Assembly: GCA_029243145.1 (NCBI GenBank)
Contig: JAQWSQ010000123.1
Coordinates: 1 to 64,000 of the forward strand
Direction of reading: 5' to 3'
DNA from: Planctomycetaceae bacterium
GTDB lineage: Bacteria > Planctomycetota > Planctomycetia > Planctomycetales > Planctomycetaceae
Length of the DNA: 64,000 nt
Below, piece by piece: positions 1 to 64,000 of this stretch; position 1 is the stretch's first letter; the number at the start of each line of letters is the position of its first letter. The notes beneath the pieces were generated by a model that ran no database searches, was not told the DNA's origin, and was given only the letters and a program-made list of their open reading frames with translations. A program made the translations under genes and the position numbers.

Positions 1-47
1 GCATGCCACCCTCTCTTCCTTTGGAGGAGAGGGCCGGGGTGAGGAGG
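1..47. repeat. Dispersed 47-bp palindromic repeat, copy 1
   Basis: The first 47 bases are identical, base for base, to 20023-20069. The core forms a hairpin (CCCTCTCTTCC / GGAGGAGAGGG around TTT, one G-T wobble) followed by a GCCGGGGTGAGGAGG tail. It is a REP-like intergenic element. It immediately precedes guaB, so the codons upstream of the guaB ATG at 93 are repeat sequence rather than coding sequence. The left edge may be cut by the window. Confidence 0.85.
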
Positions 48-92
48 CCATCAAGAAATCAGACAGATACAGAAAACTTTTCGGAGAGAGAC

Positions 93-1580
93 ATGCAGGA
101 TCGGATCGCTTATCAGGGAATTACCTTTGACGATGTTCTGCTTGAACCACGTTACAGCGAGATCATGCCGTCGGACGTCAATCCTTCAACCCGACTGACC
201 ACGCGGATTGAATTATCGTTGCCGATCATCTCGTCGCCGATGGATACGGTCACCGAAAGTGACATGGCCATCGCGATGGCTCAAGAGGGCGGGATCGGCA
301 TTATTCACAAGAATTTGACCATCGAACGACACGCGATGGAAGTGGATCGTGTGAAGCGCAGCGAGAACGGCATCATCGTCGATCCGGTGACGTTACCACC
401 GACAGAAAAAGTGGGTGAAGCGTCGCGCATCATGGACGAACGAAACATCGGCGGAGTTCCGATTACAGAAAATGGGAAGCTTAAGGGAATCTTGACGCGC
501 CGCGATTTGAAGTTTTTAGAGTCCTCCGAAACATTGATTTCGGAAGTGATGACCAAGGAAAACCTTGTCACAGCGAAGGAAAACACGTCTCTGGAGGATG
601 CTCAGCGAATTCTCCGAGAAAATAAGGTCGAAAAACTTCTCTTGGTGGACGATAACTATGAACTGAAGGGCTTGATTACCATCAAGGACGTTGACAAGAA
701 CCTGCAATTCCCTGGAGCGTCGAAAGATAGTCGAGGACGATTGCGAGTCGGTGCGGCGGTCGGCGTTTACGATTTTGAGCGTATCGACGAACTGATTCAA
801 AGAGGTGTCGACGTTTTGGTGGTAGACAGTGCCCACGGTCATTCGAAGAACGTCATCGAGACCGTCAAACAAATCAAACAAAAATATGATATCGATGTGA
901 TCGCCGGGAATATCGCCACCGAAGCCGGCGCCCGCGACCTCATCAAAGCCGGAGTCGATGCCGTCAAGGTTGGCATCGGGCCCGGATCCATTTGTACAAC
1001 TCGAATTATCTCCGGGGTAGGAGTGCCGCAACTGTCGGCTGTCCGTAATGCGTATCGGGCGGCATCAGAAGCAGGCATTCCCTTGATTGCCGATGGAGGG
1101 ATTCGATTCAGTGGAGACATTGTGAAAGCGTTGGCAGCAGGAGCCCAGACAGTCATGTTGGGGGGATTGCTGGCCGGCTTGGACGAGAGTCCGGGCGAAA
1201 TGATTTTGTATCAGGGACGAACATTCAAGCGATATCGCGGAATGGGATCTCTGGGAGCCATGGTGAAAGGGAGTAGCGAACGATACCGACAATCGGTCGA
1301 CAACGACGAATCCAAATCGAGTGGTCAGAAACTCGTACCCGAAGGGGTCGAGGGCCGTGTCCCTTACAAGGGGCATCTGAATACCTTGCTGTATCAAATG
1401 ATCGGCGGGATTCGAGCCGGGATGGGATATTTGGGCGTGTCGACCATCGAAGAACTACGCAAGGAAGCGCGGTTTATCCAGGTCTCGTCTGCCTCGGTGA
1501 GGGAGAACCATCCACATGACATTGCGATTACTCAAGAATCTCCAAACTATTCGCCTCAACAGGCAGGTCTGGACAGCTAG
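93..1580 (+). CDS. guaB: IMP dehydrogenase
   Basis: Oxidises IMP to XMP with NAD, the committed step of GMP synthesis, in the cytosol. The ATG at 93 starts a 495-residue protein of normal family length, with the typical N-terminus ([14 protein letters not shown]). The longer frame upstream runs through a dispersed repeat. A CBS-domain pair occupies about residues 95-215. The catalytic loop [10 protein letters not shown] carries the nucleophilic Cys at about 301. The [11 protein letters not shown] and GMGSLGAM phosphate/flap motifs follow, and the C-terminus has the familiar [10 protein letters not shown]. The last 65 nt overlap the start of the next gene in another frame, adding about eight residues beyond the usual ESPNYS end. 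Confidence 0.97.
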
Positions 1581-2553
1581 TCTTTCGGGACTCACCCTCG
1601 CGGCGGGTCTGTTTGCAATCTCAACAGGTTCAGCCGGCGCTCAACAACCGGCTGTGCGCTATCTGGATTTGCGAGTCCAACGCCCGGAAACGATTCAGCG
1701 GGTGAGCCAAGACGAAGCACCGGAAAGTTCACCACTGGAACGCTTGAAGCAGCGGTCAGCTGAACAGCGTTTCGAAAAATTGCAAAATCAGAAAGCGCCT
1801 GCACCCCTGCCTCTCGAAGAGCCGGCAGAACTCCAGGAAGTGTCACCGGCTGACTTCCCACCACCGCAAGCCCAACCCGTTCAGGAAAACAAATTACCAC
1901 GTTTACCGGAACTGAATGAATTGCAAGAGTTCGCACCGTTCGAACAACCCGCCGAGGTGAAACTTCAACCGGTTCCCCAGCCGAAAACCGCCCAACCGAA
2001 ACTGGTTCCCGCACCGGCTCCTGCTCCGTTGTTATATTCCTCGATTTCACAGCCTGCCGAAGTTGGTTTGGAGAGCCGTGAATTGGTCCGCTCATTGTCG
2101 GATATCTCGCCATTCTACAATTATGATTCACCTCGACAGCGTGAAGCAGTCCTCAATAACAACATGCCAGAGAGCCAACAAAATCTCGTTCCGAAAGACA
2201 TCCCATTCCCGGATCAAGAATTGAAGCAGCGGCTTTCTCCCGATCGGCTGTTTTCTTGGGAAGCTTCGAATCTGTTCCACAATCCGCTCTATTTTGAAGA
2301 TGCTCCGCTGGAACGCTACGGCCACCCTCACGGCCATCTACAACCGCTCTTCTCGCTCACCCGTATGAGTGTGCAATTGGTCGGCCTGCCTTATCAAACA
2401 GTGATTGATTCACCTCACACCAAGCGTTATACGCTCGGCTGGTATCGTCCGGGAGAGCCCGCCCCGCATCTGCATTATCAGATTCCACTGAACATCGAAG
2501 CGGCCGCCGCTCAAGGCTTGGCAGTGACCGGTGCGGCATTCCTCGTACCCTGA
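1516..2553 (+). CDS. Secreted proline-rich protein of unknown function
   Basis: 345 residues. An N-terminal signal peptide (basic stretch, then [15 protein letters not shown], cleavage near AGA-QQ) predicts export. Residues 40-190 are low-complexity and rich in Pro, Gln and Glu. The C-terminal third is more ordered, with a [15 protein letters not shown] segment that I recall from other planctomycete hypothetical proteins, an unchecked recollection. No later ATG lies upstream of the signal sequence, so the ATG inside guaB (65-nt overlap) is the best start; TTG at 1522 is the alternative. It is probably co-transcribed with guaB and ends before a clear terminator. Function unknown. Confidence 0.75.
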
Positions 2554-2580
2554 GATCGCAGAAGACAATCAGAAACATCG

Positions 2581-2618
2581 AAACCGACGTGGGATAGAAT
2601 TCCTGCGTCGGTTTTTTT
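2581..2618 (+). terminator. Rho-independent terminator after the guaB transcript
   Basis: The inverted repeat ACCGACG...CGTCGGT is extended inward by further pairs and is followed by seven T residues. It lies 28 nt after the stop of the secreted Pro-rich gene and closes the guaB unit. Confidence 0.85.
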
Positions 2619-2784
2619 GTTGGGAGGTTCGGAAGCCGTGGGTGCTGAGCAGAAATGAGCACGGTGTTTTGGATCGAAAAAAAGATTGACTGTCGATTCA
2701 GTATCGACTTAGATTGATTCAGCGGTCGCGTTCTGCATCGCACCGAATACTCCTCCTTTCCCATCTCTGACATGGAATCAACAC

Positions 2785-3153
2785 ATGACCAAGTACCCCG
2801 ATGATGCCGATGGAGCCGTACTTTCCAATATGGCGGCTGATGGAGTCGATATGACTCAACCACTCGAACTGGAATTCCCGGTGGTTGCCCCCAATGAAGA
2901 AGCGGCGAATTCGATTCAGAACGCCATCGCTCAGGCCGGATATCAGTCCGAGATTGTCTTTGACGATGGAGAGCCGGACGAAGATGGCCTGATTGATCCC
3001 GATGATGAAGAGTTCGGCCCGACCTGGGACGTTTACGCCAAGATCACCATGGCTCCCGAGTACAATGAGATCATTCGGATTCAAGCCGAACTCTCACAAC
3101 TCGCCGCCCCCTTCGGAGGAGAATGCGACGGCTGGGGTGCGATGCTGCCGTGA
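2785..3153 (+). CDS. RraB-like protein (ribonuclease E inhibitor family)
   Basis: 122 residues, acidic, no signal peptide. The family signature is readable: DGVDMTQPLELEF near residue 20, a central acidic stretch, WDVYAKITM near 80, and a C-terminal APFGGECDGWGAM. In gammaproteobacteria RraB binds RNase E and tunes mRNA decay. Whether it does so here is inferred only from sequence family. It has its own transcript start after the upstream terminator and is followed 70 nt later by a small unknown gene in the same direction. Confidence 0.8.
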   Translation: MTKYPDDADGAVLSNMAADGVDMTQPLELEFPVVAPNEEAANSIQNAIAQAGYQSEIVFDDGEPDEDGLIDPDDEEFGPTWDVYAKITMAPEYNEIIRIQAELSQLAAPFGGECDGWGAMLP

Positions 3154-3170
3154 TGATCGCAAATTGTTCT

Positions 3171-3202
3171 CATGCCACGCGAGCGAGGGCATGATACCCG
3201 GT
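3171..3202. repeat. Dispersed GTGCCATG-type palindromic repeat, copy 1
   Basis: CATGCCACGCGAGCGAGGG followed by CATGATACCCGG: a short imperfect palindrome between the RraB-like gene and the next gene. Related copies occur at 15315-15350, 15521-15560, 61018-61052 and 63871-63904, in either orientation and only between genes. Confidence 0.6.
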
Positions 3203-3222
3203 TGAGTTTATAGGAGTGAGAC

Positions 3223-3645
3223 ATGACTTGGGGAGCAAGCCTGATACGCCTACCCGAAGGCATGACAATTGCTGAGATGAAGGAGCAGTTCGGATCTGAC
3301 TGGCAGGTGCCAGCCGTAGGTACTCTTGCTGAGGTGAAAGACGGCTTGTCCGCCCTCTTTCTGCATGCTGACCATTCGGATGGGCAAACAAATTTTGAAG
3401 ATGGATATGTTCGTGTGCAGTTTAACTACATTGATCGAACGGGTAACGGCATCATCGAGTCGATAGGCGTAAATTCTAACGGTGATTCGGATTCAATTCC
3501 TGTGTTGAAACGTGTTTGTGAGCATTTTGGTCTCCGAATGGTCGATCATCAAAGTGGTGAACTTGCAGACTTTTCTTCGGGGACAATTCAAAGCATGAAG
3601 GATTTTTCTGCTTTTCGAGATCGAAACTGGAAACTGTTAGAATAG
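3223..3645 (+). CDS. Small protein of unknown function
   Basis: 140 residues, soluble, no signal peptide or membrane segment. I do not recognise a family. Mixed alpha/beta composition, opening MTWGASLIRLPEGMT with a C-terminal region VLKRVCEHFGLRMVD. A GAGTGAG stretch just before ATG 3223 may act as a ribosome-binding site. It lies 70 nt after the RraB-like gene in the same direction, separated by a dispersed repeat, so co-transcription is possible. The size would suit a cytosolic immunity or SUKH-like protein, but no motif supports that. Confidence 0.65.
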   Translation: MTWGASLIRLPEGMTIAEMKEQFGSDWQVPAVGTLAEVKDGLSALFLHADHSDGQTNFEDGYVRVQFNYIDRTGNGIIESIGVNSNGDSDSIPVLKRVCEHFGLRMVDHQSGELADFSSGTIQSMKDFSAFRDRNWKLLE

Positions 3646-3705
3646 CGTCGAAATACTGCCATTCAATCAGGTTCCACAATTCAATTTAGAAATAAGTCCC
3701 CCCCC

Positions 3706-3812
3706 TTACATGACAATTTGTTCTCAGATGGTATCACGAAAGAAGTGCCATCTTTCAGAGAGTGGAGGTTTTATGTGACTGGACGAATCGTCCGCTCATC
3801 TCCTGCTTTTTT
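3706..3812 (+). pseudogene. Truncated, decayed copy of the 5' end of the gene at 5881
   Basis: This stretch aligns with 5811-5920. Shared blocks in order are CTTACA, TGACA, TTG.TCTCA, GGTAT, CTTTC, GAGAGTG and TTATGT, then AATCGTCC.CT.AT inside the coding part. Here the aligned ATG (3773) runs straight into TGA, and the similarity ends after about 12 codons. It therefore looks like the remnant of a duplicated leader plus start of the small gene at 5881, left just upstream of the FAD oxidoreductase. The alignment was made by eye. Confidence 0.55.
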
Positions 3813-3872
3813 TCTGCCGGGAGATTCTTGTATCATGAAGTCTTACCTCCTTGAAATTCAGGAAACCACTTC

Positions 3873-5744
3873 ATGCAAGCTCGCTCGAAAATAATGCTGG
3901 TTGTCACGCTGATGACTGCTTTGTCACCGATTTTCTCGGTCCAGCATGCCGCCGCTGCTCACACCGATTCGACCTATGACGTTTTGATTTATGGTGCGAC
4001 GCCCGCCGGTATCGCCGCCGCTGTCACTGCGGGACGACACGAACATCGTGTTTTGTTGGTTGAACCAACTTCGCGCATCGGTGGATTGATGACGAACGGT
4101 TTGTCGCATCCCGACTTTCGCACATTCGAAGCGATTACGGGATTGTACGAGGATCTCACCGAGCAGACTTTGCAGTATTACTCCGAAAAATATGGCCCCG
4201 ATTCGCAACAGGTCAAAGATTGTCTGCGCGGCACTCATCCCGAACCGAAACTGATCGTGCGTTTGTTTCATGATATGCTGGAGGCAAATTCCAACATCAC
4301 AATCATGAAATCCTCGCGACGTCATTCGACTGAATTGAACAACACAGGAATAAGTCTGGAGCGAATCCATTTCATCAATGGTGCAGATGAGAAATTTTCG
4401 GTTCAGTCTCGAATGTTTATCGATGCGACTTATGAAGGGGACTTGATGGCCGCCGCCGGTGTCGATTTTCGAGTCGGACGCGAAAGCCATAACGAGCATA
4501 ACGAATCGCTAGCACCGGTCGTCGCTGATGGACAGGTTCAGGGGTATAACTTTCGTTTGACGATGACCAATCGGGCCGCAAACCGTGTCTGGCCGCAACA
4601 GCCTGACAATTACAATCGGGAATTCTATCTCGAATTGCTTCCTCTGATTGCCTCTGGTCAAATCGAGAAGCCGTTTCACATCACCACACTTGGCTCCAAC
4701 AAAAAAGCGATCTACAAAGCCCACGACCCGGTTCTTCCGAATGGCAAATTCGACATCAACGACATGTCCCGCGGCAATGTTCGGTTGTCTCTTCCTCAAT
4801 TTAATAATGATTGGCCGGAGGGTGATGCGGATACCCGTGGAGAGCTCTTTGATCTGCATGTGAAACATAACATCGGCATGCTGTATTTTTTTCAGAACGA
4901 TGAGGCGGTCCCTGAGCAATTCCGCCAACAAGCGCGGGAATGGGGTTTTTGTCGCGATGAATTCGTCGATTCCCGGCATCTGCCGGTGCAACTTTATGTT
5001 CGCGAAGCGAGACGCATGGTGGGCATGACAGTCTTCACGCAACAAAATACCTCTGCCCACTCGCCAACTTCGGTGCGAGCTATCTTGGCTCCCGATGCCA
5101 TTGCGCAAGGAGATTACGGTCCCAACTGTCACGGTACGGGACACGACGGTCCGTTATTTGGAGGACAACATACGGGTGAGTTTTATTTGAAAGTCGCCCC
5201 TTACCAGATTCCATACGGCACCATCGTCCCTCGCAAAATCAACAATCTGTTGGTGCCGGTGGCAGTCTCATCGTCGCATGTCGGATTTTGTGCCTTGAGG
5301 TTAGAACCGATCTGGATCTCGTTAGGAGAAGCAGCGGGGACCGCCGCTCATTTGGCGCTACAGAAAAATCGGCCTGTGCAAAATGTTTCTGTCGTCGATA
5401 TCCGACGACTGCTTCATCGTTCAGGGTGTGCCACCATTTATGTGAGCGATGTACCTCGTAGCTCGCCCGATTTTGAACGGGTCCAATGGTGGGGTTCGCT
5501 GGGGGGATGGCATGGAGTGTCCCAACGAGAAGACGAGTACGGTCAGCGTGGTCCACATTTTCGAGGTCAATACTATGAGGCGTTTTCTGGCCACGCAGCC
5601 GAGTTACAGAAAGCTCTCGATACGACACTGGCAAAAAAGTGGCGAAATCTTGCTGCGGACTATGATCTAGAAATTGATTCTACAAAAATGAAATCAGCTC
5701 GAACACGCGGCGACTTCCTGCGTGCTGTCACCATGCCGAATTGA
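3873..5744 (+). CDS. Secreted FAD-dependent oxidoreductase
   Basis: 623 residues. The signal peptide ends near HAAAAHT. The dinucleotide-binding motif is DVLIYGATPAGIAAAVTAGR at residues 35-55, followed by the acidic ribose-binding position in LLVEPTSRIGG, as in the FAD_oxidored (PF12831-type) family. A second FAD-contact region near the C-terminus contains SSHVGFCALRLEPIWISLGEAAG. Members of this family are often annotated only as FAD-dependent or xanthan-lyase-like oxidoreductases; substrate unknown. AGGAA lies 9 nt before ATG 3873. The gene is monocistronic and is flanked by two homologous stretches (3706-3812 and 5811-5920), suggesting that duplication or insertion placed it here. Confidence 0.85.
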   Translation: MQARSKIMLVVTLMTALSPIFSVQHAAAAHTDSTYDVLIYGATPAGIAAAVTAGRHEHRVLLVEPTSRIGGLMTNGLSHPDFRTFEAITGLYEDLTEQTLQYYSEKYGPDSQQVKDCLRGTHPEPKLIVRLFHDMLEANSNITIMKSSRRHSTELNNTGISLERIHFINGADEKFSVQSRMFIDATYEGDLMAAAGVDFRVGRESHNEHNESLAPVVADGQVQGYNFRLTMTNRAANRVWPQQPDNYNREFYLELLPLIASGQIEKPFHITTLGSNKKAIYKAHDPVLPNGKFDINDMSRGNVRLSLPQFNNDWPEGDADTRGELFDLHVKHNIGMLYFFQNDEAVPEQFRQQAREWGFCRDEFVDSRHLPVQLYVREARRMVGMTVFTQQNTSAHSPTSVRAILAPDAIAQGDYGPNCHGTGHDGPLFGGQHTGEFYLKVAPYQIPYGTIVPRKINNLLVPVAVSSSHVGFCALRLEPIWISLGEAAGTAAHLALQKNRPVQNVSVVDIRRLLHRSGCATIYVSDVPRSSPDFERVQWWGSLGGWHGVSQREDEYGQRGPHFRGQYYEAFSGHAAELQKALDTTLAKKWRNLAADYDLEIDSTKMKSARTRGDFLRAVTMPN

Positions 5745-5810
5745 GAGTTCCCTCCGTGATCTCCCGGAAGAATCGTTGATGAAGGTTTATCAACATCAGC
5801 CTTTCCCTTC

Positions 5811-5880
5811 TTACAGATGACATTTTGCTCTCAAACGGTATGATGGAAGAATTGTCAACTTTCTGAGAGTGAATGCCGTT
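5811..5880 (+). promoter_or_regulatory. Duplicated leader of the small gene at 5881
   Basis: This 70-nt 5' region is the intact partner of the decayed copy at 3706-3776. It contains TATGAT at 5830-5835, which could be a -10 box, without a convincing -35. Conservation of the alignment through GAGAGTG and up to ATG 5881 supports 5881, not 5869, as the start codon. Confidence 0.4.
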
Positions 5881-6255
5881 ATGTCTGCGTCCATCAATCG
5901 TCCACTGATTCACGAAATCCTGAACCAGATTGAAGCTGTCATCATCGAAGCCGAGGAGAAGACCCGGCCTCTCGAAATGCAGCCATATCGCAGTCAGTTG
6001 TTCGATCTGTTCAGCACGGCTCATCAGAATGGATTGACTGAAGACGAAGAAGGCCCGCTCGCCGCGGATGCCATCTGTAAAGAGTTGGGCAATCGCTGGG
6101 GCTTGTCGTCGTCGGCACAAAATTCGGTGACCGAGAACGCGTCGATTCCTCCCGAACATCTCGCCAAGATGCGCAGCTTGTGGAGCGTGATGCGGATGTG
6201 GATGGAATGGAACTATGCGTGGAACCGCTGGAGTGAATTTCACGACAAAGGCTGA
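5881..6255 (+). CDS. Small protein of unknown function
   Basis: 124 residues from ATG 5881 (MSASINRPLIHEIL); an in-frame ATG at 5869 would add MNAV. Predicted soluble and mostly helical, with a Trp-rich C-terminus (MRMWMEWNYAWNRWSEF). No domain recognised. The 5881 start is preferred because a decayed duplicate of this leader aligns on that ATG. It converges on the beta-propeller gene with only 16 nt between stops, so it has no room for a long terminator. Confidence 0.65.
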   Translation: MSASINRPLIHEILNQIEAVIIEAEEKTRPLEMQPYRSQLFDLFSTAHQNGLTEDEEGPLAADAICKELGNRWGLSSSAQNSVTENASIPPEHLAKMRSLWSVMRMWMEWNYAWNRWSEFHDKG

Positions 6256-6271
6256 GTTCTGAATCTGTTGC

Positions 6272-7735
6272 CTATTTCGGAATATAATTGAGCGTGTAAT
6301 ACGCTTCGTTGTGCAGCAGTGGTGTGCCTGTTTTGCTGCGAACTCCCGCCGACATCAACTCGTGAACGTGGCCTTCCTGCAAGCCGTCGATGGTGAGGAT
6401 CACACTTTTCTTATCGGCACCCACTTTGGCCGAGGTGATTTTCGGAAACGTGTGATCGACTTCCGGGCTGCCGTAAGATGATTGGAAGATGTACGTGTAA
6501 GTTTGCAATTTGTAAGAGTCGAGATTGCTGACGGTGGCGGGATCAATTTCTTCTGTGAAGACGAGTTCAAAGCCATCGGGCCGGGCTTTCATTTCCAGAA
6601 TTTCAAAGGGGATTTTTCCGTTCCAGGTGATGCGGTCAAGCGAGAACGGTTTGTTGCCACGTGATCCCCAACCGCGATTGGTTCCACCGACGAACATGGC
6701 TCCCGATTCGGTCAGATCGACACCCAGAGTTCCCGATCCGATGCCTGAGCGGAAAGGGAAACAGGCTCCTTGATAATGTCCTTCGATTTCTTCGAGGTAA
6801 CATCGCATGATGGTGCTGTAGGTTTGATCGCCGACGAACATCTGATTTTTGAACGGACCGAATTTGCCGTTGGTGGTATCGCACGCGATGCCGCTGGCCG
6901 ATTGTCCCATTTTTTTATACGGGAACAGAATCACGGGCGGTTCGAACTCGGGAATCTTTTTGGCTTCCGCCATGATACGACCGCCGCTTTCCGGTTCTTG
7001 TGGTTTGTGGCCGATAGCATCGGTCATCTTGAACCATTCAAAACCACCGGGGTGTCCTTGAAAGGAACCCGGCTTGAGCCATTTGAGCGAACAGGTACCA
7101 TTCCACGGCCCTTGATTGTCGGTATAGAAGACATCCCCTTTGGCGTTGAAACCCATGCCTCCGGGAGATCGAATGCCGCTGCAAGTGGGAATCATTTTTC
7201 CATCAGGAGTGATTCGCACGCACCAGCCGCGATACGAAACTTTGCTGGAGAATGATCCTGTCAAACATAACGTGACCCAGATGTTGCCGTCCTTGTCGAA
7301 CTTGGATCCGAACGCGTATTCGTGGTAATCGCCGCTGATGCCCCAATCGTCGTTGACGACTTCAAACTCATCCGCTTTACCATCTTTGTCGGTATCTCGG
7401 ATACGGCTGACATCGGGACGATGCGTCACGTAAAGCCAGCCATCTTTCCAAGCGAGGCCGAGAATTTCGTGCATGCCATGAGCGTAGCGCGTCACTTTGG
7501 CTTTGCCAACATCCTCAGACCAAGCGTTGTCGACCATCCAGATTTCGCCGCGGCGAGTTCCCACGGCCAAACGTCCATCGGGGATCGGTTGAATCGCGCC
7601 AATTTCAAGGACCTCCCCTTCGGGAAGAGTGAACGCGGCGAGCGGATAGTAATCCTCTTCCGTCGGCAGATTATCCTGCGCGATGAGAGAGGATGTGGTG
7701 ATGGTGAACAAGCAAAAAGAGATCAATAATCGCAT
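6272..7735 (-). CDS. Secreted beta-propeller dehydrogenase-like protein
   Basis: 487 residues with a signal peptide ([20 protein letters not shown]). Repeated propeller-type blades contain [43 protein letters not shown] and [18 protein letters not shown], the pattern of the glucose/sorbosone (PQQ-type) dehydrogenase-like proteins common in Planctomycetes. The last about 100 residues form a separate beta domain. Probable periplasmic role in sugar oxidation; cofactor and substrate are inferred. It is encoded 36 nt downstream of the five-haem cytochrome gene on the same strand, so the two are likely one operon and may exchange electrons. Confidence 0.8.
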
Positions 7736-7771
7736 ATCTATAATTCCAAACGTAGTTTGAATGATTGGCTT

Positions 7772-10486
7772 CTACCAGACGTATTCGACCTTCAACTCGG
7801 CTTTGTTGTCGGTGAAGATGACCGGCAGGAGTAACTCCTGTTTGCCGTTGGAGGAGCGAGTGATGGCATCAGAGGGAACTTTGAGTTCCAGGATTTTATC
7901 GAGGAGATACAAACCGTCGGCACGTTTTTCAATGTTGCCGGTGGCCACTCGTAAGTAGAGATTTTCGGGAGCTTTTTCATTGGTCGTCACGGTTAATGTT
8001 CGCGAGAAAGAGGTGTCTCCTTTGTTGGGAACGGGTGCCGGGTAATCGGCAACGGTCACACCTTGAAACGCATAGAGAAATGTGGGTCGACCTGCTTTGT
8101 TCAATTCGTAGCCGAGGAAGGAGTAGCCGGCATCGCGGGCTTTTTCAGCCGGCCAACTGACATCCAGACTTTCCAGGACGGCGAACGGTTGCCCGGTGGG
8201 AAGTTTGACCAAGTGATCGCCGAGCGGGTTTTGGTTTCCCTGACCGCGACCGACCCAGTGTTTGGCGGCATCGATGAAAGCTCCGTGCCAGATTGATCGG
8301 ACGACCATTTCTTCGGCATCAAAGGCCAAATGCGCTTCTTCGGGATAGCCGACTGCGATGCCTCGCGGGGACAAATCGGTCATGAAGTTCCGATAGATAA
8401 TCGGACTGTTTTTGGGTTCGAGAACAATCGATTGCCCGCCAACACCTAACGGAACGGCGGCCTTGTCGCGGTCCTCCAGATACAACCAGATGGCAGAAAG
8501 TTGTTTGTTGGTATCGCCATCGAGAACCTTGGGCAAGATTGTGCGACCGTTTGGCCAGGCCGACGGCATCCGTGTGCCACGCCGATATTCTTGCGGGTTG
8601 ATCATGTAGCGATAAAACCAATCTTCCCGCAGTCGGGTCGACATGGTTTGCAGATCGAGGGCCTGAATACCGGACGACTTTTTGTTGCCAAAGGGATGAC
8701 ATTTGACGCAGGAGAGTCCTTTATCACCAATCATCGCGCGGCCTTCTGCTTTCACTCGATAATCGGGTTGATCGAATTTTGCCCGGGCTGAGAGACTCTT
8801 GCGATCCAGTTCGGGAAATTCGGTCAGCAACGTTTTCACATGATTGGCTCCGAACTTGGGCATTCGAGTCAGCATGTAAGGTCGGTCGTTGGCGCCGTTG
8901 TTCAGGATATGTTGTAACCAGGGGTCGTTCAGTTTGTCACCGACGCCCGTCAATGCGGGTGGGATACGTCCTTCGTCTCCCATTTCGGGGATCGTCCCAA
9001 CAAAATCGGCTTCGCGTTCTCGTTCCACGCCTCCAATGTCGTTGCGTGCGTGACAGGCATAACAATTGAAGGTTGCCATCGTGCGAAAGACGGCTTGTTC
9101 GCCGGTCGGTGTTTCGGCAGAACTCAAATTACCCAGCGAGGCTTGAATGACTTTCGCTTGCGTGTCGTTGAGAGAGAAGTAGGGAACACCTTTGATTGCG
9201 GCAACTGCTTGACACCCGCCGACCGGTTTGAGGTCGGCCAGTTTTATGGCAGCAAGCGTTGGCTTGATGTTTTGGTTGTCTATTTTAAGGTCGTGACAGT
9301 TTGCGCATCCGACGGACGCAAAAATCTGCCGCCCTTCAGCGACCAGTTTTTGATCGAGTATAAATTGATCGCCGTCTGCTTTGACCACAATCTTTTCTTG
9401 GGTGGGAGTGAGGTCGGCGGCCAACGAACGCCGCTTGAGGTCCGGTCCTTCATACTCGGCAGAGATCGTCCACTCGCCTCCCCCTTGAAAATAATCAACG
9501 ATCACTTCATGGACACCGGCGGTCAGTTCGACGGTTCCGTCTTTCGTTGAGTGAGGGTGGATACCATCCACATTGACCACTTTTTTGCCGTCTACGAGCA
9601 GCCAGCTACCGTCATCCGAGCCAAGATGAAATTTGTATTGGCCCGCTTTTGCGATGTGGAGATAGCCAATAAAACGGACGCCGAAATTATTGGTCTTACC
9701 AGCGACCGTCAAATCGAACCCGGCAGACTTATCAGAATTCTTGGGAGTCATGGTGCCGAAATCGGGAAGCTCTTGCCAATTCCCTTCAAACACCTGATAC
9801 AAAATATTGGCCGGAGCAACAACATCCTTGAGCAAATAGTTGGCGATGTCGCGTGCTTCTTCATTTTTGAGATTCAAATTGGGCATGCGGCCCGAAGGCC
9901 GGTGTTTGTGCGGGTCTCGCAAAAAATCGGTCAACGCATTGATGCTGTACTTCTCATCGAGCTTGCCCAAGGGTACGGAGGTCGCCAATGGTTTGGCCTC
10001 TTTTTTCTGACTGCCGTGACACGCCACGCACCCCACCTGATGAAACAGATTCCGTCCTTTGTTAACAAAGGGACCACTTGCGGGAGTCGGTTGAAACGTC
10101 CCCGTGCTGGTCAGAAAGTGAGTGAGCGCTGTGACCTTCTGCTCTTTCTCGGCATCACTTAACCCCGCGAACAGGTTCGGCATCAATGTTCCCGGTTTTA
10201 CGGCTTGCGGATCGGCAATAAACTTTTCAATGTGCTGGCGATCAATGCGGCTGCCGACTTCGGTGAGGACGGGAGCCGAGCGGAGAGTCAGGCCGGGCTG
10301 CTTGTCAGCTTTGTGGCACTTCACACAATTCAATTCGCCCAACAGATATAAACCCGCGTCAATCGCTTTGGCGTCGTCATTGGCATAAAATCGCTCGAAT
10401 GCAGGAAGTTGCGGATGAGCGGCCACAATCTCCGAATGCAGATAGCCAGTGTAGAAAGCGAACGCCAGAGCAAATAGAATTCTCAT
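7772..10486 (-). CDS. Secreted five-haem cytochrome c protein with PA14 domain
   Basis: 904 residues with a signal-like N-terminus. Five CxxCH haem-binding motifs are visible: CVKCH at 54, CVACH at 153, CANCH at 394, CYACH at 475 and CVKCH at 593. A PA14-type beta domain lies between the second and third (about 228-350, with YKFHLGSDDGSWLLVDG), a fold often used for carbohydrate binding. The C-terminal 200 residues are uncharacterised. Likely periplasmic or surface-bound electron carrier acting with the downstream propeller protein. No good Shine-Dalgarno is seen before ATG 10486. Haem attachment would depend on a system II synthase such as the ccsBA gene at 31.8 kb. Confidence 0.85.
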   Translation of the reverse strand: MRILFALAFAFYTGYLHSEIVAAHPQLPAFERFYANDDAKAIDAGLYLLGELNCVKCHKADKQPGLTLRSAPVLTEVGSRIDRQHIEKFIADPQAVKPGTLMPNLFAGLSDAEKEQKVTALTHFLTSTGTFQPTPASGPFVNKGRNLFHQVGCVACHGSQKKEAKPLATSVPLGKLDEKYSINALTDFLRDPHKHRPSGRMPNLNLKNEEARDIANYLLKDVVAPANILYQVFEGNWQELPDFGTMTPKNSDKSAGFDLTVAGKTNNFGVRFIGYLHIAKAGQYKFHLGSDDGSWLLVDGKKVVNVDGIHPHSTKDGTVELTAGVHEVIVDYFQGGGEWTISAEYEGPDLKRRSLAADLTPTQEKIVVKADGDQFILDQKLVAEGRQIFASVGCANCHDLKIDNQNIKPTLAAIKLADLKPVGGCQAVAAIKGVPYFSLNDTQAKVIQASLGNLSSAETPTGEQAVFRTMATFNCYACHARNDIGGVEREREADFVGTIPEMGDEGRIPPALTGVGDKLNDPWLQHILNNGANDRPYMLTRMPKFGANHVKTLLTEFPELDRKSLSARAKFDQPDYRVKAEGRAMIGDKGLSCVKCHPFGNKKSSGIQALDLQTMSTRLREDWFYRYMINPQEYRRGTRMPSAWPNGRTILPKVLDGDTNKQLSAIWLYLEDRDKAAVPLGVGGQSIVLEPKNSPIIYRNFMTDLSPRGIAVGYPEEAHLAFDAEEMVVRSIWHGAFIDAAKHWVGRGQGNQNPLGDHLVKLPTGQPFAVLESLDVSWPAEKARDAGYSFLGYELNKAGRPTFLYAFQGVTVADYPAPVPNKGDTSFSRTLTVTTNEKAPENLYLRVATGNIEKRADGLYLLDKILELKVPSDAITRSSNGKQELLLPVIFTDNKAELKVEYVW

Positions 10487-10530
10487 GATGTCGATAGTTT
10501 TGTAAGAAAGTGATCGGGTGGGCAGTCTAG

Positions 10531-10550
10531 GTAGATCATTGAAGATCTAC
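10531..10550. promoter_or_regulatory. Inverted repeat between divergent redox genes
   Basis: GTAGATC-ATTGAA-GATCTAC: 7-bp arms with a 6-nt spacer, in the 289-nt gap between the divergent cytochrome and redoxin genes. It is followed by an AT-rich TATTATAAC that could be a -10 element. A shared operator is possible. Nothing else recognisable is present in this gap. Confidence 0.35.
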
Positions 10551-10775
10551 TATTATAACGAACATTTGATATCAGACGCAAAGGCTTAATCGACTCCAAA
10601 CGTCAAAGTTTGAGTGGAGGACCGAATGCTTCTCCGATTCTGCATCCTCAAAACCCCTCTTGCAGAAATCGAAGACCCTCATAGTATGATAACTGTTGAA
10701 ACTTTGCAGCGTTTCGCCGGGTATCCTCTCAAAATCAGATCATCAGCTTTTTCTTCAACCGACAAGACCTTATTT

Positions 10776-12758
10776 ATGCGAACACATGTTCTGATCGTCT
10801 TGTGTTTGATGTCTGGTAGCCTCTTGGCTGCCGAGAGTTCTAAAAAAGGCGGAGATTCGTTCGCATTTTCTACGAAATCACTGGTTGATCAGTCGATTGA
10901 GGTTCGAGAGACCGACGAAAAACGCATCACGGTTGTTTGTTTTCTGGGAGCCGAATGCCCGGTCGCTCGTCTTTACGGTCCGCGATTACAGAAACTCTCT
11001 GAGCAGCTTGCGTCTGAGGGTGTCTCCTTCATCGGTGTCGGCAGCAATATTCACGATTCGGTCGACGATTTGAAAGAATTTGCGAACTTGACGGGGATTC
11101 AGTTTCCCATCATTAAAGACTTCGAAAATCGAATCGCCGATCAATTCTCTGCCGAGCGAACCGCGGAAGTCTTTGTGCTCGATCATCGGTTGCAGGTGCA
11201 GTATCGGGGGCGCATCGATAATGAATATCAGCCGGGCGTCAAACGCTCTCAAACCACCCGACGGGAACTCAAGCAGGCATTGGATGAGTTGCTGTCGGGT
11301 CAACCAGTGACGGTTGCTCGAACAGACGGTGTTGGCTGTCTCATTGGTCGTGTGAAGAAAGGCAAAGTCACGACCGAGATCACTTACGCGAAAGAGGTCT
11401 CGCGTATTTTGCAGAAACATTGCATCGAGTGTCATCAACCGAACGAAATTGGGCCGTTCTCTTTAACGGAGTTCGACGAAGTTCTTGGTTGGGCACCCAT
11501 GATGGTTGAGGTCATTGAGAACGGTCGGATGCCTCCTTGGAACGCAGACCCGAAACATGGCTCGTTCATCAACGCGCGACTGATGCCTGCTGCGGAAAAA
11601 CAAATCCTGAAAGAGTGGGTCGAAGGAGGCACGCCCTTCGGTCAACCGAAAGACTTGCCTTCCCCCGTCGTCAATCAGTCGGCGAGTACCGACCGAGATT
11701 GGCAACTCGAACACGAACCGGATCTCATTCTGCCAATGGGCAAACAACCTTTTGAGGTCGCGGCTGATGAGTTTGTGGAATACCAATACTACGTGGTCGA
11801 TCCCGGCTTTGAGAAAGAGACTTGGATTACCGATGCCCAAGTGTTGCCGGGAAATCGTGCGGTCGTCCATCATTGCATCGTTTTCGTTCGTCCCCCCGAT
11901 GGCGCTGATACCAAAGGGATTGGTTGGTTGACCGCTTATGTGCCCGGTCAACGTGCGTTGGCTTTACCGGAAGGATATGCGCGTCGCATTCCGGCGGGAT
12001 CGAAACTCGTTTTTCAGATGCACTACACACCAACGGGGTCTCAGGAAGAGGATTTGACGCGGCTCGGTTTGTGCTTTTTGGAGGAATCCGCGGTCACACA
12101 CGAACTATTCACGCTGGCCGCCATCAATCATGATTTTGAAATACCGCCCAACGAAGGGAACTTTCCGATACACGGGTCACGGGACAATTTGCCCGAAAAT
12201 GGAAAGTTGCTCGCGGTCGCACCTCACATGCACTTACGCGGCAAAAGTTTCCAACTCTTTGCGGAGAAGAAGCAAGGCAAAACAACCTTGCTCAACGTAC
12301 CGAAATACGATTTCAATTGGCAACACGTTTATGCGTTCGCTGAACCGATTAGACTGAAAGAAATCGATAGAATTTCGTTTGTCTCGCATTTCGATAATTC
12401 GGACAAAAATCCTTCCAACCCCGACCCCGAAGCCTATGTGACTTGGGGAGATCAGACCTATCAGGAGATGGCGATTGGTTTTTTGGAAGTCGCCGTGCCG
12501 CGCCGAACATCGGCCAATGAATCTCTCTCGCCACAACCCAAACCCAAAGGGCCAAGCAAAGCCGTCAAACAGGCGGCTGAAAAGTATACCGACCAATACT
12601 TCCAGAAATTCGATACCAATAGTGATGATGTGATTCTTAAGGACGAACTTCCCAGTGCGATTGGACGATTCGGATTTCGCGATCTCGACCGCGACCGCGA
12701 TGGCAGCATCACGCGCGATGAAATTCGTCAATCCTATCTGCGACGCGAGCGATCATGA
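10776..12758 (+). CDS. Redoxin-cytochrome c-copper monooxygenase-like-EF-hand protein
   Basis: 660 residues from ATG 10776, which begins a proper signal peptide (MRTHVLIVLCLMSGSLLAAE); the longer frame upstream has none. Order of domains: an AhpC/TSA-type redoxin (about 25-190) with GAECPVARLYG at the active-site position and only one Cys there; a CIECH haem motif at 216-220; a type II copper, ascorbate-dependent monooxygenase-like region with VVHHCIVF (about 364), FQMHYTP (415) and APHMHLRG (483); then two EF-hands (FDTNSDD about 611, DRDRDGS about 638). Exported redox enzyme, substrate unknown. Its stop overlaps the next start (ATGA). Confidence 0.82.
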   Translation: MRTHVLIVLCLMSGSLLAAESSKKGGDSFAFSTKSLVDQSIEVRETDEKRITVVCFLGAECPVARLYGPRLQKLSEQLASEGVSFIGVGSNIHDSVDDLKEFANLTGIQFPIIKDFENRIADQFSAERTAEVFVLDHRLQVQYRGRIDNEYQPGVKRSQTTRRELKQALDELLSGQPVTVARTDGVGCLIGRVKKGKVTTEITYAKEVSRILQKHCIECHQPNEIGPFSLTEFDEVLGWAPMMVEVIENGRMPPWNADPKHGSFINARLMPAAEKQILKEWVEGGTPFGQPKDLPSPVVNQSASTDRDWQLEHEPDLILPMGKQPFEVAADEFVEYQYYVVDPGFEKETWITDAQVLPGNRAVVHHCIVFVRPPDGADTKGIGWLTAYVPGQRALALPEGYARRIPAGSKLVFQMHYTPTGSQEEDLTRLGLCFLEESAVTHELFTLAAINHDFEIPPNEGNFPIHGSRDNLPENGKLLAVAPHMHLRGKSFQLFAEKKQGKTTLLNVPKYDFNWQHVYAFAEPIRLKEIDRISFVSHFDNSDKNPSNPDPEAYVTWGDQTYQEMAIGFLEVAVPRRTSANESLSPQPKPKGPSKAVKQAAEKYTDQYFQKFDTNSDDVILKDELPSAIGRFGFRDLDRDRDGSITRDEIRQSYLRRERS

Positions 12759-15085
12759 GCGCGTTGTTTCATCGCCTGTTATCGGCATCCACACGTCATC
12801 GCGTTTGGTCCTTACTCTTCATCCTCGCGTTGACGACGCTCGCTTTGATCGGTCGTGTTAATCCCGAATGGATTCTCGGTGGAGAAGAACCGGCACCTGC
12901 CCCTCAAACTTCTCCTGCCAAGCCCACTGCAAAACCCACCACTAAGCCCACCGCCAAACCACAACCTTCACCCAATGTCTCTCCGTTACGAGTCGACAAT
13001 GCGGACGTGGTTCTCATTGTGGATAGTAAAAAGTTTTTTACACCCGAGGGAAGTCAGGCGATTCGGCAAGTCGTCGAATCGATTGAAGCACTTTCGATGG
13101 TCGAGGACATTTTCTGGCTCGATGAAGTTCCGCCCATCAATCTCTTCAGCCTACAAAATCCCATCTTTCCCACCGGAACCGCTTCCGCGCGACAATTCGA
13201 AGACGCGCGCGAACAGGCACTCGCCAACCCACTGATTCGCGGCCAACTACTCTCTGAAGACACTGAAACACTGCTTTTATTGATCCACCTCGATTGGTTG
13301 TTTGTCGAATCGGACGATCAATGTTCCGAGTTGATTCGCGCGACCGCACAAAAAGTGGATGACGATAATCCCGATGTCGAGATGTGGTTTCTGGTGACCG
13401 GACGTGTGCCGGGCTATATCACGTTTGAAAAATCCCGCGGCGAAAATCAGAAACGCTATCAAATCATCGGTTACGGAATGATTCTGATCATGGCGGTGAT
13501 TCTCTTTCGTGGAGTCCGCGCGGTCTTGATCGTTTCAGCGGCTCCGATTCTGGGAGTCTTCTGGACGCAGGGCATCCTCTGCTTCTTCGACCTGCAAGAC
13601 AACCCGTTTAACGACATTGTATTACCTGTCTTGATCAGCTTGGTTGGTTTCACCGACGGCGTGCATTTAATGGTCGAGATCCGTCGTCGCCGAGCGAATG
13701 GTGATTCCTCGCGCAAAGCGGCCAACGATGCACTCCAAAAAGTGGGGCTCGCCTGTTTTCTGACATCGTTGACGACCGCCATCGGCTTGGGCGCGTTGTC
13801 GCTCGCCCATCATGAAGTGGTGCGCGAGTTTGGTTGGAGCTGCGTGATCGGTGTCGTGCTGACATTTTTCGCAGTCGTTCTCGTCATTCCGCTGCTCTGT
13901 TCGACCCGCTTGGGAAATCGACTCGAACAGGGACACGGTGAAGGCCTCGTTGATCGCAGTTTGGGTAAAATCGAACTCATCATCGATTGGGTTCTGAAAC
14001 GTCGCAAGACAATGTCGTTCATAGCAATCAGTATCACGTTAGTGCTGATCGGGATCTCACTCACCTTGCGGCCCGATGAACGTGTCCAAAATGCCCTGCC
14101 GACCGATTCCGAAGTGACCCGCGCCATCGCCCATCTCGATGACAAGCTGAACGGCATGGAGACGGCAGAAGTAAAGATCGTTTGGAACGAAGAGATCGAG
14201 AGTGATTCCGAAGAGATTCTGGAGGTCTTGCGAGAGATTCATGCGATTCTCGACAAGGAAGAATTGATCGGACACCCGGTCTCTTTGAAAAGCTTTGTCG
14301 ATGTCCTGCCCGGCGATCCCGACGCGGCACAACGCATGTCGATGGTCGAACTGCTTCCTCCACCGCTCAAGAGAGTTTTCATCACGCCCGAACGTCGGCA
14401 GGCCAAAGTTACTTTTCGCGCTCGCGACTTGGGCATTGCCACTTACGGCCCGGTATTCGAACGGATTGAAGCTCAGTTACTGAATGCGGAACAAAATCAC
14501 GGCAAGTTCGACCTCGATCTGGAAGGGAATGCGGTTTGGCGTTGGGAAAATCTGCAACAGATTGTGGTCGACCTAGCGTACAGCCTCGGCAGTGCCTCGA
14601 TTGTGATCTTCCTCGTGCTGACCATTGCTTATCGATCCATTCGCATCGGATTGATCGCGCTGGTCCCCAACTTCTTCCCGCTTGCATTCACGGGAACATG
14701 GTTGGTCGCCACCGGACAATCGCTCGAATTGGCGATGGTCTGTGCGTTCACGGTTTGTCTTGGTATCGCCGTGGATGATACGATCCATTTTCTCACCCGC
14801 TATCGAGAAGAGAGCGACGACAAAACCGACGAAGAAGCGATCCGGTCGGCGTTCGTCTCCACCGGGACCGCTTTGATTATGACGACCGTAATTCTGACCG
14901 TTGGTTTCTCGACGGTCATCATGAGCGGCATGCGCGAACAGCGCATCTTCGCCACAATGGGTTGTCTCACGATTTCGTCAGCCCTCTTGGGAGACCTGAT
15001 CTTCTTACCTCCGATGCTGGCCTATTTCCGCAAACGGAAGAAGGCGAAAACAGATTCAGTCGAGGATTCATCAGAAAATGTTTAA
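12755..15085 (+). CDS. MMPL/RND-family membrane exporter
   Basis: 776 residues. One N-terminal membrane helix, then a long periplasmic loop that begins with a Pro/Ala/Lys-rich PTAKPTTKPT stretch, five or so helices in a sterol-sensing-like block (ILIMAVILFRGVRAVLIVSAAP onward), a second loop, and a second helix block with GIAVDDTIHFLTRYREE, a typical RND motif. Usual MMPL length. These proteins move lipids or other hydrophobic molecules out of the inner membrane. The 4-nt overlap with the preceding redox gene implies translational coupling, so cargo and enzyme may be connected. Confidence 0.88.
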   Translation: MSALFHRLLSASTRHRVWSLLFILALTTLALIGRVNPEWILGGEEPAPAPQTSPAKPTAKPTTKPTAKPQPSPNVSPLRVDNADVVLIVDSKKFFTPEGSQAIRQVVESIEALSMVEDIFWLDEVPPINLFSLQNPIFPTGTASARQFEDAREQALANPLIRGQLLSEDTETLLLLIHLDWLFVESDDQCSELIRATAQKVDDDNPDVEMWFLVTGRVPGYITFEKSRGENQKRYQIIGYGMILIMAVILFRGVRAVLIVSAAPILGVFWTQGILCFFDLQDNPFNDIVLPVLISLVGFTDGVHLMVEIRRRRANGDSSRKAANDALQKVGLACFLTSLTTAIGLGALSLAHHEVVREFGWSCVIGVVLTFFAVVLVIPLLCSTRLGNRLEQGHGEGLVDRSLGKIELIIDWVLKRRKTMSFIAISITLVLIGISLTLRPDERVQNALPTDSEVTRAIAHLDDKLNGMETAEVKIVWNEEIESDSEEILEVLREIHAILDKEELIGHPVSLKSFVDVLPGDPDAAQRMSMVELLPPPLKRVFITPERRQAKVTFRARDLGIATYGPVFERIEAQLLNAEQNHGKFDLDLEGNAVWRWENLQQIVVDLAYSLGSASIVIFLVLTIAYRSIRIGLIALVPNFFPLAFTGTWLVATGQSLELAMVCAFTVCLGIAVDDTIHFLTRYREESDDKTDEEAIRSAFVSTGTALIMTTVILTVGFSTVIMSGMREQRIFATMGCLTISSALLGDLIFLPPMLAYFRKRKKAKTDSVEDSSENV

Positions 15086-15114
15086 TGGCGTTGGGTCTGC
15101 GTTTTATGTTGTAG

Positions 15115-15131
15115 GGTCCGCTTTGCGGACC
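15115..15131. repeat. Hairpin GGTCCGC/GCGGACC
   Basis: A 7-bp perfect stem with a TTT loop, 30 nt after the MMPL stop. No T-tract follows, so it is a weak terminator candidate; I recall similar GGGTCCGCTTTGCGGACC elements in planctomycete intergenic DNA. Confidence 0.45.
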
Positions 15132-15314
15132 GTTCAGTTCGACGCAAAGTCGATCGGCCAAGAAATGCTAGGGATATTTGTGTAGCGACTGTCTTGAAAA
15201 TCAAGTGGATTGGAGTTGTTGATTCGATGTTCATTCCGAAACGGCAATTCAGGAGCTGGTGAATACGTCGATGCTTTACAGGAGTCAGGGTCCACATCTT
15301 CTTGTGGAAATGCT

Positions 15315-15350
15315 CACATGCTCACGCTGGCGAGCACTTGGCTCCCGGCT
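15315..15350. repeat. Dispersed GTGCCATG-type palindromic repeat, copy 2
   Basis: CACATGCTCACGCTGGCGAG followed by CACTTGGCTCCCGG: a diverged copy of the element at 3171, followed by GGCTGTGCCTGACGTCAG, itself a small palindrome related to the GTCAGGCTGTGCCTGAC at 54223. Confidence 0.45.
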
Positions 15351-15520
15351 GTGCCTGACGTCAGAAAGAACTCACCACGAATGACTCGAATCAATCGAAT
15401 GAAGTTTTCTCATACAATGTGGCCAAAACAGGGTGGCGGGGTCGCTCCGTGAAACGGAAGCCCCTGGTCAATTGATCGGGAAGGATTTGACCGCGGATCA
15501 TACGAATTTCGCGGATGAAA

Positions 15521-15560
15521 CTCACATGCTCACGTGAGCGAGAGTATGGCACCCGGCTTG
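15521..15560. repeat. Dispersed GTGCCATG-type palindromic repeat, copy 3
   Basis: CTCACATGCTCACGTGAGCG followed by AGAGTATGGCACCCGG: the same element as at 3171, with CTCACGTGAG at its centre. Confidence 0.5.
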
Positions 15561-15661
15561 TCCGCCAGTGAGAAAAAACACTCACGCAGCGGCGCGGTGG
15601 CGCAGAGGAAACAAACAACACACTTGACTAGGTAGCATCAATCGCTCGTCTATCAGTGTGC

Positions 15662-15690
15662 CTCATACCGATACTCCGTATCGGTATGAG
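15662..15690. repeat. Perfect 13-bp hairpin
   Basis: CTCATACCGATAC-TCC-GTATCGGTATGAG, perfect 13-bp arms and a 3-nt loop, 57 nt downstream of the PadR operon's last gene (minus strand). No T-run follows on either strand. It may end or stabilise the operon mRNA. Confidence 0.5.
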
Positions 15691-15746
15691 CGACGTTGAA
15701 TTGCTCATAAGGTTTTTGGCTGGTGGAACTGGCCCGAATTCACTGG

Positions 15747-16886
15747 TCAATTTACACCATATCCTTCACTTGGCATTTGAGGCTGTAGAGACTTAGGATT
15801 TTTGATGATGTATCTGACCAAATCGACAATTTCGTCTGAAGGGGAATAAGTCCAACTTGGCGATGAAATGTCCGCTTCGTTTTTTAAGAATCCAGATTGT
15901 AACTGAATTGGAAGTATTGGCATAAATGTTGCCGCTTCATTGTTGTTTTTGATCCGTTTCATAACGAGCAATTTGGAAATATCAACACCATAGACGCTGA
16001 GGCTTTCTGTGACAGTTTGATCGGAGATTTGCAGCTTGATCGGTGTTAGCATCTGCTTCCGTAGTTCTTCGACCCCATAATAAGAACCTCCATTCGAGGA
16101 TATAATAGCAATAAGCCCCGTGTCTGATTTCACCCAATCCCCACGCACAAATGATTTCATCAACCAAAGTGCGTGCGCATCGAATGAAAAGGGGGCTTGA
16201 TTGGCATCAGTGATCAACGAGTGAAGTTGTCCGTTCGAGCCAATCAGAACTTGTCGGGTCTGTTCTGAACGATGATCAAGATCAACATACCAACGGTCGC
16301 CGTGGATCATTCGTGCGGCAGGAGTCAAATCTAAACAAATCCAGATGTCCTGCTCGCGAAAATAATCGGGCCATTCGACATTCAGGTGCGCTGAGCCCGT
16401 TTTCGCCTTTTTCCTGGGGCAAGTCACTGTAAGCTCAAATGCTGACCCCACCTTCCCAACAACCTCTTCCTTGAATTCTTCACCCCAACTCAACGCGACA
16501 GAGAGTAACATATTGCCCGGTTTCACAAGACCGAAATCGACCAATCCCATTTTTCGGGGTGAGAGTGTTATTGATGAAGTCTTGTTAGAACCCAAAAGAT
16601 TTTGTCCACTCAGAGTGACCTGAATAGACTCATCCGTCACGGGTTCGCCATCTTCGTGTTCCAGCTTCACTGTGACCGGGATCCACTCCAGATATTTCAT
16701 CTGTTCGTCATTGGAAGTCGATTTCACCTGCTCGCTCAATTCACGAACTTCTTTAATCAAACCCATGGTCAAGGTTTGGCTGGCATTCATCGTTTGCAGG
16801 ATGGAGTAGGCACCGAAAATCGAGCAGGCACAAAGTACCGCGACGAAGCCGAGGGTGATGCGTTGAATCATGACTTTTCCCCACAT
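15747..16886 (-). CDS. Membrane-anchored protein, C-terminal part of a split gene
   Basis: 379 residues from ATG 16886 (MWGKVMIQR); ATG 16871 is the alternative start. One membrane helix (ITLGFVAVLCACSIFGAYSIL), then a short coiled-coil-like stretch (LTMGLIKEVRELSEQVKS), then about 310 extracytoplasmic residues rich in beta structure. No catalytic motif seen. The codons upstream of 16886 stay open in the same frame back to a TAA at 16902, encoding LWWDA before MWGK. It therefore appears to be the rest of the protein begun at 17105. Third gene of the PadR operon; the PadR protein probably controls it. Confidence 0.7.
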   Translation of the reverse strand: MWGKVMIQRITLGFVAVLCACSIFGAYSILQTMNASQTLTMGLIKEVRELSEQVKSTSNDEQMKYLEWIPVTVKLEHEDGEPVTDESIQVTLSGQNLLGSNKTSSITLSPRKMGLVDFGLVKPGNMLLSVALSWGEEFKEEVVGKVGSAFELTVTCPRKKAKTGSAHLNVEWPDYFREQDIWICLDLTPAARMIHGDRWYVDLDHRSEQTRQVLIGSNGQLHSLITDANQAPFSFDAHALWLMKSFVRGDWVKSDTGLIAIISSNGGSYYGVEELRKQMLTPIKLQISDQTVTESLSVYGVDISKLLVMKRIKNNNEAATFMPILPIQLQSGFLKNEADISSPSWTYSPSDEIVDLVRYIIKNPKSLQPQMPSEGYGVN

Positions 16887-16901
16887 GGCGTCCCACCAGA
16901 G

Positions 16902-17105
16902 TTAGCAGGCGATGGTTGACGGGTTTCCAAAGCGCGAGAGAACCAACTCTCGCGCGGCCTCTTCGTCCTTGCCTTTAATCTGTTCGTATTCCAGCGTTGA
17001 TTGCAGATGGTCGTTAAGTTCATCCAGAATGTCACTGCGCAACATCGGTGGCTCATCGGGCCGCGGCGAGGGCAATTCATTCGAGAGGTCTTCAGGCCAT
17101 ACCAT
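16902..17105 (-). pseudogene. N-terminal fragment of the PadR-linked membrane gene
   Basis: 67 residues from ATG 17105 (MVWPEDLSNELP), overlapping the end of padR by 14 nt. The fragment is a cytosolic helical domain (DILDELNDHLQ, then EAARELVLSRFGNPSTIAC) of the type found at the N-terminus of PadR-linked membrane proteins (HAAS or permease-prefix-like). It stops at TAA 16902-16904, yet the same frame continues with LWWDAMWGKVMIQR and the membrane helix of the following ORF. A single change such as CAA to TAA would explain the break. Translation could restart at ATG 16886, 15 nt on. Confidence 0.65.
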
Positions 17106-17424
17106 AATTGAACCCCAACACATCGTTGACGCCGTCCGAGAACTGCTTCCATTCGTCTCGCTTATTCGCTAACGCCTTTTTGCCAGCAGCAGTCAACTTA
17201 TAATACTTACGCCGTCGACCATCGGCTTCTTCCCAATAAGACGTGAGAAGTTTCTGACGTTCCATACGATGTAACGCCGGGTAGAGGCTGCCCTCTTTCA
17301 ATTCAAAAGTCCCCTGCGAACGCTCTAAAACAGAGCGAACGATGCGATAGCCGTAGAGGTTGGCTTCGGACAAGACTTCGAGAATCAGCATCTCGACGGT
17401 GCCAGAAAGTAATTTTGAATCCAT
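17092..17424 (-). CDS. PadR-family transcriptional regulator
   Basis: 110 residues, the usual length. A winged helix-turn-helix opens MDSKLLSGTVEMLILEVLSE, with the family's YGYRIVRSVLERS, the wing motif KEGSLYPALHRMERQKLL, and EADGRRRKYYKLTAAGKKAL. It likely represses its own operon: its promoter (17460-17489) carries an inverted repeat, ATACCTAG...CTAGGTAT. The next gene starts 14 nt before its stop, so the three genes are transcribed together. Inducer unknown. Confidence 0.93.
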   Translation of the reverse strand: MDSKLLSGTVEMLILEVLSEANLYGYRIVRSVLERSQGTFELKEGSLYPALHRMERQKLLTSYWEEADGRRRKYYKLTAAGKKALANKRDEWKQFSDGVNDVLGFNYGMA

Positions 17425-17436
17425 GACTTCGCCCTC

Positions 17437-17479
17437 ATACCTAGTTCATCAATGCATTAAGCATAGCTTGGCTAGGTAT
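17437..17479. promoter_or_regulatory. Candidate PadR operator
   Basis: Perfect inverted repeat ATACCTAG (17437-17444) and CTAGGTAT (17472-17479). One arm lies between the -35 and -10 of the padR promoter and the other downstream of -10. The spacing suits a dimeric winged-helix repressor contacting two half-sites, inferred only from position. Confidence 0.5.
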
Positions 17480-17489
17480 AGGGAGTCAA
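17460..17489 (-). promoter_or_regulatory. padR operon promoter
   Basis: Reading the minus strand, TTGACT (17489-17484) and TATGCT (17465-17460) are separated by 18 nt, a good sigma-70-like pair about 35 nt upstream of ATG 17424. Confidence 0.5.
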
Positions 17490-17682
17490 GAAGAATTATC
17501 GAGGACTCGGTTAAAAAAAGGCGATCAAAGCGTCGTTGGATTCGCAAGAATTCAGACGAAATGCGGGGGCAGCGTTGATCCTTCTGAACTCTTGCGAGTC
17601 CAGCTACGGGGTGTTCAGCCAACCATAGATTCCATCGCTTCGTCAATCTAATCACGCATTGGTCGGATGAACTAGATTTCAT

Positions 17683-19137
17683 TCAAATCGTGTGTGGGCT
17701 GTCGGGGACGCGGAGGTGTGGGTACTGTTGGCCGAGTGCCGTTTCCAGTTCTTCCAGCACATCGGGAGAGAGGACGTGTTCAATCATGTCGGCATCGCGG
17801 TCCACGTGACTCGGTGCGATCTCGGCGTAACGGATGAGAAACAATTCCCACATGCGATGGTTGCGGGCCGCTCGGACGGCTCTGGTCGCGCCTTCCTCAG
17901 TCAGTTGATAGCCGGCTTCGCCTTTACGCAGGAGCAGGTCGTCTCGAATCGCTCGGTTCAGCAAAGATTGTACGCGGGCCGGCTTCCAGGTACGTCGCGA
18001 CAGTAACGAATTGAGAGTCAACATGCGGTCGGTCATTTGATCGCTATGTAACATCATCCCTTCGGGAAGTTTTTGTTCCAAGTGTTCATAACAGGCGCGC
18101 AGCAAGTCGAGGCGACCGTGTCTGATGCGAGAAAGGCGAAGTCTTCTCAATCGAGTCAACACACCTCGTTGAGTCCCGAAGAGCATGCTGATCGTGAACA
18201 GCAGCGATCCCGAAAGCACAATCATCGGGCCAGTGGAGAGCAATGGAAATGTTGCTGACAAAACAACACCGGCGATGGCGCTGACTCCTCCGATGCCTGC
18301 CGAAATCCAGGACATCGTGCGGAGCGAATCGGTCCAGAACCGGGCGGCCGCTGCGGGAATGACAGGCAAGGCGACCACCAGCAAGAGGCCGACCGATTGC
18401 AGACCGATCACCGTGACCAGCACAATGAGTCCCATCAATAAACTATCTAACAGCAAGACGGGCCAACCCTGGACGTGTGCAAATTCCTGATCGAACGACA
18501 AAATCGTCATCTCTTTAAACAGAAAAATGGTGACCACGATGACCAGAACGGCAAGGCCAGCAAACAACTTCACATCGTTGGCCAGCAACGAGGACGTTTT
18601 TCCGAACACAAATTGATGTAGGCCCGCCGCATTACCGGTACTCATGCGTTGCACAATTGTGAATAAAGCGACTCCCACACCGAAGAAAATGCTCAACACG
18701 ATGGCGAGAGCCGCGTCGTCTTTAATTCGCGTGTATCGTTTGATCGCGAGTGTGCAAAGCGCACCACACAGCCCGCAGATAAAAGCGCCCGTCAACAGTC
18801 CGGGAAGTGACTTACCGCTACCCGACTCCATCGATTCCATCACCAGGTACGCGATACCGATGCCCGGAAGTGATGCGTGTCCAACAACATCGCCGACAAG
18901 TGATCGCTTGCGTAACAGCATAAATGTGCCGACAACTCCCCCCGAGATGCCGAGCAGGCAGGTTCCCATCAACACGATGCGCGTGTTGTAATCTTGCAGA
19001 GAAACCGTTCGCCAGAGACGATCCGAGACTGTGCGTGTTTCTTGTGCCAATAGTAAACTGGGAGCCATGATCGTCGCGATGACGACCAGAACTAACATCA
19101 GATTGAGTCGAGAGGAGTTTCGTGAAGCACCCGTCAT
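17683..19137 (-). CDS. Mn/Fe ABC permease fused to a DtxR-like regulatory domain
   Basis: 484 residues. After a signal-like first helix, residues 45-315 form an ABC-3 type permease (RSLVGDVVGHASLPGIGIAYL, then LQSVGLLLVVALPVIPAAAARFW). The last about 165 residues are cytosolic and resemble an iron-dependent repressor: a helical linker, a winged-helix-like RVQSLLNRAIRDDLLLRKG...YQLTEEG, then the DtxR/MntR metal-site region RNHRMWELFLIRYAEI...HVDRDADMIEHVLSPDVLEELE. It is a fusion of transporter subunit and metal sensor. The start overlaps the ATPase stop by 4 nt (ATGA). It either senses metal to gate uptake or acts as a membrane-tethered regulator; both are inference. Confidence 0.87.
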   Translation of the reverse strand: MTGASRNSSRLNLMLVLVVIATIMAPSLLLAQETRTVSDRLWRTVSLQDYNTRIVLMGTCLLGISGGVVGTFMLLRKRSLVGDVVGHASLPGIGIAYLVMESMESGSGKSLPGLLTGAFICGLCGALCTLAIKRYTRIKDDAALAIVLSIFFGVGVALFTIVQRMSTGNAAGLHQFVFGKTSSLLANDVKLFAGLAVLVIVVTIFLFKEMTILSFDQEFAHVQGWPVLLLDSLLMGLIVLVTVIGLQSVGLLLVVALPVIPAAAARFWTDSLRTMSWISAGIGGVSAIAGVVLSATFPLLSTGPMIVLSGSLLFTISMLFGTQRGVLTRLRRLRLSRIRHGRLDLLRACYEHLEQKLPEGMMLHSDQMTDRMLTLNSLLSRRTWKPARVQSLLNRAIRDDLLLRKGEAGYQLTEEGATRAVRAARNHRMWELFLIRYAEIAPSHVDRDADMIEHVLSPDVLEELETALGQQYPHLRVPDSPHTI

Positions 19138-19949
19138 TCTCCCATCTCCGAGAGTTTCATACGGTGCCCAACTTGTTCCAGCAAAGCCAGCTTGCCACCG
19201 TAAGTCGCCCGGAGATTCTCTTCCGTGAACACATCTTCCACTGCGCCGGCTGCCACAATCCGCATGTTGAGCAGCATGACCTCATCAAAATATTCCCTGA
19301 CGGTTTGCAAATCGTGATGGACGACCAACGCGGTTTTCCCTGCCGACCGTAGTTCGCGTAACAAATCGACAATGGCGCGTTCGGTGGCTGCATCGACTCC
19401 AATGAATGGTTCATCCATCAAGTAAAGGTCGGCATCCTGAACCAGTGCTCGCGCCAGAAAGACTCGCTGCTGTTGACCTCCCGAAAGTTGACTGATTTGC
19501 CGGTCGGCATAATCCACGAGACCGACTCGGTCGAGCGCGTCGAGCGCCTGCTGTTTGTATTTTTTCGTCACTGGACGAAACCAGCCAATTTTACGATATA
19601 GCCCCATCTCGACGACTTGCCGAGCGCTGACGGGAAAGTCCCAATCGACCGAGCCTCGCTGCGGCACATAGGCGATTCGTTGACGTTGTTTGCTGTATTG
19701 TTGGCCGAACATCAGCACCATCCCCGAAATGCGGGGGACCAAATCGAGGGCTGCTTTGATGAGTGTGCTCTTACCCGCACCGTTGGGGCCGACAATGGCG
19801 ACCAGTTTTCCAGCGGGAGCATCGTAATCGATGTCCCACAACACCGGTTTTCGCTGATACGCAACCGTCATGTCGTGAATCGACAGCGGAGAGGACGCGG
19901 GATGTTCGGCCCGCATTTGTTCGAGTTGTGATTGTGACATAATTTTCAT
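19134..19949 (-). CDS. Metal ABC transporter ATP-binding protein
   Basis: 271 residues. Walker A GPNGAGKST, Q-loop region YVPQRGSVDWDFP, signature LSGGQQQRV, Walker B ADLYLMDEP and switch His in VVHHDLQTV are all present. The VDWDFPVS segment is typical of Mn/Zn/Fe (ABC-3) ATPases. It powers import with the downstream permease, to which it is coupled by a 4-nt overlap. Two starts are possible: ATG 19949 and ATG 19940. GGGA lies 11 nt before the latter. The inverted repeat at 19948-19964 overlaps this start region. Confidence 0.93.
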   Translation of the reverse strand: MKIMSQSQLEQMRAEHPASSPLSIHDMTVAYQRKPVLWDIDYDAPAGKLVAIVGPNGAGKSTLIKAALDLVPRISGMVLMFGQQYSKQRQRIAYVPQRGSVDWDFPVSARQVVEMGLYRKIGWFRPVTKKYKQQALDALDRVGLVDYADRQISQLSGGQQQRVFLARALVQDADLYLMDEPFIGVDAATERAIVDLLRELRSAGKTALVVHHDLQTVREYFDEVMLLNMRIVAAGAVEDVFTEENLRATYGGKLALLEQVGHRMKLSEMGE

Positions 19950-19964
19950 TCCCGTTGTGGGAAT
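19948..19964. promoter_or_regulatory. Inverted repeat over the ATPase start region
   Basis: ATTCCC-GTTGT-GGGAAT, 6-bp arms, covering the putative ribosome-binding site and first ATG of the metal transporter ATPase gene. A translational hairpin or operator is possible. Confidence 0.3.
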
Positions 19965-20022
19965 ATGATATAAGTCTGCGGTTTTCGGGATGTTCAGTGA
20001 GTATTAATATTCTTGCCTACTG

Positions 20023-20069
20023 GCATGCCACCCTCTCTTCCTTTGGAGGAGAGGGCCGGGGTGAGGAGG
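20023..20069. repeat. Dispersed 47-bp palindromic repeat, copy 2
   Basis: Identical over all 47 bases to 1-47. It sits in the gap between the metal-binding lipoprotein gene and the ATPase gene, 21 nt from a second, inverted element of the same general family. Confidence 0.85.
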
Positions 20070-20090
20070 TGATCAATATCGATTCAACGA

Positions 20091-20139
20091 CCTCCTCATC
20101 CGCCCTATCGGGCACCTTCTCCTCCCGAGGAGGAGAAGG
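20091..20139. repeat. REP-like hairpin element, opposite orientation
   Basis: Starts CCTCCTCATCCGCCC and ends in a perfect 10-bp hairpin CCTTCTCCTC-CCGAG-GAGGAGAAGG (20115-20139). It forms a head-to-head pair with the 47-bp element just upstream, as REP-type elements often do. It may act as an attenuator between the genes for the binding protein and the ATPase. Confidence 0.7.
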
Positions 20140-20230
20140 ACTTCATCAACGCGGTTCCAAATTCATCACAAGTATGATTTTCATATGGACGGATAAGATC
20201 TCATCGGTTTGCGACTCAACCGTTTTGAGT

Positions 20231-21217
20231 TCACTCTGCGGTTGTTAACTTTCCTTGAAAACCATCTTCCGGCACATCCCCACCCAGAGCGCGGGTGATT
20301 GTCGTGGCGTTATGATCCATCATACCAAGATAGGTGCCAGTATAACTTCCTGCGGCTCCCATTGCGTCGGAATAAAGTTCCCCCCCGATCACGACTTTGT
20401 GTCCGCGACTTTCACACCCTTCCAAAAGCGCCTTGATCCCTTCCTGGTTCACACTGCTTTCGACAAAGATCGCCTGAATCTTGTTATCGACCAAAAAACT
20501 GACGAGTTGATTGACATCATCGACACTCGCCTCGGCCTCGGTCGTAATTCCCTGCAAAGCTTTCACAGGAATGTCGTAAGCCGTCGAGAAATATCCAAAC
20601 GCATCGTGAGCCGTGATCAAAACTCGTGACGATTCGGGGATCGAAGCGATGGCCTGTTTCGTGTACTGATGCAACTCGGCAAGTTCGGCTCGATAGGCTT
20701 TCGCATTCGCTCGATAGTCATTCGCATGCGGAGGATCAAATTTTGCCAGTTTTTCTGCCACAAACTCGGCACACTCCGACCACATCGAGACATCCATCCA
20801 GATGTGGGGATCGTAATGACCGGCGAATTCGGGCGGCTCGTGGAGTCGTTCGCTGTCGAGTCCTTCCGAGACAGGGAAGACGGGAATGTTGGCCCGTCCG
20901 ACTTTCACGAACCCATCCGTCATCCGACCTTCGAGCATCAAACCGACATAGAAAACGATGTCCGCAATGAACAGCGTATTCATATCGTCGCGGGTCGGCT
21001 TATAGAGATGCGGGTCGACTCCTTCATTCATCAGGCCGACAACTTCGGCATGTTCGCCGGCTACTTGCCGAACGATATCGGTCACCATGCTACAAGTGGT
21101 AACGATCTTATAGGGCTGCGACGGATCACGCTCGGCTCTCTTATCAGACGAGGATTCTGGGTTGCAACCTGCGAGAGCCAGCAGAAGCGCAGAGAGAATA
21201 ACGTAATAATAACGCAT
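20231..21217 (-). CDS. Mn/Fe-type ABC transporter substrate-binding lipoprotein
   Basis: 328 residues from ATG 21217, which starts a clean lipoprotein signal (MRYYYVILSALLLALAGC) and has GGGA 8-11 nt upstream; ATG 21232 is an alternative. Cluster A-I fold with metal ligands readable as His in VDPHLYKP, His in YDPHIWMD, Glu in IFVESSV and Asp in GELYSDAMG. The third ligand being Glu rather than His favours Mn or Fe over Zn. Lies upstream of the ATPase and permease in the same direction, but 280 nt with two hairpin repeats intervene, so expression levels may differ. An 18-bp palindrome lies 28 nt before the start. Confidence 0.9.
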   Translation of the reverse strand: MRYYYVILSALLLALAGCNPESSSDKRAERDPSQPYKIVTTCSMVTDIVRQVAGEHAEVVGLMNEGVDPHLYKPTRDDMNTLFIADIVFYVGLMLEGRMTDGFVKVGRANIPVFPVSEGLDSERLHEPPEFAGHYDPHIWMDVSMWSECAEFVAEKLAKFDPPHANDYRANAKAYRAELAELHQYTKQAIASIPESSRVLITAHDAFGYFSTAYDIPVKALQGITTEAEASVDDVNQLVSFLVDNKIQAIFVESSVNQEGIKALLEGCESRGHKVVIGGELYSDAMGAAGSYTGTYLGMMDHNATTITRALGGDVPEDGFQGKLTTAE

Positions 21218-21245
21218 TGAGAGATTTCCCATGATCACGATAAAT

Positions 21246-21263
21246 ATTTTGATCTATCAAAAT
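21246..21263. promoter_or_regulatory. 18-bp palindromic operator candidate
   Basis: ATTTTGATCTATCAAAAT, near-perfect palindrome (8-bp perfect arms around CT), placed directly upstream of the metal-binding lipoprotein gene. Its size and dyad symmetry fit a DtxR/MntR- or Fur-type site. No identity with a known box is claimed. Confidence 0.5.
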
Positions 21264-21310
21264 CATAGGGATTACGGTGAGTTCCTGTCAAGCAGGTGCG
21301 TTTGTGAACC

Positions 21311-21343
21311 AAAAAAAGCCCCGAGTGATTTCACCCGGAGCTT
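21311..21343 (-). terminator. Rho-independent terminator of the sigma-VWA operon
   Basis: On the minus strand, AGCTCCGGGTGA-AA-TCACTCGGGGCT (wobble pairs allowed) is followed by seven T residues, 33 nt after the VWA gene stop. Confidence 0.85.
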
Positions 21344-21375
21344 TGTTCGAATTACTGACATCAACCAACAATATC

Positions 21376-23727
21376 TCACTTTCGTTGGTCGAGACTTTTC
21401 GCCTGTTTGACCAGTTCGACGAATTCGCTGCGATAGCTTTCCGGGTTCTCGCCCAGAGACTCTTCCGCAAGTTCGAGAACACTGTCGTAGTTGGCATGTC
21501 CCGCAAACTTTGAACCTCGAAGAATCATGCCGAAAGAAGCGACTGCCGACGCAAAGCGGAAGTCTCGTGACTTTTCAGCCAGTGGTTCCACTTTGTTGGC
21601 AACATTCATCTTTAACAGTTGGCTTTTATCTTCATCGGGCTTTTTGTACCGCAGTTTGACGACCATCATATCCCCTGCCTTAGCAGCTTTGGAGGGCTTC
21701 AATGGTTTTTGGAATTCCAGTTCGTCGACTTCTTTGTTGTCTGGTTCTTCGCCAGCCGGAATCACTTCGTAAAACGCGGTGACCGTATGACCGGCACCGA
21801 TCTCGCCCGCGTCTTTGGTGTCGTCGTTGAAGTCGCGAGCCGCCAGAATCCGGTTTTCGTAGCCGATCAATCGATAGGCGGCCACTTCCACAGGATTAAA
21901 CTCGAGCTGAAGTTTCACGTCTTTGGCGATGGTGTGGAGCGTACTGCCCATTTCATCAATCAACACCTTGCGTCCTTCTTGCAATGTATCGATGTAAGAG
22001 TAGTTGCCGTTTCCTTTATCGGCCAGCAACTCAATCGTGTTGTCTTGCAGGTTACCGAAGCCGAAACCAAGAGTCGTCAAAAAGACATTCGACTTGGCTT
22101 TCTCTTCGATCATCCGATGCAGGTCGCCCTGGCTGGTGATGCCAACGTTGAAGTCACCATCGGTCGCCAGGATCACGCGGTTGATTCCACCGGGAATAAA
22201 GTTTTTGGTCGCCTGTTCGTAGGCGAGTTGAATGCCGGCGGCTCCGTTGGTCGATCCACCCGCTCGCAAGTTGTCGAGAGCGTTCATGATGACCGACTTC
22301 TGATCGCCCGAAGTGGACGGTAGGACGACGTGGGTTCCCGACGCATAAGTGACGATGGCGATGGAATCGTTCTCGCCCAGGTAATCGACCATCATCTTGA
22401 GACAGCTTTTCAGCAATTCAATTTTGTTCGGCTGATTCATCGATCCCGAGACATCGAGCAAGAAGACCAAATTGCTGGCTGGCTTCTCTTCCAACGGAAT
22501 CTCTTTCCCTTTCAGGCCAATGCGGACCAACGTGTGAGCCGACTGCCAGGGACATTCGGCCGCTTCCACCGTCACAGAGAACGGATCGTCACCTACTGGA
22601 GCGGGATAGTTGTAGTTGAAGTAGTTGATCATCTCTTCGATGCGGACCGCATCGGGGGGAGGCAACATGTTGTTCTGTGTGAGCATGCGACGCGTGTTAC
22701 TGTATGACGCCGTATCGACATCGATGGAGAACGTCGAAAGTGGTGAATCGGTGACGGCCTGAAATTCGTTTTCAATGATGGGGGCATAGTTGTCGCCGCT
22801 GTTACCGGGGCCAACGCCTTCGAGGCCATCAGTCTGTGGATTGAATGCCCAATGGCCGTCCTCCCATTTCATGGTGGATTTTCGCCAGCCGAGAGGGACT
22901 TGAGTGGCGTCTGTTCTCAAATAATCGACAGTCGTCACTCCACGCGTATTTTTAATGTCGAGCGCAACCCCATAATCATCCGTAAGAACAGACCCGCTTT
23001 TGGACTCGGTCTCATAACCTCTTACGGCTGGTCGTTTCGCCCGGCTCTCGGTGACGCCAAGTCCTCGACCATTTTGTGCAGGAGCAGTTGTAACTTCTTT
23101 GCCTAAAGTTGGCTGTTCCCAAAAATGGTTTTGAAACTTCTGTGGCGATGCACCATCTCGCAGAGCTTCAAGTTCTGAACTGAGCTGTTCGTTAGTTGAG
23201 GTTAATTTGGAGAGTTGACCAGACGAGATCGATAAATTTTGTTCCGCCATTTTTTCGTAATCAATCTGAAGCTGAGAATTCTTCTGTTCTTCACGGACAG
23301 TTTGAGTTTGAAAGCTTAAAACATCATCGATGTCTGATGATGGATCGTTTTCTGAAATCGAATTAAATGACGCTGATTGCAAAGTTGGAGAAAGTTCATT
23401 CATCTGTGCTTCCGACATCACGATGTGATCATTAACAGACTCATTCTCGGGAACAAACACGCCGCTTTGCAGGATCACTCCTACACAGATACACATTCCA
23501 ATCGCCAACAAAGACGCCAACAAATTTGTTCGGCGTGACCTGCCCGTCTCTTGTTCGGGTTCTTCGGTCGACACCGGAGCTAATGCCACGGCTGGCTGCT
23601 GCCGGTCAAGCTGATCCGGGGTTACCCCGCCGAGAACTTCTTCCAGGGCAGTATCCATCAGTCGGTCTTCGATCTCTGTGCGGATCTCTTCGTCGCTCCA
23701 ATGATCGGTCGTGTGATTATTATTCAT
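21376..23727 (-). CDS. Membrane-anchored von Willebrand factor A protein (YfbK-like)
   Basis: 783 residues. Cytosolic N-terminus (1-65), one membrane helix (LLASLLAIGMCICVGVILQSG), an extracytoplasmic linker, then a YfbK-type N-domain (YAPIIENEFQAVTDSPLSTFSIDVDTASYSN, about 310-400), a VWA domain with intact MIDAS start DVSGSMN and TNGAAGI, and a DUF3520-like C-terminal domain. Start ATG overlaps the sigma-factor stop by 4 nt. The position right after an ECF sigma gene, and the N-terminal cytosolic tail, suggest the tail could act as an anti-sigma region, although no zinc-binding HxxxCxxC is seen. Role of the VWA part: probably protein binding in the periplasm. Confidence 0.85.
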   Translation of the reverse strand: MNNNHTTDHWSDEEIRTEIEDRLMDTALEEVLGGVTPDQLDRQQPAVALAPVSTEEPEQETGRSRRTNLLASLLAIGMCICVGVILQSGVFVPENESVNDHIVMSEAQMNELSPTLQSASFNSISENDPSSDIDDVLSFQTQTVREEQKNSQLQIDYEKMAEQNLSISSGQLSKLTSTNEQLSSELEALRDGASPQKFQNHFWEQPTLGKEVTTAPAQNGRGLGVTESRAKRPAVRGYETESKSGSVLTDDYGVALDIKNTRGVTTVDYLRTDATQVPLGWRKSTMKWEDGHWAFNPQTDGLEGVGPGNSGDNYAPIIENEFQAVTDSPLSTFSIDVDTASYSNTRRMLTQNNMLPPPDAVRIEEMINYFNYNYPAPVGDDPFSVTVEAAECPWQSAHTLVRIGLKGKEIPLEEKPASNLVFLLDVSGSMNQPNKIELLKSCLKMMVDYLGENDSIAIVTYASGTHVVLPSTSGDQKSVIMNALDNLRAGGSTNGAAGIQLAYEQATKNFIPGGINRVILATDGDFNVGITSQGDLHRMIEEKAKSNVFLTTLGFGFGNLQDNTIELLADKGNGNYSYIDTLQEGRKVLIDEMGSTLHTIAKDVKLQLEFNPVEVAAYRLIGYENRILAARDFNDDTKDAGEIGAGHTVTAFYEVIPAGEEPDNKEVDELEFQKPLKPSKAAKAGDMMVVKLRYKKPDEDKSQLLKMNVANKVEPLAEKSRDFRFASAVASFGMILRGSKFAGHANYDSVLELAEESLGENPESYRSEFVELVKQAKSLDQRK

Positions 23728-24242
23728 GATTCCAACTTTCGTTGAATGCAGTTTTTGAGAAGGGCGCGGGTACGACGTAGTAACGTCTTCACGCCGTCAG
23801 GTTTCATATCGAGAATCGCGGCAATATCGATCCGCGATTTTCGTTCTTTGTACTGAAGTTGCACGGCTTCTTTCGCACGTCCTTCAAGCGTGTCGAGACA
23901 ATCTCGTAAGGCGAGCAAAGAATGTTCTCCGCTATCGTCACGCTCAAATTTCTCCCACACGCTGTCTGCCACTTCGGGATTATCGAGGACCACATTTTGA
24001 TCCTGACTTCTGAGCATGCCGAGATACAAATTGCGGGCCGTCGTTCGTAACCATGCCGACGTCTCGGCACGACTCCGATCTTCAAACGGCCCATGCATCG
24101 CGGCGACGAAGGCTTCCTGCGACAAGTCGCCGGCCAGTTCGGGAGAACAGCCGAGAAACCGCAGATATCTCCAGACTCCCAAGCGATGATCGCGGGAGAG
24201 TTGTTCGAGGTCGCGTTGCAGTGGTTGAGTCTCCGTGGCCAT
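23724..24242 (-). CDS. ECF-type RNA polymerase sigma factor
   Basis: 172 residues from ATG 24242, preceded by AGGGA at good spacing; an in-frame TTG two codons upstream is less likely. Region 2 is visible as VWRYLRFLGCSPELAGDLSQEAF and region 4 as AVQLQYKERKSRIDIAAILDM followed by the recognition helix region GVKTLLRRTRALL. Small size without regions 1.1 and 3 is typical of ECF factors. It is the first gene of a two-gene operon with the VWA protein. Target promoters unknown. Confidence 0.9.
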   Translation of the reverse strand: MATETQPLQRDLEQLSRDHRLGVWRYLRFLGCSPELAGDLSQEAFVAAMHGPFEDRSRAETSAWLRTTARNLYLGMLRSQDQNVVLDNPEVADSVWEKFERDDSGEHSLLALRDCLDTLEGRAKEAVQLQYKERKSRIDIAAILDMKPDGVKTLLRRTRALLKNCIQRKLES

Positions 24243-24457
24243 GACCAATCCCTGATTATGAGGACATGCGAAACCAGCGTTGAGGGCTCCGAATTTGTGG
24301 ATACGACCTCAATACACCCTTCTAATGAATCAGGGACGCCAAAGAGTTCGGAAGATTCCCCAGAATCGCAAAAATCAGGCAATAATGTCGGTTTGAGGCC
24401 GAGCCAGATGGAAATCGAGAGAGTGAAATTACCGTTGATTCGCAGTCTCAAACCGGC

Positions 24458-25213
24458 ATGATAGTTTATCTTGTGACTCGGTCAACAACCGGCATCTTCT
24501 ACAATGCTTGTCCATTCACTCAACTCGGAGTCATGGTGACAGTTCCTAATTCGATGAGTCAATCTGCCATAGGATGTAAGTTCCTGGGTGTTCCGAGAAC
24601 CGCCGTGGCAGTGGCTGTCACTACCGTTGCATTGGATTTCGTCTGTGTTATCCAGAACATTGACGGACAGGTTCGCATCAGCATCTCTTTGCTCGCATTT
24701 GCATTGGCCGTTTATTTATCAGACGGTGATCACAAGTCGCTTGGACTACGTGCATCTCCTGTGCAGGGCTGGTCTTGCTGGATAAGTATGTCACTCAAAA
24801 TAGGCTGCGCGGTCGCAGTTTGTATTATTGTCGGCTTCGGCTTGTGGTCTATGCTGGGTAACGAACTCGAATTGGCTTTCACGCAACCATCGCAGGCATG
24901 GTCTAAATTCATACTGATGTGCTTCGTAGCCCCTACGCTTGAAGAGGCGGTCTATCGATTTGTTGCCTGCGGGCTCATAGCAGCGATCGTTGGCAACAAA
25001 CGTACGATCGTAGTCAACGGCTTATTATTCGGAATTCTGCATTTTTTGTATGGAAATCCCAGCCCGGAAAATATGATTGGTGGTTTTTTTCTTGCGTGGT
25101 CTTACTTGAAAAGTGAAACGATTCTTATGCCATTTCTGCTCCATAGTATCGGTAATTTTTTGGCACTCACCGGTCAAGTCGTTGGCTGGTACATACTTGG
25201 AAGTATTGCCTAG
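24458..25213 (+). CDS. CPBP-family intramembrane protease
   Basis: 251 residues from ATG 24458; ATG 24533 (MVTVPNSMSQ) is an equally possible start since neither has a clear ribosome-binding site. Six or so membrane helices. The Abi/CPBP motifs are present: EEAVYR (motif 1), FGILHF (motif 2) and a C-terminal HSIGN. These proteases resemble Rce1 and cut membrane substrates; the bacterial members are mostly of unknown role. Divergent from the sigma operon (209-nt gap, no clear element) and upstream of rnpB. Confidence 0.85.
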   Translation: MIVYLVTRSTTGIFYNACPFTQLGVMVTVPNSMSQSAIGCKFLGVPRTAVAVAVTTVALDFVCVIQNIDGQVRISISLLAFALAVYLSDGDHKSLGLRASPVQGWSCWISMSLKIGCAVAVCIIVGFGLWSMLGNELELAFTQPSQAWSKFILMCFVAPTLEEAVYRFVACGLIAAIVGNKRTIVVNGLLFGILHFLYGNPSPENMIGGFFLAWSYLKSETILMPFLLHSIGNFLALTGQVVGWYILGSIA

Positions 25214-25372
25214 AAATTCTTCATAACTTGATTGTGTGGCTGGGAATGACCGTCAGTTCCACCCAGCTTGCTTGATCGACGTTCAATCTGGCAACCGAGA
25301 ACGCTGAGACATCTCTCATCATCGCCATGGAATCGGCCATAACTCCGGATAGCTTATCTGGTGTCTGCTGGA

Positions 25373-25378
25373 TAGAAT
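25373..25378 (+). promoter_or_regulatory. Candidate -10 box for rnpB
   Basis: TAGAAT, 6 nt before the 5' end of the RNase P RNA. The -35 region (TAGCTT, 17 nt upstream) is weak. Confidence 0.4.
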
Positions 25379-25384
25379 GAAACT

Positions 25385-25762
<378 letters not shown>

Positions 25763-25941
25763 TCTTTTGAATTACTCCACACCATGGAGCCTATTGACGA
25801 TTTGTTCGGGAGTTTGTCGTTTTCGTCTGATGGTCATTGGCGGTCTACAGCAATGTTAGGCAGTTGATTTTCACGGAACATTCCGCTCAAGCTGCTAATG
25901 CTTGCCAGACGATTGAAGAAGATGACACATAGGTAAATTTG

Positions 25942-26341
25942 TCATTGACACCACGCTAGGCAGTTTCGCTTCACTCCTGAATAACTATTGCGACACTCCG
26001 TTTGATCTGCTTGAAATGTGAGACTACATTTATGATCACAGCCAGACAATGGGTTTTCTATGACGCAGTATTCCTCATCTCGAAATGTCAATACAAGCCA
26101 GCATCTTGCCATCTTGCACTTCTCCAGACACCGATTCTGATCTGCTTTTTTATTGGCAATACACCTGTCTATAAGTCTTCTCACCCGACGATAACATTCT
26201 GTCTCACAAATATCGCGATCATGGTCCGTCGTTGCTATTTGCCCTGCGTCTCCGCCATTGTTGGTCTACCGCAGTCATTGGAGTCAGCACGCATACCGTA
26301 AGTGTGATAAATACAAGCCTGAAGAGGATAGGATTAGTCAT
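25942..26341 (-). pseudogene. Frameshifted third member of the secreted cysteine-hairpin family
   Basis: ATG 26341 has AAAGG at good spacing and starts a signal peptide (MTNPILFRLVFITLTVCVL), but that frame stops at 26219. The next frame continues as ...GQIATTDHDRDICETEC and on to a stop at 25942. That frame contains two perfect C-x3-C-x10-C-x10-C-x3-C modules, the second ending NCLAWCQ. A stop (TAG, 26266-26268) closes the second frame upstream, so the shift lies within 26222-26268. Removing one base would give a protein of about 132 residues. Last of three tandem paralogues on the minus strand. Confidence 0.7.
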
Positions 26342-26408
26342 TACAACACCTTTTTGAATTGTTTCTTTGGATGCTGACAAGTGATTACGCTCTACAAAAC
26401 TCGGGGAA

Positions 26409-26816
26409 CTATCTAAAGAATTGTCCGCATAACCTTTTCCCAGAAAAGAAACGAGATGTACAGGAAGATTTTTTTCTTCGAAGTTCACGATCACATCTTG
26501 CCAAACAACGACCAGCCTCTTTCAGTGCGTCCTGCCATTTTGATCGATCACTGTCACTCCAATCACTATCAATTTCGTTGCGTACTATCTGGAGACTGTC
26601 GTCGCATTCAGTCCAACAACCATTATATTGCTGATCTGCGAACGTGCGGCAGCTCAGTAATTCTCGACGAACTTTCCTCAAGCACTCGGCCAGCTTCTCA
26701 TGATTATCAGGGTTGGGTAACTCGCTATCGAGATTCCCCTGCTGGTCTCCATAACCGGAACTTGCCAACAAAGTACATAAGGTCAACATCAGGAATGTTC
26801 GAAGCAGCATTTTCAT
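26409..26816 (-). CDS. Secreted cysteine-hairpin protein
   Basis: 135 residues. Signal peptide MKMLLRTFLMLTLCTLLASSGYG, then a short SELPNPDNHEK linker like its neighbour's. Cysteines follow a strict spacing: C-x10-C-x10-C-x3-C, then C-x3-C-x10-C-x10-C. Compared with its paralogues it lacks the first Cys of module 1 and the last Cys of module 2. That is what one would expect if those two pair with each other. The intervals are rich in charged residues and suit two helical hairpins held by disulfides in the periplasm. Function unknown; no known family recognised. Confidence 0.7.
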   Translation of the reverse strand: MKMLLRTFLMLTLCTLLASSGYGDQQGNLDSELPNPDNHEKLAECLRKVRRELLSCRTFADQQYNGCWTECDDSLQIVRNEIDSDWSDSDRSKWQDALKEAGRCLARCDRELRRKKSSCTSRFFSGKRLCGQFFR

Positions 26817-26931
26817 TGTCGTCGTTCCATTGAATCAGGAGGGAATAAATATCTCACGATTCAAATCAGGATCATTGAGAGCACATGAGACATAACAGTC
26901 GAGTTTTGTCCTACTACGCGAGTCAAGAACT

Positions 26932-27384
26932 TCATCTTCCGAAAGAACATTTTATGATTTGGCATAAAGTGATATCGGAATGGTATAGACTTTGTGAGTT
27001 ACATATTTTCATTTCTTTTTCGTAGTCTTCCCGACAATCATTCGGGCAATCTGGGTCAGGCTTTCCTTCACCCCGGCAACCCAGTAACGAACCTAATCCA
27101 CCCTCTCCATGCCACAGCCACCATCTCGAAGTTGATTGACAATAAGCGGGTTTACCGGTCGCACAATTCGAAACACAATCGTCACGTTTTCTGGTGGCTC
27201 TCCTTCTACAGTTTACTTGAGTTTGATCAGCTTCTTCTATGCATCTCGAGTAGCAGTTTTCGACTGGTTTCTTATTGTCTGGATTCGGTGAATCGACATC
27301 CTGTATACTGCCCGCACCGTGAGACGTGGAAACGACCAGAGATACAATCGAAGTGACAATGAGAGATCTGAGAATATGTTTCAT
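26932..27384 (-). CDS. Secreted cysteine-hairpin protein
   Basis: 150 residues, AAAGG 8 nt before ATG 27384. Signal peptide MKHILRSLIVTSIVSLVVSTSHG, linker DSPNPDNKK, then C-x3-C-x10-C-x10-C-x3-C (CYSRC ... CVSNC). A Trp/Gly-rich insert with three further Cys follows, then a second module C-x3-C-x10-C-x12-C-x4-C. It belongs with the next two genes downstream to one tandem family. Likely exported and disulfide-bonded. No match to a known domain is recalled. The surrounding DNA looks more AT-rich than the flanking genes. Confidence 0.7.
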   Translation of the reverse strand: MKHILRSLIVTSIVSLVVSTSHGAGSIQDVDSPNPDNKKPVENCYSRCIEEADQTQVNCRRRATRKRDDCVSNCATGKPAYCQSTSRWWLWHGEGGLGSLLGCRGEGKPDPDCPNDCREDYEKEMKICNSQSLYHSDITLCQIIKCSFGR

Positions 27385-27438
27385 TACATACCTTTCATCA
27401 AATTTGAATCGTTGGCAAAATAAATAGTCACAGCAAGA

Positions 27439-27663
27439 TCATGATCGAGAACAACCCCGAAATGAGAACAGCACGATGCTCGCGATTTCTTTGGCTCGTT
27501 CTGCTTTTTTTCTTGTTTCATTTCGCTTCTCTTGCTGGGCGCAATAACCGGGACCACAGGGGAGTCGCCCTGCTTCCGGGTTACTGAGGTTGCATGAACA
27601 GGAACGGAATCCTGCGTGCACAGATGAGCCACCGGGAGAATTTTGGCCTGTGTCATCAGTCAT
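27439..27663 (-). CDS. Doubtful small ORF upstream of the cysteine-rich genes
   Basis: 74 codons with five Cys in the first half (CSCN..., LPCGPGYC) and a charged helix-like end, but no signal peptide and not the family spacing. Another frame, 27384-27656, encodes 90 residues and ends on TAATG overlapping the next start. At most one is real. This could equally be the leader of the cysteine-rich genes. Confidence 0.2.
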   Translation of the reverse strand: MTDDTGQNSPGGSSVHAGFRSCSCNLSNPEAGRLPCGPGYCAQQEKRNETRKKAERAKEIASIVLFSFRGCSRS

Positions 27664-27813
27664 AACCCGTCAGGACCTTAATAAACGGTAACGAGTTCTA
27701 TTTTTCTCGAAAACAATTCCAAAAGAACGGAGATAATTGATGCGAGACGCCGATTTATCAAAGTAGGGTGAAATCGCACCCTTGACGATAATCCCAAACT
27801 TCCGAGTTCTTCC

Positions 27814-27819
27814 GGAGGT
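27814..27819 (+). promoter_or_regulatory. Strong ribosome-binding site deciding the CBS-protein start
   Basis: GGAGGT four nt before ATG 27824. It overrides the upstream in-frame start at 27782. Confidence 0.75.
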
Positions 27820-27823
27820 AATA

Positions 27824-28273
27824 ATGACGACTTTGAACATCGGCGATATGATCGAGAATGCTGCCGTGATTTGTCACGATGCAGGAATTTCGCAGACCAT
27901 CGAAATCATGACGGCCCACCAGTGTGACCGCGTTTATGTGACCGATGAGGCCGGTTTGGTTTCCAGCGTCATTTGCGATTATCGATTGCTCAAGGCGCTG
28001 GTTCGAGGCCAGCTTGCAAGCTGTTCGCTGAGTGATCTTGCATCACCACTGTCAGAAACTTTGCATCCTAATCAGTCGCTTTCTCAAGCGGCTGTTTTAT
28101 TTCGTAGTGGCTATGCGACTGAAATACCGGTGTTCGAGTCTCACCAATTTTTGGGAGTCGTCCGGCGCAAAGACCTTCTCGCCACACTCTTTAATTGCGA
28201 AGAAATTGCGGGACCGACAGCAGGCTCTGTTCTTACGGGGCTCAACAATCAGCAAACGAGGAAAATCGGATAA
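27824..28273 (+). CDS. CBS-domain protein
   Basis: 149 residues from ATG 27824. Two CBS motifs: one about residues 10-70 (AVICHDAGISQTIEIMTAHQCDRVYVTDEAG, then VICDYRLLKAL) and one about 75-135 (LHPNQSLSQAAVLFRSGYATEIPV, GVVRRKDLLATLF). A paired CBS module alone, with no enzyme attached, usually senses adenine nucleotides and acts on a partner protein; the partner is unknown. It converges with the thioredoxin-protease gene, with 15 nt between stops. Confidence 0.85.
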   Translation: MTTLNIGDMIENAAVICHDAGISQTIEIMTAHQCDRVYVTDEAGLVSSVICDYRLLKALVRGQLASCSLSDLASPLSETLHPNQSLSQAAVLFRSGYATEIPVFESHQFLGVVRRKDLLATLFNCEEIAGPTAGSVLTGLNNQQTRKIG

Positions 28274-28288
28274 CTGCTACCGAGCCGC

Positions 28289-29878
28289 TTATTGTGCCCA
28301 AACGGGTGTTTCGGAGCGAGAGCTTGAATTCACTGGTTGCAAAGATCTGCCCGTCTCCAGCAAATTTTCCCACTTCAATGTTCGGCCAGCTTGAAAATCT
28401 GCCGCCGTCAGAGAGTCGCCCGTGGAAGCCACTTTTCGTTGGCTGGTTGTTGTCGAGAGTTTTCTTTCCGCAGGAACGGAGACACGAGTTGCTATCCGTT
28501 CGGGAAGCTCGGGACGATTACTGATCAATATCTGGTATCCACTGGCTTCTTGCGAATCGGGTTCGATGCAGATTGTGACTCCCGTTTGTACGGAAGACTG
28601 CAACGCCGTTGCGATGGCGTCGACTTCGTTCGGAGTCAAAACATGAGGCGTTTTTTCCAGGCCGCGTGTTGATCGGGGCTCTAATTTCTCCAACGGTGTT
28701 TCCATGGCTACAGGCATCGCTTTCGCGACCGGTTTTGTCTCGGCGGCTTTTGCGATCATGTCGGCAGGTCCACGATACAATGCGGAGAGTGATGCGGCAT
28801 CCAGCATTTTGTAAATCTCTTTGAGTCCCGCATAGAGGCCAGAATTTTTTTCGCGATCAGCCGCCATACAGATTCCGATCAATTCACCCGCACGGTTAAA
28901 CAATCCGCCACCGGATCGTCCAGAGACGGGGGCTTGCGTGCACTCGATAATGCTCGATCCCACAAACTGATCAACCGATTGAATAAACATTTGCCAGCGT
29001 GTGGGTGGTTCACCATTCCCACAACCCACACTGTAGACCAAGTCGCGTGGACGAATCATTTGAGGGTCGGAAGCAATTTTAATGGCAGGTAACACGCGAT
29101 TCGGTTTGATCACCAGCAAGCCGACATCGCCTTTATCATCAAAACGGATCAGATTTCCTTGCCAAGTCGTCGGCTCTTCTCCTTCAAAATAGTCCACAGA
29201 AATGCGAGTGTTCTGATCGCTGCCTCGGAAAATATGCCCGCAAGTGATAATCAATGTGTAAGCGGATCGGCTTTCGATGATCGTTCCCGTGCCAAAATTG
29301 ACACTGCCGCCTTGATTGACGCGTAACCGAACGGCGGCCTGCATTGGCTGACTGGTGATGGGTCCACGTTCGTTGGTCGTCGAGACGATGTTGGCGTCTT
29401 CAGGTTCTGGTTGATCGGCATTCTGACCACGAACGGTTTCAATGTCATCAGGGCTGATCTCTTTACTCTTTCCTAGAAACGGAATCGGGATTCCTCGTCG
29501 GAATAAAGGTCGATCCTCTGCGGCGATTTGTAGGTCCACTTCCTTGGAGGAAGTCTTGAACGAATCTCCTCGCGGAATTCTTGCCATTAATTTCGCAAGA
29601 GTAATTTCGGATTGAGGGCCGATCAATCGTTGCACCGGCTTTTCATTGATGACGAGAATAAATTGCGGAATCGATTCGACTCCATATTTTGCCGCCAACT
29701 CGGGGTGCTTCTCGACATCGACTTTGCGAATCGGATAGCCCTTCCGTATCAGTTTCTCAACCGTGGGTGCCATCGATTGGCAGGGACCGCAATAACTCGC
29801 GGTAAAGTCGAGCAATTCCCCTTGCGGAGCGCCGCCGAGGGAGGAAAGTGTGATTAACAATGCGGATAACGAATTCAT
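28289..29878 (-). CDS. Thioredoxin-trypsin-like protease fusion
   Basis: 529 residues from ATG 29878 (AGGAGA upstream); a start 20 codons earlier is possible but lacks that site. A short signal-like N-terminus leads to a thioredoxin fold with active site ASYCGPC (about residue 30) and the cis-Pro loop ESIPQFI. A linker follows, then a trypsin-like serine protease: His in CGHIF, Asp in DKGDVGLLVI and Ser in SGRSGGGLF, the Degp/trypsin layout. A low-complexity tail ends the protein. Probably exported; it may reduce or recognise disulfide-bonded substrates before cleavage, which is inference. It lies near the cysteine-rich secreted proteins but not in one operon. Confidence 0.82.
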   Translation of the reverse strand: MNSLSALLITLSSLGGAPQGELLDFTASYCGPCQSMAPTVEKLIRKGYPIRKVDVEKHPELAAKYGVESIPQFILVINEKPVQRLIGPQSEITLAKLMARIPRGDSFKTSSKEVDLQIAAEDRPLFRRGIPIPFLGKSKEISPDDIETVRGQNADQPEPEDANIVSTTNERGPITSQPMQAAVRLRVNQGGSVNFGTGTIIESRSAYTLIITCGHIFRGSDQNTRISVDYFEGEEPTTWQGNLIRFDDKGDVGLLVIKPNRVLPAIKIASDPQMIRPRDLVYSVGCGNGEPPTRWQMFIQSVDQFVGSSIIECTQAPVSGRSGGGLFNRAGELIGICMAADREKNSGLYAGLKEIYKMLDAASLSALYRGPADMIAKAAETKPVAKAMPVAMETPLEKLEPRSTRGLEKTPHVLTPNEVDAIATALQSSVQTGVTICIEPDSQEASGYQILISNRPELPERIATRVSVPAERKLSTTTSQRKVASTGDSLTAADFQAGRTLKWENLLETGRSLQPVNSSSRSETPVWAQ

Positions 29879-30132
29879 TTCGAATCTCCTGCTTGTTTCG
29901 CAACGGCGAGAAAACAGGCTGACTCGAAACAACATCACTTCGTCCGGTATTTTCAGACCGGGCGATTAATTGTTCGTGTCCGCTTGGCGTCCTTGCCTGG
30001 GCGAATGTAAAAATGGGAAAGAGAGTGAAAAGGTTACAATTTCCCGGTCCCTTTTCGGCAATCCTTGCCGGTCGGGGGTGAATCTGTAATTGATCGTAAG
30101 GCTCACTGCAACAGGAGTTTACAATCACATTC

Positions 30133-30153
30133 GTGTCAATTTCGTCTTGACAC
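30133..30153. promoter_or_regulatory. Inverted repeat GTGTCAA/TTGACAC
   Basis: 7-bp perfect arms, 7-nt spacer, in the gap between the divergent thioredoxin-protease and lipoprotein genes. The right arm also spells TTGACA, so it could overlap a -35 box. Confidence 0.35.
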
Positions 30154-30372
30154 ACAGTTTTCAACAAAAGGTAAAAGCACACGGAATGCCAATCGTCGCG
30201 AATCACTTCTTCTACCTCTCTGCACTTTGTTGTCAAACGGCGTTGTTAAACAGCGAGTGACCGCGAATCAGAAGTTCCGTGAAGTCACGAGGTTTCCACG
30301 GTAAAACGCTCCCACTCCTGGGAATCTCGACTCCCGATCAACGAGTGGTGTACTTTCCAGAATTACCTTGTC

Positions 30373-30390
30373 TATAATGACTTAAAGTCA
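30373..30390 (+). promoter_or_regulatory. TATAAT box overlapping a 13-bp palindrome
   Basis: TATAAT (30373-30378) runs into TGACTT-A-AAGTCA (30378-30390). It looks like a promoter with an operator at the start site. The -35 region (GTACTT) is poor. Confidence 0.4.
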
Positions 30391-30613
30391 CCAAGTGCCA
30401 AGATGAGACCAGTGACCCGAAAAATTCTGAGTCACTCATGCACAGTTTCGGCGGTGAGTATAATGAGATAACCCTCCACCGGGTGGACACCGAAACCCTA
30501 CCAGACCGCCTAAACCACATCGGACATCCTCCAACTTACCGTTCGCAGGCCCATTCAACTGCATCGACCCGAGAGAAAGGTCATCGGTCAGAAATAACCG
30601 ATTGTCAATCGCC

Positions 30614-31753
30614 ATGAGTTTGAAATCGATTCCCACAAATCACCACGCACAAACATCCTTTGCACCACTTTCACGAATGGCACTCGTGGTTGTAGCAACG
30701 CTGTTTATGGGTTGTCAGGAAGAGACCATTCACTCTTACGTGGCGCCGAAAGCCAAGCCGATCTCAATGTCGGCACCAATGGCTCCGAGTGGACCGGCAG
30801 AACCGACTCGAATGCTGGCTTCAATTTTAAGGCAACCGGAACAAACTTGGTTCTTCAAAGTGACCGCACCACCCGAGGAAGCTGCTGCATTGCGAGAACA
30901 GTTTGGCAAGTTCGTCGCATCAACAACCTTTAAGAACGACAAACCGTCCTGGGAAATTCCCGAAGGTTGGATTGAGAAGTCCGGCAATCAGTTCCGCTTT
31001 GCCACCTTTCAAATGGGAGCAACCGGGCCTGATCTTAGCGTTTCCACCTTGCCGAGTTCCGAGGATGAGGTCTCCGGTGCGGTGGCCAATATCAATCGGT
31101 GGCGCGGTCAATTAGGGCTGGCTGATCTGGAAACCGAACAATATCAAAGTGCGTTGGCTGCGGAGAACGATGCTGAAATCCTGCCTGAAGAGGAAGGCGA
31201 AATTGTTTCCATCACAACGCCCGCCGGCCAGGCAATTTTGGTCGACTTCGTGGGCGCGATGTCTTCAGGCGGCGGGGCTCCCTTTGCCAACATGGGAGGT
31301 ACAAGCCCCAGAACTCCAACACCTCAAACTCCTCCTTCAACAAGCTCTTCAGGGAGTGCCAAGTTTTCACCACCCGATCATTGGAAACAAGGCGAACTCA
31401 ACTCCATGCGGAAGGCCGCCTATGTTGTGGGTGAAGGAGAGAATTTACTCGACATCACGGTGATCCCGCTTTCCTCACAAAGCGGATCGCTGCTCGACAA
31501 CGTCAATCGTTGGCGAGGACAAGTGCAACTACCCGACTGGACTGAACAAGAACTGACCAAAGCCAACAAGAATCTGATCGGCCAAGGCTTCACGGCCGAT
31601 TCTGTCAAACTGATCGGACCCGAGGAAACCATCTTGGGAGCCATCATCAGTCGTGGCGACCGCAACTGGTTCGTCAAGCTGAAAGGGCCAAACGATTTGG
31701 CCGAGCAGGAAGCAGAGAACTTCGAGCAGTTCGTCAAGACGATTGAGTTTTAA
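30614..31753 (+). CDS. Internally duplicated lipoprotein of unknown function
   Basis: 379 residues from ATG 30614; the in-frame TTG at 30602 is less likely. Signal peptide ends in a lipobox, TLFMGC. Two matching halves are readable: WFFKVTAPPEEAAALREQFG and, at the C-terminus, WFVKLKGPNDLAEQEAENFE; and NINRWRGQLGLAD against NVNRWRGQVQLPD. A Pro/Ser/Thr-rich hinge (PTPQTPPSTSSSG) separates the halves. It lies 57 nt before ccsBA on the same strand, so it may assist cytochrome maturation, which is inferred only from position. Confidence 0.75.
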   Translation: MSLKSIPTNHHAQTSFAPLSRMALVVVATLFMGCQEETIHSYVAPKAKPISMSAPMAPSGPAEPTRMLASILRQPEQTWFFKVTAPPEEAAALREQFGKFVASTTFKNDKPSWEIPEGWIEKSGNQFRFATFQMGATGPDLSVSTLPSSEDEVSGAVANINRWRGQLGLADLETEQYQSALAAENDAEILPEEEGEIVSITTPAGQAILVDFVGAMSSGGGAPFANMGGTSPRTPTPQTPPSTSSSGSAKFSPPDHWKQGELNSMRKAAYVVGEGENLLDITVIPLSSQSGSLLDNVNRWRGQVQLPDWTEQELTKANKNLIGQGFTADSVKLIGPEETILGAIISRGDRNWFVKLKGPNDLAEQEAENFEQFVKTIEF

Positions 31754-31810
31754 CGAACCTGCTTACCAGAGATTTCCAGACACATTATTTTTAGAGATCG
31801 CGGGGCAATT

Positions 31811-34800
31811 ATGGCCACTCCAACACCGACATCCCAAAGCACAGCCGGGCAGCCACTTCCCAAAAAGGAAACACAGCAGGATTTCGGCTACCTGATCAAT
31901 TCGATCCTGCGCCCCGTGGCGTCGCTGAAGCTAACGGTGGTGTTGTTCGCACTTTCAATATTGATTGTGTTATTCGGAACCTTGGCTCAGGTCTCTATGG
32001 ATATCTGGGAAGTGATCGACACTTATTTTCGCGTCGATTTCAGCAAAGTGATCACGGATTCTGCCCCCTGGTTCCATCCTGAACAGTTCTTCGTCAAAGT
32101 TCCCTTACAAATCTTTTTCCCACCAGCATTCACCGGCAATCCAATCGATATCGCTGCGAAGTTACCGAGCTGGATGCCGTCAGCCTTTCCTTTCCCGAAA
32201 GGCTGGCTGATTGGGTTGCTCATGGCGCTCAATTTGTTTGCCGCCCACACCGTTCGCTTTAAGACACAAGCCAAAGGCTCCCGCCTCTGGATCGGTCTCG
32301 GCGTGTTGGCATTCGGAATGTTTGTCACGTGGGCCGTCATCATGAGTGGCAGCGGCAAAGATGTGCAGACCGATTATCAGGTCTCTTGGAATATGCTCTG
32401 GCGAGGGATGCAATTCTCGCTTTTGGCTCTCATCGGAACTCTAGTCTACGGCATCGTGAAGGCCGACCCTGGCAAGAAATGGCATCGTTCGCTCATGGGG
32501 CTGGGCATTGCGGCTTCAATTCCGCTTCTTGTTTGGATGTTCTGGAGCGGATCAGAAGTTCCCATCGATGATTCCGGGATGCGTATCCTCTGGCAACTCG
32601 TCAAAGGCACCTTCGCGGGCGTCGTGTTGTTGGTGGGCTGCATGATTGTTTTCCGAAAACGCGCAGGGATCGTACTGCTTCATGGCGGTATCGGGCTCAT
32701 GATGTTTTATGAAGTCCTCGTTGGTGTCGCGGCAGAAGAAGCTCAGATGCATATTGTGGAAGGGGAAACCGTCAACTTCGCCCGAGATATTCGCAAATTT
32801 GAAATAGCCGTCACGAAACCACTCAACGACGATGAAGATCAAGTGACGGTTGTTCCAGGGAGCATTCTGAAAGAGTATTTCCCAGAGAAAGAACCTGCCG
32901 ATCCCATTATCTCTCATAAAGAGTTGCCGTTCGATCTGCGGATCGACGAGTACATTCCCAACGCGCGACTCAAACGGGCTTCCGGCGTCGATCAGAAAAA
33001 AGTCACAAGTGGGTTCGGCAAAGAGTTCGCTCCTGATCCGATTGGATCTGCAACCGGCGTAAGTAGCAGCGAGCAGGTTGATCAACCGTCGGCCTATGTC
33101 ACCTTTTTTGAAAAAGGGAATCCCGACAAGATCATCAGCCAGAATCTATTGGCGATTCAACCGGCTTCGATGGACCAGGGAGAATCGGTCACGGTAGGCG
33201 ACGAAGAGTATCAAGTCTTTCTGCGATTCAAGCGACTCTATAAACCCTACTCGGTCTATCTCGATGATGCTCAGCAAATCAATTACGAAGGCACAACGAC
33301 ACCCCGAGATTACTCCTCCCAAATTGTTCTGCAAGATTCAGAAACCGATAACAATCTCGAATCCAAAATCTGGATGAACAACCCGCTGCGATACGGCGGT
33401 GAAACATTCTACCAATCGGGTATGCTGGATGACCCCGACGGCCCCGACTCCACAACGCTATCCGTGGTCACAAACACCGGTTGGATGGTCCCGTATGTGT
33501 CGTGTGCCATCGTAGGAGTCGGAATGCTGGCACAATTTTTAATGACGCTCGCCCGCTTCCTCAACCGACGAAATCGGGAAGAACCTGAAAATGCGGTCTT
33601 CACGGATGACGATGATCCCAATCAAAAAGCCACGACGAAACCGGCTCTCGCCGATGCCAAATCTCGTTCTACCGTTGCCGTTTGGTTCCCGATGGTGATG
33701 ACCGTCATGATGGCGTTCTATCTGGGGGGCAAGTTACCTGCTCCTAAAGCGGAAGACGGAGAATTCAATCTATACGCCTTTGGACAAATTCCCGTACGCG
33801 AACAGGGACGTCTGAAACCGCTCGATTCGGTCGCGCGAAACACACTTCGATTTTTGTCTAAGAAAGTCGAGTTCGAAGACTTTAACGAAAACAAACAGCC
33901 AGCCATCCAGTTTCTACTCGATTTGATGATTCCCGTGATTCCTGACGAGGATTCAGCGGAACCGACTCAGTTCGGAACAAAAGCCGATGGATATGAAGTC
34001 ATCTATGTCGAGAATCTGGAAGTGCAAAAGTTCTTCGATTTAGAGAAGAGGAAAGGGTTTTTGTATTCGTACAACGAACTCCGGCCCCAGATTCCGAAAA
34101 TGCTCGGGCACCTGCAAAACATCCAAGCCATCAAGCAGGGGAAAAAAGAGGGTGAATTGAGTGTGATGGATTTGAAGCTCCAAGAGCTTTTCACGAAATT
34201 CAAAACCTATCACACCATTCGCGACGGCTTCATTCCGTTATCAGCCGACCAAGTCATGCCGGATCTCGAGGATGGCTCGCAATCTCCACAAGAGGGAATG
34301 GCGCGCGTGGTCGAAGCGATACGCATCAAGCAAAGTTACGAAAAAGATTTGATCGCCAGCCAAGTTCCATTATTGATTCCCGAAATCTCTAGCGGACAAA
34401 AAACAGACGATCCTGAGTACGCCGGTAACTGGCTCCCGTATCCATCTGAAAAACTCATCCCCGAAATTTCACCACGACTCTTCATCTTCGAAGACGCCCT
34501 TTTTCAAAGAGGCTTTCTGGAAGAGAAGCCGCAAGAACCAAAAGAAGCAAATCCGTTGGCCGTACTGTTTTCGAAAATTCGCACAGCCTATATCGAAGAT
34601 GATGCCAAAGGCTTCAACAAAGCGGTTGCCGGCTATCTCGGCTATCTACACGAATCTCCTCCTCCCGCCATGGATAAATCACGAATCGCCTACGAAGCCT
34701 ATTTCAATCACACTTCGCTTTACTATTACGCATCTGCCATTTCGATCTTTGCCTTTATGCTGGGTTTGTTCTCATGGATCGGCTGGTCGGAACCGTTCCG

Positions 34801-35641
34801 TAAAGCGGCGTTCTGGATTACCGTTTTCCTACTCGTTGTTCACACTTACGGCTTGGTCTCCCGAATCTATATTTCGGGTCGTCCTCCCGTCACTAACTTG
34901 TATTCGTCGGCGATCTTCATTGGTTGGGGAGCCATCGCTCTGGGGCTGTTGCTCGAATGGTTGTATCCGATCGGCATCGCCATCGTGATCTCCGCCGCCA
35001 TGAGTTTCGGGACTCTGCTCATTGCTCAGTTTTTGGCCATTGGTGGGGACACCATCGGTGTGTTGCAAGCGGTGTTGGATACACAATTCTGGCTCGCAAC
35101 ACACGTAGTTTGCATTACGTTCGGTTATGCGACGACCTTTGTGGCGGGCTTCCTGGGGATTGCCTATTTTGTACGAGGATTCCTCACGCCGACCCTCAGT
35201 AAACCTCTCGCCCGCGATTTAACTCGAATGATTTACGGCATTCTCTGCTTTTCGATCTTCTTCAGTTTTGTCGGAACGGTTCTCGGCGGTCTCTGGGCCG
35301 ATGACTCTTGGGGACGCTTCTGGGGTTGGGATCCGAAAGAAAACGGTGCTCTGATCATCGTGCTTTGGAATGCACTCGTCTTGCATGCACGATGGGGCGG
35401 CTTGGTGAAAGATCGAGGACTCGCCTGCCTGGCGATGGGTGGCAACATGGCGACCGCTTGGTCATGGTTTGGCGTGAACGAATTGGGAGTCGGTCTCCAT
35501 TCGTACGGCTTCACCGATGGGGTTTTGTTGGCACTGGGAACATTCTATATCGTGCAATTGACGATTATCGCCATCGCTGCATCAGTCCCCCTCAAACACT
35601 GGTGGAGCTTCAAACGACATGACCAGCCCACAGCAGGCTAA
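31811..35641 (+). CDS. ccsBA: Cytochrome c maturation fusion protein ResB-CcsA
   Basis: 1276 residues; joins both subunits of the system II cytochrome c synthase. The N-terminal ResB part begins at LRPVASLKLTVVLFALSILIVLFGTLAQV, with several helices and a large periplasmic domain to about 560. A hydrophilic middle section (about 620-960) links to the CcsA part: helices from about 980, the haem-handling Trp-rich WADDSWGRFWGWDPKENG motif at about 1160, and flanking His-containing loops. It delivers haem to the periplasm and attaches it to CxxCH motifs. Several such substrates are encoded in this window. Its stop codon overlaps that of the convergent addA. Confidence 0.92.
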   Translation: MATPTPTSQSTAGQPLPKKETQQDFGYLINSILRPVASLKLTVVLFALSILIVLFGTLAQVSMDIWEVIDTYFRVDFSKVITDSAPWFHPEQFFVKVPLQIFFPPAFTGNPIDIAAKLPSWMPSAFPFPKGWLIGLLMALNLFAAHTVRFKTQAKGSRLWIGLGVLAFGMFVTWAVIMSGSGKDVQTDYQVSWNMLWRGMQFSLLALIGTLVYGIVKADPGKKWHRSLMGLGIAASIPLLVWMFWSGSEVPIDDSGMRILWQLVKGTFAGVVLLVGCMIVFRKRAGIVLLHGGIGLMMFYEVLVGVAAEEAQMHIVEGETVNFARDIRKFEIAVTKPLNDDEDQVTVVPGSILKEYFPEKEPADPIISHKELPFDLRIDEYIPNARLKRASGVDQKKVTSGFGKEFAPDPIGSATGVSSSEQVDQPSAYVTFFEKGNPDKIISQNLLAIQPASMDQGESVTVGDEEYQVFLRFKRLYKPYSVYLDDAQQINYEGTTTPRDYSSQIVLQDSETDNNLESKIWMNNPLRYGGETFYQSGMLDDPDGPDSTTLSVVTNTGWMVPYVSCAIVGVGMLAQFLMTLARFLNRRNREEPENAVFTDDDDPNQKATTKPALADAKSRSTVAVWFPMVMTVMMAFYLGGKLPAPKAEDGEFNLYAFGQIPVREQGRLKPLDSVARNTLRFLSKKVEFEDFNENKQPAIQFLLDLMIPVIPDEDSAEPTQFGTKADGYEVIYVENLEVQKFFDLEKRKGFLYSYNELRPQIPKMLGHLQNIQAIKQGKKEGELSVMDLKLQELFTKFKTYHTIRDGFIPLSADQVMPDLEDGSQSPQEGMARVVEAIRIKQSYEKDLIASQVPLLIPEISSGQKTDDPEYAGNWLPYPSEKLIPEISPRLFIFEDALFQRGFLEEKPQEPKEANPLAVLFSKIRTAYIEDDAKGFNKAVAGYLGYLHESPPPAMDKSRIAYEAYFNHTSLYYYASAISIFAFMLGLFSWIGWSEPFRKAAFWITVFLLVVHTYGLVSRIYISGRPPVTNLYSSAIFIGWGAIALGLLLEWLYPIGIAIVISAAMSFGTLLIAQFLAIGGDTIGVLQAVLDTQFWLATHVVCITFGYATTFVAGFLGIAYFVRGFLTPTLSKPLARDLTRMIYGILCFSIFFSFVGTVLGGLWADDSWGRFWGWDPKENGALIIVLWNALVLHARWGGLVKDRGLACLAMGGNMATAWSWFGVNELGVGLHSYGFTDGVLLALGTFYIVQLTIIAIAASVPLKHWWSFKRHDQPTAG

Positions 35642-38600
35642 AGGCGACAGAATTCGCGGGCTGAAATCAAACCCAACCGGATGACAACACGGTCTTCGTC
35701 GAGTTCGTAGAGCGTCTGCATCGCACGCCCGTATTTTTCCAATTGTGGGCGATAGATCGTTTTTAATCGTTCAATATCTTCGGTTGAGGATGCTGAGTCG
35801 GTTTTGTAGTCGATCACATCGGCGGCTATCACTTTTCCATCTTGTTGATACAAGACGACACGATCCACGATGCCGTTAATCATTTCGGTATCGGTGCGAT
35901 AAACAATGCGGCGTTCCTGCTGGACCTTCAATTCGATCGACCCATCAACCAGTCCCGAGGTCAAAGCGGGGAACAGTTCCGGCGCGACCTCAGATCGATA
36001 TTGATTTGATTCCAACTCTCGAATCATACTGGGAGCTTCGAGTGTTTTTTTGAACCAATCGAGAGCACTGGGGATTTCCAAGCCGGGCCGAGCAAATTGT
36101 CCTGCGGTTTTCAACAGTTCCCGATCCTCGGGAAGTCCGTCATCCAGCCAGCAAATGTGCTCCAACCAAGCGTGAATCAAAGACCCGCGTGCTCGTTCCA
36201 GCGACTTTGTAGGTTCCAATAGTTCCGACATCGACACGACTCCTGTTTCGTGAGCGGACGGTTTGATGAGTTCCAAGTTGCGACGCCTGCAATTTCCGGG
36301 ATCGGCAAGCTGAATGGGTTTGATCTCTTCTGCTTTGGTTTCCAAATCATTGTTTGCCAATCGCGACCTGAAAGCCTGCTTGTGATGCTCGTACCAATCG
36401 GCTTGTCCAATTTCTCGGAGAGTCGTTGCCGGTTCGAGACCGACCTCAGACAAAGAGTTCACCATGATTGTGGAGGCTCGCAATGATTCCGGCTTCTGCT
36501 TCGAATCGACAATCACATGCAACGCATGTACGGCTCGTGTGATGGCCACATACAACAAACAGAGCGCTTCGTTAATCGTTCGGGCCCGGTGTTGTGCGTG
36601 CATTGTTTGTAATTCATCGGGCATCAACGGCAGTAAGTCTTTACTGAAATAGCGTGTCACTCGCGAGACCGGAGCCGTCGGTTCAACACGTTCAACAATA
36701 TATTTGTCGCGCCCCGAAACAATATTTCCATCCAATTCGGGTAAGACCACCAAATCAAATTGCAATCCTTTCGATTGATGAACGGTCATCACACGCACAT
36801 CGGCTGACGAAGGAGACTCGACTTTCGTTTCTTCAACGTAGGTCACAAAATCAGCAGGATTGAGAGTCGCCCGCGCTTCATATTCCCACGCCAATTCGAC
36901 GAGTTGCAATAAACGGTCGAGTTCCCGCCGATCACAATGTGCGGCCAACTCGCGAACCCAACCATCAATCGTGGGGCCGTATCCTTCTTGTAAAAGTTGT
37001 CGGCGAATTCGAGCGGCGATGGCACGTGCCGTCGAATCACTTCGATGATTTTTGTATTTGATCACGTCGGCTAAAGGCGAATGCACCACATTGAATCGTG
37101 CGATGAGATCTCCCGGATGGGCGGCCATTTTCATCAAAGACAGGATATAGATGACGGCTGCCGCGTCGGTCAGCGGGTTCCCTCCTTCTTCACTCGCAAA
37201 CACAGGATCTCGATCACCGACGGGGTTTCGTAAATAATGAATGATGCGACCGACGGTTTGATTAGTCCTCGTTAATACACCAATCGTGCAACCCGGATGG
37301 TCGCGATGTAACGTGGCGACTTTCTCGGCAGCAAAACGTGCTTTCTGCCACTTGTCGGTTTTGTCCTCATCGTCAACCGGATAGGTTTCTAACTGAAAGT
37401 ACCCTTGATACTCCTGATGAAATGTGTCGTGGAGCTTAAAACGATCTGCCCAGGTATGCCTGACATCGGGGTCGCTTTCGAGCGACGGATTCGAGTTGAG
37501 TGACGAAAAGACTCCATTAACGACGTCCATGATCACCGGTGCGGAACGTCGGCTTTCCGTCAGTTTTTCGTCCTTGATGTTTTTCAGTTCACTGGCGACC
37601 TTATCGAAAATCTCCGAGATACCGCCCCGCCAACCGTAAATCGCCTGCTTCACATCCCCCACACAGAAGAACGTCTTGTCGGATTTGTTGTTCACCTCTC
37701 GTGCGAACAATTGAATCACCTGCCACTGCAATAGCGATGTATCCTGGAATTCATCCAACAGCAGATGATGCAATGAAGAATCGAGCCGATACTCGACATG
37801 TTGCAATTCCGTTTTGGGCAAGTTTTCTGCCAGACTCCGGGTGATGTCTTCAAATCGCAAACCGCGACGTTTCAGTTTCAGTGGGTGATAAGAACCATGA
37901 AACGATTCCAGTAGATGATACGTTGCCTCGGTTTGATACATGATCTTATGCACTACCTCGCCCCGTGCATGGGCAACCAACGGCTCATACACGGCGATCA
38001 ATTCTGGCGAGAGTGGTTTTTTGTAATACGCGTTTGTTTCGGTAATGATCGCTTTGGCGAGGCCTGCCGTCAGAAATGTTTCCCAGTCTTCTCGCTGTGC
38101 TAATTCAATCGCCTTCGCGTGCGCTTTGGCGAATCGTTTATCCGTTGGTAATTGCGCGTCGACAAAATCAACCAGATGCAGTGCAAGCTGCTCGACGGGC
38201 AAGGTTGGCAACTTCGGTTGCCCGAGCCAGGCTTGCGATTCTGTTTCCTGGAACAAGGCATAGAAGTCATCAATCGTCGAGAGCAGACTATCGATCACAT
38301 CGCGAGCGCTCTCCCCTTTTTGCAGCAGACCAATCAACGTGGTCAATTCATCCCACGACTTCGACCGCTGCCGTAACATGATCCGTAATGCTTCGATGCG
38401 CAGTTGGCGGTCATCGATATCTTCGAGGATCGTCCAACCACCCGGCAGACCAAATTCGAGAGCAAAGTTGCCCGCCGTTTGTACGAAGAACGCATCAAGA
38501 GTTCCTACGCGCAGTTGATGCAAATGTTGCACGAGCTGGGATAGCAATAAGGCACAACGCTCCTGCGTTAAATCCGGGGCATTCAGAAAGTTGGCCAGCT

Positions 38601-38823
38601 TCTGACGTTCGTTGTCATTGTCTGCCGCTTCCGCCAAACGAATCATCACTCGTTCGAGGATCTCTCCCGCCGCTTTGCGAGCAAAAGTGCTCGCCAGAAT
38701 TTGTTCGGGAGGCTGATTACTATGCAGTAAGCCCAGATAACGATTCGAGAGTTGGAACGTTTTTCCCGTACCGGCAGACGCGCGAATGACGGTGTCCGGG
38801 AATCGTTGAGAGAGTTCGCTCAT
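35638..38823 (-). CDS. addA: ATP-dependent helicase-nuclease, AddA/RecB-like
   Basis: 1061 residues from ATG 38823, which overlaps the addB stop by 4 nt (ATGA); a longer frame to 38874 lies inside addB. UvrD-type helicase motifs: Walker A RASAGTGKTFQL, DEFQDTS (motif II), GDVKQAIYGWRGG (motif III) and VMTVHQSKGLQFD (motif V). The C-terminal RecB-type nuclease has the DVIDYKTD motif. With AddB it processes double-strand DNA ends for RecA loading at Chi-type sites. The last codon and stop overlap the convergent ccsBA stop. Confidence 0.93.
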   Translation of the reverse strand: MSELSQRFPDTVIRASAGTGKTFQLSNRYLGLLHSNQPPEQILASTFARKAAGEILERVMIRLAEAADNDNERQKLANFLNAPDLTQERCALLLSQLVQHLHQLRVGTLDAFFVQTAGNFALEFGLPGGWTILEDIDDRQLRIEALRIMLRQRSKSWDELTTLIGLLQKGESARDVIDSLLSTIDDFYALFQETESQAWLGQPKLPTLPVEQLALHLVDFVDAQLPTDKRFAKAHAKAIELAQREDWETFLTAGLAKAIITETNAYYKKPLSPELIAVYEPLVAHARGEVVHKIMYQTEATYHLLESFHGSYHPLKLKRRGLRFEDITRSLAENLPKTELQHVEYRLDSSLHHLLLDEFQDTSLLQWQVIQLFAREVNNKSDKTFFCVGDVKQAIYGWRGGISEIFDKVASELKNIKDEKLTESRRSAPVIMDVVNGVFSSLNSNPSLESDPDVRHTWADRFKLHDTFHQEYQGYFQLETYPVDDEDKTDKWQKARFAAEKVATLHRDHPGCTIGVLTRTNQTVGRIIHYLRNPVGDRDPVFASEEGGNPLTDAAAVIYILSLMKMAAHPGDLIARFNVVHSPLADVIKYKNHRSDSTARAIAARIRRQLLQEGYGPTIDGWVRELAAHCDRRELDRLLQLVELAWEYEARATLNPADFVTYVEETKVESPSSADVRVMTVHQSKGLQFDLVVLPELDGNIVSGRDKYIVERVEPTAPVSRVTRYFSKDLLPLMPDELQTMHAQHRARTINEALCLLYVAITRAVHALHVIVDSKQKPESLRASTIMVNSLSEVGLEPATTLREIGQADWYEHHKQAFRSRLANNDLETKAEEIKPIQLADPGNCRRRNLELIKPSAHETGVVSMSELLEPTKSLERARGSLIHAWLEHICWLDDGLPEDRELLKTAGQFARPGLEIPSALDWFKKTLEAPSMIRELESNQYRSEVAPELFPALTSGLVDGSIELKVQQERRIVYRTDTEMINGIVDRVVLYQQDGKVIAADVIDYKTDSASSTEDIERLKTIYRPQLEKYGRAMQTLYELDEDRVVIRLGLISAREFCRL

Positions 38824-41609
38824 TGCTCGATTCCCTCCTCGGCATCTTCTTCCAGAATCGTCGTTTCGAGACAAATTTCAGCGAACTCGCGCATCAACCC
38901 GCCGTCATCACTGGGAGGCCAGAAGATGTTGTCTCGGATGGCCCGCACAATTTGACGCGCTGTTTCATCGGCCGACTCAAGCATTTCTTCGTCCCAGCTT
39001 GCTTGCTGATGAGTCACGTCGTCCAGTTTTTTGGGAAGGTTGATGTAGGCCAAGCCCACTTCTGAACTGATCCCCAACGATTTGACCAGATGCCGATAGA
39101 GGGGAAGTTGCAGATCGATCCATTCTTCTTTCTTCTTTTGATAATGAGTTTTTTCGGGAGTCTTGCCGGTGTCGCTGGTTTTGTAATCGAAGACCATGAC
39201 CTCACCAGACGATTGATGAACGTCGATACGATCAATTCGTCCTCTTAACAAAATGGGGCGACCATCCACATCAAACTCCGATTCATGGTCCCTCGTAACG
39301 CCTTCTTCCACATGCTCAATCCGCCAACCCTCGGCACTCCACGCAGCCTGCCACTCGGCAAACATTTGCAAACGGGCTCGCATGCGTTCTTTCTGAATGC
39401 GAATCGCCGGTTCGGGGTCTTTCCCATAAAATGCTTCCATCACATCATTCAGTGAATGATTCAAAAACGCACGGATCTTCTCGACATCGGTCTCACCACG
39501 AAGATCGAGATCGTGCCCAAATTGTTCCAGCACCTCATGCAAGACACTGCCGAAGGCACCACCATCCAGTTCCTCTCCCCTCGGGATGACCGATTTGAGT
39601 TCGAGTCGATGTTTGAGAAAATATCGATACGGACATTGGATATAATCCCGAAACTCCGTCACACGCATCGATTCGACCTGCGAATAAAATTCTTCCAGAT
39701 GTGGCGGTTTGAAATCGGCAATTGCTTTCCCCGGCTTCAATCGCCCTAGAGTGATCGGCTTTTCAATCGCTTCGTCTCGAAAAAATTGTAAGGTTCTCTG
39801 GACATTGATTTCAGGAGAGTCCCCGAATAGAAACCGACTGGGAACCAGCGGATCGTTGCGGGACGACATTTGACCGGCGATTAAGACCAAATGGCTTCGG
39901 CATGCGGCCATGATACTCAGCGCATACGCATCGCGGGCCGCGCGACGCTGATTGTCTTCCAATTCCAAAACCTGCCGCAATCGGTTAGGCAGAAACAAAT
40001 CTCCGTTTTGGGAGGAAGGCACGAATGATTCATTCACGCCCGTCACGATGAGTGCCGGTGCGTCGTCCCACGGCAATTCCAGCCAACCGAGAATTTCGAG
40101 GGACTCGGGCGTACTCTCGGGAGGAATCTCCGTTTTGGCAATCTCGCCATGTAACAATCGCAGAAAATCTGCACCGCTGATCAAAGGAATCAGCCGTTCG
40201 GGAACATCGGCAAATTTTTGTAACGTCGTCTGAATGGAGTCCGTGATGACGGACCAGTCTTTTCGTTCCGCCGCAGAAAAATCGACTCCATCAAAGAGCT
40301 TGGCCAAAATATTGACGACGGGAGCCGACCACTCGGGCAAGAGTCGTTGTTGAAACTTCCAATCGCTGATTAGTTGGGAGATCGCAGAGTGTGCGTCTTC
40401 GATGGTTTGTCGCTGATCTTCCTTTCCCAACCAGTTCGAACTCACTTTGACCGGCAAATGCTTGTTTCGATACTGGTCCAGTTCGGTCAACCAATCTTTT
40501 TCAATCTCTTGTTTTTGCAGATAACGTTCGATGGCCGGATGACGTAACAAATTCTGAAACGCGACAACGGTTTCTTCATCCAACCACTCTGCCAGTTGCA
40601 ACAACAACTTTGCGGCCAGCGATTGCTCAACCGTCCGACCAACACCAAATCGGCTTTCCAATCCAGCCGATTTAAGGCGTTGTTCGATGACCGGAACCAG
40701 AGACTCATCCGGCACTCCGATAATCACTTCCTCGCCCGAAAACTGGCCATCGAGCTGACTCAACGCCCGGAGAACTTCATCCGCTTGATCGCCGGGCTTA
40801 CCCACGATATGAATTTGGTCATTGGTAATGTCACTGAGCGCATGGAGCCAAGCGTTGGGTTTTAAGCAACCATATTCGTCGAATCGTTGAGACATGTCGG
40901 GCGGTGCGAAAACGATTGATTCGACCTGATCTTGTACTTGATCGATCATTTCTCGGGTGGTCCCGTTCATATCGACCGTCCCGACGAGCACGATATTTCT
41001 CGTGGTCTCACATTCCTGATATTTGATGGCGAAGAGCCTTGCGGTCTGTTTGTCCCAGACAGATAGGTCGTCCAGAATATTGAGATAGTTTTCCTGGATC
41101 TCTCTCAACACATTCCAGCGGGCGGCTTCTGGAAAGTTTTCCAGTTGACTTCCTTTGGAGATGACGTCTCCGAAGTCGAGATTGTCGGCAGCCAATTCAC
41201 GATGCAAATTGGACAAAATTTCTGCGAACGGCTTCCAAGCGATGAAACTGTCATCATCGGGCAAGTTAGGGAAGAACGGGTGCAAACGATCTTGATCAAA
41301 CTCTCGCAATGCGCGGATCCAGGCAAGGAGCTGGGTCAAATCGTCGGCGAAAGGTTTTTGCTGGATGTAAAGTCGTTCGGGGACCGCTCCCAGTGTGACC
41401 ACTTCTGGCGGCACGAGGATCAACCCGCGTTCTTCAGCCATCGTCACTATTAGTTCTTGCAACCGCCGTCCGGCTCGTCCCCCCGCCACGACCATCAGAA
41501 AATTGGACAGATCGACGGTTCCCGCATGGGGATGTTTGTCGAGCAAATCATCGCACAACGCGACCAGCGCAGGTCGAGACCAATCGAGAAACGTCCGTGT
41601 GATAGGCAT
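38820..41609 (-). CDS. addB: PD-(D/E)XK nuclease subunit, AddB-like
   Basis: 929 residues. A helicase-like N-terminal half without an intact Walker A (MVVAGGRAGRRLQEL), then a nuclease half: ECP-like YIQCPYRYFLKHRLEL, GSVLHEVLEQFG, GRIDRIDVHQSSGEVMVFDYKT (active-site Asp and Lys), and QLPLYRHLV. Classic AddB proteins hold a 4Fe-4S cluster through four Cys. Here I see one in YIQCPYR and one in EICLETT near the end, so the full set seems absent. It forms the heterodimer with AddA; the two genes are translationally coupled. Confidence 0.85.
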   Translation of the reverse strand: MPITRTFLDWSRPALVALCDDLLDKHPHAGTVDLSNFLMVVAGGRAGRRLQELIVTMAEERGLILVPPEVVTLGAVPERLYIQQKPFADDLTQLLAWIRALREFDQDRLHPFFPNLPDDDSFIAWKPFAEILSNLHRELAADNLDFGDVISKGSQLENFPEAARWNVLREIQENYLNILDDLSVWDKQTARLFAIKYQECETTRNIVLVGTVDMNGTTREMIDQVQDQVESIVFAPPDMSQRFDEYGCLKPNAWLHALSDITNDQIHIVGKPGDQADEVLRALSQLDGQFSGEEVIIGVPDESLVPVIEQRLKSAGLESRFGVGRTVEQSLAAKLLLQLAEWLDEETVVAFQNLLRHPAIERYLQKQEIEKDWLTELDQYRNKHLPVKVSSNWLGKEDQRQTIEDAHSAISQLISDWKFQQRLLPEWSAPVVNILAKLFDGVDFSAAERKDWSVITDSIQTTLQKFADVPERLIPLISGADFLRLLHGEIAKTEIPPESTPESLEILGWLELPWDDAPALIVTGVNESFVPSSQNGDLFLPNRLRQVLELEDNQRRAARDAYALSIMAACRSHLVLIAGQMSSRNDPLVPSRFLFGDSPEINVQRTLQFFRDEAIEKPITLGRLKPGKAIADFKPPHLEEFYSQVESMRVTEFRDYIQCPYRYFLKHRLELKSVIPRGEELDGGAFGSVLHEVLEQFGHDLDLRGETDVEKIRAFLNHSLNDVMEAFYGKDPEPAIRIQKERMRARLQMFAEWQAAWSAEGWRIEHVEEGVTRDHESEFDVDGRPILLRGRIDRIDVHQSSGEVMVFDYKTSDTGKTPEKTHYQKKKEEWIDLQLPLYRHLVKSLGISSEVGLAYINLPKKLDDVTHQQASWDEEMLESADETARQIVRAIRDNIFWPPSDDGGLMREFAEICLETTILEEDAEEGIEQ

Positions 41610-41697
41610 CCGGCATCATCCAATGAGTGAATTCGAATCCCCATTATCGGCTTCCCTTCCCTGATCGCAAGCGGTCATTTGAGGATTGCCGAATTGG

Positions 41698-42447
41698 TCA
41701 CTCTTTTGACGCAGGATGATCGACCGTATCGGCTTGCTTGCGAAGAAAAATACCGTCGTATTGAAGCACCCGACCAGTCTGCGGGCAGACATAAGCGTCA
41801 TCCACAGATACGAGCATAAAGCCGAGTTCATCCATCCAATGGAGCATATCGATCAGCAACATCTCTCCTGCATACATTTCTTGAACCGAGAGTTCGAGTT
41901 CCAGCATCTCGACTCGAGAGAGCGATTGAGCAGCCCCTTTGAGCACTCGATCTTCAAATCCCTGAACATCGAGTTTCAGGCAAACCCGATCGTCCGGTGT
42001 GAGAATTTCATCCGCAATGTCATCCAACCTCTGAATCTGGATCGTTTCGGATTTCTGCGGATGCCAGAGATCGGTTTCGAGCAATCCGGTCGGCTTGAGC
42101 AATGAGCTGGCGGGAGAGAAGTCGGTCACCTGAATTTCACCGGTTCCCGCCTCGTCACCCAGCGCAGTCTGCCGGACTTCCCACCGAGGGTGTTTTTCCG
42201 CCGATTCCGACAGCAATTGAAATTCTGTGGACATCGGTTCAAAAGAGATGATTCGTCCCGAAAAGCCGTCCTTCCAGATTCTTTGACCATACTGACCCGT
42301 GTTGGCACCGACATCGAGAATCACGGTGATCCCGGTATCTCTTAAAAAAGTGCTGCGACGTATGTTGTATGACCGCAGGAGATTGCGCGCAGTGATATCG
42401 TAACAAAGTTTGTGAGCGAGACTACGAATCCCATCTTTTATAGCCAT
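41698..42447 (-). CDS. FkbM-family methyltransferase
   Basis: 249 residues from ATG 42447; an in-frame TTG lies four codons earlier. SAM-binding motif ILDVGANTGQYG, then SFEPMSTEFQLL (acidic ribose ligand) and VCLKLDVQGFEDRVL. O-methylates a sugar or polyketide oxygen in characterised relatives; the substrate is unknown here. No glycan cluster surrounds it. It is divergent from the TraB-like gene (98-nt gap) and about 88 nt upstream of the addB start on the same strand's downstream side. Confidence 0.88.
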   Translation of the reverse strand: MAIKDGIRSLAHKLCYDITARNLLRSYNIRRSTFLRDTGITVILDVGANTGQYGQRIWKDGFSGRIISFEPMSTEFQLLSESAEKHPRWEVRQTALGDEAGTGEIQVTDFSPASSLLKPTGLLETDLWHPQKSETIQIQRLDDIADEILTPDDRVCLKLDVQGFEDRVLKGAAQSLSRVEMLELELSVQEMYAGEMLLIDMLHWMDELGFMLVSVDDAYVCPQTGRVLQYDGIFLRKQADTVDHPASKE

Positions 42448-42462
42448 GAACGACAACAATCA

Positions 42463-42492
42463 TTCTGAATTGTGAGGATGATCCTGTATAAT
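42463..42492 (+). promoter_or_regulatory. Promoter of the TraB-like gene
   Basis: TATAAT at 42487-42492 with a weak TTCTGA -35 (18-nt spacing). The start would lie about 47 nt before ATG 42546. Confidence 0.4.
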
Positions 42493-42545
42493 CCATTCTA
42501 ACCTCGTGTTTGATTGAATCTCTTTCCATCAGTAAGAAAATTACC

Positions 42546-43502
42546 ATGTCTATAGTTCACCGGTCGAGAATACTGGTTATCGCGGTCATATCACTCTTTC
42601 TTGTACAGAATTGGGTTGTTGCAAAGCCACCCTCACAAATTACGGAAGCCGAAAAGGATTCCCGTAAAGCGGAAACACCACGGTTTATTCGGATTTTGAA
42701 ACAGGATGACGGACAACTCGTTTCCCTCGACACGGCCATCGCCACGTATGAGTTGAAACGCAAGGGAAAGCCGACTGTCTCTGTTGATTTGATTGGTGCT
42801 GTCCACATCGGTGATCAGAATTATTATGACAAACTGGACGAACGATTCAAAAATTACGATGTGCTACTTTATGAATTAGTGGCTCCACAAGGGACACGAA
42901 TTCCCGCGAATGGAAAACGGGAAGATACAAGCCCCGTCTCAGCGATTCAGCAATTCATGAAGAACCTCTTACAGCTTGAATTTCAGTTGGAACAAATTGA
43001 CTATCAGGCGAAAAATTTTGTGCACGCGGATATGTCTCCCGAAGAATTTTGGGAATCGATGCAACAGAAAAACGAATCACCATTAAAAATGTTCCTCGCA
43101 ATGATGCGGGCCAGTCTGGCGCAACAGGCAGAGAAACCCTCTCAGATCAACGATGCCGTCTTGTTGGCAGCAATCTTTGATCGCCAGAATGGACCGATGG
43201 TTCTTAAACGTGCCATGGCGGAAGAACTCGGCAATAACGACGTGATGCTCGATGCTTTGAACGGACCCGACGGATCCACCATTTTGACCGAGCGTAATAA
43301 GGTCGCTTTGAAAGTGATGGAGGAACAAATCAAAGCTGGCAAAAAGAAAATTGGTGTCTTCTATGGAGCCGCACATCTCAAAGATATGCACGAGCGAATG
43401 CTGAAACAGCACAACATGAAATTGGTCAAGACAGAGTGGCTGCCAGCATGGGAGTTGATGGGAAACACCGCTCCCAAAACCCAGCCTGAGCCTGCCAAAT
43501 AG
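42546..43502 (+). CDS. Secreted TraB/TIKI-like protein
   Basis: 318 residues from ATG 42546, which begins the signal peptide (SRILVIAVISLFLVQNWVVA); an ATG at 42510 would only lengthen the N-terminus. Family landmarks are DLIGAVHIGDQNYYDKL (about residue 80), LLYELVAPQG, and a C-terminal GVFYGAAHLKDMHERM. The conserved GxxH near both ends and the central Glu are the proposed metal/catalytic residues of the TraB-GumN-TIKI fold, some members of which are metalloproteases. Followed by the sugar-binding lipoprotein gene 46 nt later on the same strand. Confidence 0.8.
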   Translation: MSIVHRSRILVIAVISLFLVQNWVVAKPPSQITEAEKDSRKAETPRFIRILKQDDGQLVSLDTAIATYELKRKGKPTVSVDLIGAVHIGDQNYYDKLDERFKNYDVLLYELVAPQGTRIPANGKREDTSPVSAIQQFMKNLLQLEFQLEQIDYQAKNFVHADMSPEEFWESMQQKNESPLKMFLAMMRASLAQQAEKPSQINDAVLLAAIFDRQNGPMVLKRAMAEELGNNDVMLDALNGPDGSTILTERNKVALKVMEEQIKAGKKKIGVFYGAAHLKDMHERMLKQHNMKLVKTEWLPAWELMGNTAPKTQPEPAK

Positions 43503-43548
43503 TCTTCCGATCAATACGCAACACTCTCGATTCAGAAGGAATCCTTCC

Positions 43549-44541
43549 ATGCCGCGCCGCATTGCCTTGTTGATCATTCTGGCTTTCAGTACCTCGTTTT
43601 CACTCACTGGCTGCCAAGAGAGTGCTGAGGAGTCTTCAACCGGCGGGGATTCTTCTGCGACCGCGAAACCGGAGAAACGCGGTACGATTGGCGTCTCTTT
43701 GCTGACGTTTGATAATCCTTTCTTCAAGGTGATTGCCGACAATATCAAAGCCGAGGCTGAGAAGTCTGGCTACGAAGTCATTGCACTCAGCGCCAACGAC
43801 GATGCGGCCACTCAAAATAATCAGATCAATGATTTTATTGTTCAGAATGTTTCCGTGATTGTGGTGAGTCCGGTCAAGTCATCCGCGATTGTCTCGGGAA
43901 TTCAAGCTGCGAACGACGCCGGGATTCCCGTCATCACGGTAGACACACCTTGCAATGAGGAAGGTGTTGAAATTCTCACCCAAGTGGCCACCGACAATTT
44001 TGAAGGAGGCGAAAAAGCGGGCGAAGCCATGATCGAAGCTCTGGGGGCTGAAGGTGGAAAAATTATCGTTCTCAATAAGGAAGGTTCCGAATCCTGTAAA
44101 CTGCGAGAAGAGGGGTTTCAGAAAATTATTGACGCACATAACGAAACCGCCAAGGCGAAAATTGAAATCGTCAACACGATCGAAAGTAAGGGCGACAAAG
44201 CGGTCGGTCTGAAAGCGACCGAAGACGCCATTCAGAGCAACCCTGATTTGGCGGGAATCTTTGCCATAAACGATCCCGCCGCACTCGGTGCCCGGGCTGC
44301 TCTCGAAAAGGCGAAGGTCGGAGAACATGTGGTCATCATCGGTTTCGATGGACAACCTGAAGGCAAACAGGCCATCAAAGAGGGAAAGATTTATGCAGAC
44401 CCGATTCAATTTCCCGATAAGATGGGAGTGAAGGTTGTCGAATCGATCATTGCACATTTCAAAGGGCAAGAAGTCCCCCCCGAGCAATACATCTCAACAC
44501 GCTTGTACCGACAGGAAGATGCCAAGAGGGAACTGAATTGA
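43549..44541 (+). CDS. RbsB-like sugar-binding lipoprotein, without its transporter
   Basis: 330 residues, AAGGAA 6 nt before ATG. Lipobox SLTGC, then a Ser/Thr-rich linker and a two-lobed periplasmic binding protein of the ribose/galactose family: TIGVSLLTFDNPFFKVIADNI, SANDDAATQNNQINDFI, DTPC, NKEGSESCKLREEGF, INDPAALGARAALEKA, IIGFDGQPEG. Ligand unknown, probably a sugar. No ATPase or permease gene follows: the next gene converges 6 nt away, so the protein must serve a transporter encoded elsewhere or act as a sensor. Confidence 0.87.
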   Translation: MPRRIALLIILAFSTSFSLTGCQESAEESSTGGDSSATAKPEKRGTIGVSLLTFDNPFFKVIADNIKAEAEKSGYEVIALSANDDAATQNNQINDFIVQNVSVIVVSPVKSSAIVSGIQAANDAGIPVITVDTPCNEEGVEILTQVATDNFEGGEKAGEAMIEALGAEGGKIIVLNKEGSESCKLREEGFQKIIDAHNETAKAKIEIVNTIESKGDKAVGLKATEDAIQSNPDLAGIFAINDPAALGARAALEKAKVGEHVVIIGFDGQPEGKQAIKEGKIYADPIQFPDKMGVKVVESIIAHFKGQEVPPEQYISTRLYRQEDAKRELN

Positions 44542-44547
44542 TGCACG

Positions 44548-45435
44548 CTAGATTATTTTAGGAATTCGCAAGCAGATTTCGTTTCCTTTGTCATTGAATG
44601 TGACATCAGAAATGAAGGTTCGAATCAGTAGCAAACTTCGACCGTGAGGCCGCATCAAATTTTTGGGATCCGTCGGATCGGGGATTTTCGAAATATCAAA
44701 TCCGGGACCTTCGTCGGCAATTGTGAAAACTGCTTCCATCCGGTTGATGCGTGAATGTATGTGCAATCGGCGCTCTTGGTAGGGTGATTCTTGCATCCGC
44801 TGACTGCGTAATTGGTGATATTCGGAAGGGTCATCACCATCGAGCAAACTCGATTCGAGTTCCAGATTCCCGTGATCCATCGCGTTGATGAGCGCCTCGG
44901 TCAGGGCCGTGCTGATGCGTGTCAAATCTTCTTCAGCGACCAATTTCATCAGACCGAGCGAATCTCGCAAATGATCGACCATTGCTGTGACGGCCCCCGC
45001 ATCGAAACCGAGTTCAAAATTCGACTCTGTCGAAATCATCCCGGCGAATACTTTTTTTCGCATCTGTTCTGTGCGTGCCGAATCGAGCACAATTCGCACG
45101 GTTTCCAACAAACCAGAGTCGAGAGTACGCTTGGGGACATAGCTTGCTGCTCCGGCTTTTAATGCGGTCGAAGCTATTTCTTCACTCCCTTTTGCCGTCA
45201 TTAAAATCACAGGGATCAACGGAAACTCAACCTGAAGTTGTTGTACGAGTTCAAGTCCGTTGAGTTCGGGCATGTCGAGGTCAGTCAGAACCAGATCGGG
45301 AGCCGATTCTCGAATTTCCTTGAGCCCGGCAGCCCCCTGTTCGGCAAAACAGATTTTATGCCCTTCCTCTTGCAGAAAACCGGCCGCCAACTCTCGGTCG
45401 AGCGGGTTGTCATCGACGATCAGAATTGTTGCCAT
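44548..45435 (-). CDS. Response regulator with RsbW-type ATPase output domain
   Basis: 295 residues. Receiver domain 1-120 with acidic pocket VDDNPLDRE, phosphoacceptor Asp in LTDLDMPE, and MTAKG Lys. The output region (about 150-290) is a HATPase_c_2 (anti-sigma/serine kinase-like) domain: N-box EALINAMDHGN, G1 DEGPGFD and GRSLLLIRTF. Such proteins act in partner switching rather than binding DNA. The gene lies 30 nt after the hybrid kinase with its HPt domain, so the phosphorelay probably ends here. Confidence 0.88.
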   Translation of the reverse strand: MATILIVDDNPLDRELAAGFLQEEGHKICFAEQGAAGLKEIRESAPDLVLTDLDMPELNGLELVQQLQVEFPLIPVILMTAKGSEEIASTALKAGAASYVPKRTLDSGLLETVRIVLDSARTEQMRKKVFAGMISTESNFELGFDAGAVTAMVDHLRDSLGLMKLVAEEDLTRISTALTEALINAMDHGNLELESSLLDGDDPSEYHQLRSQRMQESPYQERRLHIHSRINRMEAVFTIADEGPGFDISKIPDPTDPKNLMRPHGRSLLLIRTFISDVTFNDKGNEICLRIPKII

Positions 45436-45465
45436 GACTTCACTTCTTTAGAGGAGATCGATTTA

Positions 45466-48141
45466 TCAAAGAGACTCGGTGTCTGTTGCGGATAAAAAAC
45501 TTTCACAGCATTGTTGCGTTTGCTTGACGAGCAATTCGAGTTCCGGGAAACGGATTTGAACTTCGCTTTGCTCTTCGCGGTCGGCCAACTGCTCCAGCTC
45601 GAACGCCAGTTCTTCCAAGGCATCACACTCAAACATACCAGCCGAACTTTTCAACGTATGACATGCTCTACGCAATTCATCCATTTGAGAGAGATCGAAC
45701 ATTTCATGTTGAATCGTTCTGAGTTTGAGTTGTGATTCTGTGATGAACATTCCAGCCAGCTTGCGAACTCCTGGTAAGCCTCCCGGTAATTTCTTTGACA
45801 TGCGTTGCCAATTAATCATCGGTTCATTCAGGATGTCCTGATCGTGAGAGGATTCACGTTTGGTCCCGGAGAATTTTTCAATCACAGATGGCTCTTCTGG
45901 CTCAGAGCAAAGGGTCGTCTCCACGAGTCGGCATAGTTCTTCCCGATCAACCGGTTTGGCAAGGTAGGCATCCATCCCCGAATCGAGACATCGCTGACGA
46001 TCTCCCTTCATCGCATTGGCGGTCATCGCGATTATAGGAATGTGGTCGTCGGTCTGTTGTTCGCGCTTGCGAATCAGTTCTGTTGCCTGTAATCCATCCA
46101 TCACGGGCATCTGAACATCCATTAAAATGACATCAAATTGCTCTTGCGACAGTGAATCGACCGCCTGTTGCCCATCTCCAACGACGGTCACATGATGGCC
46201 ACGTTGTTTCAAAAAGCCCACCGCGACTTCCTGGTTGACGAGACCATCCTCCGCCAACAGCACACGTTTGACGGCAACCGGTGCTTCAACAGTGTCCGAT
46301 GCTGCTAAATGATTGACTCTCGACAAATCGAATTTTGTCAAAATCGTGTCGAGTAGTTCTGACTGTTTTACGGGTTTGGTAATGCATCGTACGATCTTCA
46401 CGTTTCGGCAGCGAGAGGCATCTCCCGCACGAATCGGCGACGAAATCATGATCATGACGCTATCATCAAAATTAGGATTCGCTCGGACCAGTTCGGCAAA
46501 TTGAAAACCATTCATGCCGGGCATCATGCAATCCAGCAGGATCAGGCGAATCGGTTTCTCTTCGTGGATACTGCGATACAATTCGACCAATCCTTCGGAG
46601 CCACTTTCTGCCATCACTGGCTGCATGCCCCAGTTGTTGAGCACTTCTTCCAAGATCCGACGATTCGTTTTATTATCGTCAACGACCAGAACTTTCATGC
46701 CTTCAAACTGATCAAGTTGAGCTGGCAGGCGTCGCACTTGGTCTTCGGCGGGAGCAAAAGAAACCGTGAAGAAAAATGTGGTCCCGCTACCTACTTCACT
46801 TTCCAACCAGATGCGACCTTCCATCATATCGACCAGTTGAGAAGAAATGGTCAACCCCAAGCCGGTTCCCCCGAACTTCCGCGTCGTACTGGAATCCACC
46901 TGCTCGAACGACTGGAAGATTTTGGACTGCTTCTCTTTCGGGATCCCAATTCCGGTATCGCTGACCGAAAAAAGAAGTTGGACTGACTCGTCGGTCACTT
47001 CTCGCGGTTCAACATTCACATAGACCTCACCCGAATCGGTAAACTTGATCGCATTACCGACCAGATTCACAATGATCTGTCGCAACCTTCCGGGATCCCC
47101 CTGCATATGTTCGGGAATTCCAGGAGCCACCCGGCAGGCCAATTCAATCCCTTTCTCAGCAGCACGTGCCGACAATGTTCGCACGGTATTGGTGACGGTG
47201 TCGCGCAAATGAAAGTTGATCGATTCGAGTTCGAGCTTGCCGGCTTCAATTTTAGAAAAGTCGAGAATGTCGCTCAGCAGTCGCATCAACGCATCTGCAG
47301 ACTGTTTCACCATCGTCAGATAATCGCGTTGTTCCGGTGCGAGTTCTGTGTTCATCAACAGTTCCGACATCCCAATGATGCCGTTCATGGGAGTGCGAAT
47401 TTCATGGCTCATGTTGGCCAGAAAATCACTCTTGGCTTTATTGGCTTCAACGGCGGCTTCTTTCGCCAACCGCAAATCTTCTTCCACTTTTTTTTGCAAA
47501 GTAATGTCACGCGAGACACCAAATGTCCCGATGACTTTGCCGTGCTCGTCGCGCAACGGAAGTTTGCTGGTGGAGCACCAAGTTTCACGTTCATCCGGCC
47601 AGACTTCGCGTTCGACAATTCCGAGAATCGGCTTGTCTGTTTCAATGATTTTCAGTTCGTCTTTTCGTGCCTCGCGATAATGTTCAGGAGAGAAGAAGTC
47701 GGCATCCGTGAGTCCCATCACATCGTCAGGATTTTGAAGTCCGGACTTTTCTGTCAACCCTTTATTGACGCGAATGAAACGGCTATCGAGATCCTTGAAG
47801 TAAATACTGTCGGGAAGATGATCCATCAAATTATCGAGCAGATGGCGTTCGTACGATAGCCGAGCTTCCATTTGATGTCGCTCGGTCACATCCCAATAGA
47901 TACACTGCAAGCCAGTGACATTTCCGGTGTCGTCTTTGACGGGACTTTTGAAAAGCTCAACGTATCGGCAACTGCCGTCAGGCAAGCTATGTTCTTCCAC
48001 ATCGTGGAAGACTTCACCTTGCTGCATGACTTCGCGGTCGTTCTGTTGATACTTTTCGGCCAGCTCGGCAGGAAACAAGTCGTAGTCGGTGAGTCCTAGC
48101 AACTCATCCATCGACTTATCGACTTCCTGACTTCCTGACAA
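45466..48141 (-). CDS. Hybrid sensor histidine kinase, frameshifted near the N-terminus
   Basis: 891 codons open from here. Order: end of a first PAS domain, a second PAS ([23 protein letters not shown]), HisKA with [14 protein letters not shown], HATPase ([20 protein letters not shown]), receiver 1 ([13 protein letters not shown]), receiver 2 ([16 protein letters not shown]) and a C-terminal HPt with [10 protein letters not shown]. The first codon is TTG within a tandem repeat; ATG 48111 is the first internal AUG. The real N-terminus lies in another frame (48096-48302). An 8-bp duplication at 48121-48136 breaks the frame; removing one copy joins them into 942 residues. Feeds the REC-HATPase protein downstream. 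Confidence 0.85.
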
Positions 48142-48302
48142 AATCGTTCATTCACAAAAACAATTCGGCCTTCAGCATCTTTGCGGATCATGCTAACGGG
48201 AAGATTCTCGACGAGTGACAGATACAACGAGTCTGTATCGTGTAACAATCGATTGAGATTCTTACCAGATGTTGATGTCTTCGATGATGGGACTTGATCC
48301 AT
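48096..48302 (-). pseudogene. N-terminal fragment of the frameshifted hybrid kinase
   Basis: 68 codons from ATG 48302: a short leader, then the start of a PAS domain (SLYLSLVENLPVSMIRKDAE, then [14 protein letters not shown]). After FCQEV the frame reads [10 protein letters not shown] and stops. The neighbouring frame, one 8-bp unit removed, gives [19 protein letters not shown], the natural continuation. It is part of the same gene as 45466-48141. Confidence 0.8.
48121..48136. repeat. 8-bp tandem duplication breaking the kinase gene
   Basis: GACTTCCT twice in a row on the plus strand (AGGAAGTC twice in the coding direction). Deleting one unit restores a single open frame across 45466-48302. 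Confidence 0.85.
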
Positions 48303-48440
48303 CGCAAGTTCTCTGAGAAAGGTGTGTGGAGCGCTGAACGATTGCGATGGTTCAATTCTAGGACCCGAATGACGCAGGTTCCAAGGATTTTCTGTGTTTT
48401 CCCGATGAATCGTGCTCTTTCTATCCTCAAATCGTCAAAC

Positions 48441-49484
48441 TCACCGTTGATCCTTCTCGCAACTCGCATCCAGCGGGCCGGCATCGCCGAAATAATCATT
48501 ATTGTGAGTAAACAGATATCGCCAGACATCTTCGTGCAAATAGTCGCCACGCTTGTTCTTCCCCGCATTTCCTCCCGGTACGACCGAACTGTGCGCACGA
48601 CGATCATTACCATCGACATCGAAATCGGTTGTCAACCGGCGGGTATGGCCGTACGGAGCTTTCGTCTTGTCCACTTCCACGATTGGTCCATAGTTGTGAA
48701 GACCAATCAATTCCCAGCTTCGGCAATAATGATCTGCCGTCCAACCGGTGTCGAGGACATGTGAGAAGCCGTAGTAGCGGTTGGCGGGAGTCGCGGAAGG
48801 TAGAGACTGCCAAGACTGCAATTGATCGCGCGGGCCGCAGAACATGACCACACGGCTGACTTTCTGATGCTTGGCGAAGCGTGCGGCAGTTGTCGAGCCG
48901 TGAGACGAACCGGCAACGATGACATGCTCCCAGCGGAGTTGTTTCTTGTCATTGTCGAGAAAGTATTCCCAATTCGCCTGTGGATTTTTTTTCGACAACC
49001 ATTTCACAAATTGATAAGACCGTTCCATCATTCCGTCCGGTTGCGGGATGTCGACTTGATCGCTGAAGTCTTTTCCTGTGGCGGCTTCGAGTCGTACGTT
49101 TCCTCGACAATGTTCGCCAACCGGGTTTTCTTGACACACCTTCGAAAACCAGCGATTGGCATAATGCACTTGAATGCCGTGCAAACCGTAATTGCCAATT
49201 CGCTCGAACAACGGATCGTTGTATCCCATCAACCAAATCACGAGCTTGCCACGCGGTCTGACCCGGGTGTTCACGATGGCATGTTGCAAGTCCTGCACCT
49301 TGCCATCTTTTTCGAAGACAAAGTCTATTTCAGGATGCTCTTTTGCTCGCGAATCGAGTTCGCTGGCGCGAGCCGTCAGTTTGTATTCTCGCGGTTTGCG
49401 ATCTTTGAAAGAAAACGGTTCTTGCGCCGTGACTTGATGGCTGGCGGTAAGTAGCAAAGCGATTGCAAATGGCAGATATCTCAT
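48441..49484 (-). CDS. Secreted alpha/beta hydrolase-like protein
   Basis: 347 residues from ATG 49484, which begins the signal peptide (MRYLPFAIALLLTASHQVTA); the ORF is open upstream without a signal. The nucleophile-elbow motif is VIVAGSSHGSTTA at about 195-207. GPRDQLQSWQSLP, a late Asp region (DFDVDGNDRRAHSS) and HEDVWRYLF may supply the other triad members. It resembles secreted BPSS1187-type hydrolases; substrate unknown. It lies upstream of no obvious partner and 139 nt after the kinase start in the opposite reading sense of its operon neighbours. Confidence 0.7.
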   Translation of the reverse strand: MRYLPFAIALLLTASHQVTAQEPFSFKDRKPREYKLTARASELDSRAKEHPEIDFVFEKDGKVQDLQHAIVNTRVRPRGKLVIWLMGYNDPLFERIGNYGLHGIQVHYANRWFSKVCQENPVGEHCRGNVRLEAATGKDFSDQVDIPQPDGMMERSYQFVKWLSKKNPQANWEYFLDNDKKQLRWEHVIVAGSSHGSTTAARFAKHQKVSRVVMFCGPRDQLQSWQSLPSATPANRYYGFSHVLDTGWTADHYCRSWELIGLHNYGPIVEVDKTKAPYGHTRRLTTDFDVDGNDRRAHSSVVPGGNAGKNKRGDYLHEDVWRYLFTHNNDYFGDAGPLDASCEKDQR

Positions 49485-49562
49485 AGTGTATGGTCTTTTC
49501 ACGGAACGAAGCGTTGATTGCTCTCTGCTTGATACGTTAATCGAGACCGCCATCGTTCACAA

Positions 49563-50855
49563 CTACGACTTCATTTCCAAACCAGTCAGAGTCCCCGTAC
49601 TCGTCTTGAATTGGTCGGTTTCCAAGCCCATTCGTTGTAACACACTGACATAAAGGTTCGGTAATGGATAGTTGATTTTCTGGTCGAAGGCCAAGTGCTG
49701 ACCATGTTGGAATCCGCCACCGGCCAACAGGACCGGCATGTTACGGTTGTCGTGGTTGGAGGCGTTCCCCAGGTTACTGGTGAGGAAGACCGAGGTCTGA
49801 TCGAGTAAACTGTGGCCGTTGTCATCTTCTGCATCGAGCTCGCGGAGGAAATCGCCCCAGGCCGCAATGATGGCGGCTTCGACCAAGGCTAACTGATCGA
49901 GTTTGTTTTCATCGCGACCATGATGGCTCAGAGCGTGATAACTTTCTTCCACTCCCGGAATAGGCACGCCGCCGCCGCTTCCCATGTGATAGGTGATGAA
50001 GCGGGAGGAATCGGTTTTCAGGGCCAGCTTGATCATATCGGTCATCAATTTTTGTTTACCAACGAAGTCACTACTGTTTCGAATATCGACCGGCTTTTTC
50101 GCGTCCACTTTTGGCTTGGGTTGATTCACCCAGGCTTCGGATGCCGCCAATCGATTTTCTAAATCACGGACACTGGTGAAATAGGCATCCAGACGGTCTT
50201 GGTCCCCTTTTCCTAATTGTTTCGACAATTGTTTGGAATCTTCCTGCACCAAGTCCATGATGCTTTGACCTTCCTGCAATCGGCGGGCTTGCCGTTTCTG
50301 CTCGGCAGGAGAGTCGTCAATAAACAGTTGCGTAAACAATCGCGAGGGAGAATCTTCAGCCGGGATCATCGAACCATTCTCGGTGTACGACGGGCTGTTA
50401 CTGCCGCGACTACTGAGTACCAATGACGGAAACCGAGTGTGATGACCGAGGTATTTGGCCATGTGTTGATCAATGGAAATCGAATTGCCTGCCTGCCCAT
50501 CACGACCCATCGGTTGAGCGGTCAGAATACTGGCTTCCGCACGGTGTCCACCGGTGACGCCGGGATGTGATGATCCAGAAACCACCGTATATTTGTCACG
50601 GATGTCTTCGAGTGCTTTCAGATACAGGCTCGATTCATAATCTTTCCCGCCTTGCTGCGGATTGAGATTGTCACCGATTAACCCCAGTCCCAATGTCATG
50701 GCGACAAAGCGCCGAGGAGGAGCGGACTCCGCCGACCCCGCAAAAGCACGTTGCATCGCAGAGAGCCAAGGCAGGCTCATGGCAACGCCGGCACCTTTGA
50801 GGATCGTACGGCGGTTGAGTTGATGTCCGCGATTGATAAAAAATTGATGACTCAT
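49563..50855 (-). CDS. DUF1552 protein with Tat signal
   Basis: 430 residues. The N-terminus [21 protein letters not shown] has the twin-arginine pattern. The rest matches the DUF1552 pattern: [51 protein letters not shown], and [26 protein letters not shown]. Sulfatase/alkaline-phosphatase-like superfamily, activity unknown. In Planctomycetes DUF1552 genes follow DUF1592 genes, as here with a 34-nt gap, so the two exported proteins likely act together. Confidence 0.92.
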
Positions 50856-50889
50856 GGGAAGCTCTCGGAGAGGTTGATTTGAATCTTGA

Positions 50890-53283
50890 TTATTTGGTTA
50901 AAAACGTGTCGCTGGTGACGACGGCTTTCAGAATGGATCGGAATCCGAAGTTGTCTTGTTGAGTTTGCAGTGCGATCTGCTCGACATCGTCTCGATCAGC
51001 AAACGTGACGGGTGCTCCCGTTCCGTAGGTCAAAAGATTTTCGGCCAAATTGCCGGCCAGTTTCTCGGGGTTTGCGATGATCAGTTTTTGGAATTCTCGC
51101 AACGAATGAAACTCGCCTCCACCCGGTAACACTTCGCTCGGGTCAATCTCCGGGCCTTTGACACGTTTGCGTCCTTGATAGGCAATGTACCTGTCTCGCC
51201 ATCGTCCAGCCGGATCGAAATTCTCCAGAGCAAATCCGGGGGGATCGATTTTCACATGACACGAGGCACAGGAATCGTTGGATTTGTGTTTCTCTAACAT
51301 TTCTCGGATGGTCTTGGCTCCCCGAATATCAGGTTCGATAGCCGGGACATTGGCGGGAGGGGGCGGAATTTCTTGTCCCAATAATCGTTCGGAAATCCAG
51401 ACACCCCGAATGACGGGTGAAGTATTGGTGCCATTCGCGGTCACTTTCATGATGGCCCCTTGCGTCATCAAACCGCCACGAGAATCGCTCGGCTCAAACG
51501 AGACCGGTCGCATCTCATCCCCGGTGACTCCCTCGACGCCATAATAGCGAGCCAGTCGTTCGTTGAGAAAAGTTTCCTCGGCATCAATCAAACGAGTGAT
51601 ACTCTGATTCTGGTCGAGCATGGTCTGCAAGAAATGTTCTGTCTCTGCGACCATTGATTCTTGAACGACAACATCGAAGCCGGGATACAAGCGGCGGTCG
51701 GGAGTCGTAAAATCAATTTCGCTTAAGTCGAGCCATTGAGCCGCAAAGTCGGGGATGAATTCTTTCCCTTTGGGATCGTCCAACATCCGGTCCACTTGTG
51801 ATTGTAGCGTCTGATTGTTTTGCAACTTCCCTTGCTCGGCCAGATTGAGCAGCACATTATCGGGAGGCGCATTCCACAAGAGATAACTCAATCGCGACGC
51901 TATGGCGTAATCGTCGAGTTGTCCCGGTTCTTCATAGAAGTAGAGGAAACGTGGTGAGCAGAGCAGTGATCGATAACCGGCACGCAAAGCGTCCATCAGC
52001 GATTCGCCATCATCAATGGATTGTTGAACCAGACTGACGAAGGGTGCCACCACTTCTCGCTCAACAGGTCGTCGGAAGGCACGCTCGGCAAACTGTTGCA
52101 TCAGGCGTTCGATGTCTTGCCGTGAATCTTCCGAGATCAATTGGGAATATCGCCAATTTTTGGCAGGTTTGATTTTGAGATCTGCGAAGAGTATCTCGCG
52201 AATGCTGTGTTCGGAGGCTCCTTGACGGATTCTTTCCATTGTCAGGCTTTCAATGGCGACGCCGGGTAGATCTTGAGGTCCACCTTCACCCGTACCAACT
52301 TGCCCGCCCGCAAAACGACCCATTTTAAGCGTGTCGTCACCCGGTCGAATTTCCAGCATTTCACCTTGCGGCAACCAGGCATCGAACGTCCACTCTTGAG
52401 TCTCATCGGTTGCTTCAAATGCGCCGACCCATTTCAGCAGCGGCGCACTCGACACACCACGCCCCGTGCGAACGGTACACCACACACCATAATCTTCGGG
52501 GGTATTGAGAGACTTCGCTCGAACCGTAAATCGATACCAACCATCTTCTTTGGCAGTGGTGGCCGGTAAGCGTCCATAAAAAATCAGACGAGACGACCAA
52601 GTCACGGCATGCCCATCGATCATTTCTGGCTCGCGACAGCGGCGATTCGGATTGGTGCGTGCGATTTGCTCTGCTGCGAATTTTTTCGTTTTTAGATTGT
52701 CTTCTTCAATGGCTCGTTGGAACGCTTCATCGAGAGCCAGATCGACGATGTCCAAATGTTGTTGCAACTGGAAATGGGACATGCTTTGACCATCGGCAAC
52801 CGTGGTGAAGCCGTTCGACTTCGGCTCTTCCGGCATGCGGTTCGCCAATGGAATGTCGATGCCCAAAATGTGATGCAGAGATCTTTCGAGTTGTAGGTTC
52901 GTTAAACGACGACCTTGAACGCGGCCCACTTGCTTCCATTGTTGGTTCTGAAAATTCCGTAACCATTCTGATATCTGCTTCACGAACTCTTCGCGTTCGG
53001 TCACTTTCAGATCGCCCGCATCGGGTGGTGGCATTTCTCCATCATGCACGCGGTCAACAATCCGCATCCAGTTTGCCAGAACTCCCGGCTGACTGAGTTC
53101 CGTGGGCAACTTGGTCAGGTCGAGGCCACCTTCGGCCGACTCACCTTCGTGACAGGTCACACATTGGTTGGTCACAAATTTCTGAATTGATTGCGATGGC
53201 TGTTCAGCGCGAAGACTCTGCGTTGTCAGGACCAAAAGCCCCAGCGCAATCACGAATAATCGATGTGTAAATCTTCTCTGCAT
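50890..53283 (-). CDS. DUF1592/DUF1588-type cytochrome c protein
   Basis: 797 residues from ATG 53283, beginning the signal peptide ([19 protein letters not shown]). Domain order recalled for the family: N-terminal haem site CVTCHEG, DUF1587, a carbohydrate-binding-like middle, DUF1595, DUF1592 ([13 protein letters not shown]), DUF1588 with [19 protein letters not shown], and DUF1585 ([10 protein letters not shown]). Two CxxCH motifs are seen. Periplasmic redox protein, paired with the DUF1552 gene downstream. It is preceded by a candidate -10 at 53399. Confidence 0.92.
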
Positions 53284-53398
53284 AAGTGTATCACTTCTTC
53301 GAGGTGGGCATCGCTGTGTGGGGAGACCCGACAACGATCATGTGTGGAAGGACCAATGTCATCGGGAATTAACCCCTGAAAGTGTCATTGGTACTTCT

Positions 53399-53404
53399 AT
53401 TATA
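53399..53404 (-). promoter_or_regulatory. Candidate -10 box of the DUF1592-DUF1552 operon
   Basis: TATAAT on the minus strand, 116 nt before ATG 53283. No clear -35. Confidence 0.3.
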
Positions 53405-53446
53405 GCACATAAATCCAAAAAAGGAGGAGTGAATCGGCTGAGAACT

Positions 53447-54202
53447 TCACTCCCCACGCATTGTGTCCAAGACACGTTTTCCGGCAGATGCCAGCATCAG
53501 TGTATCGACACCGGCCGTCATCAGCGTACATCCGCGATCAAGATACGGTTTGACCGCGTCGGCAGTCACGCCGAACCAGCCGATGGCTAAGCCCGCTGCT
53601 TGACAGGTCTTGATAACATGATCGATGGCCTGAACTACTTCCGGGTCGTCAACCTGTCCCATCTTTCCCATGCTGGCGGAGAGATCATACGGACCAAGTT
53701 GGATCGCATCGATCCCTTCCACTTGAACAATCTGCTCTATGTTATTGACAGCATCGATATGTTCCGCCTGCACGATCACGGCTACTGTATCGTTGGCCGA
53801 CTCGACGTATTCGCTGAATGACAATCCGTATCCGTGCGCACGAGCCAGACCTACGCCCCGCGAACCGGCGGGAGCATATCGTGAGAATTTGACAACATTG
53901 GCGGCCTGCTCGGCGGTATTGACCATCGGGACAATGACGCCTGCCGCGCCGACATCGAGTACTTTCTTGATCGGCGTTTCTTCGGCTGCGGGAACTCGCA
54001 CGACGCACGGGACTTTATGATCGACGGCGCGCAGGATGCCGAGCAGTTCGGACGCTTCGAGAGGACCATGTTCGCCATCGACGAAGAACCAGTCGTAGCC
54101 GAGTTCGGCGAGAATTTCTGCGGTGGCTGGCGTATCGAGTGTGACCATCGTACCGATGAGCGGTTCGAGATTGCGAAGTCGTTGTCGAAAATTGTGGTAC
54201 AT
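53447..54202 (-). CDS. HpcH/HpaI-family aldolase
   Basis: 251 residues, full family length. Class II pyruvate aldolase landmarks: DWFFVDGEHGP (base and metal region), RVPAAEETPIKKVLDVGAAGVIVPMVNTAEQA, an Arg/Gly-rich ARAHGYG loop, VQAEHIDAVNNIEQI with the metal-binding Glu, and IQLGPYDLSASMG with the metal-binding Asp. Splits 2-keto-3-deoxy sugar acids or similar into pyruvate plus an aldehyde. Substrate cannot be fixed from sequence. Encoded alone, downstream of the DUF1080-like gene on the same strand. Confidence 0.9.
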   Translation of the reverse strand: MYHNFRQRLRNLEPLIGTMVTLDTPATAEILAELGYDWFFVDGEHGPLEASELLGILRAVDHKVPCVVRVPAAEETPIKKVLDVGAAGVIVPMVNTAEQAANVVKFSRYAPAGSRGVGLARAHGYGLSFSEYVESANDTVAVIVQAEHIDAVNNIEQIVQVEGIDAIQLGPYDLSASMGKMGQVDDPEVVQAIDHVIKTCQAAGLAIGWFGVTADAVKPYLDRGCTLMTAGVDTLMLASAGKRVLDTMRGE

Positions 54203-54250
54203 TGTATCACTCTCTTAAAAGTAGGTCAGGCTGTGCCTGACAGAACCCCT

Positions 54251-54292
54251 GAAACTCACATTCCCAAGGTCCACCTTGGGAATGTGAGTTTC
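54251..54292. repeat. Perfect 20-bp inverted repeat
   Basis: GAAACTCACATTCCCAAGGT, 2-nt CC centre, then its exact complement. Preceded at 54223 by a smaller hairpin GTCAGG-CTGTG-CCTGAC. Lies just after the DUF1080-like stop on the minus strand and could end or insulate that transcript, although no T-run follows. Confidence 0.75.
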
Positions 54293-54310
54293 ATCAAGCT
54301 CTGCTTGCTT

Positions 54311-54991
54311 TCACCGGGCCTTCCAAATTTTGACATCATCGTACAAGACACCCGGACCGGTGACGGTGAAATGTACGCTCTGTTTGGTCTCGTGGGCTAA
54401 GCCGGGGGATTGCAGATAGCCAACCGCGACTCCATCAAAGCTGACCCGCATACGGTCCTCAACAATTTCGATGACGACATCGTGCCATTGGCCCGGCTCA
54501 ACTTTCGTGTTCGCAACGAATCCACGGCCTTCTAACAGCTTAATGGACGCCGTATTTTGTGCAGGATCGCGTCGCATCTTGAAGATATCATTTCGCATGA
54601 TGCCTTCTTTGTCGTCGCCAAGTCGAATTTGGGTTGGTGCAAAAGCGACGCGCACGATGTGTCCTGCGTGTGATCCTTTGTGATTCTTGTCGTCGAAAAC
54701 GACGTTGAATTGTTTCGAGCCGTCGAGCTTGAATTTGAATTCGACGATAACATTTTTCATCGGTCGATAGACGCGACCAACGGCTCCATGATCGTCTTTG
54801 GCCTGCTCTCCTTTGAGCACGCCATCCTTCACGGTAAAAGCAGGAATGATTGTTTTCCATTCTCCAAGATCTTCGCGTTCAAAATCGTCAGAGAAGATCA
54901 TCTCCCCTTTTTGAGCAAGTGGTTTGTCGGGAATTTCAGCAGCCAGACATAACGTGGGGACGAAAATCATTAGTCGGAAAAAGTGTTTCAT
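54311..54991 (-). CDS. Secreted DUF1080-like jelly-roll protein
   Basis: 226 residues from ATG 54991, preceded by GGAAAG and starting a signal peptide (MKHFFRLMIFVPTLCLA); the frame upstream lacks one. A concanavalin-like beta-sandwich, as in DUF1080 (3-keto-disaccharide hydrolase) proteins, with FSDDFEREDLGEWKTI at the start and WHDVVIEIVEDRMRVSFDGVAVGYL near the end. Probably binds or cleaves a glycan; the small size suggests a single domain. Lies upstream of the aldolase. Confidence 0.8.
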   Translation of the reverse strand: MKHFFRLMIFVPTLCLAAEIPDKPLAQKGEMIFSDDFEREDLGEWKTIIPAFTVKDGVLKGEQAKDDHGAVGRVYRPMKNVIVEFKFKLDGSKQFNVVFDDKNHKGSHAGHIVRVAFAPTQIRLGDDKEGIMRNDIFKMRRDPAQNTASIKLLEGRGFVANTKVEPGQWHDVVIEIVEDRMRVSFDGVAVGYLQSPGLAHETKQSVHFTVTGPGVLYDDVKIWKAR

Positions 54992-55204
54992 GGGCGACTT
55001 TCCAAGGAGGTTTCTGAGTCTCAGGATTATCGACGGACAACGCCCGAAATACAACTGGCGACATGATTCTTCCCAGAGATCGCGATTGGAAAATCTCTGT
55101 CTTGTTGGAAACTCGCTCTTCGCATTTCGATCCATGGCGAGTTACGATAGATCCACGCCCGCAGTCGCGCTTCCAACCTGATCCATACTTTCTCCAGGTG
55201 ACGC

Positions 55205-58200
55205 ATGTTTCGACTCTCTTTTTCAGCTTTACTGATTGCCGCTTTCCTGCTCCCGGAAATTCTTTGCGCCGACGAGCAGCCGCTCGTCCCGATCGGAGCT
55301 GCGAAAGTTGATATCACTCCTCCTTATCCGATCCGTCTGACCGGTTATGGCAGTCGCCCGGTGGAAGCGGAAGGGGTCGAACAAAAACTCCAAGCGCGTG
55401 CCCTGGCCATCGGATCCGACGACGATGGACCAACCGTGATTGTGACTGTCGAACTCCTCGGCATCACGCCCGAATTGCGGTCGGCGGCACTGGCGCGGAT
55501 CAACATGCAATATGCCGTCTCGAATGACAAGTTCGTTTTGTGTGCGACGCATACTCATAACGGTCCCTGCGTGAACGGCGTTTGTCCGCTCATCTTGGGA
55601 GATACCATCCGCGAACCGGAACAGGAACGGATCGACGATTACACCACGCGACTCGTCGATTTGATCACTTCGGCCGCCAATCAAGCTCTCAAGTCTCGCC
55701 AACCGGGACGATTGTTTCATGCGGAAGGTGAGGTCGGTTTCGCCATCAACCGACGGACGATCAAAGACGGCACCTGGACTGGTTTCGGCGTTAATCCGAA
55801 TGGCCCCGTCGATCATCGCCTGCCGATTCTGGTGGCCAAAGATAAGTCGGGCAAGCCGCTCGCGATCTGGTCGAACTATGCCTGTCACTGCACCACGTTG
55901 GGGCCATCATTTAATAAGATCTGCGGCGATTGGGCCGGCTATGCGTCGGCCAATTTGGAAAGCGATTACGAGAGTGCGATTGCTCTCGTCTCCATCGGAG
56001 CGGGAGCCGACGCCAATCCCGAACCGCGCGGGAGTGACGATCAACTTTCTTACGCACAAAAACATGGAGAAGCTTTCCGCAAGGAAGTGAACCGATTGCT
56101 GACATCAGAACTCAAACCCCTTTCCTCTGAGATCGACGCGACATTTAAGACCGTTAAGCTTCCCTTCAAAAACGCGCGCACGATTGAAGAGTGGCAAGCA
56201 TACGCCAAACAACCGGGACAACGTGGCGTCTACGGTCGCTACTTTCTCGACAAGCTGAAACAAAACGGCGCGCTGCCGACAACTCTTGATTATCCCATTT
56301 CGTCGCTCACCTTCGGAGACGATCTGGCAATGATATTTCTGGGAGGTGAAGTGGTCTGTGATTACTCACTCACGATGTACAAGAAGTTTGCTGGCGACCG
56401 ACTCTGGGTGACGGCTTACGCCAACGATGTTCCTTGTTACATCCCTTCCCGACGCATTCTCGATGAGCAAGGTTATGAAGCCGACTATTCGATGATCTAT
56501 TACCGTCAACCGAATCAGCTCAGCCCAGCCGTTGAAGAAATCATTCTCGATACCGTCCAATCAATTTTACCACCCAAATTTTATACGGCTGAACTGCAAC
56601 AAAATTTCCCACCTCCCAAATCTCCCGCAGAGGCGGTCAATTCGTTTCAACTTCCCCCAGGTTTGAAGCTGAAACTCGTTGCTGCTGAGCCGCTGGTCAT
56701 GGATCCGGTTGCTTTCGATTGGGGCATGGATGGCTCGTTGTGGGTTGTCGAAATGGCCGATTACCCCTCTGGTCTCGATGGAGAAGGTAAGCCGGGTGGC
56801 AAAGTCAAAGTCCTCCGCGATACCGACGGCGATGGCAAATACGATACATCGACGGTCTTTCTCGATAACCTGCCGTTTCCCACAGGCGTCAAAGTTTATC
56901 AGGACCAGATTCTGATCACGGCCGCTCCCAATATTCTTTCGGCAAGAGACCTGAACGGGGATGATGTCGCCGACGAAACGAACATTCTTTATGCAGGTTT
57001 TGGAGAAGGGAACCAGCAACACCGCGTCAACGGCCTCCGCTGGGGACTCGACAACTGGCTTTATGTCGGTAACGGCGATAGTGGTGGTGAAATTAAATCG
57101 AACAAGACGGGCGAAAGCGTCAACGTCCGTCGCCGCGATTTACGCATCCGTCCCAATACCGGAGAACTCGAAGCAATCTCGGGCAACACACAGTTCGGCA
57201 TCAACCGCGATAATTACGGCAACTGGTTCGGCGGCAACAACAGTAACCCGATGTGGCATTACGTCCTCGATCAACGATACCTGCTACGCAATCCTTACGT
57301 TGTCTTTCCCGATGCAAAAGTGATGGTTTCGGATCAACCGGGAGCTGCGGCCGTTTATCCCATCAGTCGCACACTCGGTCGCTTCAATGATTTCGACCGG
57401 ACCAATCGCTTCACTTCCGCTTGTAGTCCCATCATTTACCGCGACAGTGATCTGGGAGAGCAATATGCGGGCAACTCCTTTGTCTGCGAGCCGGTCCATA
57501 ATCTCGTGCATCGCGAAGTGATGCGACGTGAGGGTGTCACCTTTCGCAGCTCCCGCGCTCCCGAAGAACAGAAGAGCGAATTCTTAGCCTCGACCGATAA
57601 CTGGTCACGACCCGCCATGATCCGTACCGCCCCCGATGGCACATTGTGGGTGGCCGACATGTACCGTTTCGTGATCGAACATCCCAAATGGATCCCCGAG
57701 CATCAAGAACGTCAACTCAATGTCCGCGCGGGTAGCGATAAAGGCCGTATCTATCGCATCGTCCCCGAGGACGGTCCGCGACCAATCCCCAATCTCGACA
57801 AACTCTCGCAAACAGAAGTTGTCGATCTCCTGGAATCGACGAACGGCACACTCCGCGATATGGCGAGTCAGTGGTTAATCTGGAACGGCGACGCAAAAAT
57901 CATTCTTCCCAAGCTCAAAAGCCTGCTCCTGAAGTCATCCAACACGCTCGCTCGAATCCATGCACTCAGCGTACTCGATAGTCATTCCACAAAATCTTTG
58001 ACACCGGGAGATCTCGAACAAGTTTTGAAGTCCAGTGATCCACTCGTTGTTTCGCATGCCGTCAGTGTTTCTGAGAAATTTGTCAACGACCACCCACAAC
58101 TCGGAAAACTCTGGTTGTCACTCATCGAATTCGACGACCCGCAACTGCTCATGCAACTCGCCTATTCGCTGGGAGAATGGGAATCTCTGCTGGCCGGGCC

Positions 58201-59851
58201 AGCACTCGGCAGACTTCTAGTCAAAGCGCAAGGTGATCCCTATTTGACAGCCGCCGCCATCAGTTCGCTCAACGAAATAAATCTTTCCTCGGCGACGAAA
58301 ACCATCTTGGAGACTGAAGCCGCACAGAATCTTGCGATTGTCACGCCGTTATTAAAAACAGCTCTCGGCTTAAAGCAATCTCAACCGGCGACCAAAATCC
58401 TGCTCGCCAATGCCTCTCTGAATAATCTCGGTCATTGGTCACAATTGCTGGCGAGTGTCGGCAATCAACGAAATATGCTCGAATCCATTGCTGGAGAAGA
58501 TGAAGCCCTGCAATCGGCTATTGACGACATCAATCAGCGGGCTCTCGATCTCGCGTTCGATGATTCAGCCGATCTCGACCAACGTGCCATTGCCATCGCG
58601 TATCTCGGCAATTCTTTGGGAGTCGATCAGCGGACGATTGAGCGATTGGCAGAACTGATTCAACCGGGCTCACCTTTGCCACTGCAAACAGCGGCGTTAG
58701 AAATTCTCAGTCACAGAGCCGATGAAACCGTCTATGAAAAATTATTGGCCGATTGGGAATCGCTCACGCCAACACTCAAAACGACTTTGCTGTCAAAACT
58801 GATGCAGCGGGATACCGGATTGAAGCTTCTATTGACCGCCGTCAAGAATAACACCGTTGCCGCCACCGAAATTTCGCCCGCTAATCAACAACGATTCCTG
58901 CAACATGCCGACGAATCGTTCCGCAAACAGGCAGAAAACGTGTTCGGTCAGTCAACGTCCCGAGCCGAGGTTCTGACCTCTCTCAAGGGAGCGCTCACAA
59001 TTTACGGAGACGCCGAAGCCGGTCGGCCCTTATTCAAGAAGCATTGTTCGCAGTGCCACCAAATCAACAAGGAAGGTTTTGAGGTTGGTCCCGATTTGAC
59101 GGCCATCACCAATCGCTCGCCCGCAGCACTTTTTGTGTCGATTCTCGATCCAAACGCGGCCGTCGAAGACAAGTTTCTCCAATACGTCGCAGTGACCGCA
59201 GCCGGCTTCACCCACACGGGGCGATTGGTGAGCGAATCAGCGAATTCGATTGTGCTCGAAGCTGCTGAGAAAAAACGGGCCGAAGTTTTGTACGCCGATC
59301 TGGAAATCCTCCGTTCGACGGGCAAATCATTGATGCCAGAAGGACTCGAAAAAGAACTCAACGAACGGCAACTCGCCGACCTCATTGCCTACGTCTCGGA
59401 ACTCGGTCCAGACGCCAAAACGTTTCCCGGTTTGTCACCACAACGGATCAAACAGAATTCCTCACGGATCGCATTATCGGCATCGGCCGCGTATCTGTTT
59501 GGTCCGAGTATCAGTTACTCTGGCAAATACGATAACCTAGAAACTTGGAGCCGACCCGAAGACCGGGCTGTCTGGAAACTCGAAGTGACCGAGCCGGGGA
59601 AATATCAAATCCTCATCGATTATTCCTGCGATCCGGTACATGCCGGCAACCGCTTTCGCATCACGATTGATCGCGAGAATCTCGATCAGCAGGTGAATGA
59701 GACATCATCGTGGGACGAATTCGAGATCCACGAACTTGGCACAGTTTCGCTCGACGCCGGCCCGACCCGCCTCATGTTGCAAAGCCTCGGCCCCGTCCAC
59801 CGAGACTCGTTATTCAAACTGCGCTCGGTGTCGTTGGTGAAGGTGGAGTAG
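55205..59851 (+). CDS. Ceramidase-dehydrogenase-cytochrome c fusion protein
   Basis: 1548 residues, AGGTGA before the ATG. Signal peptide to about 22. Residues 28-460: neutral/alkaline ceramidase-like domain (AAKVDITPPYPIRLTGYGSR, ATHTHNGP at about 116 with likely Zn ligands, SIGAGADANPEPRG). About 480-870: beta-propeller membrane-bound dehydrogenase-like (FDWGMDGSLWVVEMADYP, RDTDGDGKYD, DQPGAAAVYPISRT). About 880-1250: HEAT-like helices. About 1270-1410: haem domain with CSQCHQ at 1281 and GPDLTAI, of the Planctomycete type. About 1430-1548: CBM-like beta domain (GKYQILIDYSCD). Exported; likely a lipid or polymer oxidiser. Fusing a ceramidase to this set is unusual. Confidence 0.85.
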   Translation: MFRLSFSALLIAAFLLPEILCADEQPLVPIGAAKVDITPPYPIRLTGYGSRPVEAEGVEQKLQARALAIGSDDDGPTVIVTVELLGITPELRSAALARINMQYAVSNDKFVLCATHTHNGPCVNGVCPLILGDTIREPEQERIDDYTTRLVDLITSAANQALKSRQPGRLFHAEGEVGFAINRRTIKDGTWTGFGVNPNGPVDHRLPILVAKDKSGKPLAIWSNYACHCTTLGPSFNKICGDWAGYASANLESDYESAIALVSIGAGADANPEPRGSDDQLSYAQKHGEAFRKEVNRLLTSELKPLSSEIDATFKTVKLPFKNARTIEEWQAYAKQPGQRGVYGRYFLDKLKQNGALPTTLDYPISSLTFGDDLAMIFLGGEVVCDYSLTMYKKFAGDRLWVTAYANDVPCYIPSRRILDEQGYEADYSMIYYRQPNQLSPAVEEIILDTVQSILPPKFYTAELQQNFPPPKSPAEAVNSFQLPPGLKLKLVAAEPLVMDPVAFDWGMDGSLWVVEMADYPSGLDGEGKPGGKVKVLRDTDGDGKYDTSTVFLDNLPFPTGVKVYQDQILITAAPNILSARDLNGDDVADETNILYAGFGEGNQQHRVNGLRWGLDNWLYVGNGDSGGEIKSNKTGESVNVRRRDLRIRPNTGELEAISGNTQFGINRDNYGNWFGGNNSNPMWHYVLDQRYLLRNPYVVFPDAKVMVSDQPGAAAVYPISRTLGRFNDFDRTNRFTSACSPIIYRDSDLGEQYAGNSFVCEPVHNLVHREVMRREGVTFRSSRAPEEQKSEFLASTDNWSRPAMIRTAPDGTLWVADMYRFVIEHPKWIPEHQERQLNVRAGSDKGRIYRIVPEDGPRPIPNLDKLSQTEVVDLLESTNGTLRDMASQWLIWNGDAKIILPKLKSLLLKSSNTLARIHALSVLDSHSTKSLTPGDLEQVLKSSDPLVVSHAVSVSEKFVNDHPQLGKLWLSLIEFDDPQLLMQLAYSLGEWESLLAGPALGRLLVKAQGDPYLTAAAISSLNEINLSSATKTILETEAAQNLAIVTPLLKTALGLKQSQPATKILLANASLNNLGHWSQLLASVGNQRNMLESIAGEDEALQSAIDDINQRALDLAFDDSADLDQRAIAIAYLGNSLGVDQRTIERLAELIQPGSPLPLQTAALEILSHRADETVYEKLLADWESLTPTLKTTLLSKLMQRDTGLKLLLTAVKNNTVAATEISPANQQRFLQHADESFRKQAENVFGQSTSRAEVLTSLKGALTIYGDAEAGRPLFKKHCSQCHQINKEGFEVGPDLTAITNRSPAALFVSILDPNAAVEDKFLQYVAVTAAGFTHTGRLVSESANSIVLEAAEKKRAEVLYADLEILRSTGKSLMPEGLEKELNERQLADLIAYVSELGPDAKTFPGLSPQRIKQNSSRIALSASAAYLFGPSISYSGKYDNLETWSRPEDRAVWKLEVTEPGKYQILIDYSCDPVHAGNRFRITIDRENLDQQVNETSSWDEFEIHELGTVSLDAGPTRLMLQSLGPVHRDSLFKLRSVSLVKVE

Positions 59852-59905
59852 TCTTGATATGACTTTGACAAGGTCAAATCCTGCAATACAAAAGGTATCT
59901 CGTAA

Positions 59906-60931
59906 ATGTTGCGAATAAATCTCAGAAGCAAATCACTCGTCCTGAAGTATTCAGCGATAGCCCTTCTATTGAGCACAGTCGCCAATGCCGAGGATGTGCA
60001 AATTGGTAGAGTCAGAGATCTCGTTCAAGAGAACGAGACTCTATACGAGAGTATCGAGTTCAATGGACGATATGAGTATTTGGCAGGACCAAACTCAGGT
60101 CATGGTGGGCTTTCAAAAGAAAACACAAAGACTACCAAGTCCAGCACTTCTAAGTTACATCATGTAAGCTCCGGAAAGATGTACAGAATCGATCAGGAAT
60201 ACCAGTCGGTCATGAAAGAGGGAGGAGAAACATACAGCTATCGCCGTACCAAAATGTATGATGGGTCGCAAACGCGAATGCTTAAAGAAACGGAATATGC
60301 CAACGTGATCAAAGGATACTCCGGCGATAGTAACTACATATACCCACACATGACTCTGATGCGAGGGCCGTTCTACTATATGCGGCTGTCAACTCTCCTC
60401 TCAGGCTCGGAGGTTCTTAGTGACGCCAGCGATGCCAATTGGGATGACAGTATCTCTGTTGAATACTCAGTGAATCCTGACGAAGTTGTGTACAAGGGAC
60501 TGCCGTGTGTTCGATTATCGATATTTATGTCTAATCGTTCAAAGCCGGCGATGATTCGAAATGTGTGGCTTGCTAAAGAAAGAAATTATATCCCCTGCAA
60601 ATACGAAGCGTTTTATCTCAAGATATCGAAAGACACCCCGGTCGAAATTGGCACTGTCGACGAGTGGATTGAATTAGAACCGGGCATCTGGTTCCCAAAA
60701 ACGACATCAGTCACGGCTTATAGTCCATTCCTGCTGACATCAAACGGTGACAAGAAAGTCCAATGGACTAAGCGATACAGCTTCGAAGATATTTCGCTTT
60801 CCCCAAAGTATCCAAAGTCATATTTTCAGGACATGCAGATCCCTGACGGGCTTCCGATTCACGAGATTGATAAGGGGCAGATTATTCAATCCTACCGGAA
60901 GAATTCACTCGATGACCCAGACAGAAAATAA
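59906..60931 (+). CDS. Secreted protein of unknown function
   Basis: 341 residues, starting just after the fusion gene (54-nt gap, same strand). The signal peptide is YSAIALLLSTVANAE. The rest is beta-rich with regular Tyr and Lys, and segments such as YKGLPCVRLSIFM, VWLAKERNYIPCKYEAFY and WIELEPGIWFPKTTSVTAY. These resemble the open beta-barrel half-shell of LolA/outer-membrane lipoprotein-sorting proteins, though no confident family can be named. May share the transcript of the preceding gene. Confidence 0.7.
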   Translation: MLRINLRSKSLVLKYSAIALLLSTVANAEDVQIGRVRDLVQENETLYESIEFNGRYEYLAGPNSGHGGLSKENTKTTKSSTSKLHHVSSGKMYRIDQEYQSVMKEGGETYSYRRTKMYDGSQTRMLKETEYANVIKGYSGDSNYIYPHMTLMRGPFYYMRLSTLLSGSEVLSDASDANWDDSISVEYSVNPDEVVYKGLPCVRLSIFMSNRSKPAMIRNVWLAKERNYIPCKYEAFYLKISKDTPVEIGTVDEWIELEPGIWFPKTTSVTAYSPFLLTSNGDKKVQWTKRYSFEDISLSPKYPKSYFQDMQIPDGLPIHEIDKGQIIQSYRKNSLDDPDRK

Positions 60932-61244
60932 GATTATTCATTCATACTGCCGAATAGATCACCAGTTGGCACACCAATAAATCAGCGTGATCTGCAGGTA
61001 TTAAAGGATCTTCAAAGCTGGGTGCCATGAACTCGCCGTGGGCATGTGCATGTCTCTCCAAGCAAACAGGTTCTCACTCAGGTGAGTTCCAAAACCAGCA
61101 TCTTTTGGTCTCCTCCAACGTTCGCAAGAAATTGATAGAACTCTGGCTCTCAGCATGCTAATCTGACGTGATTGCTCGGATGATGATCGTGTCAGAATGC
61201 TGATCGGAAAATTTCAAAATCCTGAAGCGGGATGATTGGCGAAA
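60932..61244. other. Gene-free stretch ahead of the aquaporin gene
   Basis: About 310 nt. Holds one copy of the dispersed GTGCCATG-type repeat (61018-61052) and a CTCACTCAGGTGAG palindrome near 61073. A CTCGCTCAAGTGAGTTCC match also occurs at 62003 across the DUF1501 stop. No promoter is clear. Confidence 0.5.
61018..61052. repeat. Dispersed GTGCCATG-type palindromic repeat, copy 4
   Basis: CTGGGTGCCATGAACTCGCC followed by GTGGGCATGTGCATG: same element as at 63871, opposite in sense to copies 1-3. Confidence 0.5.
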
Positions 61245-61994
61245 ATGAATGCACTCACAGCGGAACTGATTGGGACGGCCCTCTTGATTCTCTTTGGAAA
61301 CGGAGTTGTAGCGAACGTCGTTTTAGCGAGAACAAAGGGAGCCGACTCGGGTTGGATCGTGATCAGTGCTGGCTGGGGAATTGGAGTATTCATCGGAGCG
61401 TTTTGTGCCGCCGATTTCAGTGGAGCACACCTCAACCCTGCTGTGACTGTCGCAATGGTCATTGCTTCGAAGCTCACAATGAGTGAAGCGATTGGATACA
61501 TCCTCGCCCAATTCCTCGGAGCGATCCTTGGTGCCGCCTTGGTTTATTGTTTTTATCGCGAACATTTTAAAGCCACCGATAATGCAGATGCCAAACTTGC
61601 CTGCTTTTGTACGTCTCCCGCGATACGCAACTTGCCTCAAGCGTTTTTCTGTGAAGTGGTGGGAACCTTTGCACTCATTCTCCCTATTTTCCTGATGGCG
61701 GTCCCCAGCTTGATTCAAGGCGCGGAGCCCGTTGAGAGCGATCCACGATTAGGTTTAGGAGCATTGGGGCTATTGCCTGTGGGAATGCTCGTCTTCGGAA
61801 TTGGACTTTCGCTCGGTGGAACAACGGGGTACGCAATCAATCCTGCTCGGGATCTTGGACCACGACTCGTCCACGCATTGCTGCCCATGAAAGAGAAACG
61901 GGACAGTGACTGGAGCTACGCTTGGGTTCCCGTTGTTGGTCCGCTCGTCGGTGGGGCGCTTGCCGCTGGTGTTTACTTAATCATCATGGGATAG
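61245..61994 (+). CDS. Aquaglyceroporin (GlpF-like)
   Basis: 249 residues from ATG 61245; the in-frame TTG at 61236 is less likely. Six membrane helices and both half-helix NPA motifs: HLNPAVTVAM and AINPARDLGPR. The Asp after the second NPA, and Gly-rich pore lining, mark glycerol facilitators rather than water-only channels. Moves glycerol or small polyols across the inner membrane. No glpK or glpD nearby. Confidence 0.92.
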   Translation: MNALTAELIGTALLILFGNGVVANVVLARTKGADSGWIVISAGWGIGVFIGAFCAADFSGAHLNPAVTVAMVIASKLTMSEAIGYILAQFLGAILGAALVYCFYREHFKATDNADAKLACFCTSPAIRNLPQAFFCEVVGTFALILPIFLMAVPSLIQGAEPVESDPRLGLGALGLLPVGMLVFGIGLSLGGTTGYAINPARDLGPRLVHALLPMKEKRDSDWSYAWVPVVGPLVGGALAAGVYLIIMG

Positions 61995-62005
61995 AGATTC
62001 CTCGC

Positions 62006-63400
62006 TCAAGTGAGTTCCGAAATCGGATTGCCTTTGGAAAAGATCGGATTCCGGCGACCGGCGAAGTTTTTCAGGGCAAGTTGGACAGGGTCATACCCGA
62101 GATGATGAAAGATCGTCATCAGAAAATCGTATGGTGTCACACGGCGGGAGATGGGGTCTTCTCCGCGTGCATCGGTCGCACCAATGATCTGGCCGGTTTC
62201 GATGCCGCCCCCAGAAAACAACATCGTATTGGCACGCGGCCAGTGATCTCGCCCCGGTTGGACGGTCCCCTTGGCGGCACTCGCCACCCCTCCTCCACTA
62301 CTGGCGACATTGGAAATGCGCGGCGTGCGTCCGAATTCGCCCGTCACCACGACCATCACACGCTTATCGAGTCCGCGGTCGTAAAGGTCTTCAATCAAAG
62401 CAGAAATCGCCTGATCGTAAAATGGAGCACGGTGAGCATTGGCATCAAAAACGTGATGGTTGACGGCGTGGTCGTCCCAGTTCGCCACACGACCACATAA
62501 CGGTCCATCGAATTCTGTGGTCACAATGTCCACACCGGCTTCCACGAGTCGCCGAGCCATCAGGCATTGTTGACCCCAAGAGTTTCGTCCATAGCGATCG
62601 CGAAGTTTGTCTTCCTCTTGGGTCAGATCAAACGCGCGGGCAGCTTCCGGGCTGGAGAGGAGTCGGAGTGCCTGCGACTCAAAATTATCGAACGCGCGCA
62701 TCAGTCCGGTTTGATCGATATCCCGACGCATGAGATCGATCTTGCTTCTCAATTCGGTCCGCTCCTCAATCCGTCGTTGCGTTTTCTCGTCCTTGAAACC
62801 AATATTCGGCACAGAGAAGTCCGGCGTGTCGGGATTACCGATGATCTTGAAGGGTTCGTAAGATGGTCCCAGATAAGTGGGGCCGGCAATCTGAAACGAG
62901 TCGTAGCGATCCACGGGATTGATGGTGACGTAGTTGGGAAATTGCTGAGTCGGTTTGTGTCGCAAGTAACTGGCTATCGACATCCAGTCGGGGTAGGTCG
63001 GAATCGGTTTGTCGGTGGATGCCGGGTCTCCCCCCAGCACTCGCAAGGAACCCGCCGGATGACCACCCGCATCGTGAGCAACCGAACGTAGCAATGCGAA
63101 CCGGTCGGCACACTGTGACAATCGCGGATACAGTTCCGTAATCTGGATGCCGGGGACATTCGTATCGATGGGATTAAACGGTCCTCGATAATCGGTGGTC
63201 GCCAGCGGCTTCATATCGAAGGTATCGAGATGGCTTTGCCCACCACGCAACCAGACCAGAATGATCGCCGTGTCCGATTTTTTCGCCGTTGCGGCTGCTT
63301 CGGCCCGCGCTCGATATAAACCGGGGAGAGTCAAACCGGTAAAGCCCACGAGCCCGGTTCTGAGCAACTCTCTGCGATTGGGATGTCGGGAGTTTTTCAT
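62006..63400 (-). CDS. DUF1501 protein with Tat signal
   Basis: 464 residues. Twin-arginine start NRRELLRTGLVGFTGLTLPG. Family landmarks: IILVWLRGGQSHLDTFDMKP, ITELYPRLSQCADRFALLRSV, GGHPAGSLRVLGG, VTTEFDGPLCGRVANWDDH and VVVTGEFGRTP. Alkaline-phosphatase-like fold, activity unknown, exported. Usually paired with a DUF1549/DUF1553 cytochrome gene; here it stands alone, converging on the aquaporin gene. Confidence 0.93.
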   Translation of the reverse strand: MKNSRHPNRRELLRTGLVGFTGLTLPGLYRARAEAAATAKKSDTAIILVWLRGGQSHLDTFDMKPLATTDYRGPFNPIDTNVPGIQITELYPRLSQCADRFALLRSVAHDAGGHPAGSLRVLGGDPASTDKPIPTYPDWMSIASYLRHKPTQQFPNYVTINPVDRYDSFQIAGPTYLGPSYEPFKIIGNPDTPDFSVPNIGFKDEKTQRRIEERTELRSKIDLMRRDIDQTGLMRAFDNFESQALRLLSSPEAARAFDLTQEEDKLRDRYGRNSWGQQCLMARRLVEAGVDIVTTEFDGPLCGRVANWDDHAVNHHVFDANAHRAPFYDQAISALIEDLYDRGLDKRVMVVVTGEFGRTPRISNVASSGGGVASAAKGTVQPGRDHWPRANTMLFSGGGIETGQIIGATDARGEDPISRRVTPYDFLMTIFHHLGYDPVQLALKNFAGRRNPIFSKGNPISELT

Positions 63401-63635
63401 TTTGGCTTCAAACTCAATGGTAAAGAGATCGCAGGAATTGTGACTTTATCAATTATTTTAGAAAACAGATCAGCAAATAGCGATGTGTAAACCAGTGAAT
63501 GTCTGCAAAACAACCGGATGAAAGGTACTCCGGTTCTCTTTGTATCGGCAATTGATCGCTCCAGAATGGTGCTGAAAATTTCGACTCCGGTCGTAATCGG
63601 TTCCCCGCCACCAATGGACTTCAAAAACCTGCCGC

Positions 63636-63664
63636 TTCCGCAGAACCACGTCGGCTGCTAAACT
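63636..63664 (+). promoter_or_regulatory. Candidate tRNA-Arg promoter
   Basis: TTCCGC (63636-63641), 17-nt gap, TAAACT (63659-63664). Start would lie about 14 nt before the mature tRNA. Confidence 0.35.
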
Positions 63665-63684
63665 GTCTGGCTGGTTGAAGATCG

Positions 63685-63757
63685 GCCCTCGTAGCTCAGG
63701 GGATAGAGCACAGCTTTCCTAAAGCTGGTGTCGCAGGTTCGAATCCTGCCGGGGGCA
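63685..63757 (+). tRNA. tRNA-Arg, anticodon CCT
   Basis: 73 nt. Acceptor GCCCTCG pairs with CGGGGGC (one G-T), discriminator A. Anticodon stem CAGCT/AGCTG encloses the loop TTCCTAA, giving anticodon CCT (reads AGG). T arm has GGTTCGAATCC. CCA is not encoded. The preceding 284 nt (63401-63684) hold nothing else recognisable. Confidence 0.97.
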
Positions 63758-63870
63758 TTTTGTGACTCTGTCTGTGATGTCATGTGAAGTTTCGGCGCAA
63801 CACACATTCTTCCGCTTTACCTGTGCGATGTCAGAAATTGCCATAATCTTGATCAGAGTGAATCAGACTG

Positions 63871-63904
63871 GTGCCATGCCCTCGCTCGCGTGGGCATGTG
63901 GCAT
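63871..63904. repeat. Dispersed GTGCCATG-type palindromic repeat, copy 5
   Basis: GTGCCATGCCCTCGCTCGCG followed by TGGGCATGTGGCAT: the best-formed copy, folding as a stem with GTGCCATGCCC/GGGCATGTGGC. Confidence 0.6.
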
Positions 63905-63943
63905 CCTCCCCATTTACTGATCCATTTGTTCTGAGAGTCCCGG

Positions 63944-63979
63944 CCAGATGTCAACAATACGTCGAAGACGGACATCTGG
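63944..63979. terminator. Possible terminator near the window end
   Basis: CCAGATGTC...GACATCTGG, 9-bp perfect arms, followed on the plus strand by AGGGTTTTT. The 18-nt loop makes it a weaker candidate. No gene ends just upstream in the window. Confidence 0.35.
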
Positions 63980-64000
63980 AGGGTTTTTGCACAGAATATG

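What the first reader, a model, noticed from the sequence alone, without database searches (positions are those of the whole stretch)
25942..27384. Tandem family of secreted proteins with a strict C-x3-C-x10-C-x10-C-x3-C module
Three neighbouring minus-strand genes encode short exported proteins (signal peptide, SPNPDN/LPNPDN-like linker in two). The cysteines of module 1 in the first gene and both modules in the broken third gene fit C-x3-C-x10-C-x10-C-x3-C exactly. The middle gene lacks the first Cys of module 1 and the last Cys of module 2, as if those two pair. The spacing suits paired helices stapled by disulfides, comparable to but different from twin CX3C or CX9C proteins. I know of no named family with this pattern, so it may be undescribed. 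The role could be a surface or periplasmic binding scaffold, or a toxin-like peptide.
Basis: partly seen in the sequence, partly recalled or inferred. Interest (0 to 1): 0.75.

Follow-up and report, generated by a model that had tools for sequence, protein, structure and literature searches.

The report
Secreted disulfide-ladder helical hairpin proteins
A planctomycete carries three neighbouring, strongly diverged genes for small secreted proteins whose cysteines are laid out as a mirror image, as expected if each protein is two long helices clipped together by a ladder of disulfide bonds; no close relative was found in the genomes searched, the function is unknown, and one of the three genes is broken by a leftover piece of a mobile element.

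Summary
Genes A (26932-27384), B (26409-26816) and C (25942-26341), all on the minus strand, encode small Sec-type exported proteins. The spacing C-x3-C-x10-C-x10-C-x3-C occurs exactly three times in the 5.2 Mb genome, all here. The interpretation changes: not two four-Cys hairpins per protein, but probably one antiparallel hairpin of two long helices joined by four to six nested disulfides. In B all four pairs have position sums of exactly 175; in C five of six sum to 126. The Cys lost in B are one mirror pair. AlphaFold2 makes A module 1 one helix (residues 35-76). Gene C is frameshifted at a 25-bp fragment identical to the end of a multicopy insertion sequence. The cluster is AT-richer than its flanks and was not found in two congeners. 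No orthologue was found by profile search of 170 family, 398 class and 392 phylum genomes. One distant planctomycete encodes a secreted protein with 11 tandem C-x3-C-x10-C-x9/10-C-x10-C-x3-C units, the same rung spacing, in no Pfam or NCBIfam family; homology is unproven. Function remains a guess: a rigid exported binding or antagonism scaffold.

The parts
26932..27384 (-). Gene A, 150 aa, signal peptide, SPNPDN linker, 12 mature Cys
   Evidence: SD-like AAAGGT upstream
27163..27255 (-). A module 1, exact C-x3-C-x10-C-x10-C-x3-C; inside predicted helix 35-76
26947..27048 (-). A module 2, C-x3-C-x10-C-x12-C-x4-C; predicted helices 113-128 and 131-149
26409..26816 (-). Gene B, 135 aa, signal peptide, LPNPDN linker, 8 mature Cys in exact mirror order (each pair sums to 175)
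26604..26696 (-). B module 1, first Cys missing
26415..26507 (-). B module 2, last Cys missing
26219..26341 (-). Gene C, signal-peptide reading frame, ends at a stop
26249..26273 (+). 25-bp end of a multicopy insertion sequence, at the frame break of gene C
25942..26238 (-). Gene C, Cys-module reading frame, 12 Cys, five of six mirror pairs sum to 126
26116..26208 (-). C module 1, exact pattern
25948..26040 (-). C module 2, exact pattern

Best explanation
A, B and C are diverged tandem copies of a small exported protein. Each chain is sent through the Sec pathway and loses its signal peptide; a short acidic stretch remains before the first Cys. Two segments of about 31 residues then form two antiparallel helices joined by a variable loop. 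Cys at helix positions 0, 4, 15, 26 and 30 (hendecad-like, 11 residues = three turns) lie on one face and pair in nested order (C1-C5', C2-C4', C3-C3', C4-C2', C5-C1'; plus a loop pair in A and C), giving a rigid disulfide-laddered hairpin after oxidation in the periplasm or outside. The Cys frame is fixed while the exposed, highly charged surface varies strongly between copies, so the hairpin most likely serves as a protease-resistant exported scaffold whose surface binds something (a neighbour cell, an envelope component or a ligand). Shown: genes, signal-peptide-like starts, Cys geometry, mirror symmetry, predicted helices. Inferred: the disulfides, the nesting, the location and the binding role (the last is the weakest step, about 0.3 on its own).
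For: Exact pattern three times in the genome, all here; no shuffle of 100,000 gives the two-module core. Cys positions lie on one helix face (mean vector 0.94 at 98.2 degrees per residue; about 1e-4 of random placements do as well). Mirror sums: B 175 four times; C 126 five of six; A 185-190. B lost exactly one mirror pair. Mature Cys counts are even in all three (12, 8, 12). AlphaFold2: A residues 35-76 one helix, pLDDT block means 80, 91, 91, 68 from residue 41; second segment helices 113-128 and 131-149, block means 82, 91, 80, 68 from residue 111. Independent case: the G735 protein, signal peptide plus 11 regex-exact units C-x3-C-x10-C-x9/10-C-x10-C-x3-C, palindromic around a GGDP-type turn, same 4 and 11 rung spacing; its non-Cys hydrophobics share the Cys face (p 0.014 and 0.033).
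Against: No experimental disulfide or structure. Only two weak models: B folded alone is several shorter helices (mean pLDDT 67) and A has mean pLDDT 63; the tool returns no coordinates, so Cys-Cys distances were not measured. Because the five-Cys module is itself palindromic, a tandem duplication also gives most of the mirror symmetry; only B (and the loop Cys) separate the two. The hydrophobic-face test on window modules is not significant (r 0.24, p 0.12). A module 2 is out of register. Three orphan genes are a thin basis for a function.
Confidence: 0.55

Rival explanations
1. Metal-binding helical bundle: reduced Cys lining a four-helix bundle bind Cu(I) or another soft metal, working like the exported copper storage proteins.
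For: The single-sequence model of B is all helical and its best PDB neighbours include Streptomyces lividans copper storage protein (prob 0.92-0.98, TM 0.52-0.55). Exported Csp1-type proteins exist (PMC7558416).
Against: Foldseek E 0.3-0.8, not significant; the model of A does not hit Csp. No Pfam DUF326 hit. A DUF326 protein fetched here (L088) has C-x2-C and C-x3-C series; the window family has no C-x2-C. Csp1 uses a Tat signal (PMC7558416); these starts lack a twin Arg. Even, mirror-paired Cys favour disulfides.
Confidence: 0.12
2. Two independent alpha-hairpins per protein, each five-Cys module folding back on itself as in plant alpha-hairpinins (C1-C5, C2-C4), central Cys free or linking the modules.
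For: C-x3-C ends resemble the hairpinin Cys motif CX3C-X4-20-CX3C (PMC11591084); the module is palindromic; B alone is predicted with helix breaks near residues 56 and 64-66.
Against: The spacer is 21 residues with a Cys in its middle; A module 1 is predicted as one unbroken helix; B would be left with unpaired Cys inside each module, and its losses match a mirror pair instead.
Confidence: 0.15
3. Toxin-like or bacteriocin-like secreted peptides for competition between bacteria, accompanied by the neighbouring CPBP (Rce1-like) membrane protease as processing or immunity factor. This is a reading of the function and can be true together with the ladder fold.
For: Acidic leader followed by a more basic Cys region, tandem diverged copies, species-restricted, rearranged slot; a CPBP protease gene (24458-25213) on the other side of rnpB also lies outside the DNA matched in the congeners.
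Against: CPBP proteases are common and this gene is on the other strand across rnpB; no dedicated exporter was seen next to the genes; net charge of the mature chains is near neutral.
Confidence: 0.15
4. Structural, disulfide-cross-linked component of the cell envelope.
For: Secreted, Cys-rich, helical rods; cystine-rich envelope proteins are known in the related Chlamydiae (own knowledge).
Against: Not found in the sister species, so not a core envelope part; all mature Cys numbers are even and self-paired by symmetry.
Confidence: 0.1
5. Decaying or non-functional orphan ORFs.
For: One of three copies is broken by an insertion-sequence remnant; low GC and flat codon-position GC; no orthologues.
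Against: Cys conserved at 23-24% overall identity; SD-like sites at A and C; signal peptides kept in all three.
Confidence: 0.1

Closest known systems
Plant alpha-hairpinins (CX3C-Xn-CX3C antimicrobial peptides)
   Same: Helix-loop-helix held by two disulfides, i/i+4 Cys pairs at the ends of the motif; small secreted; sequences diverge while Cys stay (PMC11591084).
   Different: Hairpinins have 4 (sometimes 6) Cys in a short hairpin with spacer 4-20; here 8-12 Cys, 10-residue spacers, helices of about 31-40 residues, up to six rungs; bacterial.
Twin CX9C (CHCH) and twin CX3C (small Tim) proteins
   Same: Helical hairpins with two inter-helix disulfides (own knowledge; CHCHD4 review PMC12114033 listed).
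   Different: Two rungs, spacing 9 or 3 only, mitochondrial; no Pfam hit here.
Copper storage proteins Csp1/Csp3 (DUF326)
   Same: Small, all-helical, Cys-rich; exported versions exist.
   Different: Cys spacing with C-x2-C/C-x3-C series, reduced thiols, Tat export; membership not met.
G735 tandem hairpin protein (L237/L238, same phylum, uncharacterised)
   Same: Secreted; 4- and 11-residue Cys rung spacing in mirror order; the A1 profile finds it (E 4.9e-4 for one genome).
   Different: 11 short three-rung hairpins in one chain with GGDP-like turns and a weak dockerin-like C-terminus; homology not proven.

Membership tests
alpha-hairpinins | C1X3C2-X4-20-C3X3C4 with C-free spacer | tested here: not met
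   spacer 21 residues with a central Cys (motif from PMC11591084)
alpha-hairpinins | disulfides C1-C4 and C2-C3 | not testable with these tools
   needs chemistry; mirror symmetry favours pairing between modules
CHCH / small Tim | match to the CHCH, Cmc1 or Tim10/DDP Pfam models | tested here: not met
   no such hit at E up to 10
Copper storage proteins | DUF326 Pfam match and C-x2-C-rich spacing | tested here: not met
   contrast L088
Copper storage proteins | four-helix bundle fold | tested here: inconclusive
   B model weakly similar (E 0.3-0.8), A model not
Copper storage proteins | binds Cu(I) with reduced thiols | not testable with these tools
   none
Any Pfam, NCBIfam or PHROGs family | profile match above cut-off | tested here: not met
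G735-type tandem hairpins | palindromic C-x3-C-x10-C-turn-C-x10-C-x3-C unit | tested here: not met
   window family has C-x3-C-x10-C-x10-C-x3-C twice instead; shared rung spacing only

The most novel reading that the evidence does not exclude
The window family and the G735 tandem protein belong to an undescribed class of exported planctomycete all-alpha proteins whose core is a disulfide ladder with rungs 4 and 11 residues apart on antiparallel helices, used as a modular rigid rod.
Probability: 0.35. Interest if true: 0.7.

Novelty: new variant of a known kind. Interest (0 to 1): 0.5.

Why it matters
Disulfide-stapled helical hairpins are known mostly from plants, venoms and mitochondria with two or three rungs. 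A bacterial version with up to six rungs, whose spacing follows the 11-residue helix repeat, would be a new stable scaffold and gives a directly testable disulfide map. The same geometry repeated in tandem in a distant planctomycete protein suggests that it is a reusable architecture rather than a curiosity of one locus.

Tried and rejected
Direct homology searches with A and B in 40 relatives: only self hits or chance-level hits, several with stops. Whole-genome DNA pattern in 40 relatives: background-level hits, many in CTG/TTG repeats. Profile hits in G091, G182, G273, G331, G381 rejected: in-frame stops or no Cys frame. Module profile in 392 phylum genomes: no relative. Peptide-word scan of GTDB contigs, viral contigs, phages and plasmids: nothing. 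PDB sequence search: nothing. Fold search: no significant match. Literature for the spacing or for 'disulfide/cystine ladder': mostly theta-defensins and other non-helical or unrelated uses, judged from titles and abstracts. Assembly indel as cause of the gene C break: less likely than the insertion-sequence end found there, but not excluded. The broken gene was described, not mended.

Full report
Observation. Three minus-strand genes lie between rnpB (25389-25762) and a CBS-domain gene (about 27826-28273). A is 150 aa, B 135 aa, C is split over two frames: a signal-peptide frame starting at ATG 26341 and a Cys frame open from 26238 to 25942. A and C have Shine-Dalgarno-like sites just upstream. 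All have a start and hydrophobic core typical of Sec signals (read by eye; no signal-peptide predictor was available).

The spacing is not chance. C-x3-C-x10-C-x10-C-x3-C, searched as DNA over the whole genome, occurs three times, all in this 1.4 kb, and never in the reversed control. Shuffling the residues of A, B and C 100,000 times gave a single module 34, 3 and 49 times and the two-module core never. Overall identity to A is only 23-24% while the Cys columns stay.

Geometry. On a helix at 98.2 degrees per residue, positions 0, 4, 15, 26 and 30 point the same way (mean vector 0.94; about 1 in 10,000 random placements do as well). Over the full chains the Cys are mirror images: B pairs sum to 175 four times, C pairs to 126 five times of six, A to 185-190. 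Random placement gives the B result in 6 of 200,000 draws and the C result in 4, but a duplicated palindromic module would give most of it too. B breaks the tie: its two missing Cys are mirror partners, not the same position in both modules. The extra loop Cys of A and C also come as one pair each. Mature Cys counts are 12, 8 and 12.

Structure. AlphaFold2 on A with the three-row alignment gives one helix from 35 to 76 covering all five module-1 Cys (block pLDDT 80, 91, 91, 68) and helices 113-128 and 131-149 for module 2; loop and leader are unreliable. B alone gives shorter helices at mean pLDDT 67. Foldseek finds no significant match for either. This is inference from symmetry and from low-to-medium confidence models.

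Distribution. Profile searches of 170 family, 398 class and 392 phylum genomes (overlapping samples) found no orthologue, nor did a module profile, phages, plasmids, viral contigs or a peptide-word scan of GTDB contigs. The proteins match nothing in Pfam, NCBIfam or PHROGs.

A distant architecture match. The phylum search hit G735 (E 4.9e-4 for one genome; about 0.2 such hits expected over 392 genomes). Its protein has a signal peptide, 11 regex-exact tandem units C-x3-C-x10-C-x9/10-C-x10-C-x3-C with a GGDP-type turn, and a weak dockerin match below the Pfam cut-off. It matches no NCBIfam model. Hydrophobic residues fall on the Cys face (p 0.014 and 0.033). The spacing 3-10-turn-10-3 is what a three-rung antiparallel hairpin needs, and uses the same 4 and 11 steps as the window family. 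Whether the two are homologous or convergent cannot be told here.

Locus history. In the sister genome G002 (86% DNA identity from 27637 onward) the slot between the CBS gene and rnpB holds a zinc-ribbon-like ORF and a Ser/Thr kinase-like gene (named from the sequence, not from a profile). G001 has the kinase orthologue next to the same flank. In G000 the best matches to that kinase are only 44% identical, and secDF, next to rnpB in G002, lies 68 kb away. The left flank maps to other contigs in both congeners. The cluster is AT-rich (GC 0.43-0.44 against about 0.50-0.52). It therefore sits at a rearranged junction and is either newly acquired or newly evolved.

Gene C. The DNA 26249-26273 is identical over 25 bp to the outer end of a repeat found at many places and contig ends in G000 and G002, with two main inner flanks, as expected for the two ends of one insertion sequence. 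It lies exactly between the two frames of gene C; the ATG and the first module Cys are out of frame by one. An IS3-type transposase is suggested by the end of the reading frame next to one repeat, from memory only.

Function. Nothing here demonstrates one. Fixed Cys frame with divergent charged surface, export and restriction to one species fit a rigid exported binder or antagonism factor better than a core envelope part; metal storage is less likely because the Csp features tested were not met.

Noticed in passing
L237 / L238 (G735:C738, ORF from L238:5255): Uncharacterised secreted planctomycete protein with 11 exact tandem C-x3-C-x10-C-x9/10-C-x10-C-x3-C units with GGDP-like turns and a weak dockerin-like C-terminus; no Pfam match for the repeats and no NCBIfam match.
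   Followed up: partly
window 26249-26273; L207-L230: 25-bp insertion-sequence end inside gene C; the same terminal repeat sits at many contig ends and as partial copies in G000 and G002.
   Followed up: partly
window 25348-27637 against L188 and L189: Synteny break at rnpB: the sister species has a zinc-ribbon-like ORF and a Ser/Thr kinase-like gene in the slot of the Cys genes, and secDF lies 68 kb away in G000.
   Followed up: partly
window 24458-25213: CPBP/Rce1-like membrane protease gene that lies outside the DNA matched in the two congeners, on the other side of rnpB from the Cys genes.
   Followed up: no
window 28289-29878: Thioredoxin domain fused to a trypsin-like protease domain, conserved in the genus (62-90% identity).
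   Followed up: no
window 20000-20216: Dispersed repeat of about 50-200 bp with many copies in G000, G001 and G002.
   Followed up: no
L129 (Phycisphaerae), L141 (Desulforhopalus): Proteins with runs of C-x3-C-x6 (an 11-residue Cys repeat), another possible Cys-on-one-helix-face design.
   Followed up: no
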